Positions 1-55,362 of a stretch of 55,362 nt of DNA are shown piece after piece (the stretch's first letter is position 1; every line of letters starts with the position of its first letter). The translations under genes and the position numbers were made by a program. This DNA is from Nevskia sp. (lineage in GTDB: Bacteria; Pseudomonadota; Gammaproteobacteria; Nevskiales; Nevskiaceae): positions 1 to 55,362 of the forward strand of contig JAQGNU010000114.1 in the NCBI GenBank assembly GCA_028291645.1. Reading direction: 5' to 3'. Below the pieces are notes generated by a model. The model searched no databases. It saw only the letters and a program-made list of their open reading frames with translations, and was not told where the DNA came from.

Positions 1-662
1 TCGTGCAAGACGATGCGCTGAGCCCCGAAGACCTGCATCTCAAGGAACTGCTGGCCGCGCAGAAGCTGAAAGAATTTCTGCGGCAAGCGGTGCGCTGGCG
101 CCGCAACATCGTCGTGTCCGGTTCCACCAACAGCGGCAAGACGACGTTCCTCAACACGCTGCTGCGCGAAGTGCCTGAAGACGAGCGCCTCCTAATTATC
201 GAGGACGTGCGCGAGCTGCGCACTTGCGTGCCCAATACCGCGCACCTGCTCGCCAGCAAGGGCGGTCAGGGTGTCGCCAAGGTCACGATTCAGGATTTGC
301 TCGAAGCCTGTCTGCGCCTACGGCCCGATCGCATCATCCTCGGCGAACTGCGCGGCGCCGAAGCCGGGAGCTTTTTGCATGCCGTCAACAGCGGGCATCC
401 CGGCTCGCTGACCAGCGTGCATTCGGATTCGCCGGCACTCGCGTTCGAACGCCTGGCGCTGATGGTGATGCAGGGCAACGAATCGCTCACGCGCGAGCAA
501 ATCCTGGCCTACCTGCGCGGCGTCGTGGACATCGTGGTGCAAGTGCGCAAGGTCAAGGACCGCCGCGTCGTCGCGGCGATCTACTACAAGCATCAGGCGG
601 TGCAACGCACCGCCGGAAGCGGTCATGAAGGCGCATCGCGACCTATCACCACAAGAGCTTGA
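1..662 (+). CDS. virB11: VirB11-type conjugal transfer ATPase (5' truncated by window)
   Basis: This is the C-terminal RecA-like part of a type IV secretion traffic ATPase, which forms a hexamer on the cytoplasmic side of the inner membrane. In the visible 219 residues there is a Walker A GSTNSGKT (about 40-47), an Asp box IIEDVREL (about 65-72), a Walker B region IILGELRG (about 111-118) and a His box GHPGSLTSVH (about 131-140). The N-terminal domain is missing because the frame is open to the window edge. The motif spacing and the GELRG/ERLALMVMQ signatures match VirB11 better than TrbB. It overlaps the next small gene. Confidence 0.85.
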   Translation, partial: VQDDALSPEDLHLKELLAAQKLKEFLRQAVRWRRNIVVSGSTNSGKTTFLNTLLREVPEDERLLIIEDVRELRTCVPNTAHLLASKGGQGVAKVTIQDLLEACLRLRPDRIILGELRGAEAGSFLHAVNSGHPGSLTSVHSDSPALAFERLALMVMQGNESLTREQILAYLRGVVDIVVQVRKVKDRRVVAAIYYKHQAVQRTAGSGHEGASRPITTRA

Positions 663-861
663 AGCGCTGTCTCGGGCGCTTGCGCTGTTCCTGGCGGACC
701 GGATTGAGGAGGGCCGCGCCGAACTGGACAAGCTGCCCGCCGAAGTGCTGGAGTGGGTCTACACGGGAGGGCTGCGCCTCGGCATCGAAGCGCATGCCAC
801 GGCGGCACGTCGGCAGGGGAGCGACAAGAATGACGGACAAGCTGTTATTGGTGGACTTTGA
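625..861 (+). CDS. Small hypothetical protein downstream of virB11
   Basis: A 78-residue soluble, mostly helical protein with no family I can name. Its ATG follows a GGAAG ribosome-site-like run. The frame overlaps the end of virB11 by 38 bases and the start of the next gene by 32, a pattern of translational coupling in one transfer operon. The charged N-terminal half (HRDLSPQELEALSRAL) looks like genuine protein rather than a shadow frame. The tail after residue 66 overlaps the next gene and is less convincing. Confidence 0.5.
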   Translation: MKAHRDLSPQELEALSRALALFLADRIEEGRAELDKLPAEVLEWVYTGGLRLGIEAHATAARRQGSDKNDGQAVIGGL

Positions 862-1414
862 GAATGTGCAGCAGGTGGATTTGGCGCGGCTGGACGACAG
901 CTTTCAGATCATCATCTATGTGGGCGCAACACAGAAAAGCATTCCCATCGAGCTGGTGACGAATGCGCAGAAACTGGGCAGCCGCATTGACTGGCAGAGA
1001 GTGGATGCCAACGGCAGCAACGCACTCGACTTCTTCATCGCCTGCCAACTCGGACGTGTCCTGGAAAGACCCGAGAAGCCGCAATGCATCGTCCTGTCCA
1101 AGGACAAGGGCTTCGATCCCCTGCTCCGGCACCTTAGCAAGAATGGTCTCAAGTGCAGGCGCTTGAACAGCCTGTTGGAACTAGACCCAAAGGCTGCCCC
1201 GCAGCCAGAAGAGCCCAGCTACAAGCGCGTGATCGAAGTCCTCAGAAAGTCTGAGAAGAAGTCCAGGCCGCGAAAGCGCAAAACGCTGTCGCAGCATATT
1301 TCCTCGATTTTCCAGAAAAAACTGCCGCAGGCGGAGGTTGATCGGATCATCGATGTTCTATTTGCGAACAAAATGATCTCCGAGACGAGTGACGCCATCA
1401 CCTATGAGTTCTAG
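830..1414 (+). CDS. PIN/NYN-like domain protein
   Basis: This 194-residue protein begins MTDKLLLVDFENV, the first strand and Asp of an NYN/LabA-type PIN-like nuclease fold. Further acidic positions follow in NALDFFIACQLG and VLSKDKGFDPLL, as expected for the metal site of this family. The C-terminal third is basic (KKSRPRKRK) and ends in a small helical domain, which could bind nucleic acid. I chose the ATG at 830 because upstream in-frame residues are arginine-rich and overlap the preceding gene. Role: probably RNA or DNA cleavage or binding within the element. No target is visible. Confidence 0.7.
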   Translation: MTDKLLLVDFENVQQVDLARLDDSFQIIIYVGATQKSIPIELVTNAQKLGSRIDWQRVDANGSNALDFFIACQLGRVLERPEKPQCIVLSKDKGFDPLLRHLSKNGLKCRRLNSLLELDPKAAPQPEEPSYKRVIEVLRKSEKKSRPRKRKTLSQHISSIFQKKLPQAEVDRIIDVLFANKMISETSDAITYEF

Positions 1415-1557
1415 CCAAGTCGCGTAGACCCCGGCGACGGGTCAAAAAGCTGGAACCGAGTTAGCTCCTTTTTACCCGAAGCAGCCAGTTGTTCTATGGG
1501 AAGGTGTCTCGCCTCGAAATCCCAATCGCGGCGGCGACCAACGAGCGCTTCAGCTCC

Positions 1558-2958
1558 CTAGTATTCCAGCAAATTGAGTTCTTCCAAACGAATCGCCATG
1601 GCTTCGGCCGACACACCAAAAAAGTCTGTCATGGATTCGAAAAATTTACCGTCATAGGATTCCGCTGTCGCAAGCAGCGTCGCGAGGCTGCGCTTGCTTT
1701 TACACTTCTCCCTCAAGACGTCGGTCGAATCTCTGATCAACGCAAAAGCAGTGTCTTCTTCAATCCGGAAGGGCACCGACAAGAACATATCCTTGAATAT
1801 TTGTGTGACCAGTTTTCTTGGCATCAAATAGTGGGTGGCGAATCTGTCTGCCTGGCGCTCGTTTCTGTCGGAAACGCGGGGCGACCCGTCGAGCGGTAGA
1901 TCGCGATGCAAAAGTGCTTGTCGATGCAGAACTGCGTGGCCCAACTCGTGCGCGAGAGTGAAATTTTGAACTGGCCTCCTGAATATCTTTGATACGACAA
2001 CAGTCCTTGCTTCTTGGTCAATTTCGCCAGCTATCTCGGCAAGCTTCCCGCCGACCATGTGTTGGCCGAGAGTCGATACCGTTTCCACACGATACTTCAG
2101 AAGTTCTAGGGCGCCTGTCGGATTCAGAATCTCTTTGGGCGTCTTGAGCACGGTCTTCTTCTTGTCAACGTCGAAGTAAATCCACCGGGCGCGCTGCAGC
2201 CTGATTGCTAGATTCTCAATGTCGCTATCTAAGAGTCTCTTTTTACCTCTTGCCGCTGACGCGATAGCGGCAATTTCGAGGGAGAACTCATTCTTCCTCT
2301 CGGACTCGATCCTTAATTTGTCCTCGCGGGCTCTAGATTCACGATACAGATCGTTCAGCGAGTTTCTAAGGATGGCCAATTTAGACCGTATCTCTGTAGT
2401 CCACTGATCACTTCCAAAGGACAAAAGATTCAAGTCAACAATAGATACGCAGCCGGCCACGGCGGACACGGCCGCATGCAGAGCGACCCCAGCGTCTCCC
2501 CTCGCCGACCTGAATCCATTATCAAAAACGAAAGTGGCAAAGCCAGCCAGCTCTATAGAATGGTTCGCGATTTCTACGGGGATTTCTGTTGCCAGAATCA
2601 GCGCCTGCAATGCGGCAGTAGCCAGCTCTCTCTTGCTTTCTGCATCGACTTCCTCCTCGCACGCCTGCCGCAGTTTGATGACCTTGTCGAACTGCACTGA
2701 GTCTGCCTGCAGCAATGTCTCAAGGGCAGGATAAATGTGATTTTCTATGCGACTCTTTATTTCCAAGAGCCGTGGCAAGTGACTTGCGTACCGCGTTCGC
2801 CGCTTGGGATCGTTCGTCAACTCGATGACGGTTCGCATCAATTGCGAGGACAACAAGCCTTGAAAGGCCGCAGCGCTGCCGGAGCCGGGCTTGTGATTGC
2901 CGGCACCAAATTTCTCCAGCAATTCGCTCGCGCGATGATCTAGCAGGCGTTCGTCCAT
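1558..2958 (-). CDS. Cyclodeaminase-like / ImmA-IrrE metallopeptidase fusion
   Basis: Two domains are recognisable in about 466 residues. The N-terminal part (about 10-190) resembles the FTCD_C/methenyl-THF cyclohydrolase helical fold, with a GAGNHKPGSGSAAA glycine-rich start. The C-terminal half is an ImmA/IrrE-type zinc peptidase with HELGH (about 341-345 counting from the upstream TTG) and a second Glu in NERQADRFATHYLMP. Between them is a charged helical linker. ImmA/IrrE proteins cleave repressors or act in toxin-antitoxin-like switches; the role of the fused domain is unknown. The start is uncertain: ATG at 2958 or TTG at 2970. The gene is visibly more AT-rich than its neighbours, a sign of separate acquisition. 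Confidence 0.72.
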   Translation of the reverse strand: MDERLLDHRASELLEKFGAGNHKPGSGSAAAFQGLLSSQLMRTVIELTNDPKRRTRYASHLPRLLEIKSRIENHIYPALETLLQADSVQFDKVIKLRQACEEEVDAESKRELATAALQALILATEIPVEIANHSIELAGFATFVFDNGFRSARGDAGVALHAAVSAVAGCVSIVDLNLLSFGSDQWTTEIRSKLAILRNSLNDLYRESRAREDKLRIESERKNEFSLEIAAIASAARGKKRLLDSDIENLAIRLQRARWIYFDVDKKKTVLKTPKEILNPTGALELLKYRVETVSTLGQHMVGGKLAEIAGEIDQEARTVVVSKIFRRPVQNFTLAHELGHAVLHRQALLHRDLPLDGSPRVSDRNERQADRFATHYLMPRKLVTQIFKDMFLSVPFRIEEDTAFALIRDSTDVLREKCKSKRSLATLLATAESYDGKFFESMTDFFGVSAEAMAIRLEELNLLEY

Positions 2959-3180
2959 TCCTAACAACAAATCTCATGCGTTAATGCGGAATGCGCACTA
3001 GGATTCTACAGCCTTAGATGTTCCCTTTTGGCGTTGACGAAACTGGCGGCAAGTGGCTGCTTCTGCCACATACCGCCCAGTGGAGCATTTTTGCCCTGGC
3101 CACACCCAAAGCACATTGGGTGGCCGTCGGGGCGTAGAAACGCAGCTGTTGAAGAGATGTCGGAAGGTGTTCGGTGGCAG

Positions 3181-3210
3181 AAAAAAAACGCCCCGCCGAA
3201 GCGGGGCGCT
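3181..3210 (-). terminator. Rho-independent terminator of the DUF736 gene
   Basis: Read on the minus strand, GCGCCCCGC and GCGGGGCG form a hairpin with a TTCG-type loop, followed by eight T residues. It lies 14 bases after the DUF736 stop codon. Confidence 0.85.
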
Positions 3211-3223
3211 AGGATGCAACCGA

Positions 3224-3529
3224 TCAGGCGTTCTTGTCGCGCGACCAAATCAGGTTGTGCGTGCCGTCCTCGCCTTCGACCAGGCGGGCGTACAGGGTCG
3301 CCGGGAATGAGGGATCGTCGAGGGTCACCGACAGGTAAGTGCGGTTCGCCTGCGAGACCTTCTTCCAGGCCGCGCCGATCTCGTAGTTGCCCGCGTAGAC
3401 GCGATAGTCGGGGGCGTTTTCGCTGCTCTTGTCCGCCGGAGCAATTCGGACCTTGACGTTCTGCGTCAGGGTGCGAACCGTGCCGGTGAAGCCGTCGTTC
3501 TGTGCGGTGAAGCTGCCAATGGTGGTCAT
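3224..3529 (-). CDS. DUF736 family protein
   Basis: A 101-residue protein that begins [16 protein letters not shown], the typical start of DUF736, a family of small soluble proteins almost always found in conjugative plasmids and ICEs near ArdC and TraG genes. The start is set by an AAGGAG site a few bases upstream, and an in-frame extension is arginine- and proline-rich and unlikely. No catalytic residues are known for the family. A strong terminator follows the stop, so the gene is probably transcribed alone. Confidence 0.88.
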
Positions 3530-4163
3530 GATGTGAATCTCCTTTCGGGTTGCAAGGTCGCCCTCTGCGGCCTTGTCGGTAATCCGCTCAGGCGACGGAC
3601 GGGTGGGTTGCATCGCCAAGCGACCGCAGCATCGCGGAGGACCTGGAGGCGCAAAGAATTTGTTTCGCGAGGAAGGCACGCAGTGCCGGGGAAAATCTTT
3701 GCGCCGCAGGGTTGCGGCCCATAGCCCGAGGCTTTAGCCGCTTCGTCGCCAGGATTCACGACAAGCCAAGGCCGCAGCGGGTGATCCTTGCCGAAAGGAA
3801 TCATGACCACGGCAGTCCACACAGAAGGCTGATTCGGCACGGTCCTGACGCTGACAAGGTCTGCTCTGGCCGACATGCTGCAACACCCCTGCTTCTACGC
3901 GGGCAGGATCGACAGCGACATGGATGGTTCCAAGTACGGCCGAACGGCCTGTCGGTGAGTCGCCCCGCATCCCCGGCGACCCGACCCCGCCTGTGTCGAG
4001 GGCGGCACCGCAGCAACAACCCAGCGCAGCAAGGCTCAGTGCACGCACTCAGGCGCCCCGCTCTGCGGCGGGGCGCGTTTGGCGAGACTGGCGTCAGAAA
4101 GCGCATCAAGTCACCATCGAATTGGAGGTCCCCGGCCTTGCGCCAGGGACTCCGGTGCATCAG
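3530..4163. other. Intergenic stretch with hairpins, no convincing gene
   Basis: Open frames here are arginine-rich and lack ribosome sites. It must hold the promoter of the DUF736 gene. Visible structures are a hairpin at about 3551-3573 (CAAGG with CCTTG) and a strong plus-strand hairpin at 4053-4076 followed by GTTT, which would end a transcript running left to right. No plus-strand gene is visible upstream of it. Confidence 0.5.
4053..4080 (+). terminator. Terminator-like hairpin without an upstream gene
   Basis: GCGCCCC pairs with GGGGCGC across a 10-base loop, followed by GTTT on the plus strand. The flanking genes are on the minus strand, so this may end a small RNA. A short T run makes the call moderate. 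Confidence 0.4.
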
Positions 4164-5048
4164 TCAGGCCGCATCGGCCAGTCCTTCCGCCGCCGCCTTG
4201 CGGCCCAGCAGATAGTCCACCGCCGCTTGCGCCCTCGCCGCGGCGATGAAGATGAATCGGTGGTCGTCGCGCAGCACCTTGAGCCAACCGGAGATGTAGG
4301 CGGCATGGTCTTCGACGTGATCGGGACGCAGGCCCAGTTCGGCGCCGAGAAACGCCGCGCCCAGCTCCGCCACCAGCTCCTCCGCGGCGTAACCTTCATC
4401 GCCCCAGCGCTTGCGGCCCATGTCGCGGTCGAGCCGTGACGGATGCCGCGTCCAGTGGGTCAACTCATGCGCCAGTGTGGCGTAGTAGCGTTCGGCATCC
4501 GGAAACGCCGCGAACTCCGGCAGCTGGATGAAGTCGTCGGACATGCGGTAAAACGCCCGGCCGCCACCATGCCGCACGTCGGCTCCGGTCTTGCGCATGA
4601 AGGCATCCAGTTCGGGAATGCGCTCGGCGACAGGAGCCGACGCCGCATGCTCGGCGTGGAACCGCTGCGGCAGCCCGTCGATCTGCTCGGCGTTGAACAC
4701 GTTGAAGGTGCGGATGAAGCGGAACGTCTTGCGTCCATCCTCAGCTTCCCCTTGCTCCGCATCCTTGACCGCCATCCCGTAGTACACCACCGGCGTCGAG
4801 CGCTCGCCCTTGCGCACTTGTCCGCCCAAGGCCAGCGCTTGGCGATAGGTCATCCAGTACGGCGCGGAATAACCGGCCTCCTGTGCCTGCCCCCACAGGA
4901 TCAGAACATTGATCCCGCGATAGCCTTGCCCGTTGTGGCGCAGCGGCATGCCGCAACCGGCACCGGCGGTCCACGGCTGCGTCCACGGCTTCACGCCGCG
5001 CTCCAATAGCCGAACCACGGCCTGCGTGACTTTCTCGTAAATATCCAT
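4164..5048 (-). CDS. ardC: ArdC-like antirestriction protein
   Basis: A 294-residue protein of the ArdC (DUF1738) family. The N-terminal ssDNA-binding domain begins MDIYEKVTQAVVRLLERG and includes the RGINVLILW motif. The C-terminal zincin-like domain has HELTHW, the zinc-binding HExxH, followed by EELVAELGAAFLG with a likely third ligand. Family members bind single-stranded DNA and protect incoming conjugative DNA from restriction. A GGGGAGGG run about 8 bases upstream supports the start. It lies immediately downstream of a 56-residue gene and is probably co-transcribed with it. The antirestriction gene sits on an element that also carries its own restriction system. Confidence 0.88.
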   Translation of the reverse strand: MDIYEKVTQAVVRLLERGVKPWTQPWTAGAGCGMPLRHNGQGYRGINVLILWGQAQEAGYSAPYWMTYRQALALGGQVRKGERSTPVVYYGMAVKDAEQGEAEDGRKTFRFIRTFNVFNAEQIDGLPQRFHAEHAASAPVAERIPELDAFMRKTGADVRHGGGRAFYRMSDDFIQLPEFAAFPDAERYYATLAHELTHWTRHPSRLDRDMGRKRWGDEGYAAEELVAELGAAFLGAELGLRPDHVEDHAAYISGWLKVLRDDHRFIFIAAARAQAAVDYLLGRKAAAEGLADAA

Positions 5049-5063
5049 CGCAGTGCCCTCCCC

Positions 5064-5234
5064 TTACTCGTGGTTCAGGAAGGGCTGCACGAACCGCCAG
5101 GCCCAGTGGTGTTGCGCGGTGCCCCGTTGCCGCAGCTCTTCGATCTCCTCGAAGATGCCGGCCATCACGTCATCGGGGAGGGCAAGCCAGTCGGCCAGGG
5201 TCGTCGGGCGGGGAATGTCGAGGGTGTCGTTCAT
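5064..5234 (-). CDS. Small hypothetical protein upstream of ardC
   Basis: A 56-residue acidic protein beginning MNDTLDIPRPTTLADWLALP, with an AAGGAG ribosome site about 8 bases before the ATG. The stop is 15 bases before the ardC start, so the two genes form one unit. Longer in-frame versions are arginine- and proline-rich and lack a ribosome site. The C-terminal part contains a HHWAWRFVQPFL segment. I do not recognise the family; similar small genes accompany ardC in related elements as far as I recall. Confidence 0.6.
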   Translation of the reverse strand: MNDTLDIPRPTTLADWLALPDDVMAGIFEEIEELRQRGTAQHHWAWRFVQPFLNHE

Positions 5235-5473
5235 GGATAAGCTCCTTCGGTCGTACAGCACTCGGAAGCGAGCGCTGTTTGCCGATCCCTCACGGCACCG
5301 AGTCGCAGGACGGTCCAGGGCGGCGGGCACCGGCTCGTCGGCTGCAGCTGTATCGCAGCCGACCGAACGGAGCGGAACGTCGGCGTCAGCGCACCCTTGA
5401 CCGGCCGAGCACGGTGCTACCCTCAAAAGGCAATCAGCGGGAGTTCTCTTTTCAGGTTCGGCACGAACCCGGA

Positions 5474-5508
5474 CCGCGCGCACCGCTCACGGCGGGGCGC
5501 GCGGTTTT
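5474..5508 (+). terminator. Terminator-like hairpin without an upstream gene
   Basis: CCGCGCGC pairs with GCGCGCGG and is followed by TTTT on the plus strand. It resembles the hairpin at 4053-4080 in sequence (GGCGGGGCGCG then T run) and likewise has no plus-strand gene before it. Confidence 0.45.
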
Positions 5509-5535
5509 GCGTGGCATTTCCGCACCACGAATGAA

Positions 5536-5563
5536 ACAAGCCCCGGCAGACAACTCGCCGGGG
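5536..5563 (-). terminator. Candidate terminator of the ParB-like gene
   Basis: On the minus strand CCCCGGC pairs with GCCGGGG and is followed by CTTGTTT. A second GC hairpin at about 5576-5592 lies between it and the stop codon. Both may contribute. Confidence 0.55.
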
Positions 5564-5611
5564 CCAGAGAAATCACCCGGCCTTGCGCCGGGCGATTCGG
5601 CTACATCGACA

Positions 5612-7480
5612 TCAGGCCGCTCTTTTCAGCATCTCCGGCAGCCAGCCCTTGCCCGCCGCCAACTGCTCGGCCCGCGCCGCAAGCTCCGGTCTCTTGCACA
5701 GCCCAAGCTGCTTGACGTACTCGGGTGCGAAGCTCTGAATCGCCTCGAAGATGCGGGCTTTCGAGACCTGGGCGAAGTAGCCCGCCGCCGTCGCCGTCCA
5801 CCACTGCGCCATGTCGAGATTTAGCGCCGCAGCCAGTTCGTTGGCCTTGGCGTCGGTCTCGCGCGGACTCACCGCATCGATGCAGCAGGCGGCGCACACC
5901 GCCAGCAGCGACAGCAGATCGGCATGCTCCATTTCCCGTAGCGCGGAAAACAGACCTTCCGCCTCTGCGGGCAGCTTGGCCTGCCACGCCTGCTTGGCTT
6001 CCATCAGCGCAGAGATCGCTGCCGTACCGGGCAGGTCAAGCGCGTAGCGGTCGAGCTTGTCTTGCACCCTGCAGGCGATCTGCACCGGCGACACCGCATA
6101 CCGAGCGTCGTAGAACACCTGCAGCGCCAGCGGGTGAATCACCGCCGCCAGTGCAACGACAGGCTGCCGTGCCATTTCCGCCTGCAATGCCGCCGTGCGG
6201 TGTGCGCTCAACGCGCGCGCCAGCTTTTCAGACACAGACGGATTGGCCTTGGCCTGCTTGCCACCCTTGTCTGCTATCTCGCCGCTACCTTCCGGCGCAT
6301 GCGCCTGCTTGGCATCGGCCTCGCGCACCAGCCCGCGATGCACCACGGCCCGACCTTGGCCATCCACCGATACCACCACGCCCGCCGTGGCCTTGGCCTT
6401 CGCGGAGTAGACGGCCAGCGACTGTGCGACTGTCGCCAGTTCTGCACTGAGGCGTTCGTGTTCCTCGACGAGCGTGTTCGCTTCGGCTTCCTCGATGCCG
6501 CTGTCCTCGGCGTTCAGTGCATCCTCGATCTGGCCGATGCGCTTTTGCAGCCGGGCGATGTGCCGGTCTTCCTTCACGGTCGGCTTGCGCCGCTTCGGCT
6601 GTATCCGCTGAAAGGCATACAGTTCGGATGGCGTGCTGCGCGGCACCACTTCGATCCACGCCCACGACTCCGCTTCGACTTCCGTAGCGCATGCGGCGAG
6701 CTTGTCCGCTGCCAGCTTGTCGAGCAAAGGTCGGTCATTGAGATACACGCCCTGCCCTTCATCGGCGAACAGGTCGCGCCGGAAACCGCCCCCGTCGGCT
6801 TCGTATGCCTCGAAGCCGACGAAGCGCGCTACCGCATCGCGGCCTGCATCCACGTCCTCGCGGGTCAGATGCTCGCGCAGGGCGCGGGCGTCCCGCTGCC
6901 ACTCCGGGGCGTCGTAAAACGCTGCCTCTTGTGCGACGTGATCGTCGGTGACGGACAGCGCCATCAATTGCTCCAGCGACACCTGCTCTTTGCGGTAGTC
7001 GGCAATGAGACGCGGGGAGACGTTGGCGAGCCGCAGGCGGCGTTGCACCGTAAGCGGCGTCACGCCGAAGTCGGCGGCGATGTCCTCAATCGACTTGCCT
7101 TCCTCCACCAGTGCCCGGAAGGCTTCGAACTCATCGGCCGGGTGCATGGCCTCGCGTTGGGTGTTCTCGGTGAGGCTGGCCGTCCGCGCTGCGGTATCCG
7201 GGATGACGAGGCAACGCACTTCGTGCGTCTTCGATAGTTTTCGGCGCCTCGCCAACAGTAGCAACGCCTTAAGCCTGCGCTTGCCGGCCTCGACCTCGTA
7301 GTGCCGGCCGTCGCCGCTGTCGGTGACGGTGAGGTTTTGCAGCAGGCCGACCCGCTCGATACTGCGGGCCAGCTGCTTGATCGACGTGCCGCCCGACTGG
7401 CGGGCATTGCGCCGGGAAGGGCGCAGCGCGTTCAGCGGGATCAGCCGTTCAAAGACTGCACTGTTTACTTTCATATCCAT
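5612..7480 (-). CDS. ParB/RepB/Spo0J-family protein
   Basis: A 622-residue protein with a ParB N-terminal domain: SIERVGLLQNLTV, the EVEAGKRRLKALLLLA box (about 68-83) and TENTQREAMHPADEFEAF (about 108-125), then a helix-turn-helix DFGVTPLTVQRRLRLANV. The long C-terminal part has a charged coiled-coil-like stretch (about 300-350) and a helical domain. It is much longer than chromosomal ParB and has no ParA partner nearby, as is usual for ICE-borne ParB-like proteins. A GGAG run about 9 bases before the ATG at 7480 favours that start over the TTG at 7495. Likely role: DNA binding in maintenance or regulation of the element. Confidence 0.85.
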   Translation of the reverse strand: MDMKVNSAVFERLIPLNALRPSRRNARQSGGTSIKQLARSIERVGLLQNLTVTDSGDGRHYEVEAGKRRLKALLLLARRRKLSKTHEVRCLVIPDTAARTASLTENTQREAMHPADEFEAFRALVEEGKSIEDIAADFGVTPLTVQRRLRLANVSPRLIADYRKEQVSLEQLMALSVTDDHVAQEAAFYDAPEWQRDARALREHLTREDVDAGRDAVARFVGFEAYEADGGGFRRDLFADEGQGVYLNDRPLLDKLAADKLAACATEVEAESWAWIEVVPRSTPSELYAFQRIQPKRRKPTVKEDRHIARLQKRIGQIEDALNAEDSGIEEAEANTLVEEHERLSAELATVAQSLAVYSAKAKATAGVVVSVDGQGRAVVHRGLVREADAKQAHAPEGSGEIADKGGKQAKANPSVSEKLARALSAHRTAALQAEMARQPVVALAAVIHPLALQVFYDARYAVSPVQIACRVQDKLDRYALDLPGTAAISALMEAKQAWQAKLPAEAEGLFSALREMEHADLLSLLAVCAACCIDAVSPRETDAKANELAAALNLDMAQWWTATAAGYFAQVSKARIFEAIQSFAPEYVKQLGLCKRPELAARAEQLAAGKGWLPEMLKRAA

Positions 7481-7922
7481 GTGGGTGTTCTCCAAATTTG
7501 AAACGAAGAAAAAGGGAAAAGCGGACTGACTGCTCGGGTTTCAGGGCATGGGTGTTCCTCCTGCCGAATGGCGCGACGCGCGCGGTTTGCGCGATCGAGC
7601 CATCGGCGACCCAATGCCCGCAGGACCGGCCGTAAGTCACAGCCCCGCCCGATGAGGGGCGTAAGCCTCGTCGGCCGCGTGCTTCGCTCGTCGGGAATCC
7701 GGCGAGCGGAGACGCCGCGCGGGCGTCGAGCGGGGCTTGAGCTTCGGACGGACCCGCGGGCCGCCCGCGTGGAGGCGCGGGCACCGAACGACTGCTGCGC
7801 ATGGCGCAGCGCCACTACGGCCGCCGCAGGGATCGGCGAACGGGGCGGTGAGCGGAGCGCGGAACAACGAACGCGCAGCGCCGATCTCATGAGCGGTCCG
7901 CCCTCCGCCCACCGGCGCGCTG

Positions 7923-7955
7923 AGGTTGAGACGGCGCTTTTTGCCGTCTGAACCT
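7923..7955. repeat. Inverted repeat with a T-rich loop
   Basis: AGGTTGAGACGGC and GCCGTCTGAACCT are complementary over 13 positions with one mismatch and enclose a 7-base GCTTTTT loop. It is unrelated to any gene end on the plus strand. It could be an RNA hairpin, a protein-binding site or part of a transfer origin. Confidence 0.5.
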
Positions 7956-8016
7956 GCGCCGACCTAACTCACCCGCGGAGCGACCACGTAAGAGGGCGAC
8001 GACAGGAGGGAAATAG

Positions 8017-8041
8017 AAAATCGCCCCCGTTGCGGGGGCGA
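8017..8041 (-). terminator. Rho-independent terminator
   Basis: On the minus strand TCGCCCCCG pairs with CGGGGGCGA and is followed by TTTT. It lies 16 bases after the stop of the small gene at 8058-8303. Confidence 0.8.
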
Positions 8042-8057
8042 AAGTGGATCGTGGGAT

Positions 8058-8303
8058 TTACTCGCCGCTTTCGGTGCTGCCGTTTCGCTCTTTACGGATG
8101 CGCAACTGGTAGACCTGACCGGGCAGCAGGACCGCACCGACGTTGGTGCGGATGTTGATGCTGTGGTCCTGGTTTTCCCAGCCGACCGCGACTTCGCTCC
8201 AGAACGCTTTGCCGTCGTCGTCGCGTTCCTCGATGTGGAACAGCGCGTGCGTCGGAGCCTTGGTGTCCTTCTGGGCTTCGGCTTTTTGGGCTTGCTTGGT
8301 CAT
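8058..8303 (-). CDS. Small hypothetical ICE protein
   Basis: An 81-residue protein beginning MTKQAQKAEAQKDTKAPTH, hydrophilic at the N-terminus and beta-rich afterwards (ALFHIEERDDDGKAFW, VGAVLLPGQVYQLRI). A GGAGG site before the ATG and a strong terminator after the stop support it as a single-gene unit. The longer in-frame extension toward 8558 would overlap the coupling protein start and is rejected. I do not recognise the family; it is divergent from traG. Confidence 0.72.
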   Translation of the reverse strand: MTKQAQKAEAQKDTKAPTHALFHIEERDDDGKAFWSEVAVGWENQDHSINIRTNVGAVLLPGQVYQLRIRKERNGSTESGE

Positions 8304-8556
8304 TTGATTTGCCTCCGGCAATGCGCGAGATGCGCGAACGTCCTTGTCTGCACCAGCCTTGAAATCGTGGTTCACGTAGGCGAAATCGTCAAACAGCAAT
8401 GGGGCCGAACGAAGCGCAAGCGAGATAGCGATGTAATTCGATCCTCGTGCGCAAAGCGGACAAACCGTCGCGTCCACTTGCCAAAGGACCAATTGTTCTT
8501 TGGCCGCACTGGTGTGTCCGTGCGTCAATGGATCATCGTCGAGCACGGGAGCGGTC

Positions 8557-10308
8557 ATGCGCTATTCCTGGAAAGATTTGATCCCGGCGCTGCTCATAAT
8601 CGTTGCAGCGCCGTGGCTCGCGGCAATGCTGTTCGCGGCTTTCGTAGGTGCGCGACACTACGCGCCGGGCTTTCTCGAATACGTGCAGATGTGGCGTAGC
8701 TATTCGCCGTCACCTCACTACAAAGTCCTGTTGCAGCTCGCCGCCGCGGTCCCGATCGCAATGGCCGTATTATTTGCGCTGCTCCCGGTCCTGATGCGGC
8801 GGCCAGCCCTGTTTGGCGACGCGCACTTCGCCGATGAAGCAGAAGTCCGCGCTGCGGGCCTGCGCGCGAAACAGGGCGTGATCCTCGGCCGCATGTGCGG
8901 ACGCCTGTTGCGCGCACAGGGCCAGCTCGGCGTCCTGCTGTTCGCCCCGCCACGATCCGGCAAAGGTGTCGGCTTCGTCATTCCCAATCTGCTGACCTGG
9001 CGCGGCTCCGCTATCGTCAACGACCTCAAGCTGGAGAACTACGAGAGGACTTCTGGCGCACGGTCGGCAATGGGCCAGCAGATCGTGCTGTTCGCACCGC
9101 TCGACCCGGAGGGCCGCACCCATGCCTATAACCCACTAGACTTCGTGTCCAAGGACCGGCGTTTGCGGGTCAATGACGTGCAGGCGATCACGGCCAAGCT
9201 GCTGGTGACGCCGCCGCGCGCCGATCCGATGTGGAGCAACGAGGCGCGCGTGTTGCTCGACGGGCTGATCCTGTTCCTGCTCGATGTGAACATGCGGGCA
9301 TCGCTGGGCGCGATCTATCGCATGGTGCTATCCGTCCCCAATTTCGCCGACTACATTGAATGGGCGATGAAGGAATATGACGGCCGGCTCGACCAGGCGT
9401 CGGTGATGCAGTTCAATGGCTTCCTGGGCAAGGCGTACAAGGAACAGTCCGGCGTTCTGTCCACCCTCAAAGGATCGCTGTCGTTGTTCGCGAACCCGCT
9501 GGTGGATCGTGCGACGTCCACCACCGAATTCGACCCACGCGAGTTGCGGCGCCGTCAGATGACGATCTACCTCGGCGTGATGCCGCGGGACATCGCACGG
9601 CTGTCGCCCTTGCTCAACATCTTCGTGCAGCAGACTTTCGATGGACTGCTGGGGCGGTTGCCGGGCGCGGATGAGCCGCACCAGCTCCTTGCCATGCTGG
9701 ACGAGTTCACTGCCCTGGGCCGGTTGGAGAACGTCGAAAAGGGAATAGCCTACTTTGCAGGCTACAACATCGTGCTGGCGCCGGTGATCCAGGACTTGTC
9801 TCAATTGGAGGAGGTGTACGGCCAGGCCGTCACCGAAACCTTCCTCTCCACCGCGAACATCCGCATCGCCTATGCGCAGAACAGCCTGAAGACGGCCAAG
9901 TACCTGTCAGACGAGTTGGGCTTTCGCACCATCCGCACCCAAAGCCGCTCGCATCGCATCACCGATCCTTGGCAGGGCCACGTTTCGGAATCGCAGGCCA
10001 AGCGGGAATTGCTGTTGCCGCACGAAATCCGCGAGCTGGACCGCAGGAAGGAACTGCTGCTGGTGGAGGCCGCGCCGCCGATCAAGGCGGATAAGATCAG
10101 GTACTACCGCGAGCGTGCCTTCATCCATCTGCTGCGATCGGCGATTGAGCGCCCGCAGTTGCGAAACGCTATTGTCGAGCCGCCGCGGATGCCGACAGAG
10201 GTGCCGGAGCTGTCTCATGCGGAAATTGATTCAGTGCTGAAGGCCGTCGGCGAATCTCCTAAGCCAGCCTCCCGGCGCAATTCCGAAAGGACCACTGACA
10301 ATCAATAA
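8557..10308 (+). CDS. traG: VirD4/TraG-type coupling protein
   Basis: This 583-residue protein is the type IV coupling protein, an inner-membrane hexameric ATPase that links the relaxosome to the secretion channel. Two transmembrane segments lie near residues 8-32 and 57-80. The Walker A APPRSGKGVG is at about 130-139 and a Walker B LLAMLDEFTALG in the later third, followed by QDLSQLEEVYG. A GGGAG run before the ATG at 8557 sets the start; an upstream in-frame extension overlaps the divergent promoter region. The downstream luxR-type gene is convergent, 26 bases away. Confidence 0.92.
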   Translation: MRYSWKDLIPALLIIVAAPWLAAMLFAAFVGARHYAPGFLEYVQMWRSYSPSPHYKVLLQLAAAVPIAMAVLFALLPVLMRRPALFGDAHFADEAEVRAAGLRAKQGVILGRMCGRLLRAQGQLGVLLFAPPRSGKGVGFVIPNLLTWRGSAIVNDLKLENYERTSGARSAMGQQIVLFAPLDPEGRTHAYNPLDFVSKDRRLRVNDVQAITAKLLVTPPRADPMWSNEARVLLDGLILFLLDVNMRASLGAIYRMVLSVPNFADYIEWAMKEYDGRLDQASVMQFNGFLGKAYKEQSGVLSTLKGSLSLFANPLVDRATSTTEFDPRELRRRQMTIYLGVMPRDIARLSPLLNIFVQQTFDGLLGRLPGADEPHQLLAMLDEFTALGRLENVEKGIAYFAGYNIVLAPVIQDLSQLEEVYGQAVTETFLSTANIRIAYAQNSLKTAKYLSDELGFRTIRTQSRSHRITDPWQGHVSESQAKRELLLPHEIRELDRRKELLLVEAAPPIKADKIRYYRERAFIHLLRSAIERPQLRNAIVEPPRMPTEVPELSHAEIDSVLKAVGESPKPASRRNSERTTDNQ

Positions 10309-10334
10309 AGCTATCGCGCAGGTTCCATCGCGAT

Positions 10335-11168
10335 CTATCCGTGGAGTTCCGTATCCTGCCCAAAACCCGCATTGGGAAACTGTCGCGTGTCGATAATTCC
10401 TTCGGCTAGGGCTTTCATCACCGCCTCCCTTCGGGTTTCGACGCCGAGCTTCTCGGCCGCCCGGTCGAGGTAGTACCGCACCGTACCCGGTTGCACTTTG
10501 AGCACTGCCGCGGCCTGCCTTGCTGTCATCGCCGCAGCCATCATTTCCAGGCACTTGCGCTCGGCCTCGGTGAGCGATTGGGCCAAGGCGTTCGCGGCGT
10601 TTCTGGCCTGGACAATCCGCGTCATGGCCCGGCTGGTGGTGCCGGCGAGAAGCGCAGCGGCTGCGGCAGTTGCCTCCCAGTGCGCCGCTTCGGGAGCGAT
10701 GGGCCGCTCGCCGCAAAACGAAAGGATCGCGAGCGATGCATCCGGCCCGCGATCCGAGCACGAAAATCCGTAGGTCATGCCGTTGCGGACAGCCTCGCGG
10801 CGCAGCGCGAGCTGGCGTTCATCTCGGTGAAGTCCGTCCCAGCGGAACGCACCGGCCGATTGAAACGCCCGATTGATGACCGGATCGAACGCGAACGCGC
10901 CCTGCTCGTCGTAGTACCGCTGCCACGGCTTCGGGTAGTTGGAGATAACAATCTGCTGCGGCGGCGAGACAGTCTTTCCGGTGCGAATCCCAAAAGTGAA
11001 AAAATCCGCACCAAAAATGGGTGCCGTCGACCGCAGGATGTCGCGAACTACCGCCTCGGACGGCGATTGCTCCATCTGAAGACAGAATTCCGCGGTGCTG
11101 TGAAGCAGGTTTGGCATCTGCGCAAGCAGGCAAAGCCGCCGGCCGCAATTCGCGTGCGCGAATCTCAT
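10335..11168 (-). CDS. LuxR-type quorum-sensing regulator (solo)
   Basis: About 277 residues with an N-terminal autoinducer-binding domain and a C-terminal GerE helix-turn-helix (LTEAERKCLEMMAAAMTARQ onward, about 200-255). The residues usually conserved in acyl-homoserine-lactone pockets are visible in PWQRYY, FDPV, FRWDG and NGMTYGF, so ligand binding looks possible. No luxI synthase gene is in the window. Convergent with traG, so it might regulate transfer or respond to other cells, as TraR does in Ti plasmids; that is inference. A shorter start at 11117 (MPNLLHSTAE) is equally plausible because neither start has a clear ribosome site. Confidence 0.85.
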   Translation of the reverse strand: MRFAHANCGRRLCLLAQMPNLLHSTAEFCLQMEQSPSEAVVRDILRSTAPIFGADFFTFGIRTGKTVSPPQQIVISNYPKPWQRYYDEQGAFAFDPVINRAFQSAGAFRWDGLHRDERQLALRREAVRNGMTYGFSCSDRGPDASLAILSFCGERPIAPEAAHWEATAAAAALLAGTTSRAMTRIVQARNAANALAQSLTEAERKCLEMMAAAMTARQAAAVLKVQPGTVRYYLDRAAEKLGVETRREAVMKALAEGIIDTRQFPNAGFGQDTELHG

Positions 11169-11327
11169 TGGTGCGACCGCCCGCCCTCCTGGCTCCTCCC
11201 CGTCCGTAAACGAGTTTGTTCGCTCGATACGATCGACGCCTTCGCGACGCGACCGGCCGAAATATAGGACTGCCGGAAATTGCCGAGGTTCGGGCGCTCA
11301 TCGCGCGGCGCACGTCAAGTTATAAGG

Positions 11328-11846
11328 TCAGGCGGGTACGCTTTTCGAATGTGCAGTCGTTGCAACTGCCGGCAACGCGATGCCGAGATCCTTGCGCAAC
11401 TGTGGCCGGGCATAGTTGGCATAGGTGAACTTGCCAACAATCTTGCCGGCTTCGTCGAAGTGAAACACGTCAATGCCCTCCCAGCCGAAGCGCTTTCCGA
11501 CCACTAGGCCAATAACGAAGCGCTGAAGCAAAAGCCCCAGCGTGTTGAACCTAGCGCCGGCGAGGTCGTGTCGGCAGGTCCAGCGGATCGCCGCCTTGCG
11601 TGAAGCCTCGTCGATGAGGCAGTCGTGTTCGTCAAAGCGCATCGTACCGACAGCGCGGTTGAACTGCGGCGCGAAAGCCCGCCCGATCGCCGCCGGTCCT
11701 CGGTGCTCGGAACCGTCGCCGGGACGGTAGACCGCGTTTTCGGCGAAGAACGTCACAACCCGGTCAAGGTCATTGACGTTGAACGCCTCCACAAAACGGT
11801 CGATCGTCAGCCGGATGTTTGCCGTTGCCGCGCTGGTCTGGCTCAT
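11328..11846 (-). CDS. SnoaL-like NTF2-fold protein
   Basis: A 172-residue protein of the nuclear transport factor 2 superfamily. It has the pattern IRLTIDRFVEAFNVNDLDRV, FFAENAVYRPGDG and HRGPAAIGRAF, followed by the curved sheet WEGIDVFHFDEAGKIV. Family members are small dehydratases, isomerases or unknowns that bind a ligand in a cone-shaped cavity. A GGAGG site before the ATG at 11846 fixes the start. It is cargo in the element with no clear functional link to its neighbours. Confidence 0.75.
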   Translation of the reverse strand: MSQTSAATANIRLTIDRFVEAFNVNDLDRVVTFFAENAVYRPGDGSEHRGPAAIGRAFAPQFNRAVGTMRFDEHDCLIDEASRKAAIRWTCRHDLAGARFNTLGLLLQRFVIGLVVGKRFGWEGIDVFHFDEAGKIVGKFTYANYARPQLRKDLGIALPAVATTAHSKSVPA

Positions 11847-12195
11847 TGTTTCCTCCGTCCTTGGGTTCGCAGTTCCGCCATTCCAGGCGGGTCTTGATGA
11901 TGACAATCCGGGCGCCGGGTCCGCAAGCGGCATCGGCACCGAGCGCTACCATGCACCAAATTTGCCCATCCCCGCACTAGCAAAAGTGCCAGTGACAGTT
12001 TTCAAATGACGTGGTTAAGTTCACTTCAAGACGCGCTGGTACGGATTGCCTGATACGGAGCATACGGACGTGACCTCCAAAAAACGCACAACACCGAATC
12101 CGCCAATTCGCAGAAGATTTACCTCAAAGCTCACACCGACTCAGCTGGGACCGCTGCTTCCCGCGCGGCCTTTGAAATCGATTGGTCAATAGCCA
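11847..12195. other. Intergenic gap
   Basis: About 350 bases with no credible gene, RNA or strong hairpin that I can see. It separates a minus-strand NTF2-like gene from a plus-strand hypothetical and should hold both promoters. Confidence 0.4.
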
Positions 12196-12552
12196 ATGGA
12201 CCAAGGACAATTGGATGCTGGTCTAGACGGTGTGAGCCAGTTCATTGATGGGACGATGCCCATCCTTGAGGCTCAACTCCGCCACATAGCTCGCACCGAG
12301 CGCAGTATTACGCTCGTTGTCGCCCCGTTAATTGATAGGAATGAACTCTGGTTCAGGCTGCGCGTGCGGCTACCAAATAATGCACGCGAGTTGCACCTAG
12401 TAGATTCCGACTATGCCGACCGCCGCTGGCGGCAGCTGAATGCCATGACGCGTTTCATCGTTCAAACCTGCGGCCGTGATCGCCACGCAACACTGGACTT
12501 GACTGGCGTAAGGCCGGAGATGCTATTTACCCGAGGGCAGCGGCGCCGGTAA
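12196..12552 (+). CDS. Hypothetical protein beside the defence operon
   Basis: A 118-residue protein of unknown family. It has a short acidic N-terminal helix (LDAGLDGVSQFIDG), a strand-rich centre (SITLVVAPLIDRNELWFRL) and a basic tail. Composition is normal for a real protein. It lies convergent to res, 80 bases away, and may be an orphan accessory gene of the defence island. No function is proposed. Confidence 0.5.
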   Translation: MDQGQLDAGLDGVSQFIDGTMPILEAQLRHIARTERSITLVVAPLIDRNELWFRLRVRLPNNARELHLVDSDYADRRWRQLNAMTRFIVQTCGRDRHATLDLTGVRPEMLFTRGQRRR

Positions 12553-12633
12553 ACATTTAGAAAGTCTGTACTTTAAGAAGGATTATTAATCCAACGCTAC
12601 TCTACAGGTGCTGCAATCTGCCCGGCGCAATCA

Positions 12634-15600
12634 TCACAGCGCGAACAGTTCATCAGCCTTGGTGACGACTATATATCTCGCAGGATTCTCGCCGACCGCC
12701 AACGCCTTGAAATGAGCTTTTCCGCATTCGATCTTCGCGCTCTCCTTGTCGCGTAGATCATCCACGAACAGGCTGCCCTTAGTCTCCACCACGAAATAGA
12801 GGCGCTCAAGGCCATCCTTCTCCACAAGCACCGCCCAGTCGGGGTTATAGCTACCCAGGGGCGTCGGCACACGAAACCAACCGGGCAACTTGGCGTAGAC
12901 TTTTACTGACTCGTTCAGTTCGAGTTGCTCGGCGAAGCTTCGTTCGACACCGAAATCAAAGATCACGCTTTCGTACACAGCCTTCTTGGCAGCGAGCATG
13001 TTCTTGAGGTAGCCGGTCAGTTCCTCCTTCTCAAACAGCTCCTGCGCGTAGTAGTGTTCGTCGCCGATGCGTTGGTAGCGGATGCCGTCCACCAAGGCCA
13101 TGCGCTTTGCGCGATTGATCGCCTCCTGCGCCAGCTCCATGAACTGCTGCGGGTTGCGCTTGAAATCGTCCAGGCGCTTGCTCTCTGTCAGGATGCGCGC
13201 CAGGCTGCGCCGCGTGAGCTGCGTGGCATCTTGAAGATAGGTCAGCAGGTCCGGCAGTTCGATGTCGGCCTCGTCCAGCGTCACCGGCGCACTGGCGGAG
13301 GTCTGAGTAGCTTCCACGCCAGCCTTGCCAATAGCCAAGTCGGCCTTGCGGATATGGACGCGCGTCTTGGCGATGGCCGGACCTTTGGTGATGGCTTCCG
13401 AGCAGTCCTTTACCAGCTTGTCGTTATCAAACTGTACGCGGTAGGTGGTTTTGTGCTTGATCCGATCCCATAGCGCCCTGAACTCTTCGCTGTGCAGCAC
13501 TTCCTTGCGCAATTTCACCGATTTGCGTTCATCCGCGTTCTTGATGTCTAGCTTGCCCGCGAGCTTGCGCAGAATTTCCTTGACTTGGGGAAGTTGATCC
13601 GCGAACTCGGCTGGCACCGCCAGCGTATTTTCCTTGAGCGCCTTGCGAAGGTGGTCTTGCACGCGGCCCTTCGCGTCCAGGTAGCCCGCCTGCTGTAGAT
13701 ACGCCCAGAGAGCTGCGGACTTCTCGAACCCTAGCGCGGTGGCGTTGCCGTCTGCATCCTTGGTGGCGAGACCGGCAAACTGATGTTTCTCCACGATGCC
13801 GAAGCGGATGCCAGTATCGTCCTCGATTTCTTTCTGGAGATTCGCAGCAAAGTCTTCGTAGCTCTCGGTGGCAATGACGGTCAAGGTATTGATGTCGAAG
13901 CCGCGCAGCCGATCGCCGCTCTGGTTCACGCACAGACGCAGGCCACGCCCTATCGTCTGCCGACGCTCGCGTTCGGTGCCCATCTCGCGGATCGCGCAAA
14001 TCTGGAACACGTTGGGGTTATCCCAACCCTCGCGCAACGCCGAGTGCGAGAAAATGAACTTGAGCTTGGTCTCGAAGCCCAGCAGCTTTTCCTTCTCCTT
14101 CATGATCAGATTGTAGGCGCGCTCCGCATTGTCGCGGCTCCCCTGATTGCTCTCCGACGTATCCGTCCAGCCGCCCTTCTTGTCTATCGAGAAATAGCCG
14201 TTATGGACCTCGGCCGCTTCTGACTCCAAATCTACTTCCTTAAAGAGGCTTTGCCATTTCGGCTTGGCCGCAGCCTTTCGATATTCCTCCTCGAACATCA
14301 AAGCGTATTTGCCCTTCACCGGCGTGCCGTCAGTGGTGTAGCTGCGATAGTGCTCAACCGCGTCAATGAAAAATAGACTCAGAACCTTAACGCCTTGCGG
14401 CGTCAGCCGGAGTTCCTTATCCAGGTGTTCCTCAATCGTGCGCTTGATCATCTGGCGCTTGAGCGCATCCTCGTCCACGCCGCCGCTGGCTTCGCCGATG
14501 CGCAGAGGTTTTTCCAGATAGCTGAGTTCCAGATACTCGTCCCCACTCTTGCAGCCGATGTTCTGCACCAGACAGTTAGCGTAAAGCGCCCGATTGGTGA
14601 GCTGTTCAAGGTCGCTGCCGGGTTCAACGGCAATCGTGTTCCGGCTAACGCCGGTCAGCGTCTCAACGTCCACCTCGATCTTGGCGGTGAACTTGTTTCC
14701 CTTCGCCTTCGTAGACACCAGCCGAATATAGGGCTTGTTATGCCCACCCTCCACCTGAAGTGAGGCCACCTCAATCTGCTTCACAAGCTTGCGTTCGTAG
14801 GCATCCACCGCATCGAGCCGGAACAGCATGTGATGCTTGTCGGCGTGTGTGGCGGAATAGCGCAATGTGCAAAGCGGATGCATCTCGGCCAGCGCCTTCT
14901 TGCCACTGCCTTCCAGTCCGCCGTCCACGCTCTGCGGCTCATCCACGATCACGATGGGCCGTGTTGCCCGGATCAGGTCAATGGGTTTCTCGCCGCCGGT
15001 TTTTTCGCTGTCCTTATAGAGATTATTGACGTCCTTCTTGTTGATCGCGCCGACCGTCACCACCATGATCTGAATATGCGGGCTGGTAGCGAAGTTGCGC
15101 ACCTGGCCGAGCTTGCCGGAGTCATAGATAAAGTAGTCAAAGGGCGCGTTGGCGTAGAGGCTGCGGAAATGCTCGTCCGTCATCTGCAAGGATTTATAGA
15201 CGCCCTCCTTGATGGCGACAGACGGCACCACGATCACAAATTTGGTGAAGCCATAACGCTTGTTCAGTTCAAAGATCGTGCGCAGATACACGTAAGTCTT
15301 GCCTGTGCCCGTCTCCATCTCCACCGTGAAGTCGCCGGACGCCAGCGATTCGGTCGGCCTGAGGCCATTGCGGAGTTGAATGTCCCGCAAGTTCTTGAGC
15401 AACTCGTCGTCCAGCAATTGCAAGCGGTTGCCGATGCCAAGATCGTTTTGCACCAAGCCCAGATCGCCCTGAGAAAAACTCCCACCAGCGAGCCCCAATT
15501 CACCCTGACCCACAGCCGCTTTCGTGTTTTGGATCGTGACGGTAAATTCCGTGCGGCAGATTTCTTGGCCACGGAACACATCGGCTACCGCCTCAATCGC

Positions 15601-15642
15601 TGCGTGCTGGTAGTCCAGACTCGGTTCAAAGTGCAGCTTCAC
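12634..15642 (-). CDS. res: Type III restriction enzyme subunit Res
   Basis: About 1002 residues. An SF2 helicase core has Walker A METGTGKTY (about 109-117), motif II DEPQ (about 234-237), motif III LRYSATH and motif VI QTIGRGLRL. The C-terminal endonuclease shows PDWAVLV and VVETKG, the D...ExK pattern of type III Res. With Mod it should cleave DNA after ATP-driven communication between two sites. I chose the GTG at 15642 because it overlaps the darG stop as GTGA and gives the family start VKLHFEPSLDYQ; the ATG at 15663 overlaps darG more. It is the last gene of the six-gene operon. Confidence 0.9.
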   Translation of the reverse strand: MKLHFEPSLDYQHAAIEAVADVFRGQEICRTEFTVTIQNTKAAVGQGELGLAGGSFSQGDLGLVQNDLGIGNRLQLLDDELLKNLRDIQLRNGLRPTESLASGDFTVEMETGTGKTYVYLRTIFELNKRYGFTKFVIVVPSVAIKEGVYKSLQMTDEHFRSLYANAPFDYFIYDSGKLGQVRNFATSPHIQIMVVTVGAINKKDVNNLYKDSEKTGGEKPIDLIRATRPIVIVDEPQSVDGGLEGSGKKALAEMHPLCTLRYSATHADKHHMLFRLDAVDAYERKLVKQIEVASLQVEGGHNKPYIRLVSTKAKGNKFTAKIEVDVETLTGVSRNTIAVEPGSDLEQLTNRALYANCLVQNIGCKSGDEYLELSYLEKPLRIGEASGGVDEDALKRQMIKRTIEEHLDKELRLTPQGVKVLSLFFIDAVEHYRSYTTDGTPVKGKYALMFEEEYRKAAAKPKWQSLFKEVDLESEAAEVHNGYFSIDKKGGWTDTSESNQGSRDNAERAYNLIMKEKEKLLGFETKLKFIFSHSALREGWDNPNVFQICAIREMGTERERRQTIGRGLRLCVNQSGDRLRGFDINTLTVIATESYEDFAANLQKEIEDDTGIRFGIVEKHQFAGLATKDADGNATALGFEKSAALWAYLQQAGYLDAKGRVQDHLRKALKENTLAVPAEFADQLPQVKEILRKLAGKLDIKNADERKSVKLRKEVLHSEEFRALWDRIKHKTTYRVQFDNDKLVKDCSEAITKGPAIAKTRVHIRKADLAIGKAGVEATQTSASAPVTLDEADIELPDLLTYLQDATQLTRRSLARILTESKRLDDFKRNPQQFMELAQEAINRAKRMALVDGIRYQRIGDEHYYAQELFEKEELTGYLKNMLAAKKAVYESVIFDFGVERSFAEQLELNESVKVYAKLPGWFRVPTPLGSYNPDWAVLVEKDGLERLYFVVETKGSLFVDDLRDKESAKIECGKAHFKALAVGENPARYIVVTKADELFAL

Positions 15643-16688
15643 ACATGCGCCCCGGCCGCCCATCCCTGAGTGCAGAGCACGTCCACTGCGATACCTATTT
15701 GCCGCCTTGTAAATTGACGCTTGCGTTCGTTCCAGGCGTAGGTGTGTTCGATCACATCGTCAAGGGCAGTCACAGACTCATGCTTCATCACCCAGTGCAC
15801 GGTGGCCAGCAACTCGAGACCGTAGGGCGACTCAAAGCCTTCGACCAGCGCTCTCACCTTGCCGAAGCGCATACGAGTGTCGGCATGCTCAAGCAGGAAG
15901 GCCGAAGCGTCATTCACTGCGCCCGGCACCAGTGTCAATTGCTTGTCCGGAGCGTCGCCGCCGTCGGCATATCCGGCGATCAAGTGGCCCTCAATCGCGT
16001 TCAACACATGCCGCATGTTCTCGGCGTAGGGGCCATAGGGCGCCTTGACATACTGCAACCGCAGCAGCTCGCCGGCCTCCTGCATGAAATACATCAGTTT
16101 GTGCACTTCAAGCAGCGTAATTGAAGGATCTAACAGACCGTCCAGATAGCCGCGCATCAGCTCTACCAATGCGGCTCTCCCGGTGGTCATCGTGGGCACC
16201 TTCCGAGCGTGCCGCATAGTGTCCGATTCCGGTGCGCCCTTGGGTTCATAGACGCTGACGCGCACATCAGTGAGCGCTTGCAATGTCGCCTCGATGCGCG
16301 TCTTGACCGCCTCCCAGTCCAACCCGCCCAGGCCGCTGCCTAATGGGGGAATCGCGATTGAGCGGATACCTCGCTCGCGGATCGTCGCTGCCAGTGCCAC
16401 CAGACCCGACTCGATGTCTTCGATGCGGCTCTTGCCGCGCCAGTGGCGCTTGGTGGGAAAGTTGATGATGTAGCGCGGCGGCGTCAGTTGCTCGGTATCG
16501 AAGACAAACATGCGCCCCGGCTGTACCTCATGTCGCTTGCAGGCTTCCTCGTATGCCTTGAAGTTGTCCGGCCAGAAGTTCTTAAACTGCAACGCGATAC
16601 CACGGCCCATGATGCCCACACAGTTCACTGTGTTGACGATCGCCTCGGACTCGTCCTTCAGTATGTCGCCGCTGGTGTATTCGATCAT
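15639..16688 (-). CDS. darG: DarG macro-domain antitoxin
   Basis: A 349-residue protein. The N-terminal macrodomain (about 1-150) has GDILKDESEAIVNTVNCVG, GRGIALQF and PPLGSGLGGLDW, the ADP-ribose-binding loops of DarG-type DNA ADP-ribosyl glycohydrolases. The C-terminal half (about 170-349) is helical (ALVELMRGYLDGLLDPSIT, HKLMYFMQEAGELLRL) and corresponds to the DarT-binding region of DarG. It removes ADP-ribose from thymidine in DNA and also blocks DarT. It begins 10 bases after darT and ends overlapping res, inside the type III operon. Confidence 0.92.
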   Translation of the reverse strand: MIEYTSGDILKDESEAIVNTVNCVGIMGRGIALQFKNFWPDNFKAYEEACKRHEVQPGRMFVFDTEQLTPPRYIINFPTKRHWRGKSRIEDIESGLVALAATIRERGIRSIAIPPLGSGLGGLDWEAVKTRIEATLQALTDVRVSVYEPKGAPESDTMRHARKVPTMTTGRAALVELMRGYLDGLLDPSITLLEVHKLMYFMQEAGELLRLQYVKAPYGPYAENMRHVLNAIEGHLIAGYADGGDAPDKQLTLVPGAVNDASAFLLEHADTRMRFGKVRALVEGFESPYGLELLATVHWVMKHESVTALDDVIEHTYAWNERKRQFTRRQIGIAVDVLCTQGWAAGAHV

Positions 16689-16698
16689 TGCCGCCCCT

Positions 16699-17340
16699 TC
16701 AATAATACCAATCGGCGCGCACTTCCACCGTTGGTCGATGTGCATGAGCAGGTAGCGCATTCACCACCTGCCTATAAGTTGCTGCGGAGTGCACGCCGAT
16801 GCGCTCGACGAGATGCCAAGGAAAGCTGTTCTCCAACAAAAACTCGGCCTGCTTACCCTCCTTACACTGTCGCCAGTCGCGGGCCTGCACCGCATCCCAG
16901 TTCACTTCCCCGAGCAGCGCCAGATTGCTGCGGTCCTCGAAATACCGGGCACCCGCATTGGACAAGGTAAACGCCCAACGACGACCTTCTGCCGTGGCCC
17001 AAGCCACTACCGCATGCAGGTCAGCCTCGAAGTGAACAATCGGCCCCTGTCCACCACGGTAAATCATGTCGGAGTGGTTGCCTTGATGGATGAGATACAG
17101 CATCACCGAGCGCGGGCAAAAGTAAAACGGCACACAGTCCCCAACGCGCAACGCGGGATGACTGCTCAAACTAAGCTCTGTCAGCCGTCGCTGCTTGATA
17201 CCGTTCATGCCAATGGTCGTGCCGGGCGGATTGCGCCGTACAATCTCTGCATCGCACCACAGGCAAGCATCCGCCACGATGGACGGCAACCTGTCCACAT
17301 GAACAATGTGGTACAGCTTGGGCTGGGCGGGCACGGGCAC
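16699..17340 (-). CDS. darT: DarT DNA ADP-ribosyltransferase toxin
   Basis: A 213-residue DarT (DUF4433) enzyme that transfers ADP-ribose from NAD to thymidine in single-stranded DNA. It shows the early HIVHVDRLPSI helix, PFYFCPRSVMLYLI (about 71-84) with the NAD-contacting Arg, and KEGKQAEFLLE (about 160-170) whose Glu in QAE matches the catalytic Glu. The start is a GTG one base after the mod stop codon; a second GTG two codons later is possible. It is coupled to mod upstream and darG downstream, so toxin and antitoxin are made with the restriction enzyme. Confidence 0.92.
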   Translation of the reverse strand: MPVPAQPKLYHIVHVDRLPSIVADACLWCDAEIVRRNPPGTTIGMNGIKQRRLTELSLSSHPALRVGDCVPFYFCPRSVMLYLIHQGNHSDMIYRGGQGPIVHFEADLHAVVAWATAEGRRWAFTLSNAGARYFEDRSNLALLGEVNWDAVQARDWRQCKEGKQAEFLLENSFPWHLVERIGVHSAATYRQVVNALPAHAHRPTVEVRADWYY

Positions 17341-17341
17341 C

Positions 17342-19318
17342 TTACAAGCTCCGCACGTTGTCTAGACCATGCTGCTGAAGGATCGCCGTGAGATTAGTCT
17401 TTGCCACGTCGTCCGCGAAAGCACTGTCGCGGAATACCACCTGCGTTTCACCGGCGGGCGCAAGTTTCTGGTGCCATTCCACGATACCCATTGCGAGCGG
17501 TTCTACCTCTTGCGCGGATACCTTCTCCGCAAGGCACGCGATCAGGGTGCCTGCGCCGATGCTGTGAACCGTCTTGCCCGCGATCTTTTTGCGCTCGATC
17601 TGCACCGTCAGATCAAGGCCCAGCTTGAGCAGAAGCTCGAACAGCACGTCCTGCTCGCTGCGGCCGGATTTGATGTGCTCAGTTGCGTCCAGCAACGACT
17701 TCCCTAGATTCTCTCGGTCAGGCTCCCATGCGCGAAGGTTGCTAGCATCGAGTTTGAAAACGCGGAAGCCCAGATCACCTTTGTGTTTTGGATGATCCTT
17801 TTGCACCTTCTGCGCAGCCCTACGGAGGCGCTCTTTAGTCAATTCGGCGACAGTGCGCGGCTTTCCGAGTTTGTCGCAATAGTCGGCGGCGGCCTTTTGG
17901 TGCTCATCCGACGGATCAAGTGCCTCCGGAATCTGCACCAGAACGTAGCGCCGCGTTCCAGAATCCACAGCGTTCTGCTCCATAACGGCATGCCCAGTAG
18001 GTCCTGATCCCGCAAAAAAATCAAGAACGATTGCATCCTTACCATTCACCATTTGCACGATGTAACGGATTAGATCAACGGGTTTTGGATAGCCGTTGAA
18101 AAACGCGCCAATCTCGGTGAGCTGTGCAGTTGCTTTCTGCGTCCCACCGAATCCGTTGAGCACGGAAATCACATGGCTTTGATATTCGGAGCGGCGTTTC
18201 ACCACCTCGATAGCACCGCTTTTTGCGATTACGAATGTCGTCTCTTGATCTTTGTTGTCACGAATTGGCGCACAGCCGTTGCTAATGAACTCAAGAGCCA
18301 AATCCTTAGAACTCCAGCCGCTTTCGACGACCACTGGGCTCATCAGCTTTCGGCCCTCAATAACAGCTTTGCTCAGATACGCTGGCCACGGTCCCGCTCT
18401 TGATTCAATTTGGCCGCTCTCAAAATCTGCGGGGAATCCTATTGGAAGCGTGATCTTGCTAACCGGATTCGCGGGTCCATTTTTTACGATTGTGTTCCTA
18501 ATTTCCGGCCTGAATAGTTTGCTGTCAGTTGGCGTGCTTGGGTCTACAACTGGAGGATGTGGAAAATCGTCGACGGACTTTGCATACATCAAAATGTATT
18601 CATGGCAGATCTTGATCTTTGCTTGGTTGTCAAAGTTTCCATCGGTCCGCCAACTGAACTGCGCCAAAAAATTGTCCTCGCCGAACACGTCGTCGAGAAT
18701 GGCGCGAAGTCTTGGTCCTTCAACATCATCAATGGAACAGAAAATCGCTCCGCTGTCTCGCAGCAGATTCCTTGCTAACTTCAGCCTCGGATACATCATG
18801 TTCAGCCAGTCCGTATGAAACCGGCCTGAGCTTTCCGTGTTGGAGCTGATTTTCTGCCCGCCCTCCACCTGGCCAGTCAGTTCGAGATAGTTCTTGATAT
18901 TGTCCCGAAAATTGTCCGGGTAAACGAAGTCCTTGCCGGTGTTGTATGGCGGGTCTATATAGATCAGCTTGACCTTGCCCGCGTAGCTCTTCTGCAAGAG
19001 CTTGAGCACTTCGAGGTTGTCGCCCTCAATCATCAGGTTTTGCGTGCTGTCCCAGTCCACGCTCTCGTTGGGGCAGGGGCGCAAGGTACCGGTGCTCGGG
19101 GTCAGGGCGATCTGACGGGCACGCCGCTTGCCGTTCCAATTGAGGCCGTATTTTTCCTCGCGCTCATCTACTACGCCGCCAAGCAATTGCTTCAAGACCT
19201 CGAAGTTCACCTTGCCCTCGGTGAAGGCTTCGGGGAACAAATCCTTGAGCGCGTCCAAATTAGTGCCGGTCAGATCGGCGCTCTGCGCCTCGGGATCGCT
19301 GGAGGTAATTTGCTTCAT
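17342..19318 (-). CDS. mod: Type III DNA methyltransferase Mod
   Basis: A 658-residue beta-class N6-adenine or N4-cytosine methyltransferase. The catalytic IDPPYNTGKD is at about 121-130 and the AdoMet motif VLDFFAGSGPTGHA follows the target-recognition region, the order of beta-class enzymes. The region between them (about residues 150-420, bases 18061-18871) is visibly more AT-rich than the rest, as seen when recognition domains are exchanged. It gives the sequence specificity of the Mod-Res complex. It starts 11 bases after the DUF4391 gene. No simple-repeat tract for phase variation was seen. Confidence 0.93.
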   Translation of the reverse strand: MKQITSSDPEAQSADLTGTNLDALKDLFPEAFTEGKVNFEVLKQLLGGVVDEREEKYGLNWNGKRRARQIALTPSTGTLRPCPNESVDWDSTQNLMIEGDNLEVLKLLQKSYAGKVKLIYIDPPYNTGKDFVYPDNFRDNIKNYLELTGQVEGGQKISSNTESSGRFHTDWLNMMYPRLKLARNLLRDSGAIFCSIDDVEGPRLRAILDDVFGEDNFLAQFSWRTDGNFDNQAKIKICHEYILMYAKSVDDFPHPPVVDPSTPTDSKLFRPEIRNTIVKNGPANPVSKITLPIGFPADFESGQIESRAGPWPAYLSKAVIEGRKLMSPVVVESGWSSKDLALEFISNGCAPIRDNKDQETTFVIAKSGAIEVVKRRSEYQSHVISVLNGFGGTQKATAQLTEIGAFFNGYPKPVDLIRYIVQMVNGKDAIVLDFFAGSGPTGHAVMEQNAVDSGTRRYVLVQIPEALDPSDEHQKAAADYCDKLGKPRTVAELTKERLRRAAQKVQKDHPKHKGDLGFRVFKLDASNLRAWEPDRENLGKSLLDATEHIKSGRSEQDVLFELLLKLGLDLTVQIERKKIAGKTVHSIGAGTLIACLAEKVSAQEVEPLAMGIVEWHQKLAPAGETQVVFRDSAFADDVAKTNLTAILQQHGLDNVRSL

Positions 19319-19329
19319 GGAGTGCCCGA

Positions 19330-20082
19330 TTAAAGTTTGTTCAAAAGATTGGCAAGCTGATTGTCCAGCTTATGGATTTGCATATTCAGGTCGGCACGGC
19401 GATTGATCTGTTTCTCGCGCACGGCCTGTGCCCGCAGGTTGATTCGTTCCTGTTGCAGGCGCGTGTGCTCATCAAGCGCCTTGTCCCGATCAGCGATCTG
19501 CTGCACAGATCCGGCGCGTACAAAGCGATCTGTAATTTGCGCGGCGGCGAACGCGGTCATGCAGTCGAGCCAGCCCTGATACACAGTGTTGAGATTGTGC
19601 GCGGCTTGGCCGGCCAAGGCGAGGCTGGTGACAAACTCCGCCTCATGCAACGCCTCTGCTGACAACACGCAGATGTTGAGCTTGCCATCTAGCACCACCG
19701 CCTCGTTCTGGGCCTGCGAGCGCCGCTTGTGCGCGAGCGATATGGCTGGACGCCCGCCTTGTTCAGTGATCAGCACCAGTGGATAAGGAATAGCACGGTG
19801 AATCAGTTCCGTTAGCCGCGTCGTCTTGGCCGTGGGGCGCAATACGGCGGTGAGCACAGCGATCTCCAGATATTCCCTAACTTCATCCTTGTAAGCCGCC
19901 ACGCCAATGTTGGCAGGCTTGAGCGCGGCTACCCAGGTCAGCTCTTCGAGTCCATCTTGAATGGCTCGCTTGTCCGCTGCAGTAGGTGCGCCTTGTTCTA
20001 GCAGCAGCTTTTTGGGAACGCGCTGATCCAGACGGACGCTTGGCGGCAGGCCGAGAGCTTCAATGAGTTGTGCGGCATTCAC
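19330..20082 (-). CDS. DUF4391 family protein
   Basis: A 250-residue protein of the DUF4391 family, which is found in defence loci beside helicases and methyltransferases. The N-terminal half contains an alpha/beta domain (LTWVAALKPANIGVAAYKD, YPLVLITEQGGRPAISLAHKRR) with some likeness to a nuclease-like core. The C-terminal quarter is a coiled coil (about 195-250). The GTG start overlaps the helicase stop codon. Role in the system is unknown; it may link helicase and methyltransferase. Confidence 0.8.
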   Translation of the reverse strand: MNAAQLIEALGLPPSVRLDQRVPKKLLLEQGAPTAADKRAIQDGLEELTWVAALKPANIGVAAYKDEVREYLEIAVLTAVLRPTAKTTRLTELIHRAIPYPLVLITEQGGRPAISLAHKRRSQAQNEAVVLDGKLNICVLSAEALHEAEFVTSLALAGQAAHNLNTVYQGWLDCMTAFAAAQITDRFVRAGSVQQIADRDKALDEHTRLQQERINLRAQAVREKQINRRADLNMQIHKLDNQLANLLNKL

Positions 20083-23000
20083 GCCGGGTTCCCCGCGAGC
20101 AAAGCGATACAGGCCACAACTTCAAAGTCATTGGCTCCTTGGAATTCACCTTTCGTCGCATGTGTCCCGCCCGGCGTAAACAGACTGGCGACCGCGCGCT
20201 CCTGGCTCTTGCCCAACACAGAAGCGACGGCTGCCGCCAGTAGCTTCTGTGGGGCGCTCATATCCTGGCCGTCGCGGGTAGCTTTGTCGAAGCGAGCGCA
20301 GGCCCCTGCATCAGGCAAATCGCGGCCAATGGTGAGCCGTTGCAGGCGGTCAAGCACTTGCTTGGCCTGGGTGAACGGCAGCAGCACGGCGCCGTCCTCG
20401 CCGACATGCACGAGGTAATGCGGAGCGAGCGGGTAACCCGGCTCAATAGCCTTGTTCGCTGATTCGCCGACGGCGCGCAGACAGAAGATGGTGCCCGGCG
20501 CAATCGCAGACTCACCGCCGCTTTGCGTCGTAGTGATAGCCAGGCTGCCAAACGGGAGGGTTTCCAGCTTGCCGGGGTGTGCGCGTAAATATGCCGCGAG
20601 GTCTATGCGGAAATCGTTGAGCGTGAGATCGGCAATTGAAATGCCGCTGCCCAAGTCTTCCAGATCAATCACCGCATCCTGGAGTTTCTCAAGTTGCTTC
20701 CGGCGATATTCCAGATCGTTCATCTGGTTGCCGGATTGGTGCTCGATGATGTTCTCTTCGCCGGTGGCGGAAATGTCCAGCAACACCATGCGCCCGCTTA
20801 CGCGCTGCTCCAGGTTAATGTATTCCTCCAGCTCCATATTGGGCCAGAAGTTGATGAGCTGAACGCTGGCGTTGACAGAGCCGATGCGGTCAATGCGTCC
20901 GAACCGCTGGATGATGCGGACCGGGTTCCAGTGAATGTCGTAGTTGATGAGGGTGTCGCAGTCCTGGAGGTTCTGGCCTTCCGAGATGCAGTCCGTGGCG
21001 ATAAGCAAATCCAACTCGCCTTCGTCGGCCAGTTCCGGGGGACGCTCTTTCGAGCGAGGTGAAAATGCGGTGAGGATGCTGGCGAGGTCCAGGCGCAATC
21101 CTTCGAGATTGGTCTTGTTGCGACCCGCGCCCGTGACCAGCGCCGCGTTCACGGCCAGTTCCTTTTGCGCCCAAGCCGCGAGTTCGCGATAAAGATATTC
21201 CGCCGTCTCCGCAAAGGCGGTGAATACGATCACCTTGCGGTTGCCGGGGTTGAAGGGCTTCTTGCACTTCCCCAAGATGACCTGGCGCAGGGCGTCGAGC
21301 TTGGCGTCGCGGCCTGGTTCTATCTGCTCAGCCGCCGATAAAAGCGTGGCGAGGCGATTTCGATCTTCCGTCAGGTCTTGCCGCCAGCGCACACGGTCCG
21401 TGTCCTGCAACAGCACCTTGACCTTGCGCCCGATCATCAGCGTTTCAAACAGCGGGTCGTCCACTTCCAGGTCTTCGATAGAGATTTCCTCCACCGACTC
21501 TTCGTGCACTTCGATTCTCTGGAGCAGTGATTCTACGTCCCGCAATTGCCGCTTGATTGTCAGCGCAAATGACGAGACTGCGCTTTCCATGCGCTTGAGG
21601 ATGTTGACGCGCAGCAGGTGGATCAGGCTTTCCTCGCGGTCCACTTGTCGGAAAAATCCCTGACCACCTTTTACTTGGGTGTTGTATTTGGCGTCGTAGG
21701 CGGCTTGCTTGTGCGGCAAGACATAGCGCAGCGGAGCGTAGGCACTGAGATTCAGACGGCGAATTTCGCTGTTGATCTCGCGGATGGAGTGAAATTCCTT
21801 TTCCAAATCCACGTCCACGCGGATATTGATGGGCTTGAGCCGTTCTGGAAACTTGCCGGTCTCCGCCGTGCCGTAATACTTCTCGATGTGTTTGCGCGAG
21901 CGCGCGATAGTGAGCAAGTCGAGCAACTTGAAGTAATCAAATCCCAGCATGTCCAAGAGGCGGGCGGGCTTGCGGTCGACATCCTCCAGATTCATCCAGC
22001 GGTTGAACTGAAGTTGAGCCTGACGCACTGTGGCCTCGATGCTGGGGATGTTATGCGCCTCCAGCGCCGTGTCGTCGCCTTCAGTGACGAATGCGATCTG
22101 ATTCTTCAGATCAGCCAGCCGGTTGTTGACCGGCGTGGCGGAGAGCATGAGCACGCGCGTTTTCACGCCGTCCTTGATGATGCGCTTCATCAGGCGGTCG
22201 TAGCGCGTATCTCGATCCTTGTGCGTGGCCTTGTTGCGGAAGTTGTGGGACTCGTCGATCACCACCAGGTCGTAGTTGCCCCAGTTGACGTGCGAGAGGT
22301 CTATGTCGCCCGACATGCCGCCTTCGCGCCCCAGGTCGGTGTGATTGAGCACGTCGTAGTGCAGGCGATCCGCCGCCAGAATGTTGCGGCGGTCGTTGGC
22401 CTTGTAGATGGTCCAGTTGTCTCGCAGCCGCTTAGGCGCAAGCACCAGCACGCGGTCATTGCGCAGCTCGTAATACTTGATGACGGCCAGCGCCTCGAAG
22501 GTCTTTCCGAGGCCCACGCTGTCGGCGATGATGCAGCCACCCAGACGCTCCAGCTTGTCTATCGCGCCGACCACGCCGTCGCGTTGGAACTTGAAAAGTT
22601 TCTTCCAGACCACCGTATTCCGGATGCCGGTCGCTGACTTGACGATGCGTTCCTCGTCCAAGTCGTCGCCAATGTCCTTGAAGAGATGGAACAGGATTAG
22701 GTAGTAGATCAGCGATGGCGCTTTGTGTGCCATCAATTCATTGAGCCGGGCCAAGAGCGATGACTTGGCATCTTCTGTTGACGGCAGCCCGTCCCACAAT
22801 GACGAGAACCAGCCGCTTAGCACTTCCCATTCGGACTTGGATTCGGTGCATTGAATCAAACTGTAAGGGTTGCCGGGGGTGATACCCAAGCCGTCCGTAG
22901 TCAGCGGACAGTAGCCGGTGATCGCCCGTTTCGATGCTTCTTCGCTGCCGTCCATCACCAGCGCGGACTGCGGCAGGCGAGCAGGCGCGGTCCGCACGCT

Positions 23001-23285
23001 TGCGATCTGATTCACCCACTCCGCGCATTGGCGTGCAAGAAACCTAGTCTCTAGGCGATTTCGCCGAGACCGGTCAGCCTCCGAGCCCAACATTCCCGGA
23101 TCGAATCCATCAGGCAGAGCAAGGGCCAGGCGGGCACCTTCAAGGGCTTTGAGTTGATGCTCAAGCTCGGCGAACGCAAACAGCGAGAGTCCAGGTGTGG
23201 CGATGTCCAACCGAGATCCAGGCTTTAAGACTGATCTCAGTTCATCCACGACGCGGTCGTTTCCGCTGTTTTTTATGAGACGCAT
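20079..23285 (-). CDS. SNF2-type helicase of the defence operon
   Basis: A 1068-residue protein. After an N-terminal domain of about 200 residues that may be a divergent phospholipase-D-like fold without a visible HKD motif, the SNF2 core has Walker A DSVGLGKT (about 255-262), DESH in VVIDESHNF, SATPVNN, and motif VI IQRFGRIDRIGS. It has a long insertion between the two RecA lobes and a C-terminal extension rich in strands. It is the first gene of the operon and overlaps the DUF4391 start. It probably translocates on DNA as part of defence. Confidence 0.88.
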   Translation of the reverse strand: MRLIKNSGNDRVVDELRSVLKPGSRLDIATPGLSLFAFAELEHQLKALEGARLALALPDGFDPGMLGSEADRSRRNRLETRFLARQCAEWVNQIASVRTAPARLPQSALVMDGSEEASKRAITGYCPLTTDGLGITPGNPYSLIQCTESKSEWEVLSGWFSSLWDGLPSTEDAKSSLLARLNELMAHKAPSLIYYLILFHLFKDIGDDLDEERIVKSATGIRNTVVWKKLFKFQRDGVVGAIDKLERLGGCIIADSVGLGKTFEALAVIKYYELRNDRVLVLAPKRLRDNWTIYKANDRRNILAADRLHYDVLNHTDLGREGGMSGDIDLSHVNWGNYDLVVIDESHNFRNKATHKDRDTRYDRLMKRIIKDGVKTRVLMLSATPVNNRLADLKNQIAFVTEGDDTALEAHNIPSIEATVRQAQLQFNRWMNLEDVDRKPARLLDMLGFDYFKLLDLLTIARSRKHIEKYYGTAETGKFPERLKPINIRVDVDLEKEFHSIREINSEIRRLNLSAYAPLRYVLPHKQAAYDAKYNTQVKGGQGFFRQVDREESLIHLLRVNILKRMESAVSSFALTIKRQLRDVESLLQRIEVHEESVEEISIEDLEVDDPLFETLMIGRKVKVLLQDTDRVRWRQDLTEDRNRLATLLSAAEQIEPGRDAKLDALRQVILGKCKKPFNPGNRKVIVFTAFAETAEYLYRELAAWAQKELAVNAALVTGAGRNKTNLEGLRLDLASILTAFSPRSKERPPELADEGELDLLIATDCISEGQNLQDCDTLINYDIHWNPVRIIQRFGRIDRIGSVNASVQLINFWPNMELEEYINLEQRVSGRMVLLDISATGEENIIEHQSGNQMNDLEYRRKQLEKLQDAVIDLEDLGSGISIADLTLNDFRIDLAAYLRAHPGKLETLPFGSLAITTTQSGGESAIAPGTIFCLRAVGESANKAIEPGYPLAPHYLVHVGEDGAVLLPFTQAKQVLDRLQRLTIGRDLPDAGACARFDKATRDGQDMSAPQKLLAAAVASVLGKSQERAVASLFTPGGTHATKGEFQGANDFEVVACIALLAGNPA

Positions 23286-23376
23286 GCCCGGCGAATCTCC
23301 CTAAATGCAGCCGAGGTGGCCCAACCGCGTGCAGTCCATCTCATTTACGATACGTAGCCCCTACCCATCTGGGCAC

Positions 23377-23382
23377 ATTGTA
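23377..23382 (-). promoter_or_regulatory. Candidate -10 element of the defence operon
   Basis: On the minus strand TACAAT lies about 92 bases before the helicase start in an AT-rich patch. The -35 region is weak, so the call is tentative. Confidence 0.3.
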
Positions 23383-23528
23383 GACAAAAACAGCAAAACA
23401 CACACAGAAACAATTAGATAGTGCGACAAACATTGCGGTCGCGCGAACAGCCCCTTGGTTTCTGCCCCGGCTACCGATGACTGTGGCAGCTATTTTGGCG
23501 CTGCGCTGCGCTAAATAGGTGGGTGGCG

Positions 23529-23550
23529 GCGCTCCGTTCGGAGCGCTTTT
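23529..23550 (+). terminator. Rho-independent terminator with no gene before it
   Basis: GCGCTCC pairs with GGAGCGC over a 4-base loop, followed by TTTT on the plus strand. No plus-strand gene precedes it, so a small RNA is possible. Confidence 0.5.
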
Positions 23551-23664
23551 CGCCAACGTCCTGCCCCTTCGGGCAGTACTCCCAAAAGCAGGTCATCGGT
23601 TCCGATGACGCAAAATAGAATGTTCGCCGCGGCAACCAACCACGATTGCGAAATGGGGAAAAGG

Positions 23665-23969
23665 TGGTGCCCGGGGACGGACTCGAACCGTCATGCCCTT
23701 ACGGGCTGCAGATTTTCGTACCACTTCGGCTTTCGCCGCCGACCGAGGTCGTTCGTGGTCTGGAGCACGCCTTCACCGTAGCTCTTCAGCCGTAGGTGCC
23801 CGCCGTCTGCTCTCTACACCTTCCCAAGCATCACTGCTAGGGCTTGGCTCGGCGTTAGCAAGGATTTTCCGGAGCTTTCGCCGAGTTTGACGGGCTTCAC
23901 CAGCCGGGTTTCCCCGGCAGGGCTCAATTCTCTTAAGTCTGCTGCGTCTACCGATTTCGCCACCCGGGC
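23665..23969 (-). tRNA. tRNA-Leu(UAA) split by a group I intron
   Basis: The exons are 23935-23969 (35 nt) and 23665-23716 (52 nt, including the encoded CCA). Joined, they give acceptor GCCCGGG/CCCGGGC, a D arm with GGTAGACGCA, an anticodon arm GCAGA-CTTAAAA-TCTGC with anticodon UAA, a class II variable arm with GCCC/GGGC, and T arm GACGG-TTCGAGT-CCGTC. All stems pair perfectly, so the tRNA should be functional. The intron sits between U34 and A35, the site used by cyanobacterial tRNA-Leu introns. The gene starts 42 bases after the integrase stop and lies inside the element. Confidence 0.93.
23717..23934 (-). ncRNA. Group I intron (IC3, Azoarcus-like)
   Basis: The 218-nt intron starts after a U and ends with G, as group I introns do. 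Short blocks match the Azoarcus tRNA-Ile ribozyme as I recall it: TCGGCGAAA, ACGCCGAGCCAAGC, GAAGGTGTAGAGA, AGACGGC, CACCTA, GGTGAAGGC and CTCCAG. In the P7 region GAGCA pairs with TGCTC where Azoarcus has a different but also paired sequence, a compensatory change that supports an active fold. It has no homing-endonuclease frame. It is probably self-splicing. Confidence 0.9.
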
Positions 23970-24011
23970 AGTGGGTGTACCGCGCAGCTACTTTACTACA
24001 AGGCGATCCGC

Positions 24012-25277
24012 TCAGGCCGCTTGCGCGGCGACCAATTTGACCTTGGCTCTGCGGACATTGATGGCGGCCGTATCCAGCGTATTCTTGATATGCGAGGCGT
24101 AATATTTCTCGATCATTTCCACGCTCGTGCGACAGTTCTTAGCGATCTGGTAAATGTCTGCGCCCTCCATCAGCCTCATGCAGATGTAGGTATGCCGCAG
24201 GCTATAGGCGGTTCGCACGCTCCCTTCACGGTCGCGCTTGAGGTCCAGTTCATCGAGAATGTTATTGAAAAGCTCGCGCTGCGAAGAATCGAACAGCCGG
24301 TCGGCGGGCTTGAGTCGCTTGCGCTGGCGAATACGCTGATAGGGGTGCACGGCCCCCGGCATACTCATGCAGTAGCCGGTGCCGCGTTTGCCACGAACGG
24401 TAATCTCAAGGATGCGCTCGCCGTTTCCTTCGTCCCTTACGACCGCGATGTCGCGATCCTCCAGACGTAGCGCTTCGTCAGGGCGCAAGCCCGTGTTGCC
24501 CATGAACAACACGAAATCGTGCATTTGCTCGCACGCCGAACGCCAACGCTCCTTCTTCGGGTGTTTGGACCGCTCACGGGTGGCCTCATAAAGCATTTTG
24601 TACTCGTCGGGGGAGAACCAGGCGCGATGGGAAATCTTTCCCGAACTCTTGTATGCCACCGACATATCGGGCAGTCCCCCAATCCAACCCTTGCGGTTGG
24701 CTGCCTTCAGAATCTGCCGGAGCGTCACCATCTCACTGTGCAGAGTGGAGCGGGCCGGACGGCGCGGCTCACCTGTCTTGGGGTTCAGCCGCGAAGTCTG
24801 ACGATGAACCCGATAATCCTGGATGAGGCCCGCACTAACTTCGGCCACTGGCTTGTCACCGAAGAACGGCAGCAAGTGTAGCCTGACCTTGAGGGACTTC
24901 TGATCGACGTATTCCTGATTCCGCTCGCCCTCGGTGATGACCTGATATTCCTTCAGGAAGATCGCGGCGGCATCTTTGAAGAGGGGGCCAATGGGTTTCT
25001 GCCGGCGCCGGCGATCAAGCGACGGTACTACTTCAACTGCCGGCTGCTCGGTGGTGTCGGACTCGGCCTCGCCTGCACGCCTGCGGCGACGTTCCTCAAC
25101 GCAGCGCTCCATATACCAGCCGCGAGCAAAATCCTTTGCCTCGACGAGGCTTTCTTCCTTCGTGCTCGCCCGGTGATTGAGTGCACCGAGGTAGGTTGAG
25201 CACTGCCAGTACCGGCTGTTCTCACGCTTATAGACGTGCAGTTTGCCGTCCATGAGTGTGTGGGTTTCTGCGTCCAT
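24012..25277 (-). CDS. int: Tyrosine recombinase integrase of the element
   Basis: About 421 residues. An N-terminal AP2/SAM-like DNA-binding part (PLFKDAAAIFLKEYQ onward) precedes the catalytic domain with the first Arg in GNTGLRPDEAL, a beta-hairpin Lys in VRGKRGTG, Arg-His in YSLRHTY (the usual first His is Tyr) and the nucleophilic Tyr in MIEKYYASH near residue 392. A GGAGG site fixes the ATG at 25277 instead of 25289. It lies between the attachment site and the intron-split tRNA-Leu and should catalyse integration into, and excision from, the tRNA-Leu anticodon loop. Confidence 0.9.
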   Translation of the reverse strand: MDAETHTLMDGKLHVYKRENSRYWQCSTYLGALNHRASTKEESLVEAKDFARGWYMERCVEERRRRRAGEAESDTTEQPAVEVVPSLDRRRRQKPIGPLFKDAAAIFLKEYQVITEGERNQEYVDQKSLKVRLHLLPFFGDKPVAEVSAGLIQDYRVHRQTSRLNPKTGEPRRPARSTLHSEMVTLRQILKAANRKGWIGGLPDMSVAYKSSGKISHRAWFSPDEYKMLYEATRERSKHPKKERWRSACEQMHDFVLFMGNTGLRPDEALRLEDRDIAVVRDEGNGERILEITVRGKRGTGYCMSMPGAVHPYQRIRQRKRLKPADRLFDSSQRELFNNILDELDLKRDREGSVRTAYSLRHTYICMRLMEGADIYQIAKNCRTSVEMIEKYYASHIKNTLDTAAINVRRAKVKLVAAQAA

Positions 25278-25299
25278 GCAGACCTCCAAAGACTCGAAA

Positions 25300-25317
25300 T
25301 GTGTAACAGCTGTGTAA
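25300..25317. repeat. Two direct TGTGTAA repeats upstream of int
   Basis: TGTGTAA occurs at 25300-25306 and 25311-25317, exactly 11 bases apart, about one helical turn. The position between int and the attachment core fits arm-type integrase sites or an operator. Binding is not shown. Confidence 0.45.
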
Positions 25318-25351
25318 GCGAATTCTATCGACTAACACACTGTAAATCAAA

Positions 25352-25370
25352 GATTTATTTGTTATAAATC
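25352..25370. repeat. Inverted repeat next to the attachment core
   Basis: GATTTAT and ATAAATC are perfect 7-bp arms around a TTGTT spacer, abutting the tRNA-derived core. It may be a recombinase or excisionase site. Confidence 0.45.
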
Positions 25371-25412
25371 AGATTTTAAGTCCCTTGCGTCTACCGATTT
25401 CGCCATTCGGGC
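25370..25412 (-). other. Attachment site: 5' half of the host tRNA-Leu(UAA)
   Basis: From 25412 leftward the minus strand reads as a tRNA-Leu 5' half: acceptor GCCCGAA, D arm GGTAGACGCA, anticodon strand AGGGA, loop CTTAAAA, then TCTG instead of the expected TCCCT. The next bases are AT-rich element DNA. It shares GACTTAAAATCTG with the joined exons of the intron-split tRNA, so the crossover lies in the anticodon loop. The matching 3' half, predicted to begin AAAATCCCTT and to carry TTCGGGC in the acceptor, should lie at the left end of the element outside the window. It cannot make a tRNA by itself. Confidence 0.88.
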
Positions 25413-25871
25413 ATGCGGATCGATTTTGGACTCGGATGGATCTTGCGATCTCCACCGCTTCCGCAAGCGCCGGTGACTCACGACCCGGCCGTCGCCGCTG
25501 CGGATGAATGATACAACGCCGGCGATCTGCATTTCGGCCTCCATACGAATGGCTGCGGGTTTTTAGAGACTGCAGCCATCATGGCGAGGCCGGACTTGAT
25601 CGGCCTTGGGCGACCCCGGCATCCGGAGAAATATGGACGCCGCCGACGCAAAAAAGCGCCCTACAAAACGCCCTACAGAGTCCCGCTTGCAACACGATAT
25701 TGAACCGTTCGTCCCCCGTTGACCCAATTGCTATCGGTGGTGCGTGAGTATCGATCGGCAGTCACTCTTGCTTCGGATTGCGAGCACCTGAGCAGGGCTC
25801 GCAGCGAAGAGGACTCACTGGCAATTATCGTAGCAAGAGCAAATAGAAAACCTAATGAATGGAGTCATGCG
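25413..25871. other. Chromosomal gap beside the attachment site
   Basis: About 460 bases with no convincing gene. It should hold the promoter of the disrupted host tRNA-Leu (reading left) and of the esterase gene (reading right). CGCCCTACA occurs twice near 25660-25677; no function is apparent. Confidence 0.4.
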
Positions 25872-26813
25872 ATGAATTGTTTTTCGACTTTATCTCGAAT
25901 CGTGGCAGCACTGATCATCGGGGCCAGTTGTGCCAACGTCGCCAGCGCGGCGGTGCCGAACAACGTCAGCGGCATCATTCCTTTCGCAGGCACCAGCAGC
26001 TTCAGCGGCACGCTTACCTATCAGGGACTGGTGCGAAATTACATCGCCATTCGTCCAACCAAATCGACATTGACCGGCCCTGCCCCGGCAGTGTTTTTGC
26101 TGCATCCGCGAGATACCGCGAATCTCGCGATGGCCAACATTTCCCTAGCCGGACGGCTGTCTGCCAACTATGGTGCTTGGGTGTTCCTGCCGGCAGCCTA
26201 CAGCGGTCAATGGCATGACGATCCCTCACCCACCGGCTCGCAGTCCACGCTGCCGGACGATGTCGGTTTTCTGTCCGCTTTGATGGATGTTGCTGTCGCA
26301 CAAGATGGTGTCGACGCGCACCGCATTTATGTTGCGGGCTACTCCAACGGCGGCTACATGTCTCAGCGCCTCGGCTGCGAATTGACCAGCAAGGTCGCCG
26401 GCATCGCAGTGATATCGGCCGCGCTGCCGCGCTCGCTCAACAGCAGCTGCCGACCAACTCTGGCGTTGCCGGTGGTATTGATGGCCGGCACCAACGACAT
26501 TGCGGTGCCCTATAACGGCAACTCCACACTGGACTCGGCAGTTCAGACCGCACAGTTCTGGCTCAGCAACAACCGCTGCATCGGCGCGCCTACCACGACC
26601 AACTATGCGCAGGTCAGCGGTGATTCGACTACTGTGAGCCTGTCGCGCTACACCGCCTGCACCGCCGGCAGCGAGGTACGTGTCTATACCATCCAGGGCG
26701 GTGGACACACCTGGCCCGGCAGTGCCTTAACCGCCATTCTGGGACCGGTCACCAAGGCGATCGATGCAACGCTTGAACTTTGGAGTGCGCTTTCGCCTTA
26801 TCACCTGCAGTGA
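25872..26813 (+). CDS. Secreted PHB-depolymerase-like esterase
   Basis: A 313-residue alpha/beta hydrolase with a Sec signal peptide (about 1-26, SRIVAALIIGASCANVASA). The nucleophile elbow GYSNGGYMS, the acid in AGTNDIAVPYNG and the His in GGGHTWPG form the catalytic triad of the PHB depolymerase / LpqC / feruloyl-esterase-like family. It probably cleaves esters of a polymer or aromatic acid outside the cytoplasm. I chose the ATG at 25872, just before the signal peptide; the upstream extension would hide it. Confidence 0.82.
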   Translation: MNCFSTLSRIVAALIIGASCANVASAAVPNNVSGIIPFAGTSSFSGTLTYQGLVRNYIAIRPTKSTLTGPAPAVFLLHPRDTANLAMANISLAGRLSANYGAWVFLPAAYSGQWHDDPSPTGSQSTLPDDVGFLSALMDVAVAQDGVDAHRIYVAGYSNGGYMSQRLGCELTSKVAGIAVISAALPRSLNSSCRPTLALPVVLMAGTNDIAVPYNGNSTLDSAVQTAQFWLSNNRCIGAPTTTNYAQVSGDSTTVSLSRYTACTAGSEVRVYTIQGGGHTWPGSALTAILGPVTKAIDATLELWSALSPYHLQ

Positions 26814-26836
26814 ATGCCAAGAGTTGCGCTGCGCAA

Positions 26837-27151
26837 CTAGCCGGAATGACGTTCTCCGCGCAGTTCGGCTTCGCATTCGCTACGCACGCCGCTCTTCTCT
26901 GCTGCGCATTGATCCTGATGCGTTTGGCAGAAGGTTTCCGCTACGGCAGTGTTTTCCTGGACACAGCGCGCCAGCGAACCGCGTGCTGCCGTTCGAGTGT
27001 GCGTGGTGGTGCTGTGCTTGGTCTTTGTCGGCGCGCTGGCCGAAGTCGTTGCGCCAGTCGAACTCATATCGTCGGTCGCGGCGATCGCACTGCCGCAGAT
27101 GACAAAACTCGCCAGCAGCACGCTGCCGACAAAATGATTCCCGAGCTTCAT
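26837..27151 (-). CDS. Small exported protein of unknown function
   Basis: A 104-residue protein with a signal peptide (MKLGNHFVGSVLLASFVICGS, cut near AIA) and a mature Ser/Thr-rich linker followed by a four-cysteine domain (ARCVQENTAVAETFCQ, DQCAAEKSGVRSECEAEL) that likely forms disulfides. An AGGAG site favours the ATG at 27151. The stop is 23 bases from the end of the convergent esterase gene. Family not recognised. Confidence 0.65.
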   Translation of the reverse strand: MKLGNHFVGSVLLASFVICGSAIAATDDMSSTGATTSASAPTKTKHSTTTHTRTAARGSLARCVQENTAVAETFCQTHQDQCAAEKSGVRSECEAELRGERHSG

Positions 27152-27232
27152 TGGTTCCACTCCTCTGTGATGACACCGAGTTCATCTAGACTTTGACAAG
27201 CTGCTCTCAGTTCCCTGCTCCTTGCGGGTTAC

Positions 27233-27256
27233 AAAAAGCCCACCGCGAGGTGGGCT
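27233..27256 (-). terminator. Terminator of the DUF3309-like gene
   Basis: On the minus strand GAGCCCACC pairs with GGTGGGC and is followed by five T residues, 28 bases after the stop codon. Confidence 0.8.
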
Positions 27257-27283
27257 CGAACTTACGCTATCGAAGGGGCCCTC

Positions 27284-27457
27284 TTACAAGCGAGGACCGC
27301 GCCGTCCGCGCGCGCCATTGAGCAGGTAGATGATCACGATCACGGCGAGCAGCAGCCCGATCGGACCGATGCCCCAACCGGCGCCCAAACCCCAATAAAT
27401 CCCACCACCACCGCCGAACAGCAGCAACAGAATGATCAGAACGATGAGTAAGTCCAT
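27284..27457 (-). CDS. DUF3309-like small membrane protein
   Basis: A 57-residue protein with two hydrophobic segments: MDLLIVLIILLLLFGGGGG and IGPIGLLLAVIVIIYLL, joined by a YWGLGAGWG turn and ended by a basic tail GARGRRG. This pattern fits the DUF3309 family of tiny inner-membrane proteins. An AGGAG-like site precedes the ATG and a terminator follows. It has no known enzymatic role. Confidence 0.75.
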   Translation of the reverse strand: MDLLIVLIILLLLFGGGGGIYWGLGAGWGIGPIGLLLAVIVIIYLLNGARGRRGPRL

Positions 27458-27473
27458 TTTATAGTGCTCCTCA

Positions 27474-27722
27474 CTAGCGCAGCGGTTGCGCGCCTTGCAG
27501 TTTGGAGTCCATAGCTGCGTTTACGTTCAGTTCGACGGCTTGCGGTGCGCGAAACTGACGTGGGTTTCGCAAAAGAAAACAAACTGCAAAGAGAACCGCG
27601 CCACAGGTGATCACGAGACAACTACCCCATACGCCCCAATCGGCTGAATAACTCCAACAAGGGGCGATGCTGATAGCCGCAGCAGCAACAAGAGCCAGCA
27701 CTACTGCAGACGGTCGGTCCAT
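27474..27722 (-). CDS. Possible small membrane protein
   Basis: An 82-residue frame beginning MDRPSAVVLALVAAAAISIAP with two likely membrane helices (about 7-24 and 34-55) and a hydrophilic tail. It lies just upstream of the DUF3309-like gene on the same strand, so both may share a transcript. No family is recognised and the ribosome site is weak. Confidence 0.4.
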   Translation of the reverse strand: MDRPSAVVLALVAAAAISIAPCWSYSADWGVWGSCLVITCGAVLFAVCFLLRNPRQFRAPQAVELNVNAAMDSKLQGAQPLR

Positions 27723-27937
27723 TTGAATTACTTCCCTGAGCAGCGCAGTTGCTGCTAGCAATGCTTAGAGTGATAAAGCCAACGAGTGGTTCCAGCCTCC
27801 CGTCGGCAAGCGTATGCACCTGTTCCTGGTCAAGTTCGAGTACGCCTCCGACTGTAGCTTCAAGCCTATGCGCCGCTTGCATCGGGCTCCAGCGCAGCGC
27901 GTGCTAGTCTCGCCCTCCTTTTAACGTGGACAGCGAA

Positions 27938-28180
27938 ATGAAGCGACGCCTTTTAACCCGGGGCCAACTTGCGGTCGAGATCGAAAAGATGATCAAACAA
28001 TCGACGCGGCCGGGCTCGATCTGCTCCGAGGTGCGCGTCGGCTCAATCGTGGCCATAGCGCCCGACAAGGATGGCTGCAACTGGATGCTTGAAGGCTACA
28101 TCGGCCACTCGAGTTGTGCTGCCGATGTCGAAGAAGCCGCGCAAATAGTGCGTCAGGATTTCAACCTGGCGGCGGCTTGA
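27938..28180 (+). CDS. Hypothetical small protein
   Basis: An 80-residue soluble protein (MKRRLLTRGQLAVEIEKMIK) with an alternating strand-helix pattern and a C-terminal helix VEEAAQIVRQDF. A GTG four codons earlier is possible. It is probably real on composition, but no family is recognised. Confidence 0.5.
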   Translation: MKRRLLTRGQLAVEIEKMIKQSTRPGSICSEVRVGSIVAIAPDKDGCNWMLEGYIGHSSCAADVEEAAQIVRQDFNLAAA

Positions 28181-28337
28181 TCGTTGCGCCCAGCTGTGCC
28201 CGCGCACAAGCTGCGCTGAACAGCAGTCGACGCAAGCCTGAACGCTGAATACCCCGCAGCAGCATCCGCAACTCTGTACCTAGCGAACCAGCCCGCGACA
28301 TTGTGGTCGTACTGCAGAGCAGCGCAGGAGCAATGCG

Positions 28338-28451
28338 ATGAGTGAATCGAAGCCAACGCCGGGCGGTGTAGAGAAAGATCAACCAGACCCTCTCGAAAGT
28401 AGGTCCGGCCAATCCAGCGATCCAAGCCAACTTCGGACTGCTGGCGAGTGA
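28338..28451 (+). CDS. Possible 37-residue peptide coupled to the response regulator
   Basis: A short, hydrophilic, disordered frame beginning MSESKPTPGG after an AGGAG site. Its TGA stop overlaps the GTG of the next gene, which suggests translational coupling. It could be a leader rather than a functional peptide. Confidence 0.4.
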   Translation: MSESKPTPGGVEKDQPDPLESRSGQSSDPSQLRTAGE

Positions 28452-28876
28452 CGCCGGTCGAGCTTGCTCCGATTGCGCCGAACGCGAAGATGACCCCCGC
28501 ATCCGCCAGCAACAAACGGCTTCGAGTGCTGGTCGTCGAAGATTCCGAACAGATCGCGATGTGTGTCGAAGAAGCGCTAATCGATGCTGGTTATGTCGTC
28601 ATCGGCCCGGTGGGACGATTGAAGGCCGCGGTGAGCCTCGCGCAAACCGAAGCTTTGGATGCGGCAGTGGTTGATCTCGATCTGTACGGCGAGTCGTCTT
28701 TACCCGTGCTGGAGGCGCTCAATCAGCGCGCAGTGCCATTTGTGGTGGCGACCGCTTACGACATTCATCAGACCAAACTGCGCTTCAGCAATCGCCCGTG
28801 GTTGTCGAAGCCCTACAGCCTGAACGTCATGCTGACCGAATTGCGCGCGCTCACCGGCGAGCGCATGCCGGATTAG
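28448..28876 (+). CDS. Single-domain response regulator
   Basis: A 142-residue receiver domain without output domain. It has the acidic pair in VLVVEDSEQ, the phosphoacceptor Asp in AAVVDLDLYG, the Thr in VVATAYD and the conserved Lys in LSKPYSL. The GTG start overlaps the upstream peptide stop; an ATG at 28490 is the alternative and would still keep the whole receiver. No histidine kinase is adjacent, so its partner is elsewhere. Confidence 0.8.
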   Translation: MTPVELAPIAPNAKMTPASASNKRLRVLVVEDSEQIAMCVEEALIDAGYVVIGPVGRLKAAVSLAQTEALDAAVVDLDLYGESSLPVLEALNQRAVPFVVATAYDIHQTKLRFSNRPWLSKPYSLNVMLTELRALTGERMPD

Positions 28877-29352
28877 CGACGACGTCCAGCGCGGATGGCG
28901 GCTGTTTGTTCCTGCAGAAATGACGAAGCCCCGTTGCCGGGGCTCCGAGTGCTTTCGGTGACGATGAGCACTAGATCATCGGATTAGGCCGCGAGGGCCT
29001 GATCGTAAACGCTATCGTTCGCAGATAGACTTTTTGCGCGGCTTAGGGCCGTCGCCTGTCCTGCTGTCCACGTTGATTCCTCACCTAGTCGAAGCTATGT
29101 CATCCCCGTCGATGGTGGAGATGGCCGGTACTGCCCCGGCGTCCTAAGCGCATCCTCGCAGCTTCATACAGCAATAATGCATCGGGAAATCCCGACGCAA
29201 CTCTATTATGCGGCAGCATTTGAAAAAAACCAGTGCCGACACCCCAATCGGCTCCATCCCGCAGCGCAGGCCGCAGGTAATGCACAATACTCGGCAGCGG
29301 CAATCGGGCCTGCCTCGAAAATTCGCCTGCCGACTTAAACTCAGGAGCCGGA
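28877..29352. other. Intergenic gap
   Basis: About 475 bases without a credible gene. A GC hairpin at about 28926-28943 (AGCCCC with GGGGCT), 50 bases after the response regulator, may be its weak terminator. The HxlR promoter should lie at the right end. Confidence 0.4.
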
Positions 29353-29739
29353 ATGACTGAAACGACAAAACAAAAAAATGCGATCAATGCTGCGATCGAT
29401 CTATTTCATCGCCGTTATGTTCTTCGCATTCTCTGGGAGCTGCGTGCCGATTCGTTCACGTTCCGGGAACTGCAACAGGCCTGCAACGATATCTCGCCAA
29501 GCACGCTGAACCTGCGTCTCGGCGACCTTCGCGCCGCGAACCTCGTGACCCACGCCAGCGGCGCCGGCTACGCCTTGTCGGATCAGGGACAGGAGTTGCT
29601 GCTTGCTGCAGCTCCGGTGCTCGACTGGGCCGTCGACTGGCATTCCAGCAGCGGCAAGCCGCGCCGTAAGGCGACGGTAAAAGCCAAAGCCCGCTCCGGA
29701 CGTTCGACACCACAGAAGAAAAAACGGCCCGCGCGGTAG
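29353..29739 (+). CDS. HxlR-family winged-helix regulator
   Basis: A 128-residue DNA-binding protein. The winged helix spans about residues 12-95 with RRYVLRILWELRADSFTFRELQQACNDI-type helices and the recognition segment SPSTLNLRLGDLRAANLV. The C-terminal 30 residues are strongly basic (KATVKAKARSGR). It lacks the usual early Cys of redox-sensing HxlR proteins. A CAGGAG site precedes the ATG. It is convergent with aqpZ; target genes are unknown. Confidence 0.75.
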   Translation: MTETTKQKNAINAAIDLFHRRYVLRILWELRADSFTFRELQQACNDISPSTLNLRLGDLRAANLVTHASGAGYALSDQGQELLLAAAPVLDWAVDWHSSSGKPRRKATVKAKARSGRSTPQKKKRPAR

Positions 29740-29809
29740 CGCAGCTTGAAACCTGTGGTACACGGACGGTCGTGGCTTGGTGTGCCACCACGCAACCAGC
29801 TCGGCCAGC

Positions 29810-29846
29810 GTGCCGGTACACGCCAAGGCCCTTGGCGTACCGGCAC
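29810..29846. terminator. Long hairpin between convergent genes
   Basis: GTGCCGGTAC and CGCCAAGG pair with CCTTGGCG and GTACCGGCAC, about 17 bp with a two-base bulge. It separates the convergent HxlR and aqpZ genes and may act as a terminator in either direction, though T runs are weak. Confidence 0.5.
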
Positions 29847-29853
29847 TATCGAA

Positions 29854-30558
29854 TTATTTGCGCGGCGCGCTACCCAACCAGCGATACACGCTGCCGCCAA
29901 CGATCGCGCCGGCGATCGGTGCCAGCCAGAACAGCCATAGCTGTTGCACCGCCCAGCCGCCGGCGATTACGGCAACACCGGTGCTGCGCGCCGGATTTAC
30001 CGAGGTATTGGTCACCGGGATGCTGATCAAATGAATCAGCGTCAAACCCAGTCCGATCGCGATCGGCGCAAATCCAGCGGGTGCTGCGGGCGCAGTCGCG
30101 CCCATGATGATCAGCAAGAACATAAAGGTCATCACTGATTCAGAGATGAGCGCGGCCGTCAACGAATAGCCCTCGGGGGAATGTGCGCCGTAGCCATTCA
30201 ACGCAAACCCGCTACCGATATCGAATCCGGCCTTGCCGCTGGCAATCAGATAAAGAATCGCAGCACCGGCAATACCGCCCGCCACCTGAGCCAGAATGTA
30301 GGGCGCCAGATCCTTGGCCGGAAAGCGGCCACCAGCCCATAAACCGATCGAAACAGCCGGGTTGAGATGGCAGCCCGAGATGTGTCCGATCGCAAAGGCC
30401 ATCGTCAGTACGGTGAGCCCGAATGCCAACGAAACACCCAGAAGTCCGATCCCCACCGAGGGTATGGCCGCTGCCAACACTGCACTGCCGCAACCGCCTA
30501 AAACCAACCACATCGTTCCCAGAAATTCAGCTCCGATCCGCTTCGACATAGGCACCAT
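29854..30558 (-). CDS. aqpZ: Aquaporin Z
   Basis: A 234-residue major intrinsic protein with six membrane helices and the two half-helix NPA motifs in HLNPAVS and SVNPARS. The residues after the second NPA (Arg in NPARS) and the aromatic and His positions fit a water-selective channel such as AqpZ rather than a glycerol facilitator. It should allow fast water flow across the inner membrane. A GGGAG site supports the ATG at 30558. Confidence 0.9.
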
Positions 30559-30948
30559 AAAGCTCTCCCTTAGATAGTGGCTGCAACATCTTTCTTAAGC
30601 CATACGCATGGCCGCCCACAGCCAGCGCCTTTATCGGCATTGCTTTTTGTTCTGGGCTTTTGATGGCTCGGCCGTGCGCATCTTAAACCACAGCCTGAGC
30701 ACCCGCGCAAGAAAACCAGACGGATTGGCGCGTACTTAAATCAATGCCGCTTAATTGAACCTGCGCGTGACAGGCGAGCATCGTTTGGAATCGAAGTGTT
30801 GACGCTCGGATAAGCACACAAAAGGATCAGGGCGGGGTCGGAACCCCGAGCGCCTACAGTGCCGCACACTTTACCCGCCGCTGTGTGCAGCAGCAACGAT
30901 ATCGCTGACCACGGCACGAGAGTGCCGCGATCAGCGATTGACGACTAC
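30559..30948. other. Intergenic gap
   Basis: About 390 bases with no credible gene. A short hairpin GGGGTCGGAACCCC lies near 30835-30848. The aqpZ promoter should be at its left end. Confidence 0.35.
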
Positions 30949-31131
30949 CTACTGTCGATCGTGCTGGTGCTGTTGATTCTGCGGCGACGACTCGCCCGTG
31001 TGCGAGCCCTGCTGCCGCGGATCCGACCGATCATCGTCTTGCCGCTGCTGGTTGCTGCCGGGTTGTCCGGCCGGTCGCATCTGGTCCTGGTTCGGGGCTT
31101 TGGATTTGCCGCCCTGCGGTTTCTTTTGCAT
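30949..31131 (-). CDS. Small, very hydrophilic protein
   Basis: A 60-residue Gln-, Asp- and Ser-rich protein beginning MQKKPQGGKSKAPNQDQ with no hydrophobic core, so it is probably disordered. A GGAGG site lies just before the ATG at 31131. It resembles short stress-related proteins in composition only. Confidence 0.5.
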   Translation of the reverse strand: MQKKPQGGKSKAPNQDQMRPAGQPGSNQQRQDDDRSDPRQQGSHTGESSPQNQQHQHDRQ

Positions 31132-31374
31132 TGCTTCCTCCATTGCTTAGGCACGTGTAACAGCCGATATTTTGCGGCTGTACACAATAGAACCCGGACC
31201 GCGGCGGGAAGTTCAGACGTACAGGATCAGCGGTCAATGGCAGCCCTTATTTGAGAAAGTCCTGCCGTTGATCTGCTCGAACGTCGAGCGGCTTGCTTAG
31301 CTGGCAGAAAACGCTTAAACCAAGCAGAGCTTCGTTTCACACGGTGAAAACAATGAGGATTCTGGAGGTGGACG

Positions 31375-31545
31375 ATGAACGACAAGAAAACCGAACGCGA
31401 GATCGACGAAACGCTGAAGGCGACTTTTCCATCGAGCGATCCGGCGCCCTGGGGCGGTGCCGATCGCAGTGCACAACCGGTGCAACAGGCTTGCGACAAA
31501 GCGAAACGAAGACCGCCCAAGCTGGGCGAGGACGAACGCTGCTGA
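31375..31545 (+). CDS. Small protein with a FPSSDP motif
   Basis: A 56-residue protein, MNDKKTEREIDETLKATFPS then SDPAPW. The IDETLKxTFPxSDPPxW pattern recurs in many short proteobacterial proteins of unknown role. A GGAGG site about 7 bases before the ATG supports it. It is probably a soluble cytoplasmic protein. The C-terminus is basic. Confidence 0.65.
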   Translation: MNDKKTEREIDETLKATFPSSDPAPWGGADRSAQPVQQACDKAKRRPPKLGEDERC

Positions 31546-31645
31546 GGCAGCGCTCATTCACATTTAACCGAGCGCCCGCCCCGACTTGCCGCATGCTACA
31601 ACGGTATTGAGCCTGCAGCGGCCGCCATGATCTTCGTGCGACTAT

Positions 31646-31843
31646 CTAATGCTGCCTGCGCTTGGTCTGCATCGCGGACAACTTTTTCGCTCGTGGCTTG
31701 GCCGCTGCGCGACCGGCCTGCGTCTCGCCCAGTGGCGTCCGCTTGTTCTTCAGCGAAAGGAAAAAAGCCTCCGCTTCCTCGCGCGACTTGAAACTGTAGT
31801 TCGCCGTATCGGTCTGCACCGTGGTGTCGATGAGTCGGGCCAT
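31646..31843 (-). CDS. Small hypothetical protein
   Basis: A 65-residue protein with an N-terminal beta segment (DTTVQTDTANYSF), a helix (SREEAEAFFLSLKNK) and a basic tail. AGGAGG precedes the ATG at a good distance. No family is recognised; it may share a transcript with ybhN upstream. Confidence 0.6.
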   Translation of the reverse strand: MARLIDTTVQTDTANYSFKSREEAEAFFLSLKNKRTPLGETQAGRAAAKPRAKKLSAMQTKRRQH

Positions 31844-31880
31844 GAGCGATCCTCCTGTCTGCGGATGTCAAAGATCGACC

Positions 31881-32894
31881 CTAGGACTGCGTAATCGTTC
31901 GCGCAGAATCCTGTACCCGGGATTTTGACGTGGCCGCATCCGCGGCGTCCGCCAGATCGGGCAAGCCAATGCGCCGGGCGCGCGCTTCCAGTCCGAGATA
32001 GAGAAAAAATGCAAGGACCAGCGGTCCCAGATAGTAGATTCCGCGATAAGCCAGAATCGCAGCAAGCAGTTCGTGATGCGGCATCCGACTGCCCAGCAGG
32101 CTGATAAAAACGGCTTCAGTCACGCCGAGCCCTGCCGGAATATGCGTCGCTGCGCCGGCGATGCTGCTGAGCAGGAACACTGCGAGCACCGTCGGATAGT
32201 CCACCCGCCCTTCGAACAGCACGAATAGCACGCTGCCGATCAGCAGCCAGTTCAGCGACGACAGGCCGATCTGCGCCAATGCAGTCGTCGCGGAGGGCAG
32301 ATTCAATTCGGTCTTGCGTATCGTCCAGCTGCGTCGCTTCGAAAATGCACACAGCGCGACGTACCCGCAGATCGTGATCAACAACATCGCTCCACAGACC
32401 TGCAAGCCGAGCGTGCCGAGATCCCAATGTGCCGGCAACTGTACAAAACGCAGCAGGAAGGCGACGCCGGCCACCAGGAAATAGCCTGACCAATTGGTCA
32501 CCAGACTGAGCCCAACGATGCGACCGATCAACTCCGGCTGTACGCCGAAACGTGAATAGAGCCGATAGCGGAAGCCGATACTGCCGATCAGCGAGCCGAG
32601 ATTCAGGTTGAATGCGTAGCTGACAAATGCGATCTGCATCGACAGCAGACGCGGAATCGCCTTGCCGGTGTAGGCGCGCGCGAACAAGTCGACGCAGGCG
32701 TAAACCAGATAGCTGGCCAGCGCAGCAGCGGCGGCGAGCGCAATGGTCGACGGCTCGAAGTGGCGCAGCGACTGCAGCACCTTGCCCCAATCGATGGCAC
32801 GCGCACGCATATACAGCAGCACCGCAACCGCCACAAAAAAAATAGCAATGGCGAGCCGGCGCAAAATCCGCCCGTAATGATGTTTTAGTTGCAT
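31881..32894 (-). CDS. ybhN: YbhN-like flippase-domain membrane protein
   Basis: A 337-residue integral membrane protein of the lysylphosphatidylglycerol-synthase transmembrane (UPF0104) family, with about eight helices, a conserved NLNLGSLIGSIGFRYRLYSR region and IPAGLGVTEAVFISLL near the end. The catalytic aminoacyl transferase domain of MprF is absent. In E. coli ybhN is next to ybhP and clsB; here it is divergent from them. A role in lipid transport or flipping is likely. Confidence 0.78.
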   Translation of the reverse strand: MQLKHHYGRILRRLAIAIFFVAVAVLLYMRARAIDWGKVLQSLRHFEPSTIALAAAAALASYLVYACVDLFARAYTGKAIPRLLSMQIAFVSYAFNLNLGSLIGSIGFRYRLYSRFGVQPELIGRIVGLSLVTNWSGYFLVAGVAFLLRFVQLPAHWDLGTLGLQVCGAMLLITICGYVALCAFSKRRSWTIRKTELNLPSATTALAQIGLSSLNWLLIGSVLFVLFEGRVDYPTVLAVFLLSSIAGAATHIPAGLGVTEAVFISLLGSRMPHHELLAAILAYRGIYYLGPLVLAFFLYLGLEARARRIGLPDLADAADAATSKSRVQDSARTITQS

Positions 32895-33125
32895 GCCTGA
32901 TTGGGAGTTGTCACAAGTTCTTCAGACCCCCGGCGGCAGGAAAAGGTTGCGAAACCTGCTGCTGCAGTCGCCGATTGCAGCAATGGCAAGGGTCGGCGAT
33001 GGAACTCAAAGCCCGAAAATCGCTCTGTACTGAACGCGCGGTGCGCGACTAGAGCTTGCGTGCAGATATCGAGTACAAGACGCAGCCCCATGCGCTGAAC
33101 GATGAACATTCAATAACAGACCACA

Positions 33126-33914
33126 ATGGATCAAGCGCGCTCCAGACTTGCAATAGCCGACGCCGCGCCCGGCGGCGTCAAGTTGCTGACACTCAACACG
33201 CATAAAGGCTTCACCAGCTTCAATCGCCGCTTCGTGCTGCACGAACTGCGCGAAGCGGTGCACGCGGCCGCGGCGGACATCGTGTTTCTGCAGGAGGTGC
33301 TCGGCAGTCACGACACGCATGCGGCCGCACATTCGAACTGGCCCGCCGAGCCGCAGTATCAATTCCTGGCGGGTTCAATCTGGGGCAGCGTCGCCTATGG
33401 GCGCAATGCGGTTTACAGTGAAGGCCATCATGGCAATGCAGTGTTGTCGAAATTTCCGATCGTGCATTTCGAAAATCACGACATCTCGGTCGGCCGCAGC
33501 GAAGAGCGCGGACTGCTGCACTGCGTGATCAAACTGCCGAACGTGGTGGCTGAGGTTCATGCAATCTGCACACACCTAGCGCTGCATGAAGCGGAACGTC
33601 GACAGCAAGTGCGCAGGCTCTGCGATCTGGTCGAACAGCGGGTGCCGCCGACAGCGCCACTCTTCATCGCGGGCGACTTCAACGACTGGCGCAACCAGGC
33701 GCATGCAGTGTTGCGCCGTTGCGGCGGCATCGCCGAAGCTTTCGAACAGGCGCAAGGCCGCGTCGCCCGCTCCTTTCCTGCACAGCTGCCCTTGCTGCGG
33801 CTTGATCGCATCTATTTTCGCAACGCCCAGCTGCTGCGTACTGCGGTGCTGTCGTCACGACCGTGGTCGCGGTTATCCGATCACGCGGCACTGACAGCAG
33901 AGCTGTCGTTGTGA
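33126..33914 (+). CDS. ybhP: YbhP-like endonuclease/exonuclease/phosphatase-family protein
   Basis: A 262-residue protein of the EEP superfamily. It shows LTLNTHKGF, the metal-binding Glu in VFLQEVLG, the His in CTHLALHE, the Asp-Asn pair in AGDFNDW and the final SDHAAL. It should be a phosphodiesterase, possibly acting on phospholipids or related compounds, as its neighbour is a cardiolipin synthase. Its stop overlaps the clsB start as GTGA. Confidence 0.8.
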   Translation: MDQARSRLAIADAAPGGVKLLTLNTHKGFTSFNRRFVLHELREAVHAAAADIVFLQEVLGSHDTHAAAHSNWPAEPQYQFLAGSIWGSVAYGRNAVYSEGHHGNAVLSKFPIVHFENHDISVGRSEERGLLHCVIKLPNVVAEVHAICTHLALHEAERRQQVRRLCDLVEQRVPPTAPLFIAGDFNDWRNQAHAVLRRCGGIAEAFEQAQGRVARSFPAQLPLLRLDRIYFRNAQLLRTAVLSSRPWSRLSDHAALTAELSL

Positions 33915-35131
33915 GTACGGCACATTGGCGTGCAGGCAATCAGGTGCGCCTGCTGGAGAACGGCGAAGAATTCTTTCCACGCGTGTTCGAGCTCATCGCC
34001 GCTGCCAACAGCGAAGTGCTGATCGAGACCTTCATCCTCGCGAACGACAAGATTGGCCAGGAATTGCAGACGCTGCTGATAGCGGCGGCACAACGCGGGG
34101 TGCGCGTGCAAATGACCGCGGACGGATATGGCTCCGCCGAACTGTCGTCCAGCTTCATCGAAGACATGATCCGCGCCGGCGTGCGGTTCCGGCTGTACGA
34201 CCCGCAACCGCGCGTGTTCAACGTCCGCGTCAATCTGTTTCGGCGGCTGCATCGCAAGCTGGTGGTGGTCGACAACGACACCGCAATGATCGGCGGGATC
34301 AACTTCTCGACGCAGCACCTGCGTGAATTCGGTGCGCTGTCGAAACAGGACTACGCGGTCGAGGTTCGCGGACCGGTCGTGGCCGATATCCAAGGGATAC
34401 TTGCCGGCACCCCTGCGAGCGCATCCCGGCGGCGGCGTTTTTGGCGACGCCGCGCACCGGCCTTGATGGCAGCACTGGATCGCGCGACCGGCGGCACCGA
34501 TGCGCTGCTGGTGACGCGCGACAACCATGCGCACCGCAACGACATCGAACGTCTGTACCGCCTCGGCATCCGCAGCGCGCAGCAACGTATCGTCATCGCC
34601 AACGCTTATTTCCTACCGGGCTATCGTCTGCTGCGCGATCTGCGCAATGCCGCGCGGCGCGGCGTCGATGTACGCCTGATTCTGCAAGGCAATCCCGACA
34701 TGCCCATCGTGCGTGCGGCGACCGTCGCGCTGCACGACTATCTGCTGCGTGGCGGCGTGCGCATCTACGAATACTGCGAGCGGCCGCTGCATGCCAAGGT
34801 CGCCGTCATCGACGATCGCTGGTCGACGGTTGGTTCCAGCAATCTCGATCCCTTGAGCCTGTTCCTCAATCTCGAAGCCAACCTGGTGGTGCGCGATCAA
34901 GCGTTCAATACGACGCTCAGCGCGACGCTCGATCAGCTGATGCAGAAGCACTGCAAGGAACTCAGCGCCGAACATGCGCGCAACCCGACGCTGGTACGCC
35001 AGGCACTCAGTTTTCTGGCATTCCACCTGATACGGCGCGCGCCGACGATCGCCGGCTGGCTGCCTGCACATGCGGCGAAGACTGGCGTTACCGATCTGTC
35101 GGCGGGATCGGAGCGCGTCGCCCGCAATTGA
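33911..35131 (+). CDS. clsB: Cardiolipin synthase B
   Basis: A 406-residue phospholipase-D-superfamily enzyme with two HKD motifs: HRKLVVVDNDTAMIGGINFS in the first half and HAKVAVIDDRWSTVGSSNLD in the second. It lacks N-terminal membrane helices, as ClsB does and ClsA does not. It condenses phosphatidyl groups to form cardiolipin. The GTG at 33911 overlaps the ybhP stop; an upstream ATG inside ybhP is less likely. It is coupled to ybhP. Confidence 0.87.
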   Translation: MSTAHWRAGNQVRLLENGEEFFPRVFELIAAANSEVLIETFILANDKIGQELQTLLIAAAQRGVRVQMTADGYGSAELSSSFIEDMIRAGVRFRLYDPQPRVFNVRVNLFRRLHRKLVVVDNDTAMIGGINFSTQHLREFGALSKQDYAVEVRGPVVADIQGILAGTPASASRRRRFWRRRAPALMAALDRATGGTDALLVTRDNHAHRNDIERLYRLGIRSAQQRIVIANAYFLPGYRLLRDLRNAARRGVDVRLILQGNPDMPIVRAATVALHDYLLRGGVRIYEYCERPLHAKVAVIDDRWSTVGSSNLDPLSLFLNLEANLVVRDQAFNTTLSATLDQLMQKHCKELSAEHARNPTLVRQALSFLAFHLIRRAPTIAGWLPAHAAKTGVTDLSAGSERVARN

Positions 35132-35170
35132 GGCGCAGCTGATTGCGGACCCGATCCGGCGAGTGCAGCG

Positions 35171-35509
35171 CTAAATTGCGTCCGGTCCTTCCTCGCCGGT
35201 GCGGATACGGATGGTCTGGCCGATGTCGCTGACGAAGACCTTGCCATCGCCCAGTTTGCCGCTGCGAGCCGACTTCAAGAGTGCCTCGATCGCCGCCTCC
35301 GAGCGGCTATCGTCCACCACCAGTTCGAGCTTGATCTTCGGCACGAAATCGATGTGGTATTCCGCGCCACGATAATTCTCGGTATGCCCTTTCTGGCGAC
35401 CGAAGCCTTTTACTTCCGTTACGGTAATGCCGGCGACACCGACGTCCGCAAGCGCGCTGCGCACTTCCTCCAGCTTGTAGGGATTGATAACGGCGCTGAT
35501 CATTTTCAT
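35171..35509 (-). CDS. glnK: Nitrogen regulatory protein P-II
   Basis: A 112-residue P-II trimer subunit. It begins MKMISAVINPYKLEEVR, has the T-loop with the uridylylated Tyr in TENYRGAEYHIDF and the C-terminal signature SGKLGDGKVFVSDI. It senses ATP, ADP and 2-oxoglutarate and regulates GlnE, NtrB or AmtB. Without an adjacent amtB, it could be GlnB or GlnK. The ATG at 35509 is the family start. Confidence 0.88.
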   Translation of the reverse strand: MKMISAVINPYKLEEVRSALADVGVAGITVTEVKGFGRQKGHTENYRGAEYHIDFVPKIKLELVVDDSRSEAAIEALLKSARSGKLGDGKVFVSDIGQTIRIRTGEEGPDAI

Positions 35510-35747
35510 TGCTGATTTCGGTCTGGAGAATAATAGGGTGGCCGGCTGCAACTCGGGGCTTCGACCGCCACACGGACGGCGCGTTCACCGCCGCAGCCCC
35601 CGAACCCCGCATCGGCGATGCAGACGCTAACAGCCGGCTATGGGAAACTAAAACTGTGCCAACGTCGTCGCCTGCCAAGGTTCACACCCTTCACTTGACT
35701 ACAGGTCTTCAAGCCGCAGCTCTAGCGTCGTGTTCAAGGCCGCGCGC

Positions 35748-36785
35748 ATGAGCGCCACAAGTCGTCTGCGCCTATCGGCCGAGCGCTTCGCACTGATCTT
35801 CACGCAGCCGTTCAAAACCGTGCAGCGCCGTATCAACCGCTGGATTGCGACCCGCACGCCGCGCATCGCCGGGCCCTGGGTGGTCAATCGCCGACGCGTC
35901 TACATCCTGCCGACGCGCTACGGCTATGGCTACGCGCTGCTGTTGCTGGTGATGCTGCTGGGTGCGATGAACTACAGCAACAGCATGGCCTTTGCGCTGA
36001 CCTTCCTGCTCGCCGGCCTTGGCCTGATCGGCATGCATCACACCCACGGCAATCTGGTCAACGTCGAAGTGCGGCAGACGCGGGTCGCGCCGGTGTTTGC
36101 CGGTGAAGCGGCGTGCTTCATCGTCGAGCTGGCCAATCCTTCGCTGGCACCGCGTTACGCGCTGTGCGCCGCCTGGCAGGAAGACGAGCCGAGCGCCCAG
36201 ACGATCGCGCCGGCCAGCATCGATCTCGGCGCGCGCCATCACGCCACGCTGACGCTGACGCAGCCGGCAATGCAGCGCGGCTGGCTGCCGGCGCCGCGCT
36301 TCGCCGTCTCCACCGAATTTCCGCTCGGCCTGTTCTACGCCTGGACCTGGGTCGAGCTGGATATGCGCTGCCTGGTCTATCCGCGCGCGGCGGCGCGCGG
36401 CACACGGGCGCCGGATAGTGCCGGCGGTCAGGGCAGTCGCAACGGCCTGCGCAGTGGCCAGGAAGACTTCGCCGGCCTGCGCAATTACCAGCGCGGCGAC
36501 GCGCCGCGTTCGATCCACTGGAAGAGTTTTCCGAAGCAGCGCATCCCGATGGTCAAGCAGTTCAGCGAAACGCTGGAAGACGAACTGTGGCTCGACTGGG
36601 CCGAGCTGCCCGCGCCTTGGGATGTCGAGCGGCGCCTGTCGCAGCTGACCCGCTGGGTACTCGATGCCGACGCCAATGGCCGCGCCTTCGGACTGCGCAT
36701 GCCCACGGCGATCTATCCACCTGCGACGGGCGCTGCGCACCGGCACGAATGCCTGCAGGCACTCGCCTTGTTCGAGGCGCGATGA
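35748..36785 (+). CDS. DUF58 domain protein
   Basis: A 345-residue membrane-anchored protein with two adjacent membrane helices (about 59-75 and 80-98, YALLLLVMLLGAMN and MAFALTFLLAGLGLIG) and the DUF58 signature RDYQRGD-like LRNYQRGDAPRSIHWKSF. Such proteins are usually encoded with MoxR ATPase and a TgpA transglutaminase; here moxR is absent. The stop overlaps the next start as ATGA. The start may also be the GTG at 35730. Confidence 0.83.
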   Translation: MSATSRLRLSAERFALIFTQPFKTVQRRINRWIATRTPRIAGPWVVNRRRVYILPTRYGYGYALLLLVMLLGAMNYSNSMAFALTFLLAGLGLIGMHHTHGNLVNVEVRQTRVAPVFAGEAACFIVELANPSLAPRYALCAAWQEDEPSAQTIAPASIDLGARHHATLTLTQPAMQRGWLPAPRFAVSTEFPLGLFYAWTWVELDMRCLVYPRAAARGTRAPDSAGGQGSRNGLRSGQEDFAGLRNYQRGDAPRSIHWKSFPKQRIPMVKQFSETLEDELWLDWAELPAPWDVERRLSQLTRWVLDADANGRAFGLRMPTAIYPPATGAAHRHECLQALALFEAR

Positions 36786-38764
36786 GCCGAGCGGCCGCCC
36801 TGCAGGACACGCTGCCGCGCGCTGCATTGCTGCGCCTGCTAGCGGTGCTGACGATCGTGCTGCTGCCGCATGTGATGCATCTGCCGCTGTGGGCGACACT
36901 GCTGGTTGCGGCCGTGCTGCTGTGGCGCGGTCTTGCCGCGCTGCGCGGCTGGCGCGCGATCCCGCGAGCGGTCCGTGTGCTATTGGCACTGGCGGCCTTT
37001 GCCGGTGTGTACGCGAGCTTTGGTCGCGTCAGCGGGCAGACCGCGGGCGTGGCGCTGTTGGTGGTCATGGCGGGTCTCAAGCTGACCGAACTGAATGCGC
37101 GACGCGATCTGATGATCATCGTGCTGCTGATGTACTTCCTGCTGATCACGCATTTTCTGTTCTCGCAGGAGCTGTGGACCGCCGCTTACCTGATCGTCTG
37201 CACGCTGCTCGTCACCGCTGTGCTGATCGATGCCAACCATCCCGGCGGTGCGCTGCCATTCGGCAGTACGCTGCGTCTCAGCGGCCGTCTGGTGTTGATG
37301 GCGCTGCCGCTGATGCTGATCATCTTCGTGCTGTTTCCGCGCATTCCCGGACCCTTGTGGGGTCTGCCGTCAGACGCGGGCGCGGCGCGTTCGGGGCTTT
37401 CGGACAGCATGTCGCCCGGCGAGATTTCGAGCCTGGTGGAATCCGATGCGGTCGCCTTCCGTGTGCGCTTCGAAGGCGCGCCGCCGCCGAATCGCGAACG
37501 CTACTGGCGCGGCCCCGTATTCGGACACTTTGATGGCCGCCGCTGGGATGGCGTGCTGCGTCCGAACGCCGCGGCACCACCGCAAGCCCAGTTAGAGGGC
37601 GGTGCCTATCGCTATGAGGTGACGCTGGAACCGCAGCGTTCGCACTGGCTGTTCGCACTCGAGCTGCCAGCGCCGACGAGTCTGCCGAGCGACGCCAGTC
37701 TGGATGCCGATTTCGAGTTGCTGGCAACGCGCGAAGTGCGCGAACGCCGCCTCTACCGCATCGAATCCTTCACCCAATATCGATTGCAGGGCGAATTCAG
37801 CGACGCGCAGCGCAGCTTCTATACGCACCTGCCGGCGCGTTCGAATCCGCGCACGCAGGCACTCGGTCAACAGTGGCGCGCGCAGGGACTCGACGATGCT
37901 GCAATCGTCGACGCTGCACTAACGATGTTCCGTCGCGAGCAGTTCTTCTATACCTTGCATCCGCCGGTGCTCGGCCGCGACAGTGCCGACGAATTCCTGT
38001 TCGACACGCGCCGCGGTTTTTGCGAACACTACGCCGGCAGTTTCACCGTGCTGATGCGCGCCGCCGGCGTGCCGGCGCGCGTCGTCACCGGCTATCAGGG
38101 CGGCGAGAAAAATCCGATCGGCGACTACTACGTCGTGCGCCAATCGGATGCGCACGCCTGGAGCGAAGTCTGGCTCGGCGGTCGTGGCTGGGTGCGCGTC
38201 GATCCGACCGCCGCGGTCGCGCCGCAGCGCATCGAGCGTGGCATCAGCGCAGCTTTCGAAGATAGTGGCGAGCTGCCGGCATTTCTCGATCCACGACGCC
38301 CCGGCTACAACCTGCGCTATGCCATCGAAGCGCGCTGGGACTGGATCAATGCGCAGTGGAATCACTGGGTGCTCGGCTACGGCCCGGATCTGCAGCAGGA
38401 TTTCCTGCGCCGCTTTGGTCTGATCGACTGGAGCGACATGATTGTGGCGCTGACCGCTGCAGTCATGCTGGTGCTGGCCGGCCTCGGCTGGGTGCTGCTG
38501 CGTCAGTTCGCTGCACCGCTTACCAGCGACGCAGCACTGCAACAATGGCAGCGCGTGCAGCGGCGCCTAGCACGCAGCGGGCTGCCACAGCGGCCGGACG
38601 AAGGACCGCTCGACTTTGCACGTCGCGTCGCGCTGGCGCGGCCGGAGTTGGCCGCACCGCTCGCTAAAATCGCCAGCCTGTATCTGCAGCTGCGCTATTT
38701 GCAGACCGCCGATGCTGCAGGCGAGCGGCGCCTGGCACAGGCGGTGGCCGAGTTCAGAACCTGA
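36782..38764 (+). CDS. TgpA-like membrane transglutaminase
   Basis: A 660-residue protein. The N-terminal DUF3488 part has about six membrane helices (to about residue 190). The periplasmic transglutaminase-like domain has the triad Cys in RRGFCEHYAGSF, His in SDAHAWSEVW and Asp in VRVDPTAAV. A further helix (about 555-580) and a DUF4129-like cytoplasmic tail follow. It probably modifies or cleaves envelope proteins together with the DUF58 protein. Confidence 0.87.
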   Translation: MSRAAALQDTLPRAALLRLLAVLTIVLLPHVMHLPLWATLLVAAVLLWRGLAALRGWRAIPRAVRVLLALAAFAGVYASFGRVSGQTAGVALLVVMAGLKLTELNARRDLMIIVLLMYFLLITHFLFSQELWTAAYLIVCTLLVTAVLIDANHPGGALPFGSTLRLSGRLVLMALPLMLIIFVLFPRIPGPLWGLPSDAGAARSGLSDSMSPGEISSLVESDAVAFRVRFEGAPPPNRERYWRGPVFGHFDGRRWDGVLRPNAAAPPQAQLEGGAYRYEVTLEPQRSHWLFALELPAPTSLPSDASLDADFELLATREVRERRLYRIESFTQYRLQGEFSDAQRSFYTHLPARSNPRTQALGQQWRAQGLDDAAIVDAALTMFRREQFFYTLHPPVLGRDSADEFLFDTRRGFCEHYAGSFTVLMRAAGVPARVVTGYQGGEKNPIGDYYVVRQSDAHAWSEVWLGGRGWVRVDPTAAVAPQRIERGISAAFEDSGELPAFLDPRRPGYNLRYAIEARWDWINAQWNHWVLGYGPDLQQDFLRRFGLIDWSDMIVALTAAVMLVLAGLGWVLLRQFAAPLTSDAALQQWQRVQRRLARSGLPQRPDEGPLDFARRVALARPELAAPLAKIASLYLQLRYLQTADAAGERRLAQAVAEFRT

Positions 38765-38967
38765 TGGCAGTTCAGCGGCCAGACCGGCGCATGTCCTGGG
38801 ATTTGCCGCCGCTGGTCGGAATCTTCTGGCACCGATCTGGCGAACCCTTGGATTTCGCATACGAATCGCATTACCTTGGAGGCGCACTGGCGCGGCACTT
38901 TGCCCGGATTTTGCGTTCTAACGAATGCTGGCGGCGCGAGCCTGACTGGCCGATAAAAGGAAACTGA
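38764..38967 (+). CDS. Possible small hypothetical protein
   Basis: A 67-residue frame whose ATG overlaps the stop of the transglutaminase gene and whose stop overlaps the next start. No family is recognised and composition is not decisive. It may only be a leader region. Confidence 0.25.
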   Translation: MAVQRPDRRMSWDLPPLVGIFWHRSGEPLDFAYESHYLGGALARHFARILRSNECWRREPDWPIKGN

Positions 38968-39419
38968 TGGCTCCGTTGATCCCCAAACGACTCCCGGCAC
39001 GAGCGGGCGTGGCGCTCCGCTCCGCGCAAAGCTATCTACTCGGCGGAATCGCCGCGTTGTTCGCCGGCCCGGTCTGGGCCAACGCCTGTGATGGGCTGAC
39101 CCCTTATCAGGATACTCAGGTCCCGGCCGTTGCCGCCGCGGTTGCCAGGCAGTTGCACGTCAATCGCGTGAACATTCGGCAGGCGTACCGCAGCGACGAC
39201 TGGAGTCTGCTGTATGTCGTCACCGACGAAATGGACCAAACCTTCCTGCTCTATTCCGACGATCCGCTGACGAGCCGCTACCTGACGCTATGGGGCGGCG
39301 TGCCGGAGGACTACACCGAAGAGCAAATCCTCGACTGGACGCACAGCAACGCACCCGGCATCCCGGAACCACTGGCGCAATGTCTGGCCTGGGCGGCGCG
39401 CCAGGATCGCACGCCCTGA
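38967..39419 (+). CDS. Hypothetical exported protein
   Basis: A 150-residue protein with an N-terminal positively charged and hydrophobic segment (SYLLGGIAALFAGPVWANA) that looks like a signal peptide. The mature part contains the pair NACDGLTPY and PLAQCLAWA, which could form a disulfide, and a strand-rich middle (WSLLYVVTDEMDQTFLLY). An AAAGGAAA site precedes the ATG. Unknown family. Confidence 0.65.
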   Translation: MAPLIPKRLPARAGVALRSAQSYLLGGIAALFAGPVWANACDGLTPYQDTQVPAVAAAVARQLHVNRVNIRQAYRSDDWSLLYVVTDEMDQTFLLYSDDPLTSRYLTLWGGVPEDYTEEQILDWTHSNAPGIPEPLAQCLAWAARQDRTP

Positions 39420-39445
39420 CCCGGCGGAAGCTTTTTTCGCAGCGC

Positions 39446-40810
39446 TCAATGACCGCTGCGCAGTGCTGAGTTGGGGCTGAACATCTGCGGCGTGACGTCG
39501 CTGCGATTGAGTTTCCAGCCGCGCTCGCCCGCCTCGTTGACCAGATAACCGGCTTCGTAGGCGTCGGCGCTGAGATCGTGATACACCGATACGCCGCGAT
39601 GGAAGGCCTGCGCCTCCGGTGCATAGCGGAAGTTGACAAAAGCACTGCGGTAAAGCTGGCCGCGGCTGTCGAAGTTGTCCGCCCACAACGCCAGCCAGCT
39701 GTCTTCGTCGGCGTACAGCACGCGGCGCGCATAGACGTGGCGCAGGCCCGGCTTCAGCGTCGCTTCGATCATCCAAACGCGGTGCAGCTCGTAGCGCTCG
39801 TAATCCGGGTTGATCGTATTGGGCGTCAGCAGCTGTGCGTACTTGATCGACGGATCGTCGATGCGGAAATTGTTGTACGGTACGTAAATCTCTTTGCGGC
39901 CGAGCAGCTTCCAGTTGTAGCGTTCGGGCGAACCGTTGAACAGCGAATCGTCGTCGACCGTGCGTAGACCCGACGGCGGCACCGCGTAGTCGAAGGCGAC
40001 GTCCGGCGCCTGCCGCAGCCGCCGCGTGCCGGGGTTGTATTCCCACACCCGTGTGCTGCCATCCTTGAAATCGTTCGGCTGGAAGCCGATACCGATCTTG
40101 CCCTTCTCGCGCGCCGGTGCCAGCGTCTCGACATTGAAGTACGCACCGACGGTTTCCTGGGTCGAACCATGCTGCTTCGGATCGCCGGAAGGGCTCAAGG
40201 TCAGATAGCGCTGCTTGCCCCAGGTGATGTTGCCGTTGGCGAACACGTCGGCGATGTCGAGCATCGCGGTCTCGTTCCAGACATGCCGCGTGGCGAGCAC
40301 GTTCCAGATCGCTTCGAGACCATTCGCGGCGAACGGAAATGGAATCTCGCCGGCGGTGGCGGCGATGCCGAGACCGTCGTGCACCAGTTCCGCCGAAGTC
40401 GCATTCTGCTTTGCCACCGCGCACGCCCAGTCGGGCGGCCGGAAGTCGCGATGGCTCGGGTACACCGGCATACGAAAAGTTTTCGGGTATTTCTGCAGCA
40501 GCGCCATCTGACCTTCGCTCAGGTGCGCTGCGTATTGCGCGCGATTGTCGGCAGTGATCGTGAACAGCGGCTTCTCGGCCGCATAAGGGCCTGCATCGTA
40601 GGCCGGCGCCGGCTTCATGCCGGGCCAGGTTTCGAGCCACTTGCCGGTATAAGCGGCGACCCCGCTCGCACTGCCGGCACGCTCGGCACCGATGCAGTTC
40701 AACTGCGCGCCGCCGAGCTTCGCCGCCTGCTCCGCCGTCGCCTTGCCCCATACCGGCGACGCGGACAGAAGCAAGCCGAGCAAAGCCGGCAGGCCGTATC
40801 GAATCTTCAC
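39446..40810 (-). CDS. DUF1329 outer-membrane-associated protein
   Basis: A 454-residue exported protein with signal peptide VKIRYGLPALLGLLLSASPVW-like start, then GKATAEQAAKLGG and the DUF1329 core (LNCIGAERAG, YAAEKPLFTITADN, RPPDWACAVAKQNA, RVWEYNPGTRRLRQAPDV). DUF1329 proteins are LolA/LolB-like beta folds that often accompany DUF1302 porins and RND exporters in hydrocarbon or steroid degradation loci; none is adjacent here. The start is a GTG preceded by AAGGAGG. Confidence 0.85.
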   Translation of the reverse strand: MKIRYGLPALLGLLLSASPVWGKATAEQAAKLGGAQLNCIGAERAGSASGVAAYTGKWLETWPGMKPAPAYDAGPYAAEKPLFTITADNRAQYAAHLSEGQMALLQKYPKTFRMPVYPSHRDFRPPDWACAVAKQNATSAELVHDGLGIAATAGEIPFPFAANGLEAIWNVLATRHVWNETAMLDIADVFANGNITWGKQRYLTLSPSGDPKQHGSTQETVGAYFNVETLAPAREKGKIGIGFQPNDFKDGSTRVWEYNPGTRRLRQAPDVAFDYAVPPSGLRTVDDDSLFNGSPERYNWKLLGRKEIYVPYNNFRIDDPSIKYAQLLTPNTINPDYERYELHRVWMIEATLKPGLRHVYARRVLYADEDSWLALWADNFDSRGQLYRSAFVNFRYAPEAQAFHRGVSVYHDLSADAYEAGYLVNEAGERGWKLNRSDVTPQMFSPNSALRSGH

Positions 40811-40875
40811 CCGGACCTCCTTGTCGCTGGGTTGACGATGGGCAGCGTCATGCAATGCGCTTTGTGCGCAAGCCG

Positions 40876-41397
40876 CTAGCTGGCCTTCTGCTGCGCGGCT
40901 TCCGCTGCTGCAGGCATCCGACCGATCACCATCGCCTTGATCGCATCCTCGGCCAAGGTAAGCACCAGCAGTGAGGTGGTCACGCACTTCGTCGCCGCGA
41001 TTTTCCAACCCTTGGCCGTACGCCGATATTCGTCGTCGTAATACGCGCCGAGCTGGGTCAGCGTCTTGTCGCGTGTGTTGATCAGCTGGTAATGCAGGCT
41101 CCAGTGCCCCTTGGCGGTGTCGGCGCCGGTTATTTCGATCTGCGGATTGACGCCGTGATGCATCTCCACCATGTAGTCATGACAGCCGACCTGACGGAAC
41201 ACTTCGACCAGCGGATCGGCCCGATCGAAAGTGCCGACCGGGCCGAAATCGATCCTGGCCGGACCGTCGACGAAGCAGGCGCGCATGCCGGCCGGATCCT
41301 TGGCATCGGCACTGGCGAGATAACGCGCCTTAAGCGCGCGGATCGCTTCCACGTCTTCCAGCACGCCTAGCCGTCGTTCAAGTTCGGACACGTCCAT
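40876..41397 (-). CDS. SnoaL-like NTF2-fold protein
   Basis: A 173-residue cone-shaped NTF2 superfamily protein: VEAIRALKARYLASADAKD, CFVDGPARIDFGPVG, HHGVNPQIEITG and YYDDEYRRTAKGWKI. The Tyr-Asp-Asp pattern resembles scytalone-dehydratase or ketosteroid-isomerase relatives, but the catalytic residue is not certain. GGAGG precedes the ATG at 41397. It is 65 bases upstream of the DUF1329 gene on the same strand, probably one operon. Confidence 0.78.
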   Translation of the reverse strand: MDVSELERRLGVLEDVEAIRALKARYLASADAKDPAGMRACFVDGPARIDFGPVGTFDRADPLVEVFRQVGCHDYMVEMHHGVNPQIEITGADTAKGHWSLHYQLINTRDKTLTQLGAYYDDEYRRTAKGWKIAATKCVTTSLLVLTLAEDAIKAMVIGRMPAAAEAAQQKAS

Positions 41398-41614
41398 CGC
41401 TGCTTCCTCCGTTATTTTTTCAGATGATTCGTATGGCAGTTCAACCGATAGCGGCGTGCGACGAATCCCCCATTTGGCTGAGGCCGCAGGCGGCATACCT
41501 CAAACAGGTGATGCCGGTGTCAGGCTCCGAAGCTATCGTGCCGGCGCACTACAAAAACGAACGCGCAGGAGTCGTCCAGACCTGTCCGCATCAACGGTGC
41601 TTGGGGGTGACTCG

Positions 41615-42264
41615 ATGAACCTGCGACTGCTGCTGTCGGTGCTTCTCGTGGGCGCCGCAATCGGTGTGCTGTTGTTCCTGTTGCGGATGACGCAGACGGT
41701 TGACGGCGAGCTGCATCTGCAACGCCTCGCCAACCTGCGCACGATCAACAATCTGGATGTCGATCTGAATCGCAGCATCACCCAGGGCGGCAATGCCGGC
41801 AGTGGCGGGCGCGATCGCAGCGCGATTACGACCGATCTCGGCAACGCAATGGCTGCGATCGATAGCGGGCCGGCCTCGCTGCACGGCCTCAGCCCAATGC
41901 TCGACCAGGCGCTCGATACTTTCCTGGAAACCATCGACAACAAATTCGCGCTCGGCTACGACTTCGAACTCCGCACCCGGAACTGGTCTCGGTGATCCTG
42001 ACCGATCGCGCCGATGCCGGCGCAGCCATCGATCTGATCAACCGCGGCCAGGTCTACCGTTTCATCACCAAGCCGATCCATGGCAACCAGACCAAGATTG
42101 CGGTGACCTCGGCGCTGCGCCAGCACCAGCGCCTGGCGCAGAGCCCTGAGTTGCATCAGCGCTACGAAGTGGAGCGCGCACCGGAGTCGGCGTCGACCGC
42201 GGCGAGTCCACGTCTGTTCGACCGCATACGCGCACTGCGCTCCTGGGTCACGCGACGCGGCTGA
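41615..42264 (+). pseudogene. Remnant of a two-component signalling gene pair
   Basis: The first part (41615-41995) encodes a membrane anchor (LRLLLSVLLVGAAIGVLLFLL) and the start of a DAHL-like sensor domain, then shifts frame. From about 41958 another frame reads HPELVSVILTDRADAGAA and YRFITKPIHG, the end of a receiver domain with its conserved Lys, up to 42264. A deletion has apparently joined the front of a histidine kinase to the back of a response regulator in a different frame. Neither piece should be functional. Confidence 0.65.
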
Positions 42265-42410
42265 ACGTTCGGCCTCGCGTGTAGCGCAACGCGGTGCATG
42301 CGCCTACTGCAAACAGGTGAAGCCGGCTGCGCAAGGCCGGGGCTACTGTCGAAACTCACCAGAGACTCGCTGGCCTTCAGGTCCGCTGGTCCACACGCGA
42401 GGAGCGGCTG

Positions 42411-43529
42411 ATGGCGCAGGCGGGATCGATCGAGCAGAGTGTCGTCAGCGGCCAGGTCTGGGATGAGTTCTGCGATGCGCTGAAGCGCGCGGGCCAGCAG
42501 ATCCTACGGCCGGAAGCGCCGACTGCTGTGCTCGATCGCGCCGAGGGCTATCGCTACCTGACGCGGTTGCTGCGCATCGGCCTGGAGATGCACCTGGAAT
42601 TTTCCGATCCGGAATTCCCCGGCTTCTTCGCGCCCTCGCACGAGACTGGCAAGATCGGCGCCGACAATCCGGACAATCTGTATCTGATGGGCCGTCTCAA
42701 CGGCCGCAACGAATATGTCATCCGCGGCGATCGCGGCAGCGTGTCGTACCTCAGCTTTGGCACGCAGAAAGGCGGCTATGAAGCCAACGGCAAGATGGAG
42801 CAGACCGGTTTCATCGACGTCGCGCAGCTACAGCTCGATGCCAATGGCCATTTCGAACTACTGTTGAGCCAGACGCCGCAACCCGGCAACTGGCTGAAGA
42901 TCGAGCCCGACAGCAATGCGGTGATCGTTCGTCAGACTTTTCTCGACCGCAAGCGCGAACGGCCGGCGCAGTTAACGATCGAACGCCGCGGCGCCGACGC
43001 CAAGCCGGAGCCGCTGACTGCGGCGCGCATCCAGCAGAGTCTCGGCAACGCGGCGCGTTTCGTCGAAGGCACAGCGACGCTGTTCGCCAATTGGGCACAG
43101 GGTTATCTGCAGCATCCGAACCAACTGCCGCCGGCGGATCAGTTGCTGTGCCAGCGCGTCGGTGGCGATCCGAATATTTTCTACTACCACTCGTACTGGC
43201 AGCTCGCCGACGACGAAGCGCTGCTGATCCACCTCGCGCGCATTCCCGACTGCCGTTTCTGGAATCTGCAAATCAACAACTGGTGGATGGAGTCGCTCGA
43301 CTACCGCTATTTTCGCATCTGCCATAACAAGCATTCGGCCACGCTCGATGCCGACGGCGGCGTGACCTTGGTGCTCGCGCATCGCGATCCCGCTCATCCG
43401 AACGGGCTGGAAACCGCCGGCCACGACAAGGGCACGATGTGTCTGCGCTGGGTCGGCGCGAAGGAACCGGTTCATCCGAGCACGCGCGTGGTCAAGTTCG
43501 CCAATCTCGCGGAGGAACTCAAGGCATGA
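42411..43529 (+). CDS. DUF1214 domain protein
   Basis: A 372-residue protein with the DUF1214 C-terminal beta domain (GDPNIFYYHSYWQLADDEALL, PDCRFWNLQINNWWMESLDY, HRDPAHPNGLETAGHDKG). The N-terminal half has EGYRYLTRLLRIGLEMHLE and NPDNLYLMGRLNGRNEY. No signal peptide, so it is cytoplasmic. The family's activity is unknown; members often sit beside sulfotransferases and steroid or lipid genes. It overlaps the next gene by four bases and has a GAGGAG site. Confidence 0.83.
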   Translation: MAQAGSIEQSVVSGQVWDEFCDALKRAGQQILRPEAPTAVLDRAEGYRYLTRLLRIGLEMHLEFSDPEFPGFFAPSHETGKIGADNPDNLYLMGRLNGRNEYVIRGDRGSVSYLSFGTQKGGYEANGKMEQTGFIDVAQLQLDANGHFELLLSQTPQPGNWLKIEPDSNAVIVRQTFLDRKRERPAQLTIERRGADAKPEPLTAARIQQSLGNAARFVEGTATLFANWAQGYLQHPNQLPPADQLLCQRVGGDPNIFYYHSYWQLADDEALLIHLARIPDCRFWNLQINNWWMESLDYRYFRICHNKHSATLDADGGVTLVLAHRDPAHPNGLETAGHDKGTMCLRWVGAKEPVHPSTRVVKFANLAEELKA

Positions 43530-44728
43530 ACGCGCCCAGCAATCTGTCCAATCTGCGGCACAGTTTCGATGTTCCGCGTCTGCTCGAAGACGCACGCACC
43601 GCCGCCGGCGGACTGAGCGACTTCGGTGACGCCAGCTTCCGCCCCGCACTCGAGGTGCTGTGCCAATCGCTGATCGAAGAGGCGCGCCTGTCCGATACCG
43701 GCGCCTACATCCTGCGGTTAAAGCTGCTCGGCCATCTGACCAACCGGCTGCGCATCGAGGATTACTTCGCGCGGCATCCGGAAATCGCGCAGGAGAACGT
43801 CGCCGCACCGCTGGTGATTGTCGGCCTGCCGCGCACCGGCACCACCAAGCTGCATCGCTTGCTGTCGCGCGATCCGCGCTTCTACTGGATGGCGTTCTGG
43901 GAATCGCAGTTCCCGGTGCCGTTCCCGAACGAAACCCTGCAGCAGCCGAGCGCACGCATCGCCGAGGCACACGCGATGGTCGACATGATGACCACCGCGA
44001 TGCCGAAACTGATGGCGATCCATCCGATGGCCGCCGAGGAAGCCGACGAAGAAGTGATGCTGATGGAGCATTCGCTGCTGTCGGCCTTCAACGCCTATGC
44101 CGACGTACCTTCCTACATGCGCTGGCTCGACGCGCACGATCAGGCGCCGGCCTACCAGTACCTGCGCCGCATGCTGCAGTTCCTGCAGTGGCAGAAACGC
44201 CAGCGCGGCATCGTCGCTGAACGCTGGGTGCTGAAGGCGCCGCACCATCTGCTGCGCATGGACATCCTGCTGCGCGTGTTCCCTGGCGTGCAGGTGATCC
44301 AGACGCATCGCGATCCGGTGCAGAGCATCCCGTCGATCGCCAGCTTCATCCACACATTGTGGGCGATCTACAGCGATCAGGCCGACGCCGTGTCCGCCGG
44401 CCGCTCCTGGAGCGAGACCATGCAGCGTGCGCTACAACACACGATGCAGGTGCGCCGGCAGGCGCCGGCGCAGTTCCTCGACGTGCGCTTCAAGGACACC
44501 GTCAAGCAACCGCTCGACGTGGTCCGGCGCATCTACCAGTTCATCGGCTGGCCGCTGGCGCCGGCCGCGGAAAGCACGATGAAGGCCTGGCTGCTGGAGG
44601 ACGAAAAGAGCCATCGGGGCGGCCACGATTATGGCCCGGAGCAATTCGGCCTCAGCGCCGAGCAGATCCGCCGCGACTTCGCCGCGTACCGCGACCGCCA
44701 TATAGAGGAAACTATGTCCGCCGCCTGA
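43526..44728 (+). CDS. PAPS-dependent sulfotransferase
   Basis: A 400-residue sulfotransferase of the Sulfotransfer_3 type. The 5'-phosphosulfate loop is LVIVGLPRTGTTKLHRLL (about 92-109) and the 3'-phosphate-binding motif is THRDPVQSIPS (about 257-267). The acceptor is unknown. The ATG overlaps the DUF1214 stop, and the next gene encodes APS kinase, which makes PAPS, so the three are likely one operon. Confidence 0.85.
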   Translation: MNAPSNLSNLRHSFDVPRLLEDARTAAGGLSDFGDASFRPALEVLCQSLIEEARLSDTGAYILRLKLLGHLTNRLRIEDYFARHPEIAQENVAAPLVIVGLPRTGTTKLHRLLSRDPRFYWMAFWESQFPVPFPNETLQQPSARIAEAHAMVDMMTTAMPKLMAIHPMAAEEADEEVMLMEHSLLSAFNAYADVPSYMRWLDAHDQAPAYQYLRRMLQFLQWQKRQRGIVAERWVLKAPHHLLRMDILLRVFPGVQVIQTHRDPVQSIPSIASFIHTLWAIYSDQADAVSAGRSWSETMQRALQHTMQVRRQAPAQFLDVRFKDTVKQPLDVVRRIYQFIGWPLAPAAESTMKAWLLEDEKSHRGGHDYGPEQFGLSAEQIRRDFAAYRDRHIEETMSAA

Positions 44729-44758
44729 TCCCGGCGGTCCTCCCAGGAACTGATAACA

Positions 44759-45379
44759 GTGGTCGAACAGAAAGCGACAAACGTACATTGGCACGAGGGC
44801 TCGGTGACCCGTGAACACCGCAACAAGCTGCTCGGTCAGAAGGGCGCCACGCTGTGGTTCACCGGCCTGTCCGGCAGCGGCAAGAGCACCGTGGCCTGCG
44901 CCTTGGAAGCGGAGCTGATCGCGCGCGGTCATCTGACTTATCGCCTCGACGGCGACAACGTCCGTCTCGGCATCAACAAGAATCTCGGCTTCTCGGCGGA
45001 AGACCGCACCGAGAACATCCGTCGCGTCGGCGAAGTCGCCAAACTTTTTGTCGATGTCGGCGTGATCGTGCTGTCGAGCTTCATCAGCCCGTACCGCATC
45101 GATCGCCGTGTCGCCCGCGAGGCGCACGACAAGGACCAGATGCCGTTCATCGAAGTGTTCATCGACTGCCCGCTCGACGAGGCCGAGAAGCGCGATCCGA
45201 AGGGCCTGTACAAGAAAGCGCGCGCGGGCCAGATCAAGAATTTCACCGGCATCGACGATCCGTATGAAGCGCCGGAACATGCGGAGATTCATCTGCGCAC
45301 CGACGAGCTGTCGCTGGAACAGGAAGTGGCGGTATTGCTGGACGAGTTGAAACGACGCGGCATTCTCGACGCCGACTAA
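44759..45379 (+). CDS. cysC: Adenylylsulfate kinase
   Basis: A 206-residue APS kinase that makes PAPS. It has P-loop GLSGSGKST (about 36-44), the RLDGDNVRLGI loop (about 62-72), DRTENIRRVGEVA, and KKARAGQIKNFTGIDDPYE. The start is a GTG. It is 30 bases after the sulfotransferase gene, without cysD/cysN nearby, so it probably supplies PAPS to the local sulfotransferase rather than serving general sulfate assimilation. Confidence 0.9.
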   Translation: MVEQKATNVHWHEGSVTREHRNKLLGQKGATLWFTGLSGSGKSTVACALEAELIARGHLTYRLDGDNVRLGINKNLGFSAEDRTENIRRVGEVAKLFVDVGVIVLSSFISPYRIDRRVAREAHDKDQMPFIEVFIDCPLDEAEKRDPKGLYKKARAGQIKNFTGIDDPYEAPEHAEIHLRTDELSLEQEVAVLLDELKRRGILDAD

Positions 45380-45429
45380 AAAACGGCGGCGGAACTGCGG
45401 CACCCATAACGATAGAGAGGAGACACGGG

Positions 45430-46221
45430 ATGCTACTGCAGGACAAGATCGTGGTGATTTCGGGAATCGGGCCGGGCCTCGGCGTCAAGCTGGCGATCGA
45501 GGCCGCGCGCGAAGGCGCCGCCGGTGTGGTCGCCGCCGCGCGCACCGCCGAGAAACTCGACGACGCCGAGCGTCGCATCCTTGCAGTCAATCCGCGTTGC
45601 AAAGTGGTCAAGCTCGTCACCGACATCACCCAACGCAGCCAGTGCGATGCGCTGGCTGCGGCCGCGGTGAAAGCTTTTGGCCGCATCGACGCGCTGGTCA
45701 ACAGTGCGTATGCGCATGGCGCGATGGACTACGCCTCGACCGCCGACCTCGACAGCTGGAGCGAGCCGCTCAACACCAACCTGATCGGCACCTTGAAGCT
45801 GACCCAGGCCGTGCTGCCGCAGATGAAGCAGCAAGGCGGCGGCGCCATCGTCATGATCAACACGATGGCTGCGCGCCAGGTGCCACCGCTGGGCGAAGCC
45901 GGCTATGCCGCGTCGAAAGCCGCGCTGGCGATGTCGACCAAGTTCCTGGCGAAGGAACTCGGGCCCTACAAGATCCGCGTCAACACCGTGCATATGGGCT
46001 GGATGTGGGGCGCGCCGGTCGAGGGTTATATGAACTGGCAGGCGCAGACCAATGGCGTGCCGGTTGAGCAACTGAAGGCACAGGTCACCGCGAACATTCC
46101 GCTCGGCGAAATTCCGCCGGACGACGATTGCGCGAAAGCCGCGCTGTTCATGGTATCGGACTACGCACGTGTCATTACCGGTGCATCGCTCGACGTCAAC
46201 GGCGGCAACTACATGCCCTGA
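45430..46221 (+). CDS. SDR-family oxidoreductase
   Basis: A 263-residue short-chain dehydrogenase. The cofactor loop SGIGPGLG is at about 11-18, then DIT, NSAY, and YAASKAAL with the catalytic Tyr and Lys. The residue 13 before that Tyr is Met, where the catalytic Ser is usual (INTMAARQ region), with Thr one position earlier. This may alter activity. It belongs to the sulfotransferase cluster, in the same direction and about 50 bases after cysC. Confidence 0.87.
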   Translation: MLLQDKIVVISGIGPGLGVKLAIEAAREGAAGVVAAARTAEKLDDAERRILAVNPRCKVVKLVTDITQRSQCDALAAAAVKAFGRIDALVNSAYAHGAMDYASTADLDSWSEPLNTNLIGTLKLTQAVLPQMKQQGGGAIVMINTMAARQVPPLGEAGYAASKAALAMSTKFLAKELGPYKIRVNTVHMGWMWGAPVEGYMNWQAQTNGVPVEQLKAQVTANIPLGEIPPDDDCAKAALFMVSDYARVITGASLDVNGGNYMP

Positions 46222-46263
46222 GCCGCGACCCGGCTGTAACGCATCGAAGACTCGGGAGTAGCG

Positions 46264-46980
46264 ATGGAAAAGATCATCTATCTGGTCTGGCGACGGCCGT
46301 CCGACAGCGTGGACGGCTTCGCACAGCGCCTGCGTACCGAGCTGGCTGCACCGTTGCAACAGGCCGGCGTGCATGCACTGCAGGTGAACGTCGCCGACGC
46401 CGCGGTGGCGCTGGCGGCGCAGCTCAAGCAGACCCATACCGATCCGCCGATCGAAGCGCTGGTCAGCGTCTGGGTCGATAGTGCGGTGGCGCGCTTCCGC
46501 GCGCCGATCGAGCAGTTGATCGCCGCACAGGGCTCGGCCTGTGCGGGTTATCTGGTCACCGAATCACAGCCGCTACGCAATATGAAGCATCTATCGCAGC
46601 CGGGTACGCGCACCGAAGGCTTTGCGCAAGTCGCGCTGCTGAAGCGCCCCGCCCGGCTCGACTACGCGCAGTGGCTCGACGTCTGGCACAACTTTCACAC
46701 TGGGGTTGCGCTCGAAACGCAGTCGACGTTCGAATACACCCAGAACGTCGTCGTCCGCACGCTGACGCCGAATGCGCCGGCGTTCGACGCGATCGTCGAG
46801 GAGTGCTTTCCGGCCGCCGCAATGACCGATCCGTTCACGTTCTTCGACGCGCTCGGCGATGAGGCCAAGTTCCGCCGCAATCTCGACCGCATGATGGACA
46901 GCGTCGGCCGCTTCATCGACATGGGCATGCTCGATGTGGTGCCGACCAGCCAGTACCGCCTGTTCTCCAAACGCGACTGA
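46264..46980 (+). CDS. EthD-like dimeric alpha/beta-barrel protein
   Basis: A 238-residue protein that looks like two ferredoxin-like repeats. The first begins KIIYLVWRRPSDSVDGFAQR and the second EGFAQVALLKRPARLDYAQW followed by DVWHNFHTGVALETQS, typical of EthD-type proteins. No cofactor site is visible. It follows the SDR gene by 42 bases and is probably the last gene of the sulfotransferase operon. Exact function is unknown. Confidence 0.7.
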   Translation: MEKIIYLVWRRPSDSVDGFAQRLRTELAAPLQQAGVHALQVNVADAAVALAAQLKQTHTDPPIEALVSVWVDSAVARFRAPIEQLIAAQGSACAGYLVTESQPLRNMKHLSQPGTRTEGFAQVALLKRPARLDYAQWLDVWHNFHTGVALETQSTFEYTQNVVVRTLTPNAPAFDAIVEECFPAAAMTDPFTFFDALGDEAKFRRNLDRMMDSVGRFIDMGMLDVVPTSQYRLFSKRD

Positions 46981-47091
46981 AACAGGGCTACACAGCCACG
47001 AACGCATGCTCGATCCGGACGCGGTTCTCGCCGCGCCGACTGCGGCGGTCAAGCCGATCGCCGTAGAATGACCGGAGATTCCGGAGCCTTC

Positions 47092-48177
47092 ATGAAAGCG
47101 ACCCAGCAACTGCACGACCTCGGCCAGAGCCTGTGGCTCGACAACATCACGCGCGGCCTGCTCGATAGCGGCACATTGGCGCGCTACATCGGCGAATTGG
47201 CCGTCACCGGCCTGACCTCGAACCCGACCATCTTCGACCAGGCGATTCGCGCCGGCGGCTTCTACGACGTAGCGATTCAACAGAAGGCCGGCAACGGCCT
47301 CAGCGACGAAGCCCTGTTCTTCGAACTCGCGCTGGAAGACCTGAACCGCGCCGCCGCGCTGTTCCTGCCGATTCATCAGGCTACCAGCGGCACCGATGGC
47401 TGGGTTTCGCTGGAAGTCTCGCCGCTACTGGCACACGACACGGCGGGCACCGTGAAGACCGCCGTGGCGCTGCACCGGCAGGCGCACTGCCCCAACCTGT
47501 TCATCAAGATTCCCGGCACCCGCGCGGGACTCGGCGCGATCGAAGAGGCGATCTACGCCGGCGTACCGGTCAACGTCACGCTGCTGTTCTCCTGCGAGCA
47601 GTATCTCGCCGCAGCCGAGGCCTATTTGCGCGGCATCGAACGCCGCATCGCCGCCGGACTCGATCCGCGCATCGAATCGGTCGCCTCGGTATTCGTCAGC
47701 CGCTGGGATGTCGCGGTCAAAGACAAGGTCGCTGCGTCGTTGCAGAACCGTCTCGGGATTGCCATTGCCCAGCGCACCTACAAAGCCTATCGCGAACTGC
47801 TGGCTGCGCCGCATTGGCAAAAGCTCGCGCAGAGCGGCGCGGCGCGGCAGCGTCTGCTGTGGGCCAGCACCGGCGTCAAGGACCCAGCGGCGCGCGACAC
47901 GATGTATCTCGAAGCGCTCGCCGCACCCGATACGGTCAACACGATTCCGGAAAAAACGCTGCTCGCATTCGCCGATCACGGCAAGGTCGGTGGCGTCATG
48001 CCGCTCGACGGCGGCGACGCTGAAACGCTGCTCGCCGAATTCGCGCGCAGCGGTATCGATCAGGCCGCGCTCGCCGATCAGCTACAGCATGAGGGCGCGC
48101 AGGCCTTCGAGAAGTCCTGGCACGAGTTGATCAACTGCATTCACAGCAAGCGGGCGACACTGGCAACCGCCGTCTGA
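47092..48177 (+). CDS. tal: Transaldolase
   Basis: A 361-residue transaldolase of the longer, TAL-type subfamily. It shows GLTSNPTIFDQAI (about 40-52), the Schiff-base Lys in LFIKIPGT (about 140) and VNVTLLFS, and VKDP for the later barrel. It transfers dihydroxyacetone units in the pentose phosphate pathway. A CCGGAG site precedes the ATG at 47092. A bidirectional terminator follows. Confidence 0.88.
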   Translation: MKATQQLHDLGQSLWLDNITRGLLDSGTLARYIGELAVTGLTSNPTIFDQAIRAGGFYDVAIQQKAGNGLSDEALFFELALEDLNRAAALFLPIHQATSGTDGWVSLEVSPLLAHDTAGTVKTAVALHRQAHCPNLFIKIPGTRAGLGAIEEAIYAGVPVNVTLLFSCEQYLAAAEAYLRGIERRIAAGLDPRIESVASVFVSRWDVAVKDKVAASLQNRLGIAIAQRTYKAYRELLAAPHWQKLAQSGAARQRLLWASTGVKDPAARDTMYLEALAAPDTVNTIPEKTLLAFADHGKVGGVMPLDGGDAETLLAEFARSGIDQAALADQLQHEGAQAFEKSWHELINCIHSKRATLATAV

Positions 48178-48190
48178 AGTCGGCGCCCGC

Positions 48191-48229
48191 AAAAAAAGGC
48201 CGCTGCAGGATTTCTGCAGCGGCCTTTTT
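48191..48229. terminator. Bidirectional terminator
   Basis: GGCCGCTGCAG pairs with CTGCAGCGGCC, with A7 before and T5 after. It ends tal on the plus strand and the tRNA-Leu/secG transcript on the minus strand. Confidence 0.88.
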
Positions 48230-48250
48230 CAGTTTGCGATCCATCGATGC

Positions 48251-48335
48251 TGGTGCCGACGCCGAGACTCGAACTCGGACGAGTTTCCCCGCTACCACCT
48301 CAAGGTAGTGCGTCTACCAATTCCGCCACGTCGGC
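48251..48335 (-). tRNA. tRNA-Leu(GAG)
   Basis: An 85-nt class II tRNA with acceptor GCCGACG/CGTCGGC, D arm, anticodon arm CTACC-TTGAGGT-GGTAG (anticodon GAG), variable arm, T arm GAGTTCGAGTC-type and encoded CCA. It follows secG, a common gammaproteobacterial order. Confidence 0.95.
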
Positions 48336-48406
48336 TTATTTAATAGTGTAAATGCAGTGCTGCGTTTTATCCTGAGAAACTCAAATCGAAGTCACGCGCG
48401 CGGACC

Positions 48407-48835
48407 CTACGGCGTTTTCGGTGCCGGCACGGCGGGGGGCTTCGCGTCCGTTGCCGGCTGCGCCGTCTTGGCGTTGTCGGAGACTGGCGTTTTCGGCTGA
48501 TCGGCACTGGCCGACGGCGTCACCGGAGCGGGTGTCGCCAGGGTTGCAGGCGCGGCCGGAGCAGTGGCCGCCGGCGCATCGTCGACTACGCTGCGCGCTT
48601 CGCTACGACCGTGCACGACATAGGCCAGCGCCAGACTGAGCAGAAAGAATACCGTCGCCAGCCAGGCGGTGGCACGGCTGAGGAAGTTGGCCGAACCGCG
48701 CGAGCCGAATACGGTACCGGACGCGCCGCTGCCGAATGCGGCACCGGCATCCGCACCCTTGCCCTGCTGGATCAGCACCAGGCCGACCAGCGCGACCGAG
48801 ACCAGTACGTAGAAAACGATGAGTAAGGTATACAT
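48407..48835 (-). CDS. secG: Protein translocase subunit SecG
   Basis: A 142-residue SecG with two membrane helices (about 2-20 and 52-72). The loop QQGKGADAGAAFGSGASGTV is the family signature. A long Ala/Pro-rich C-terminal tail (about 80-142) extends beyond the E. coli protein. It assists SecYE-SecA export in the inner membrane. It is downstream of tpiA and upstream of tRNA-Leu. Confidence 0.93.
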   Translation of the reverse strand: MYTLLIVFYVLVSVALVGLVLIQQGKGADAGAAFGSGASGTVFGSRGSANFLSRATAWLATVFFLLSLALAYVVHGRSEARSVVDDAPAATAPAAPATLATPAPVTPSASADQPKTPVSDNAKTAQPATDAKPPAVPAPKTP

Positions 48836-48880
48836 TGCTCTATGGGTAAGGCTTAACCGCTTGAACTGCTTGATCGAGAC

Positions 48881-49654
48881 CTAGCTACGGCTGCTTTTTT
48901 GCGCCGCCAGGCAGATCGCCAGAAAGTCCGCTGCCTTTAGCGCGGCTCCGCCGATGAGCCCGCCATCGACATCCGCCCCCGCGAAAAGCTGCGCTGCGTT
49001 GTCGGCCTTGACGCTGCCGCCGTACAAAATCCGCAGTGAGTCGGCGATTATAGCATCCCGCTTTGCCAGTTCACTGCGCAGGAAAGCGTGCACGGCCTGA
49101 GCCTGTTCCGGCGACGCGGTATGGCCGGTGCCGATCGCCCAGACCGGTTCATAGGCCAGCACAGCATTTGCAAACGCGGCAATCCCGCAAGCCTCGATCA
49201 CGGCCTCCAGCTGACGCTGCAGCACTGACTCGGTGCTCCCGTTTTTACGCTCCTCCAGCGTTTCGCCCACACACAAAATGGGTATCAGGCGGGCCGCCTG
49301 CGCTGCAGCGAATTTCTCGGCGCCGCGAAGATCGGTTTCGCCGTACAGCGCGCGCCGCTCGGAATGACCGACGATGACATAGCGGCAGCCCACTTCAGCC
49401 AGCATCGCGCCGAGAATCTCGCCGGTGAAAGCGCCCGGCGTCGCCTGTTCATTCAGATCCTGCGCACCGAGCAGCAGCGGACTATCCGCCAGCTCGCGCC
49501 CAACCGATTCGAGGTACACCGCCGGCGGGCAGACCACAATTTCGACGGCATCATACTCCCCCGCCCGCTGTTTCAAGCTGGCGATCAATGCCGCGTTCGC
49601 GCCATAGCTGCCATTCATTTTCCAATTGCCCGCGACCAGATAACGGCGTTGCAT
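48881..49654 (-). CDS. tpiA: Triosephosphate isomerase
   Basis: A 257-residue TIM-barrel enzyme that interconverts dihydroxyacetone phosphate and glyceraldehyde 3-phosphate. It has Lys in AGNWKMNG (about 8-15), catalytic His in VIVGHSERR and Glu in LAYEPVWAIGTG, and the phosphate loop YGGSVKADN. It lies between glmM and secG. Confidence 0.95.
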   Translation of the reverse strand: MQRRYLVAGNWKMNGSYGANAALIASLKQRAGEYDAVEIVVCPPAVYLESVGRELADSPLLLGAQDLNEQATPGAFTGEILGAMLAEVGCRYVIVGHSERRALYGETDLRGAEKFAAAQAARLIPILCVGETLEERKNGSTESVLQRQLEAVIEACGIAAFANAVLAYEPVWAIGTGHTASPEQAQAVHAFLRSELAKRDAIIADSLRILYGGSVKADNAAQLFAGADVDGGLIGGAALKAADFLAICLAAQKSSRS

Positions 49655-49695
49655 GTCGGCTCTCTTGCTCTGGTGAAAATGAGGGGTTTTTGCGA

Positions 49696-51048
49696 TCAGG
49701 CGATTTCGGCGCCGGGCGCAACACTGCGCACGACCGCGGCAAGCTGCTCGGCCGAGCGACGCGTTTCCTGCTCGTCCTGCGCTTCCACCATGACGCGGAT
49801 CAGCGGCTCGGTGCCGGACGCACGCAGCAGCACGCGGCCCTTGCCGGCCAGCGATTTCTCGGTTGCGGACAGTGCCTGGCGCACCACTGCCGTGTTCAGC
49901 ACTGCGCTGCTCTGGCCCTGAATCCGCACATTGACCAGCACCTGCGGCAACTTGCGCAACGGCGCCAACAGCGCACTCAGCGGTCGCTCGGCGACGCGCA
50001 CGGCATCGAGCACCTGCAGCGCGGTGACGATGCCGTCACCGGTGCCGGCGCGATCCAGGCACAGTGTGTGGCCTGAGGTCTCGCCGCCGATGATGCCGCC
50101 GCGTGCCTTGAGCCGCTCGAGGATGTTGCGATCACCGACCGCGGCACGCTCGAATTCGATGCCGAGCGCGTCGAGTGCCCGTTCCAGGCCGAGATTGCTC
50201 ATCACGGTGCCCACCACCGGTCCGACCAGCGCACCTTGCGCGAGCCGATGCGCAGCGATCACGTAAAGGATCTCGTCGCCGTCGATCGCGCGACCGTCTG
50301 CACTCACCATCAGGCAGCGATCGCCATCGCCGTCGAGCGCAATGCCGAGCTGCGCGCCATGCCGCAGCACCGCGTCCTGCAATGGCTGCAGATGCGTGGA
50401 ACCGCAATCGTCATTGATGTTGAGGCCGTTCGGCTGATCGCCGATGACGATGACTTCGGCGCCCAGCTCGGCCAGCACCGCGGGTGCGACGCGATACGCC
50501 GCACCATTGGCGCAATCAATCACCAGCTTCATGCCGCGCAGCGTGCGTCCGGCGTAGGTGCCCTTGCAATATTCGATGTAGCGGCCCTGCGCGTCCTCGA
50601 TGCGGCGTGCACGGCCGAGCTGTTCGGACGGCACGCAAATCAGCTCGCGCTCGAGTTCGAATTCGATTTCCGCTTCGATCTCGTCGCTGAGCTTGTCGCC
50701 ATCGGCGGAGAAGAACTTCACGCCATTGTCGAAATGCGGATTGTGCGAAGCTGAAATCACCACGCCGGCCTGCGCTCGCAGTGCGCGCGTCAGGTACGCG
50801 ATCGCCGGCGTCGGCAGCGGACCGGTCAGGTAGGTCTCGATGCCGGCGGCGGCGAAACCCGCTTCCAGCGCCGATTCGAACATGTAGCCCGAACGCCGCG
50901 TGTCCTTGCCGACCAAGACGCGCGCACCGGGCGTTTTCGCCAGCACGCGACCGGCGGCCCAGCCGAGCTTGAGTGCGAATTCGGGCGTCATCGGCGCCTT
51001 ACCGACGTGACCACGGATACCGTCGGTGCCGAAGTACTTGCGGCTCAT
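49696..51048 (-). CDS. glmM: Phosphoglucosamine mutase
   Basis: A 450-residue enzyme that makes glucosamine 1-phosphate for cell-wall UDP-GlcNAc. It begins [10 protein letters not shown], has the phosphoserine loop [12 protein letters not shown] (about 99-110), metal site LDGDGDRC and the sugar loop GGETSGH, then [12 protein letters not shown] for phosphate. The ATG overlaps the folP stop. Confidence 0.95.
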
Positions 51049-51890
51049 GGCGCGCGCGCCTCTGCAGCCTGCCGGACAGCGCCGGCAAGCCGCACGGCGG
51101 CCACCGTCGCCGCGACGTCGTGCGCCCTGACGATATTCGCGCCGCTACGGACCGCGATCGCGGCGGCCGCAATCGAAGGCGGCAGGCGTTCAGCCAGCGG
51201 CAGGCCCAGCAATTGGCTGAACATCGACTTGCGCGACAGGCCGACCAGCAGCGGCACGCCAAGTGTCAGAAAGCGATCGAGATGAGCCAGCATCTGCAAA
51301 TTATGCGGCAAGGCCTTGCCAAAGCCGAACCCGGGGTCGACCAGCAGGCGCTCGCGAGCCAGCCCGGCCGCCGCGCAGGCGGCGATACGCGCGGCCAGAA
51401 ACGCATGCACTTCGGCCACCACGTCGCCGTACTGCGGCTGCTGCTGCATCATGCGCGGCTCGCCCTGCATGTGCATCAGGCAGACCGCCGCCGAGTGCCG
51501 GCAGGCCACCGCCAGCGCGCCATCGGCGCCCAGCGCGGTGATGTCGTTGATCAGCTCGGCGCCCGCGCTGCAGGCGGCGTCCATCACCGCCGGCTTGGTG
51601 GTATCGATCGAGACGATGCAGTCGAGCTCGTGCTTGATCCGTTCGATCACCGGCAGCACGCGCGCCAGCTCCTCGTCGAGACTCACCGCCACTGCGCCCG
51701 GCCGGCTGGATTCGCCGCCGACGTCGATGATCGCAGCGCCTTCGGCCAGCATCGCGCGCGCCTGCGTCAGTGCGGCGTCGATGTTGCTATAGCGGCCGCC
51801 GTCGAAGAACGAGTCCGGCGTCAGGTTGAGCACGCCCATCACCTGCGGCTGACGCAGATCGAGCGTGCGATTCGGCAGTTTCAAGAACAT
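51045..51890 (-). CDS. folP: Dihydropteroate synthase
   Basis: A 281-residue TIM-barrel enzyme of folate synthesis that joins pteridine pyrophosphate and p-aminobenzoate. It has [16 protein letters not shown], the pterin-site [12 protein letters not shown] and SIDTTKPAV, and [10 protein letters not shown] near the end. The ATG at 51890 with a GGGG-GAG-like site is preferred to the TTG at 51905. It is coupled to glmM. Confidence 0.93.
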
Positions 51891-51903
51891 TTTTTCTCGC
51901 CCC

Positions 51904-51933
51904 AAAAAGTTAGGGCCGCAATGCGGCCCTAAC
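51904..51933 (-). terminator. Terminator of ftsH
   Basis: On the minus strand GTTAGGGCCGC pairs perfectly with GCGGCCCTAAC around a 3-base loop, followed by five T residues. It separates ftsH from folP, so folP probably has its own promoter or read-through. Confidence 0.88.
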
Positions 51934-51994
51934 TAGCGAGTGACGCCGCGCTTGCGGCCTGTGACTCGTCCCGGCTGGCTACAGCCCGCCGGTT

Positions 51995-53920
<1,926 letters not shown>

Positions 53921-53974
53921 AGCAGCCTCTCATTCGCACTTCCAAATAAACGCACTTCTGCACTCTCTTGATCG

Positions 53975-54604
53975 CTAGAGTACGCCATAGTTGCGCGCCA
54001 GCAAATAAACTTCGCGGCTGCGCGGCCGCGACGCCTTCGGCTTGCGCACAGTGACCGTGGCGAACTTGCCGCGTAAAGCCCGTACGTAAGCCTCGTAACC
54101 TTCGCCCTGAAATACCTTGGTCAGTAAAACGCCGCCCCGCTTCAGCCGGGCATCCGAGAAATCCAGCACCAAATCCGCTAGATAGCTCGAGGCGGCGGCA
54201 TCGGCGGCATCCACCCCGGAAATGTTCGGGGCAATATCCGATAACACAAGATCTACCGACGATGGCGGCGTCAAGGTTTCCAACTTTTCCAGCACATCGT
54301 TCTCGCGGAAATCTCCGCAAATGAACTCGACATCGGGCAGCGGCTCCATCGGCAAAATGTCCAGCGCGATCAGGCGGCCATTCTTGCCCAGCAAGGGTCG
54401 TGCAAACTGGCTCCAGCCGCCCGGCGCAGCGCCCAGGTCGACGACCGTCAGGCCGGGCCGCAGGACGTGGTCCTTCTCCTGGATTTCCTTCAGCTTGAAC
54501 ACCGCCCGCGAACGGTAGCCGAGGCGGCGCGCCTCCTGCACAAAGGGGTCGTTCTCGTGTTCGGCGATCCAGCGCTTGCTGCTGGCCTTGCGTTTCTTAC
54601 TCAC
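53975..54604 (-). CDS. rlmE: 23S rRNA 2'-O-ribose methyltransferase
   Basis: A 209-residue RlmE (FtsJ/RrmJ) that methylates U2552 of 23S rRNA. It has SRAVFKLKEI with catalytic Lys, the AdoMet motif VVDLGAAPGGWSQ (about 54-66), Asp in LVLSDIAPN and Lys in LLTKVFQG. It is upstream of ftsH as in E. coli. Confidence 0.95.
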   Translation of the reverse strand: MSKKRKASSKRWIAEHENDPFVQEARRLGYRSRAVFKLKEIQEKDHVLRPGLTVVDLGAAPGGWSQFARPLLGKNGRLIALDILPMEPLPDVEFICGDFRENDVLEKLETLTPPSSVDLVLSDIAPNISGVDAADAAASSYLADLVLDFSDARLKRGGVLLTKVFQGEGYEAYVRALRGKFATVTVRKPKASRPRSREVYLLARNYGVL

Positions 54605-54646
54605 GCGGCCTCGCGCGCAGCCATCGCATGCGGGCAGCGGATCGGA

Positions 54647-55123
54647 CTAGACGTAGTGGACGCGGACAATCTCCAACTCCCGCGCGCCGGCTGGTGCCTG
54701 CACCACCGCGACATCGCCTTCGAGCTTGCCGATCAGCGCGCGCGCCAGCGGCGAATTGATCGAGATGCGGCCCTGCTTGGAATCGGCCTCGTCCTCGCCG
54801 ACGATCTGGTACTTCAGTTCTTCGCCGGTATCGGCATCGGCCAGTTCGACCGTGGTGCCGAACATTACCTTGCCCGACTTCGGCAACGTGGTGATATCCA
54901 CTACCTGCGCGTTCGACAGCTTGGCCTCGATCTCGCCGATGCGGCCTTCATTGAAGCCATGCTGCTCGCGTGCCGCGTGGTACTCGGCGTTTTCTTTCAG
55001 ATCGCCGTGTGCGCGCGCCTCTTCCACCGAGGCGATGATTTTCGGGCGCAGCTCGCTCTTGCGGTGGCGCAGTTCTTCGCGCAGCGCATCGGCGCCGCGC
55101 TGGGTCATGGGAACTTTGGTCAT
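54647..55123 (-). CDS. greA: Transcription elongation factor GreA
   Basis: A 158-residue GreA, the usual length. It has an N-terminal coiled coil with the tip acidic residues ([15 protein letters not shown]) and a C-terminal FKBP-like domain ending [18 protein letters not shown]. It stimulates RNA cleavage by backtracked polymerase. The ATG overlaps the carB stop as ATGA, so the two are coupled; the longer upstream frame is an artefact. Confidence 0.95.
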
Positions 55124-55362
55124 TTGATTTGCAGATGCAGGTCTTGCAGACGATTGACTTCGACGCGGTCCAGATGATCCTTCGCGATCGCCGCCGCGTA
55201 GGCGCCGGCTATGGTGGTGAAATAGCACAGTTTCCGCGAGATCGCCGCCGCGCGGATCGAATGCGATTCGCTGATCGACTTCTTACCCTCGGTGGTATTG
55301 GCAATGAACTGGATTTCGCCATTCTTGATCATGTCGACGCAGTGCGGGCGTCCTTCCTTGAC
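55120..55362 (-). CDS. carB: Carbamoyl-phosphate synthase large subunit, C-terminal end (partial)
   Basis: Only the last 80 residues are in the window; the frame is open to the right edge. They form the end of the MGS-like allosteric domain: [35 protein letters not shown] and a final helix. In the full enzyme this domain binds UMP, IMP and ornithine. CarB makes carbamoyl phosphate for arginine and pyrimidine synthesis. carB-greA order is common in Gammaproteobacteria. Confidence 0.93.

Follow-up and report, generated by a model that had tools for sequence, protein, structure and literature searches.

A candidate integrative element that breaks a host tRNA-Leu(UAA) gene and carries an intron-split replacement, with a possible shielding role for the intron

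The window (the whole 55,362-nt stretch of Nevskia sp. DNA analyzed here) holds on its minus strand a broken host tRNA-Leu(UAA) gene, a tyrosine integrase gene, and a complete tRNA-Leu(UAA) gene interrupted by a group I intron. These parts, including the 218-nt intron, had been noticed in a preliminary description and were confirmed (Table 1). The explanation considered best overall, at a probability of roughly 60%, is that an integrative and probably mobilizable element has one of its ends in the window and does not restore its target, with a replacement tRNA, a spliced intron, and possibly a shield. Its tyrosine integrase would recombine in the tRNA anticodon loop without rebuilding the tRNA gene, and the element could persist because a whole tRNA gene for that isoacceptor travels beside the integrase.

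Both ends of the element and its presumed cargo

The orphan 5′ half of the host tRNA breaks off in the anticodon stem, after GACTTAAAATC, and terminates in the 21-bp repeat AGACGCAAGGGACTTAAAATC. Restoration of the tRNA at the integrase side was considered and rejected, as the core is followed in the window by TGATTTATAA and not by a 3′ half. The integrase gave a weak match to the Pfam family Phage_integrase (17.7 bits; cut-off 27.1) and no match to NCBIfam at E 1. The replacement tRNA, which begins 42 bp past the integrase stop codon, was called (taa)i(36,218) by ARAGORN with introns allowed, was not called in its split form by default ARAGORN, and gave a tRNA-Leu(UAA) call when spliced.

Table 1. 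Features of the candidate element; positions are those of the window unless contig C19 is named.
Feature	Position	Strand	Basis or remark
Far end of element (locus L001)	C19:21955-21965		3′ half of host tRNA-Leu(UAA)
Orphan 5′ half, host tRNA-Leu(UAA)	25412..25372	-	Integrase-side end of element
21-bp direct repeat (att core), anticodon loop CTTAAAA inside	25372..25392	-	Common to far end on contig C19
Tyrosine integrase, 421 aa; tRNA replacement frequent in its family	25277..24012	-	Domain search and relatives
Complete replacement tRNA-Leu(UAA) with intron and CCA end	23969..23665	-	ARAGORN, introns allowed
Exon 1, 3′ end ...GACTT (U34)	23969..23935	-	In silico splicing
Group I intron, 218 nt, last base G, splits core between U34 and A35	23934..23717	-	
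Exon 2, first bases AAAATCTGC	23716..23665	-	In silico splicing
SNF2-type helicase, presumed cargo	20079..23285	-	
DUF4391 protein, presumed cargo	19330..20082	-	
Type III restriction-modification methyltransferase, presumed cargo	17342..19318	-	
DarT of DarTG pair, presumed cargo	16699..17340	-	
DarG of DarTG pair (macro domain), presumed cargo	15639..16760	-	
Type III restriction enzyme, presumed cargo	12634..15663	-	
TraG/VirD4-like coupling protein, presumed transfer gene of element	8500..10308	+	

A matching 3′ half with TTCGGGC had been predicted for the other end of the element, and such a half, close to the prediction, was found on contig C19 of the same genome (...TATATAACAGACGCAAGGGACTTAAAATCCCTCAACC...GGCTTCGGGCACCA). 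It opens with GACTTAAAATC, which occurs twice in the whole assembly, in the window and on C19 only, and no D-arm precedes it; joined to the 5′ half, it yields an intact 87-nt tRNA-Leu(UAA) by ARAGORN with acceptor strands GCCCGAA/TTCGGGC, and the tRNA is rebuilt at neither junction of the element. No second whole tRNA-Leu(UAA) was seen among the class II tRNAs examined with ARAGORN in this draft genome (91% complete, 234 contigs), those among its 35 tRNA matches being Ser (CGA, UGA, GCU, and GGA) and Leu (UAG, CAA, and GAG). With both orphan halves found and no other whole tRNA-Leu(UAA) seen, the proposal that the element supplants the host tRNA it has destroyed was supported.

Eighteen genomes were scanned for a 3′ half containing CTTAAAA, and matches were obtained in 11, with none in the other seven. 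Nine were orphan halves, in the Nevskia genome and in those of L045, L049, L055, L058, L081, L111, L114, and L120; the match was an intact tRNA-Leu(UAA) in the genome of L085 and an AT-rich tRNA sharing the CTTAAAA loop in that of L089. These two additional loop-bearing tRNAs and the seven genomes without a far-end match count against the favored explanation. The window element and the eight others have orphan halves at both ends, and the repeat common to these ends (21 bp in the former, 8–28 bp in the latter) contains ACTTAAAA in all nine, upholding the claim that the crossover segment includes the anticodon loop. The span from integrase to far end was ∼27 kb in one element (G812) and ∼20 kb in another (G891).

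Searches with 18 proteins recovered restriction-modification, DarTG, coupling-protein, CBASS-like, and relaxase genes, among others. Those on the C19 side encode a patatin, a relaxase, and CBASS-like functions (a DncV-like cyclase accompanied by a ThiF/E2 protein), together with a weak Cap15 match under its cut-off. Because the window contig and C19 are unlinked, the total length of the element and the membership of its inner genes are presumptive; a mobilizable defense island is the natural reading of the element.

Recurrence in the integrase family

Six integrases (alignment A1) served as the query for relatives, and the best 80 of at least 559 were analyzed. A complete Leu or Ser tRNA was found after the integrase in 66 of these 80 loci (ARAGORN, introns allowed), comprising 35 Leu(CAA), 22 Leu(UAA), one Leu(CAA) with an intron (L088), two Leu(UAG), five Ser(UGA), and one Ser(CGA), with L081 and L100 read as Leu(UAA). 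The replacement starts 9–97 bp past the integrase stop in 60 of the 66 and 0.6–3.6 kb past it in L057, L065, L068, L069, L070, and L071; in L092 it lies on the opposite strand. A broken 5′ half with the matching loop type was kept in 61 of the 64 parsed loci (the 66 minus two UAG loci), the exceptions being L024 and L101, with only the core upstream, and L050, in which the half is mutated and reads GACTTGAAA. In one of the 80 loci, L034, the replacement tRNA is itself cut, and in 13 it is absent: the sequence stops <200 bp from the integrase in L036, L043, and L072, and no tRNA was found within 5 kb after the integrase in the other ten (L023, L051, L052, and L074–L080), seven of which have a broken Leu(CAA) half. 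These ten loci weigh against the favored explanation.

Further genomes contributed 23 more integrase loci. An intact tRNA lies upstream of the integrase in 14 of them (tRNA-Met in 12, tRNA-Arg in two), as in classical restoring islands; five carry a replacement, namely intron-bearing Leu(UAA) in L111, L112, and L114, Leu(CAA) in L109, and Leu(UAG) in L108; and no tRNA was called in four, among them L120, which has a broken Leu(UAA) half and 409 bp after the match. A Lys or Met 3′ half was found upstream of the integrase in L017, L018, and L020. Since some members have an intact upstream tRNA and others a replacement, the broad family includes both strategies.

At E 1e-80, the family was detected in 6 of 398 genomes of a phylum sample and 13 of 385 of an alphaproteobacterial sample. 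Relatives were absent from viral contigs with a single-protein query, which reaches close relatives only, and from GenBank phages at E 1e-10. Among relatives of the host, an integrase match was found in 8 of 61 genomes, with 24–34% identity apart from the host's own match, and no group I intron was detected at E 0.1 in the stretches surrounding these matches.

The preliminary description had asked whether an intron-containing tRNA-Leu(UAA) invariably accompanies integrases of this clade, and named an intronless tRNA-Leu beside a related integrase as one observation that would refute its interpretation. Such genes are frequent: Leu(CAA) without an intron makes up 35 of the 66 replacements, and no intron is present in the Leu(UAG) or Ser ones. 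The overall interpretation was supported for the destruction and replacement of the host tRNA and for the loop in the crossover, and was not supported for the intron as a clade-wide rule. A narrower rule survives, in which every UAA replacement bears an intron (26/26: 22 of the best 80, L111, L112, L114, and the window), drawn from at least two intron sources.

The intron and the attachment core of the replacement genes

The window intron matched RF00028 with 32.9 bits (E 4.4e-6 in a small 2.1-kb search), below the gathering score of 50, and for that reason it was missing from the Rfam search of the whole window. All 27 intron-bearing tRNAs (26 UAA and L088) splice in silico to an ARAGORN-called tRNA, and in each a U precedes the intron and G is its last base. 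In an alignment of 25 introns (the window and 24 related ones), 25 of 60 predicted pairs hold despite a change of both partners in one or more sequences; the group I core is conserved and compensated. The intron probably splices in the cell, in which case the supply of tRNA-Leu(UAA) in the host would depend on the ribozyme. The predicted fold has C32-U33-U34 base-paired with the intron, and so the loop would be fixed in an intron-bearing gene, shield or no shield.

The insertion site, U34/A35, is also that of the group I introns which cyanobacteria and plastids carry in tRNA-Leu(UAA), those of cyanobacteria being named group IC3 in the preliminary description, and a gammaproteobacterial tRNA-Leu(UAA) case was reportedly described by Vepritskiy in 2002. 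Group I introns of bacterial tRNAs are usually regarded as neutral or selfish.

In a tree of 81 introns, the window intron clustered with those of tRNA-Leu(UAA) genes in five viral-collection contigs (support 100/96; 77.5–78.9% identity), with the caveat that its group adjoins the long branch L181. Twenty-four of the remaining 26 element introns were placed together with two plasmid copies in a single group (93/84, not starred), with L081 and L088 outside it and L088 on a long branch. The position of the window intron apart from the others suggests a separate recruitment, and UAA replacements draw on at least two separate intron sources. When the intron and integrase trees were compared, over few columns, only the separation of the window intron was well supported; in the integrase tree, the UAA-with-intron rows require at least six changes on starred branches. 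Among 120 listed viral loci with a related intron core, 47 were called Leu(UAA) with an intron, and this integrase family gave no match at E 1e-20 in the stretch around any of the 120. Two points weigh against a shield: many viral contigs have an intron in their Leu(UAA) gene, and splicing would fix the loop anyway.

The core was taken as the 9-mer at positions 30–38, and each spliced replacement was compared with its own target; L050 (mutated half), L109 (target unparsed), L034 (broken replacement), and the UAG loci were excluded, and L024 and L101 were retained though only the core, and no half, lies upstream. The core was the same as that of the target in all 26 intron-bearing replacements and differed from it in 35 of 36 intronless CAA replacements (29 with U32, five with C30 only, and one with U31), the sole exception being G178; it thus appears to be either split or mutated. 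Within one pair of sisters, L088 (CAA, intron) retains the target loop and L093 (CAA, intronless) has U32. The pattern fits self-immunity by either route: the intron, by splitting the integrase core after U34, may also shield the replacement gene at the DNA level, a plausible function to which we give about even odds, and intronless relatives may reach the same end through the U32, C30, or U31 substitutions. The split-or-mutated rule is not universal, since five of five Ser(UGA) replacements (core identical to the target), G178, and the three UAG loci (loop apparently identical by eye) keep the core without an intron; in the single Ser(CGA) replacement the core differs from the target.

Among the alphaproteobacterial genes listed, the core was GACTTAAAA in 55 of 55 UAA genes and GACTCAAAA in 72 of 95 CAA genes, counts in which at least one row is an element half and two CAA rows are unlike tRNA loops. 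The gammaproteobacterial UAA genes listed nearly always had GACTTAAAA (GATTTAAAA in one genome), and U32 was frequent in the CAA genes. This native variation suggests that CAA offers variants that a C32-requiring integrase may ignore and UAA hardly any; given the near-invariance of native Leu(UAA) cores, an intron-bearing gene would be nearly the only UAA tRNA without a contiguous core. Changed cores are more frequent in the intronless CAA replacements (35 of 36, relative to their own targets) than in the listed native CAA genes (23 of 95, relative to GACTCAAAA), although the rows are not independent. Tree-corrected comparisons gave five agreeing pairs, none opposing, and one tie for the Leu rows (p 0.0625), and four to five agreeing, none opposing, and one to two ties for all rows (median p 0.125); none reached 0.05, and intron status is nearly the same variable as the anticodon UAA. 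We regard as evenly balanced the general rule that tRNA-destroying elements with a tyrosine integrase need a replacement hidden from that enzyme, by substitutions for CAA and by the intron for UAA.

The strongest rival, somewhat improbable in our judgment yet a serious contender, is that the intron is a passenger: Leu(UAA) genes taken from phages or hosts would often bear one, which would rarely be lost and would have no protective role. The 47 viral genes with no such integrase in the surrounding stretch, the viral affinity of the window intron, and the exon-intron pairing, which accounts for the identity of loop and target, all agree with a passenger, and the Ser(UGA), UAG, and G178 elements cope with uninterrupted, loop-identical replacements. 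On the other hand, the 26 UAA replacements, which represent at least two sources of introns and several lineages of integrase, include no intronless one, and the excess of core changes in the intronless CAA replacements over the listed native genes also counts against a passenger, with the same non-independence of rows.

It is unlikely that the intron or core change mainly blocks other copies or competitors (superinfection exclusion) and not self-attack. An advantage of this kind has been proposed for archaeal elements (PMC3293823), and the intronless replacement of L034 is cut at the same place, between GGGATTCAAAATC and AGATGC; however, L034 is a MAG fragment whose neighbor lacks an integrase of the same family, and a search for tandem insertion behind the replacement tRNAs revealed no second family integrase in the stretches covered. 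The exceptions were the adjacent double integrases of G666 and G925 and, in G709, a short fragment.

A classical tRNA-restoring island beside an unrelated tRNA, or an assembly artifact, is hardly credible: intact upstream tRNA-Met or tRNA-Arg genes or Lys/Met 3′ halves in other family members and the 234 contigs of the draft would allow for either, but neither junction rebuilds a tRNA (TGATTTATAA follows the core, and the far half has no D-arm), the two halves fit together exactly, and dozens of other assemblies show the three-part layout as well.

Known systems and biological meaning

At the sequence level, the broken halves, the replacement tRNA, the recurrence in dozens of relatives, and the compensated intron core establish an architecture akin to the tRNA-dependent lysogeny already published, in this case on elements that look like islands. 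In the available portion of the account of actinobacteriophages (Guerrero-Bustamante and Hatfull, 2024; PMC10865867), a tyrosine integrase likewise uses a short core in a host tRNA that is not rebuilt and a tRNA of the element complements the loss; the corresponding features were found here, namely a tyrosine integrase beside the att site, a short core in an unrebuilt host tRNA, and an element-encoded tRNA of the disrupted isotype. In contrast, that account concerns temperate actinobacterial phages and includes a deletion test of the tRNA, whereas here the integrase is of another family, the hosts are Proteobacteria and MAGs of other phyla, the tRNAs are Leu and Ser, relaxase and coupling-protein genes lie on the two contigs, and the replacement carries a group I intron; the word "intron" appears once in its available text, in a reference title (PMC10865867).

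Prophages of S. meliloti are described as putting a foreign tRNA in place of the host's (PMC11476347; mentioned in PMC12429752). As here, Alphaproteobacteria are concerned, the replacing tRNA resembles that of an unrelated species, and a Leu(UAG) prophage is tabled; unlike here, the accessible part of that source describes no intron in the replacing tRNA (PMC11476347).

The idea of a protective intron is already in print for archaeal tRNA introns, which were proposed to guard against integration (Randau and Soll, 2008, as cited in the sections available of PMC4090602 and PMC3293823; see also, in part, PMC8371274). There too an intron splits a tRNA att site, and either the host is protected or the integrated element benefits (PMC4090602, PMC3293823), although those introns are spliced by proteins and that of the window is a group I intron. 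For bacteria, the partial text of PMC4033280 reports group I introns from the tRNA-Leu(UAA) genes of cyanobacteria and plastids and puts most bacterial tRNA group I introns at position 37/38, against an insertion after U34 here, and it links no integrase module to them, unlike the present case. Titles and abstract openings, from a collection with few subscription journals, contained no description of a replacement tRNA with a group I intron.

Replacement of a tRNA on integration now reaches an integrase family of many Proteobacteria and of MAGs whose names point to other phyla; its targets are Leu (UAA, CAA, and UAG) and Ser tRNAs, and there are two apparent routes around self-attack. By implication, in some hosts the supply of tRNA-Leu(UAA) would rest on a ribozyme brought by the element. 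If some group I introns of bacterial tRNAs hide genes from an integrase, they would confer a concrete, testable benefit, and if the self-immunity rule is true, such an intron would gain a selected function at the DNA level.

Unusual members of the integrase family

Several relatives of the 421-aa tyrosine integrase differed in the arrangement of their tRNA genes. At locus L034, the replacement tRNA, an intronless tRNA-Leu(CAA) at about 5217-5257, is itself broken at the core (GGGATTCAAAATC/AGATGC, the slash marking the break); the integrase lies upstream of this cut tRNA, and ahead of the integrase stands an attP-like core that has no tRNA half with it. At seven other loci (L023, L051, L052, and L074-L077), a broken Leu(CAA) half was present and no tRNA was found within 5 kb downstream of the integrase; perhaps Leu(CAA) is dispensable there. 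Leu(UAG) members were found at L073, L083, and L108 (G777:C20), and at L108 the upstream tRNA 3′ half is in the opposite orientation, which suggests a reversed integration. Two family integrases in direct tandem at one site were observed twice, in L104/L109 (G666:C46) and L119/L123 (G925:C3).

Genes from the element's far side and other RNA-gene calls are listed below; the intron-bearing tRNA-Ala is probably spurious.

Coordinates of additional features
Feature	Location	Remarks
CBASS-like genes and relaxase	L022:7387-15401	Far side of the element, on own-genome contig C19
Plasmid tRNA-Leu(UAA) with intron	L255:5995-6293	pCTX-M3, NC_004464.2
Permuted tmRNA	window:28984-29173	RF04321, 119 bits; host side
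tRNA-Ala with intron	window:36916-37269	ARAGORN, only with introns allowed

Related introns on viral contigs

Group I introns sharing this core were frequent in viral contigs (at least 120 loci, L127-L246), where tRNA genes of several types seem to contain them; ARAGORN may have assigned some of these types wrongly. Contigs L247, L248, L250, L252, and L254 of the viral collection carry tRNA-Leu(UAA) with a 223-226 nt intron, and these look like host genes adjoining a provirus.

Plasmid copies of the tRNA and intron

Queried with the window's tRNA and intron together, 1274 plasmid records matched at 60-80% identity. In all three plasmids inspected, the match is a tRNA-Leu(UAA) gene that carries an intron of the same kind and lies near aac(3)-IId, and no integrase of the window's family was found within 6 kb of it. 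The introns of two plasmid loci, L255 and L256, fall within the element introns of the integrase family (97/89 in the intron tree), and thus the plasmid aac(3)-IId region may carry a relic replacement tRNA.
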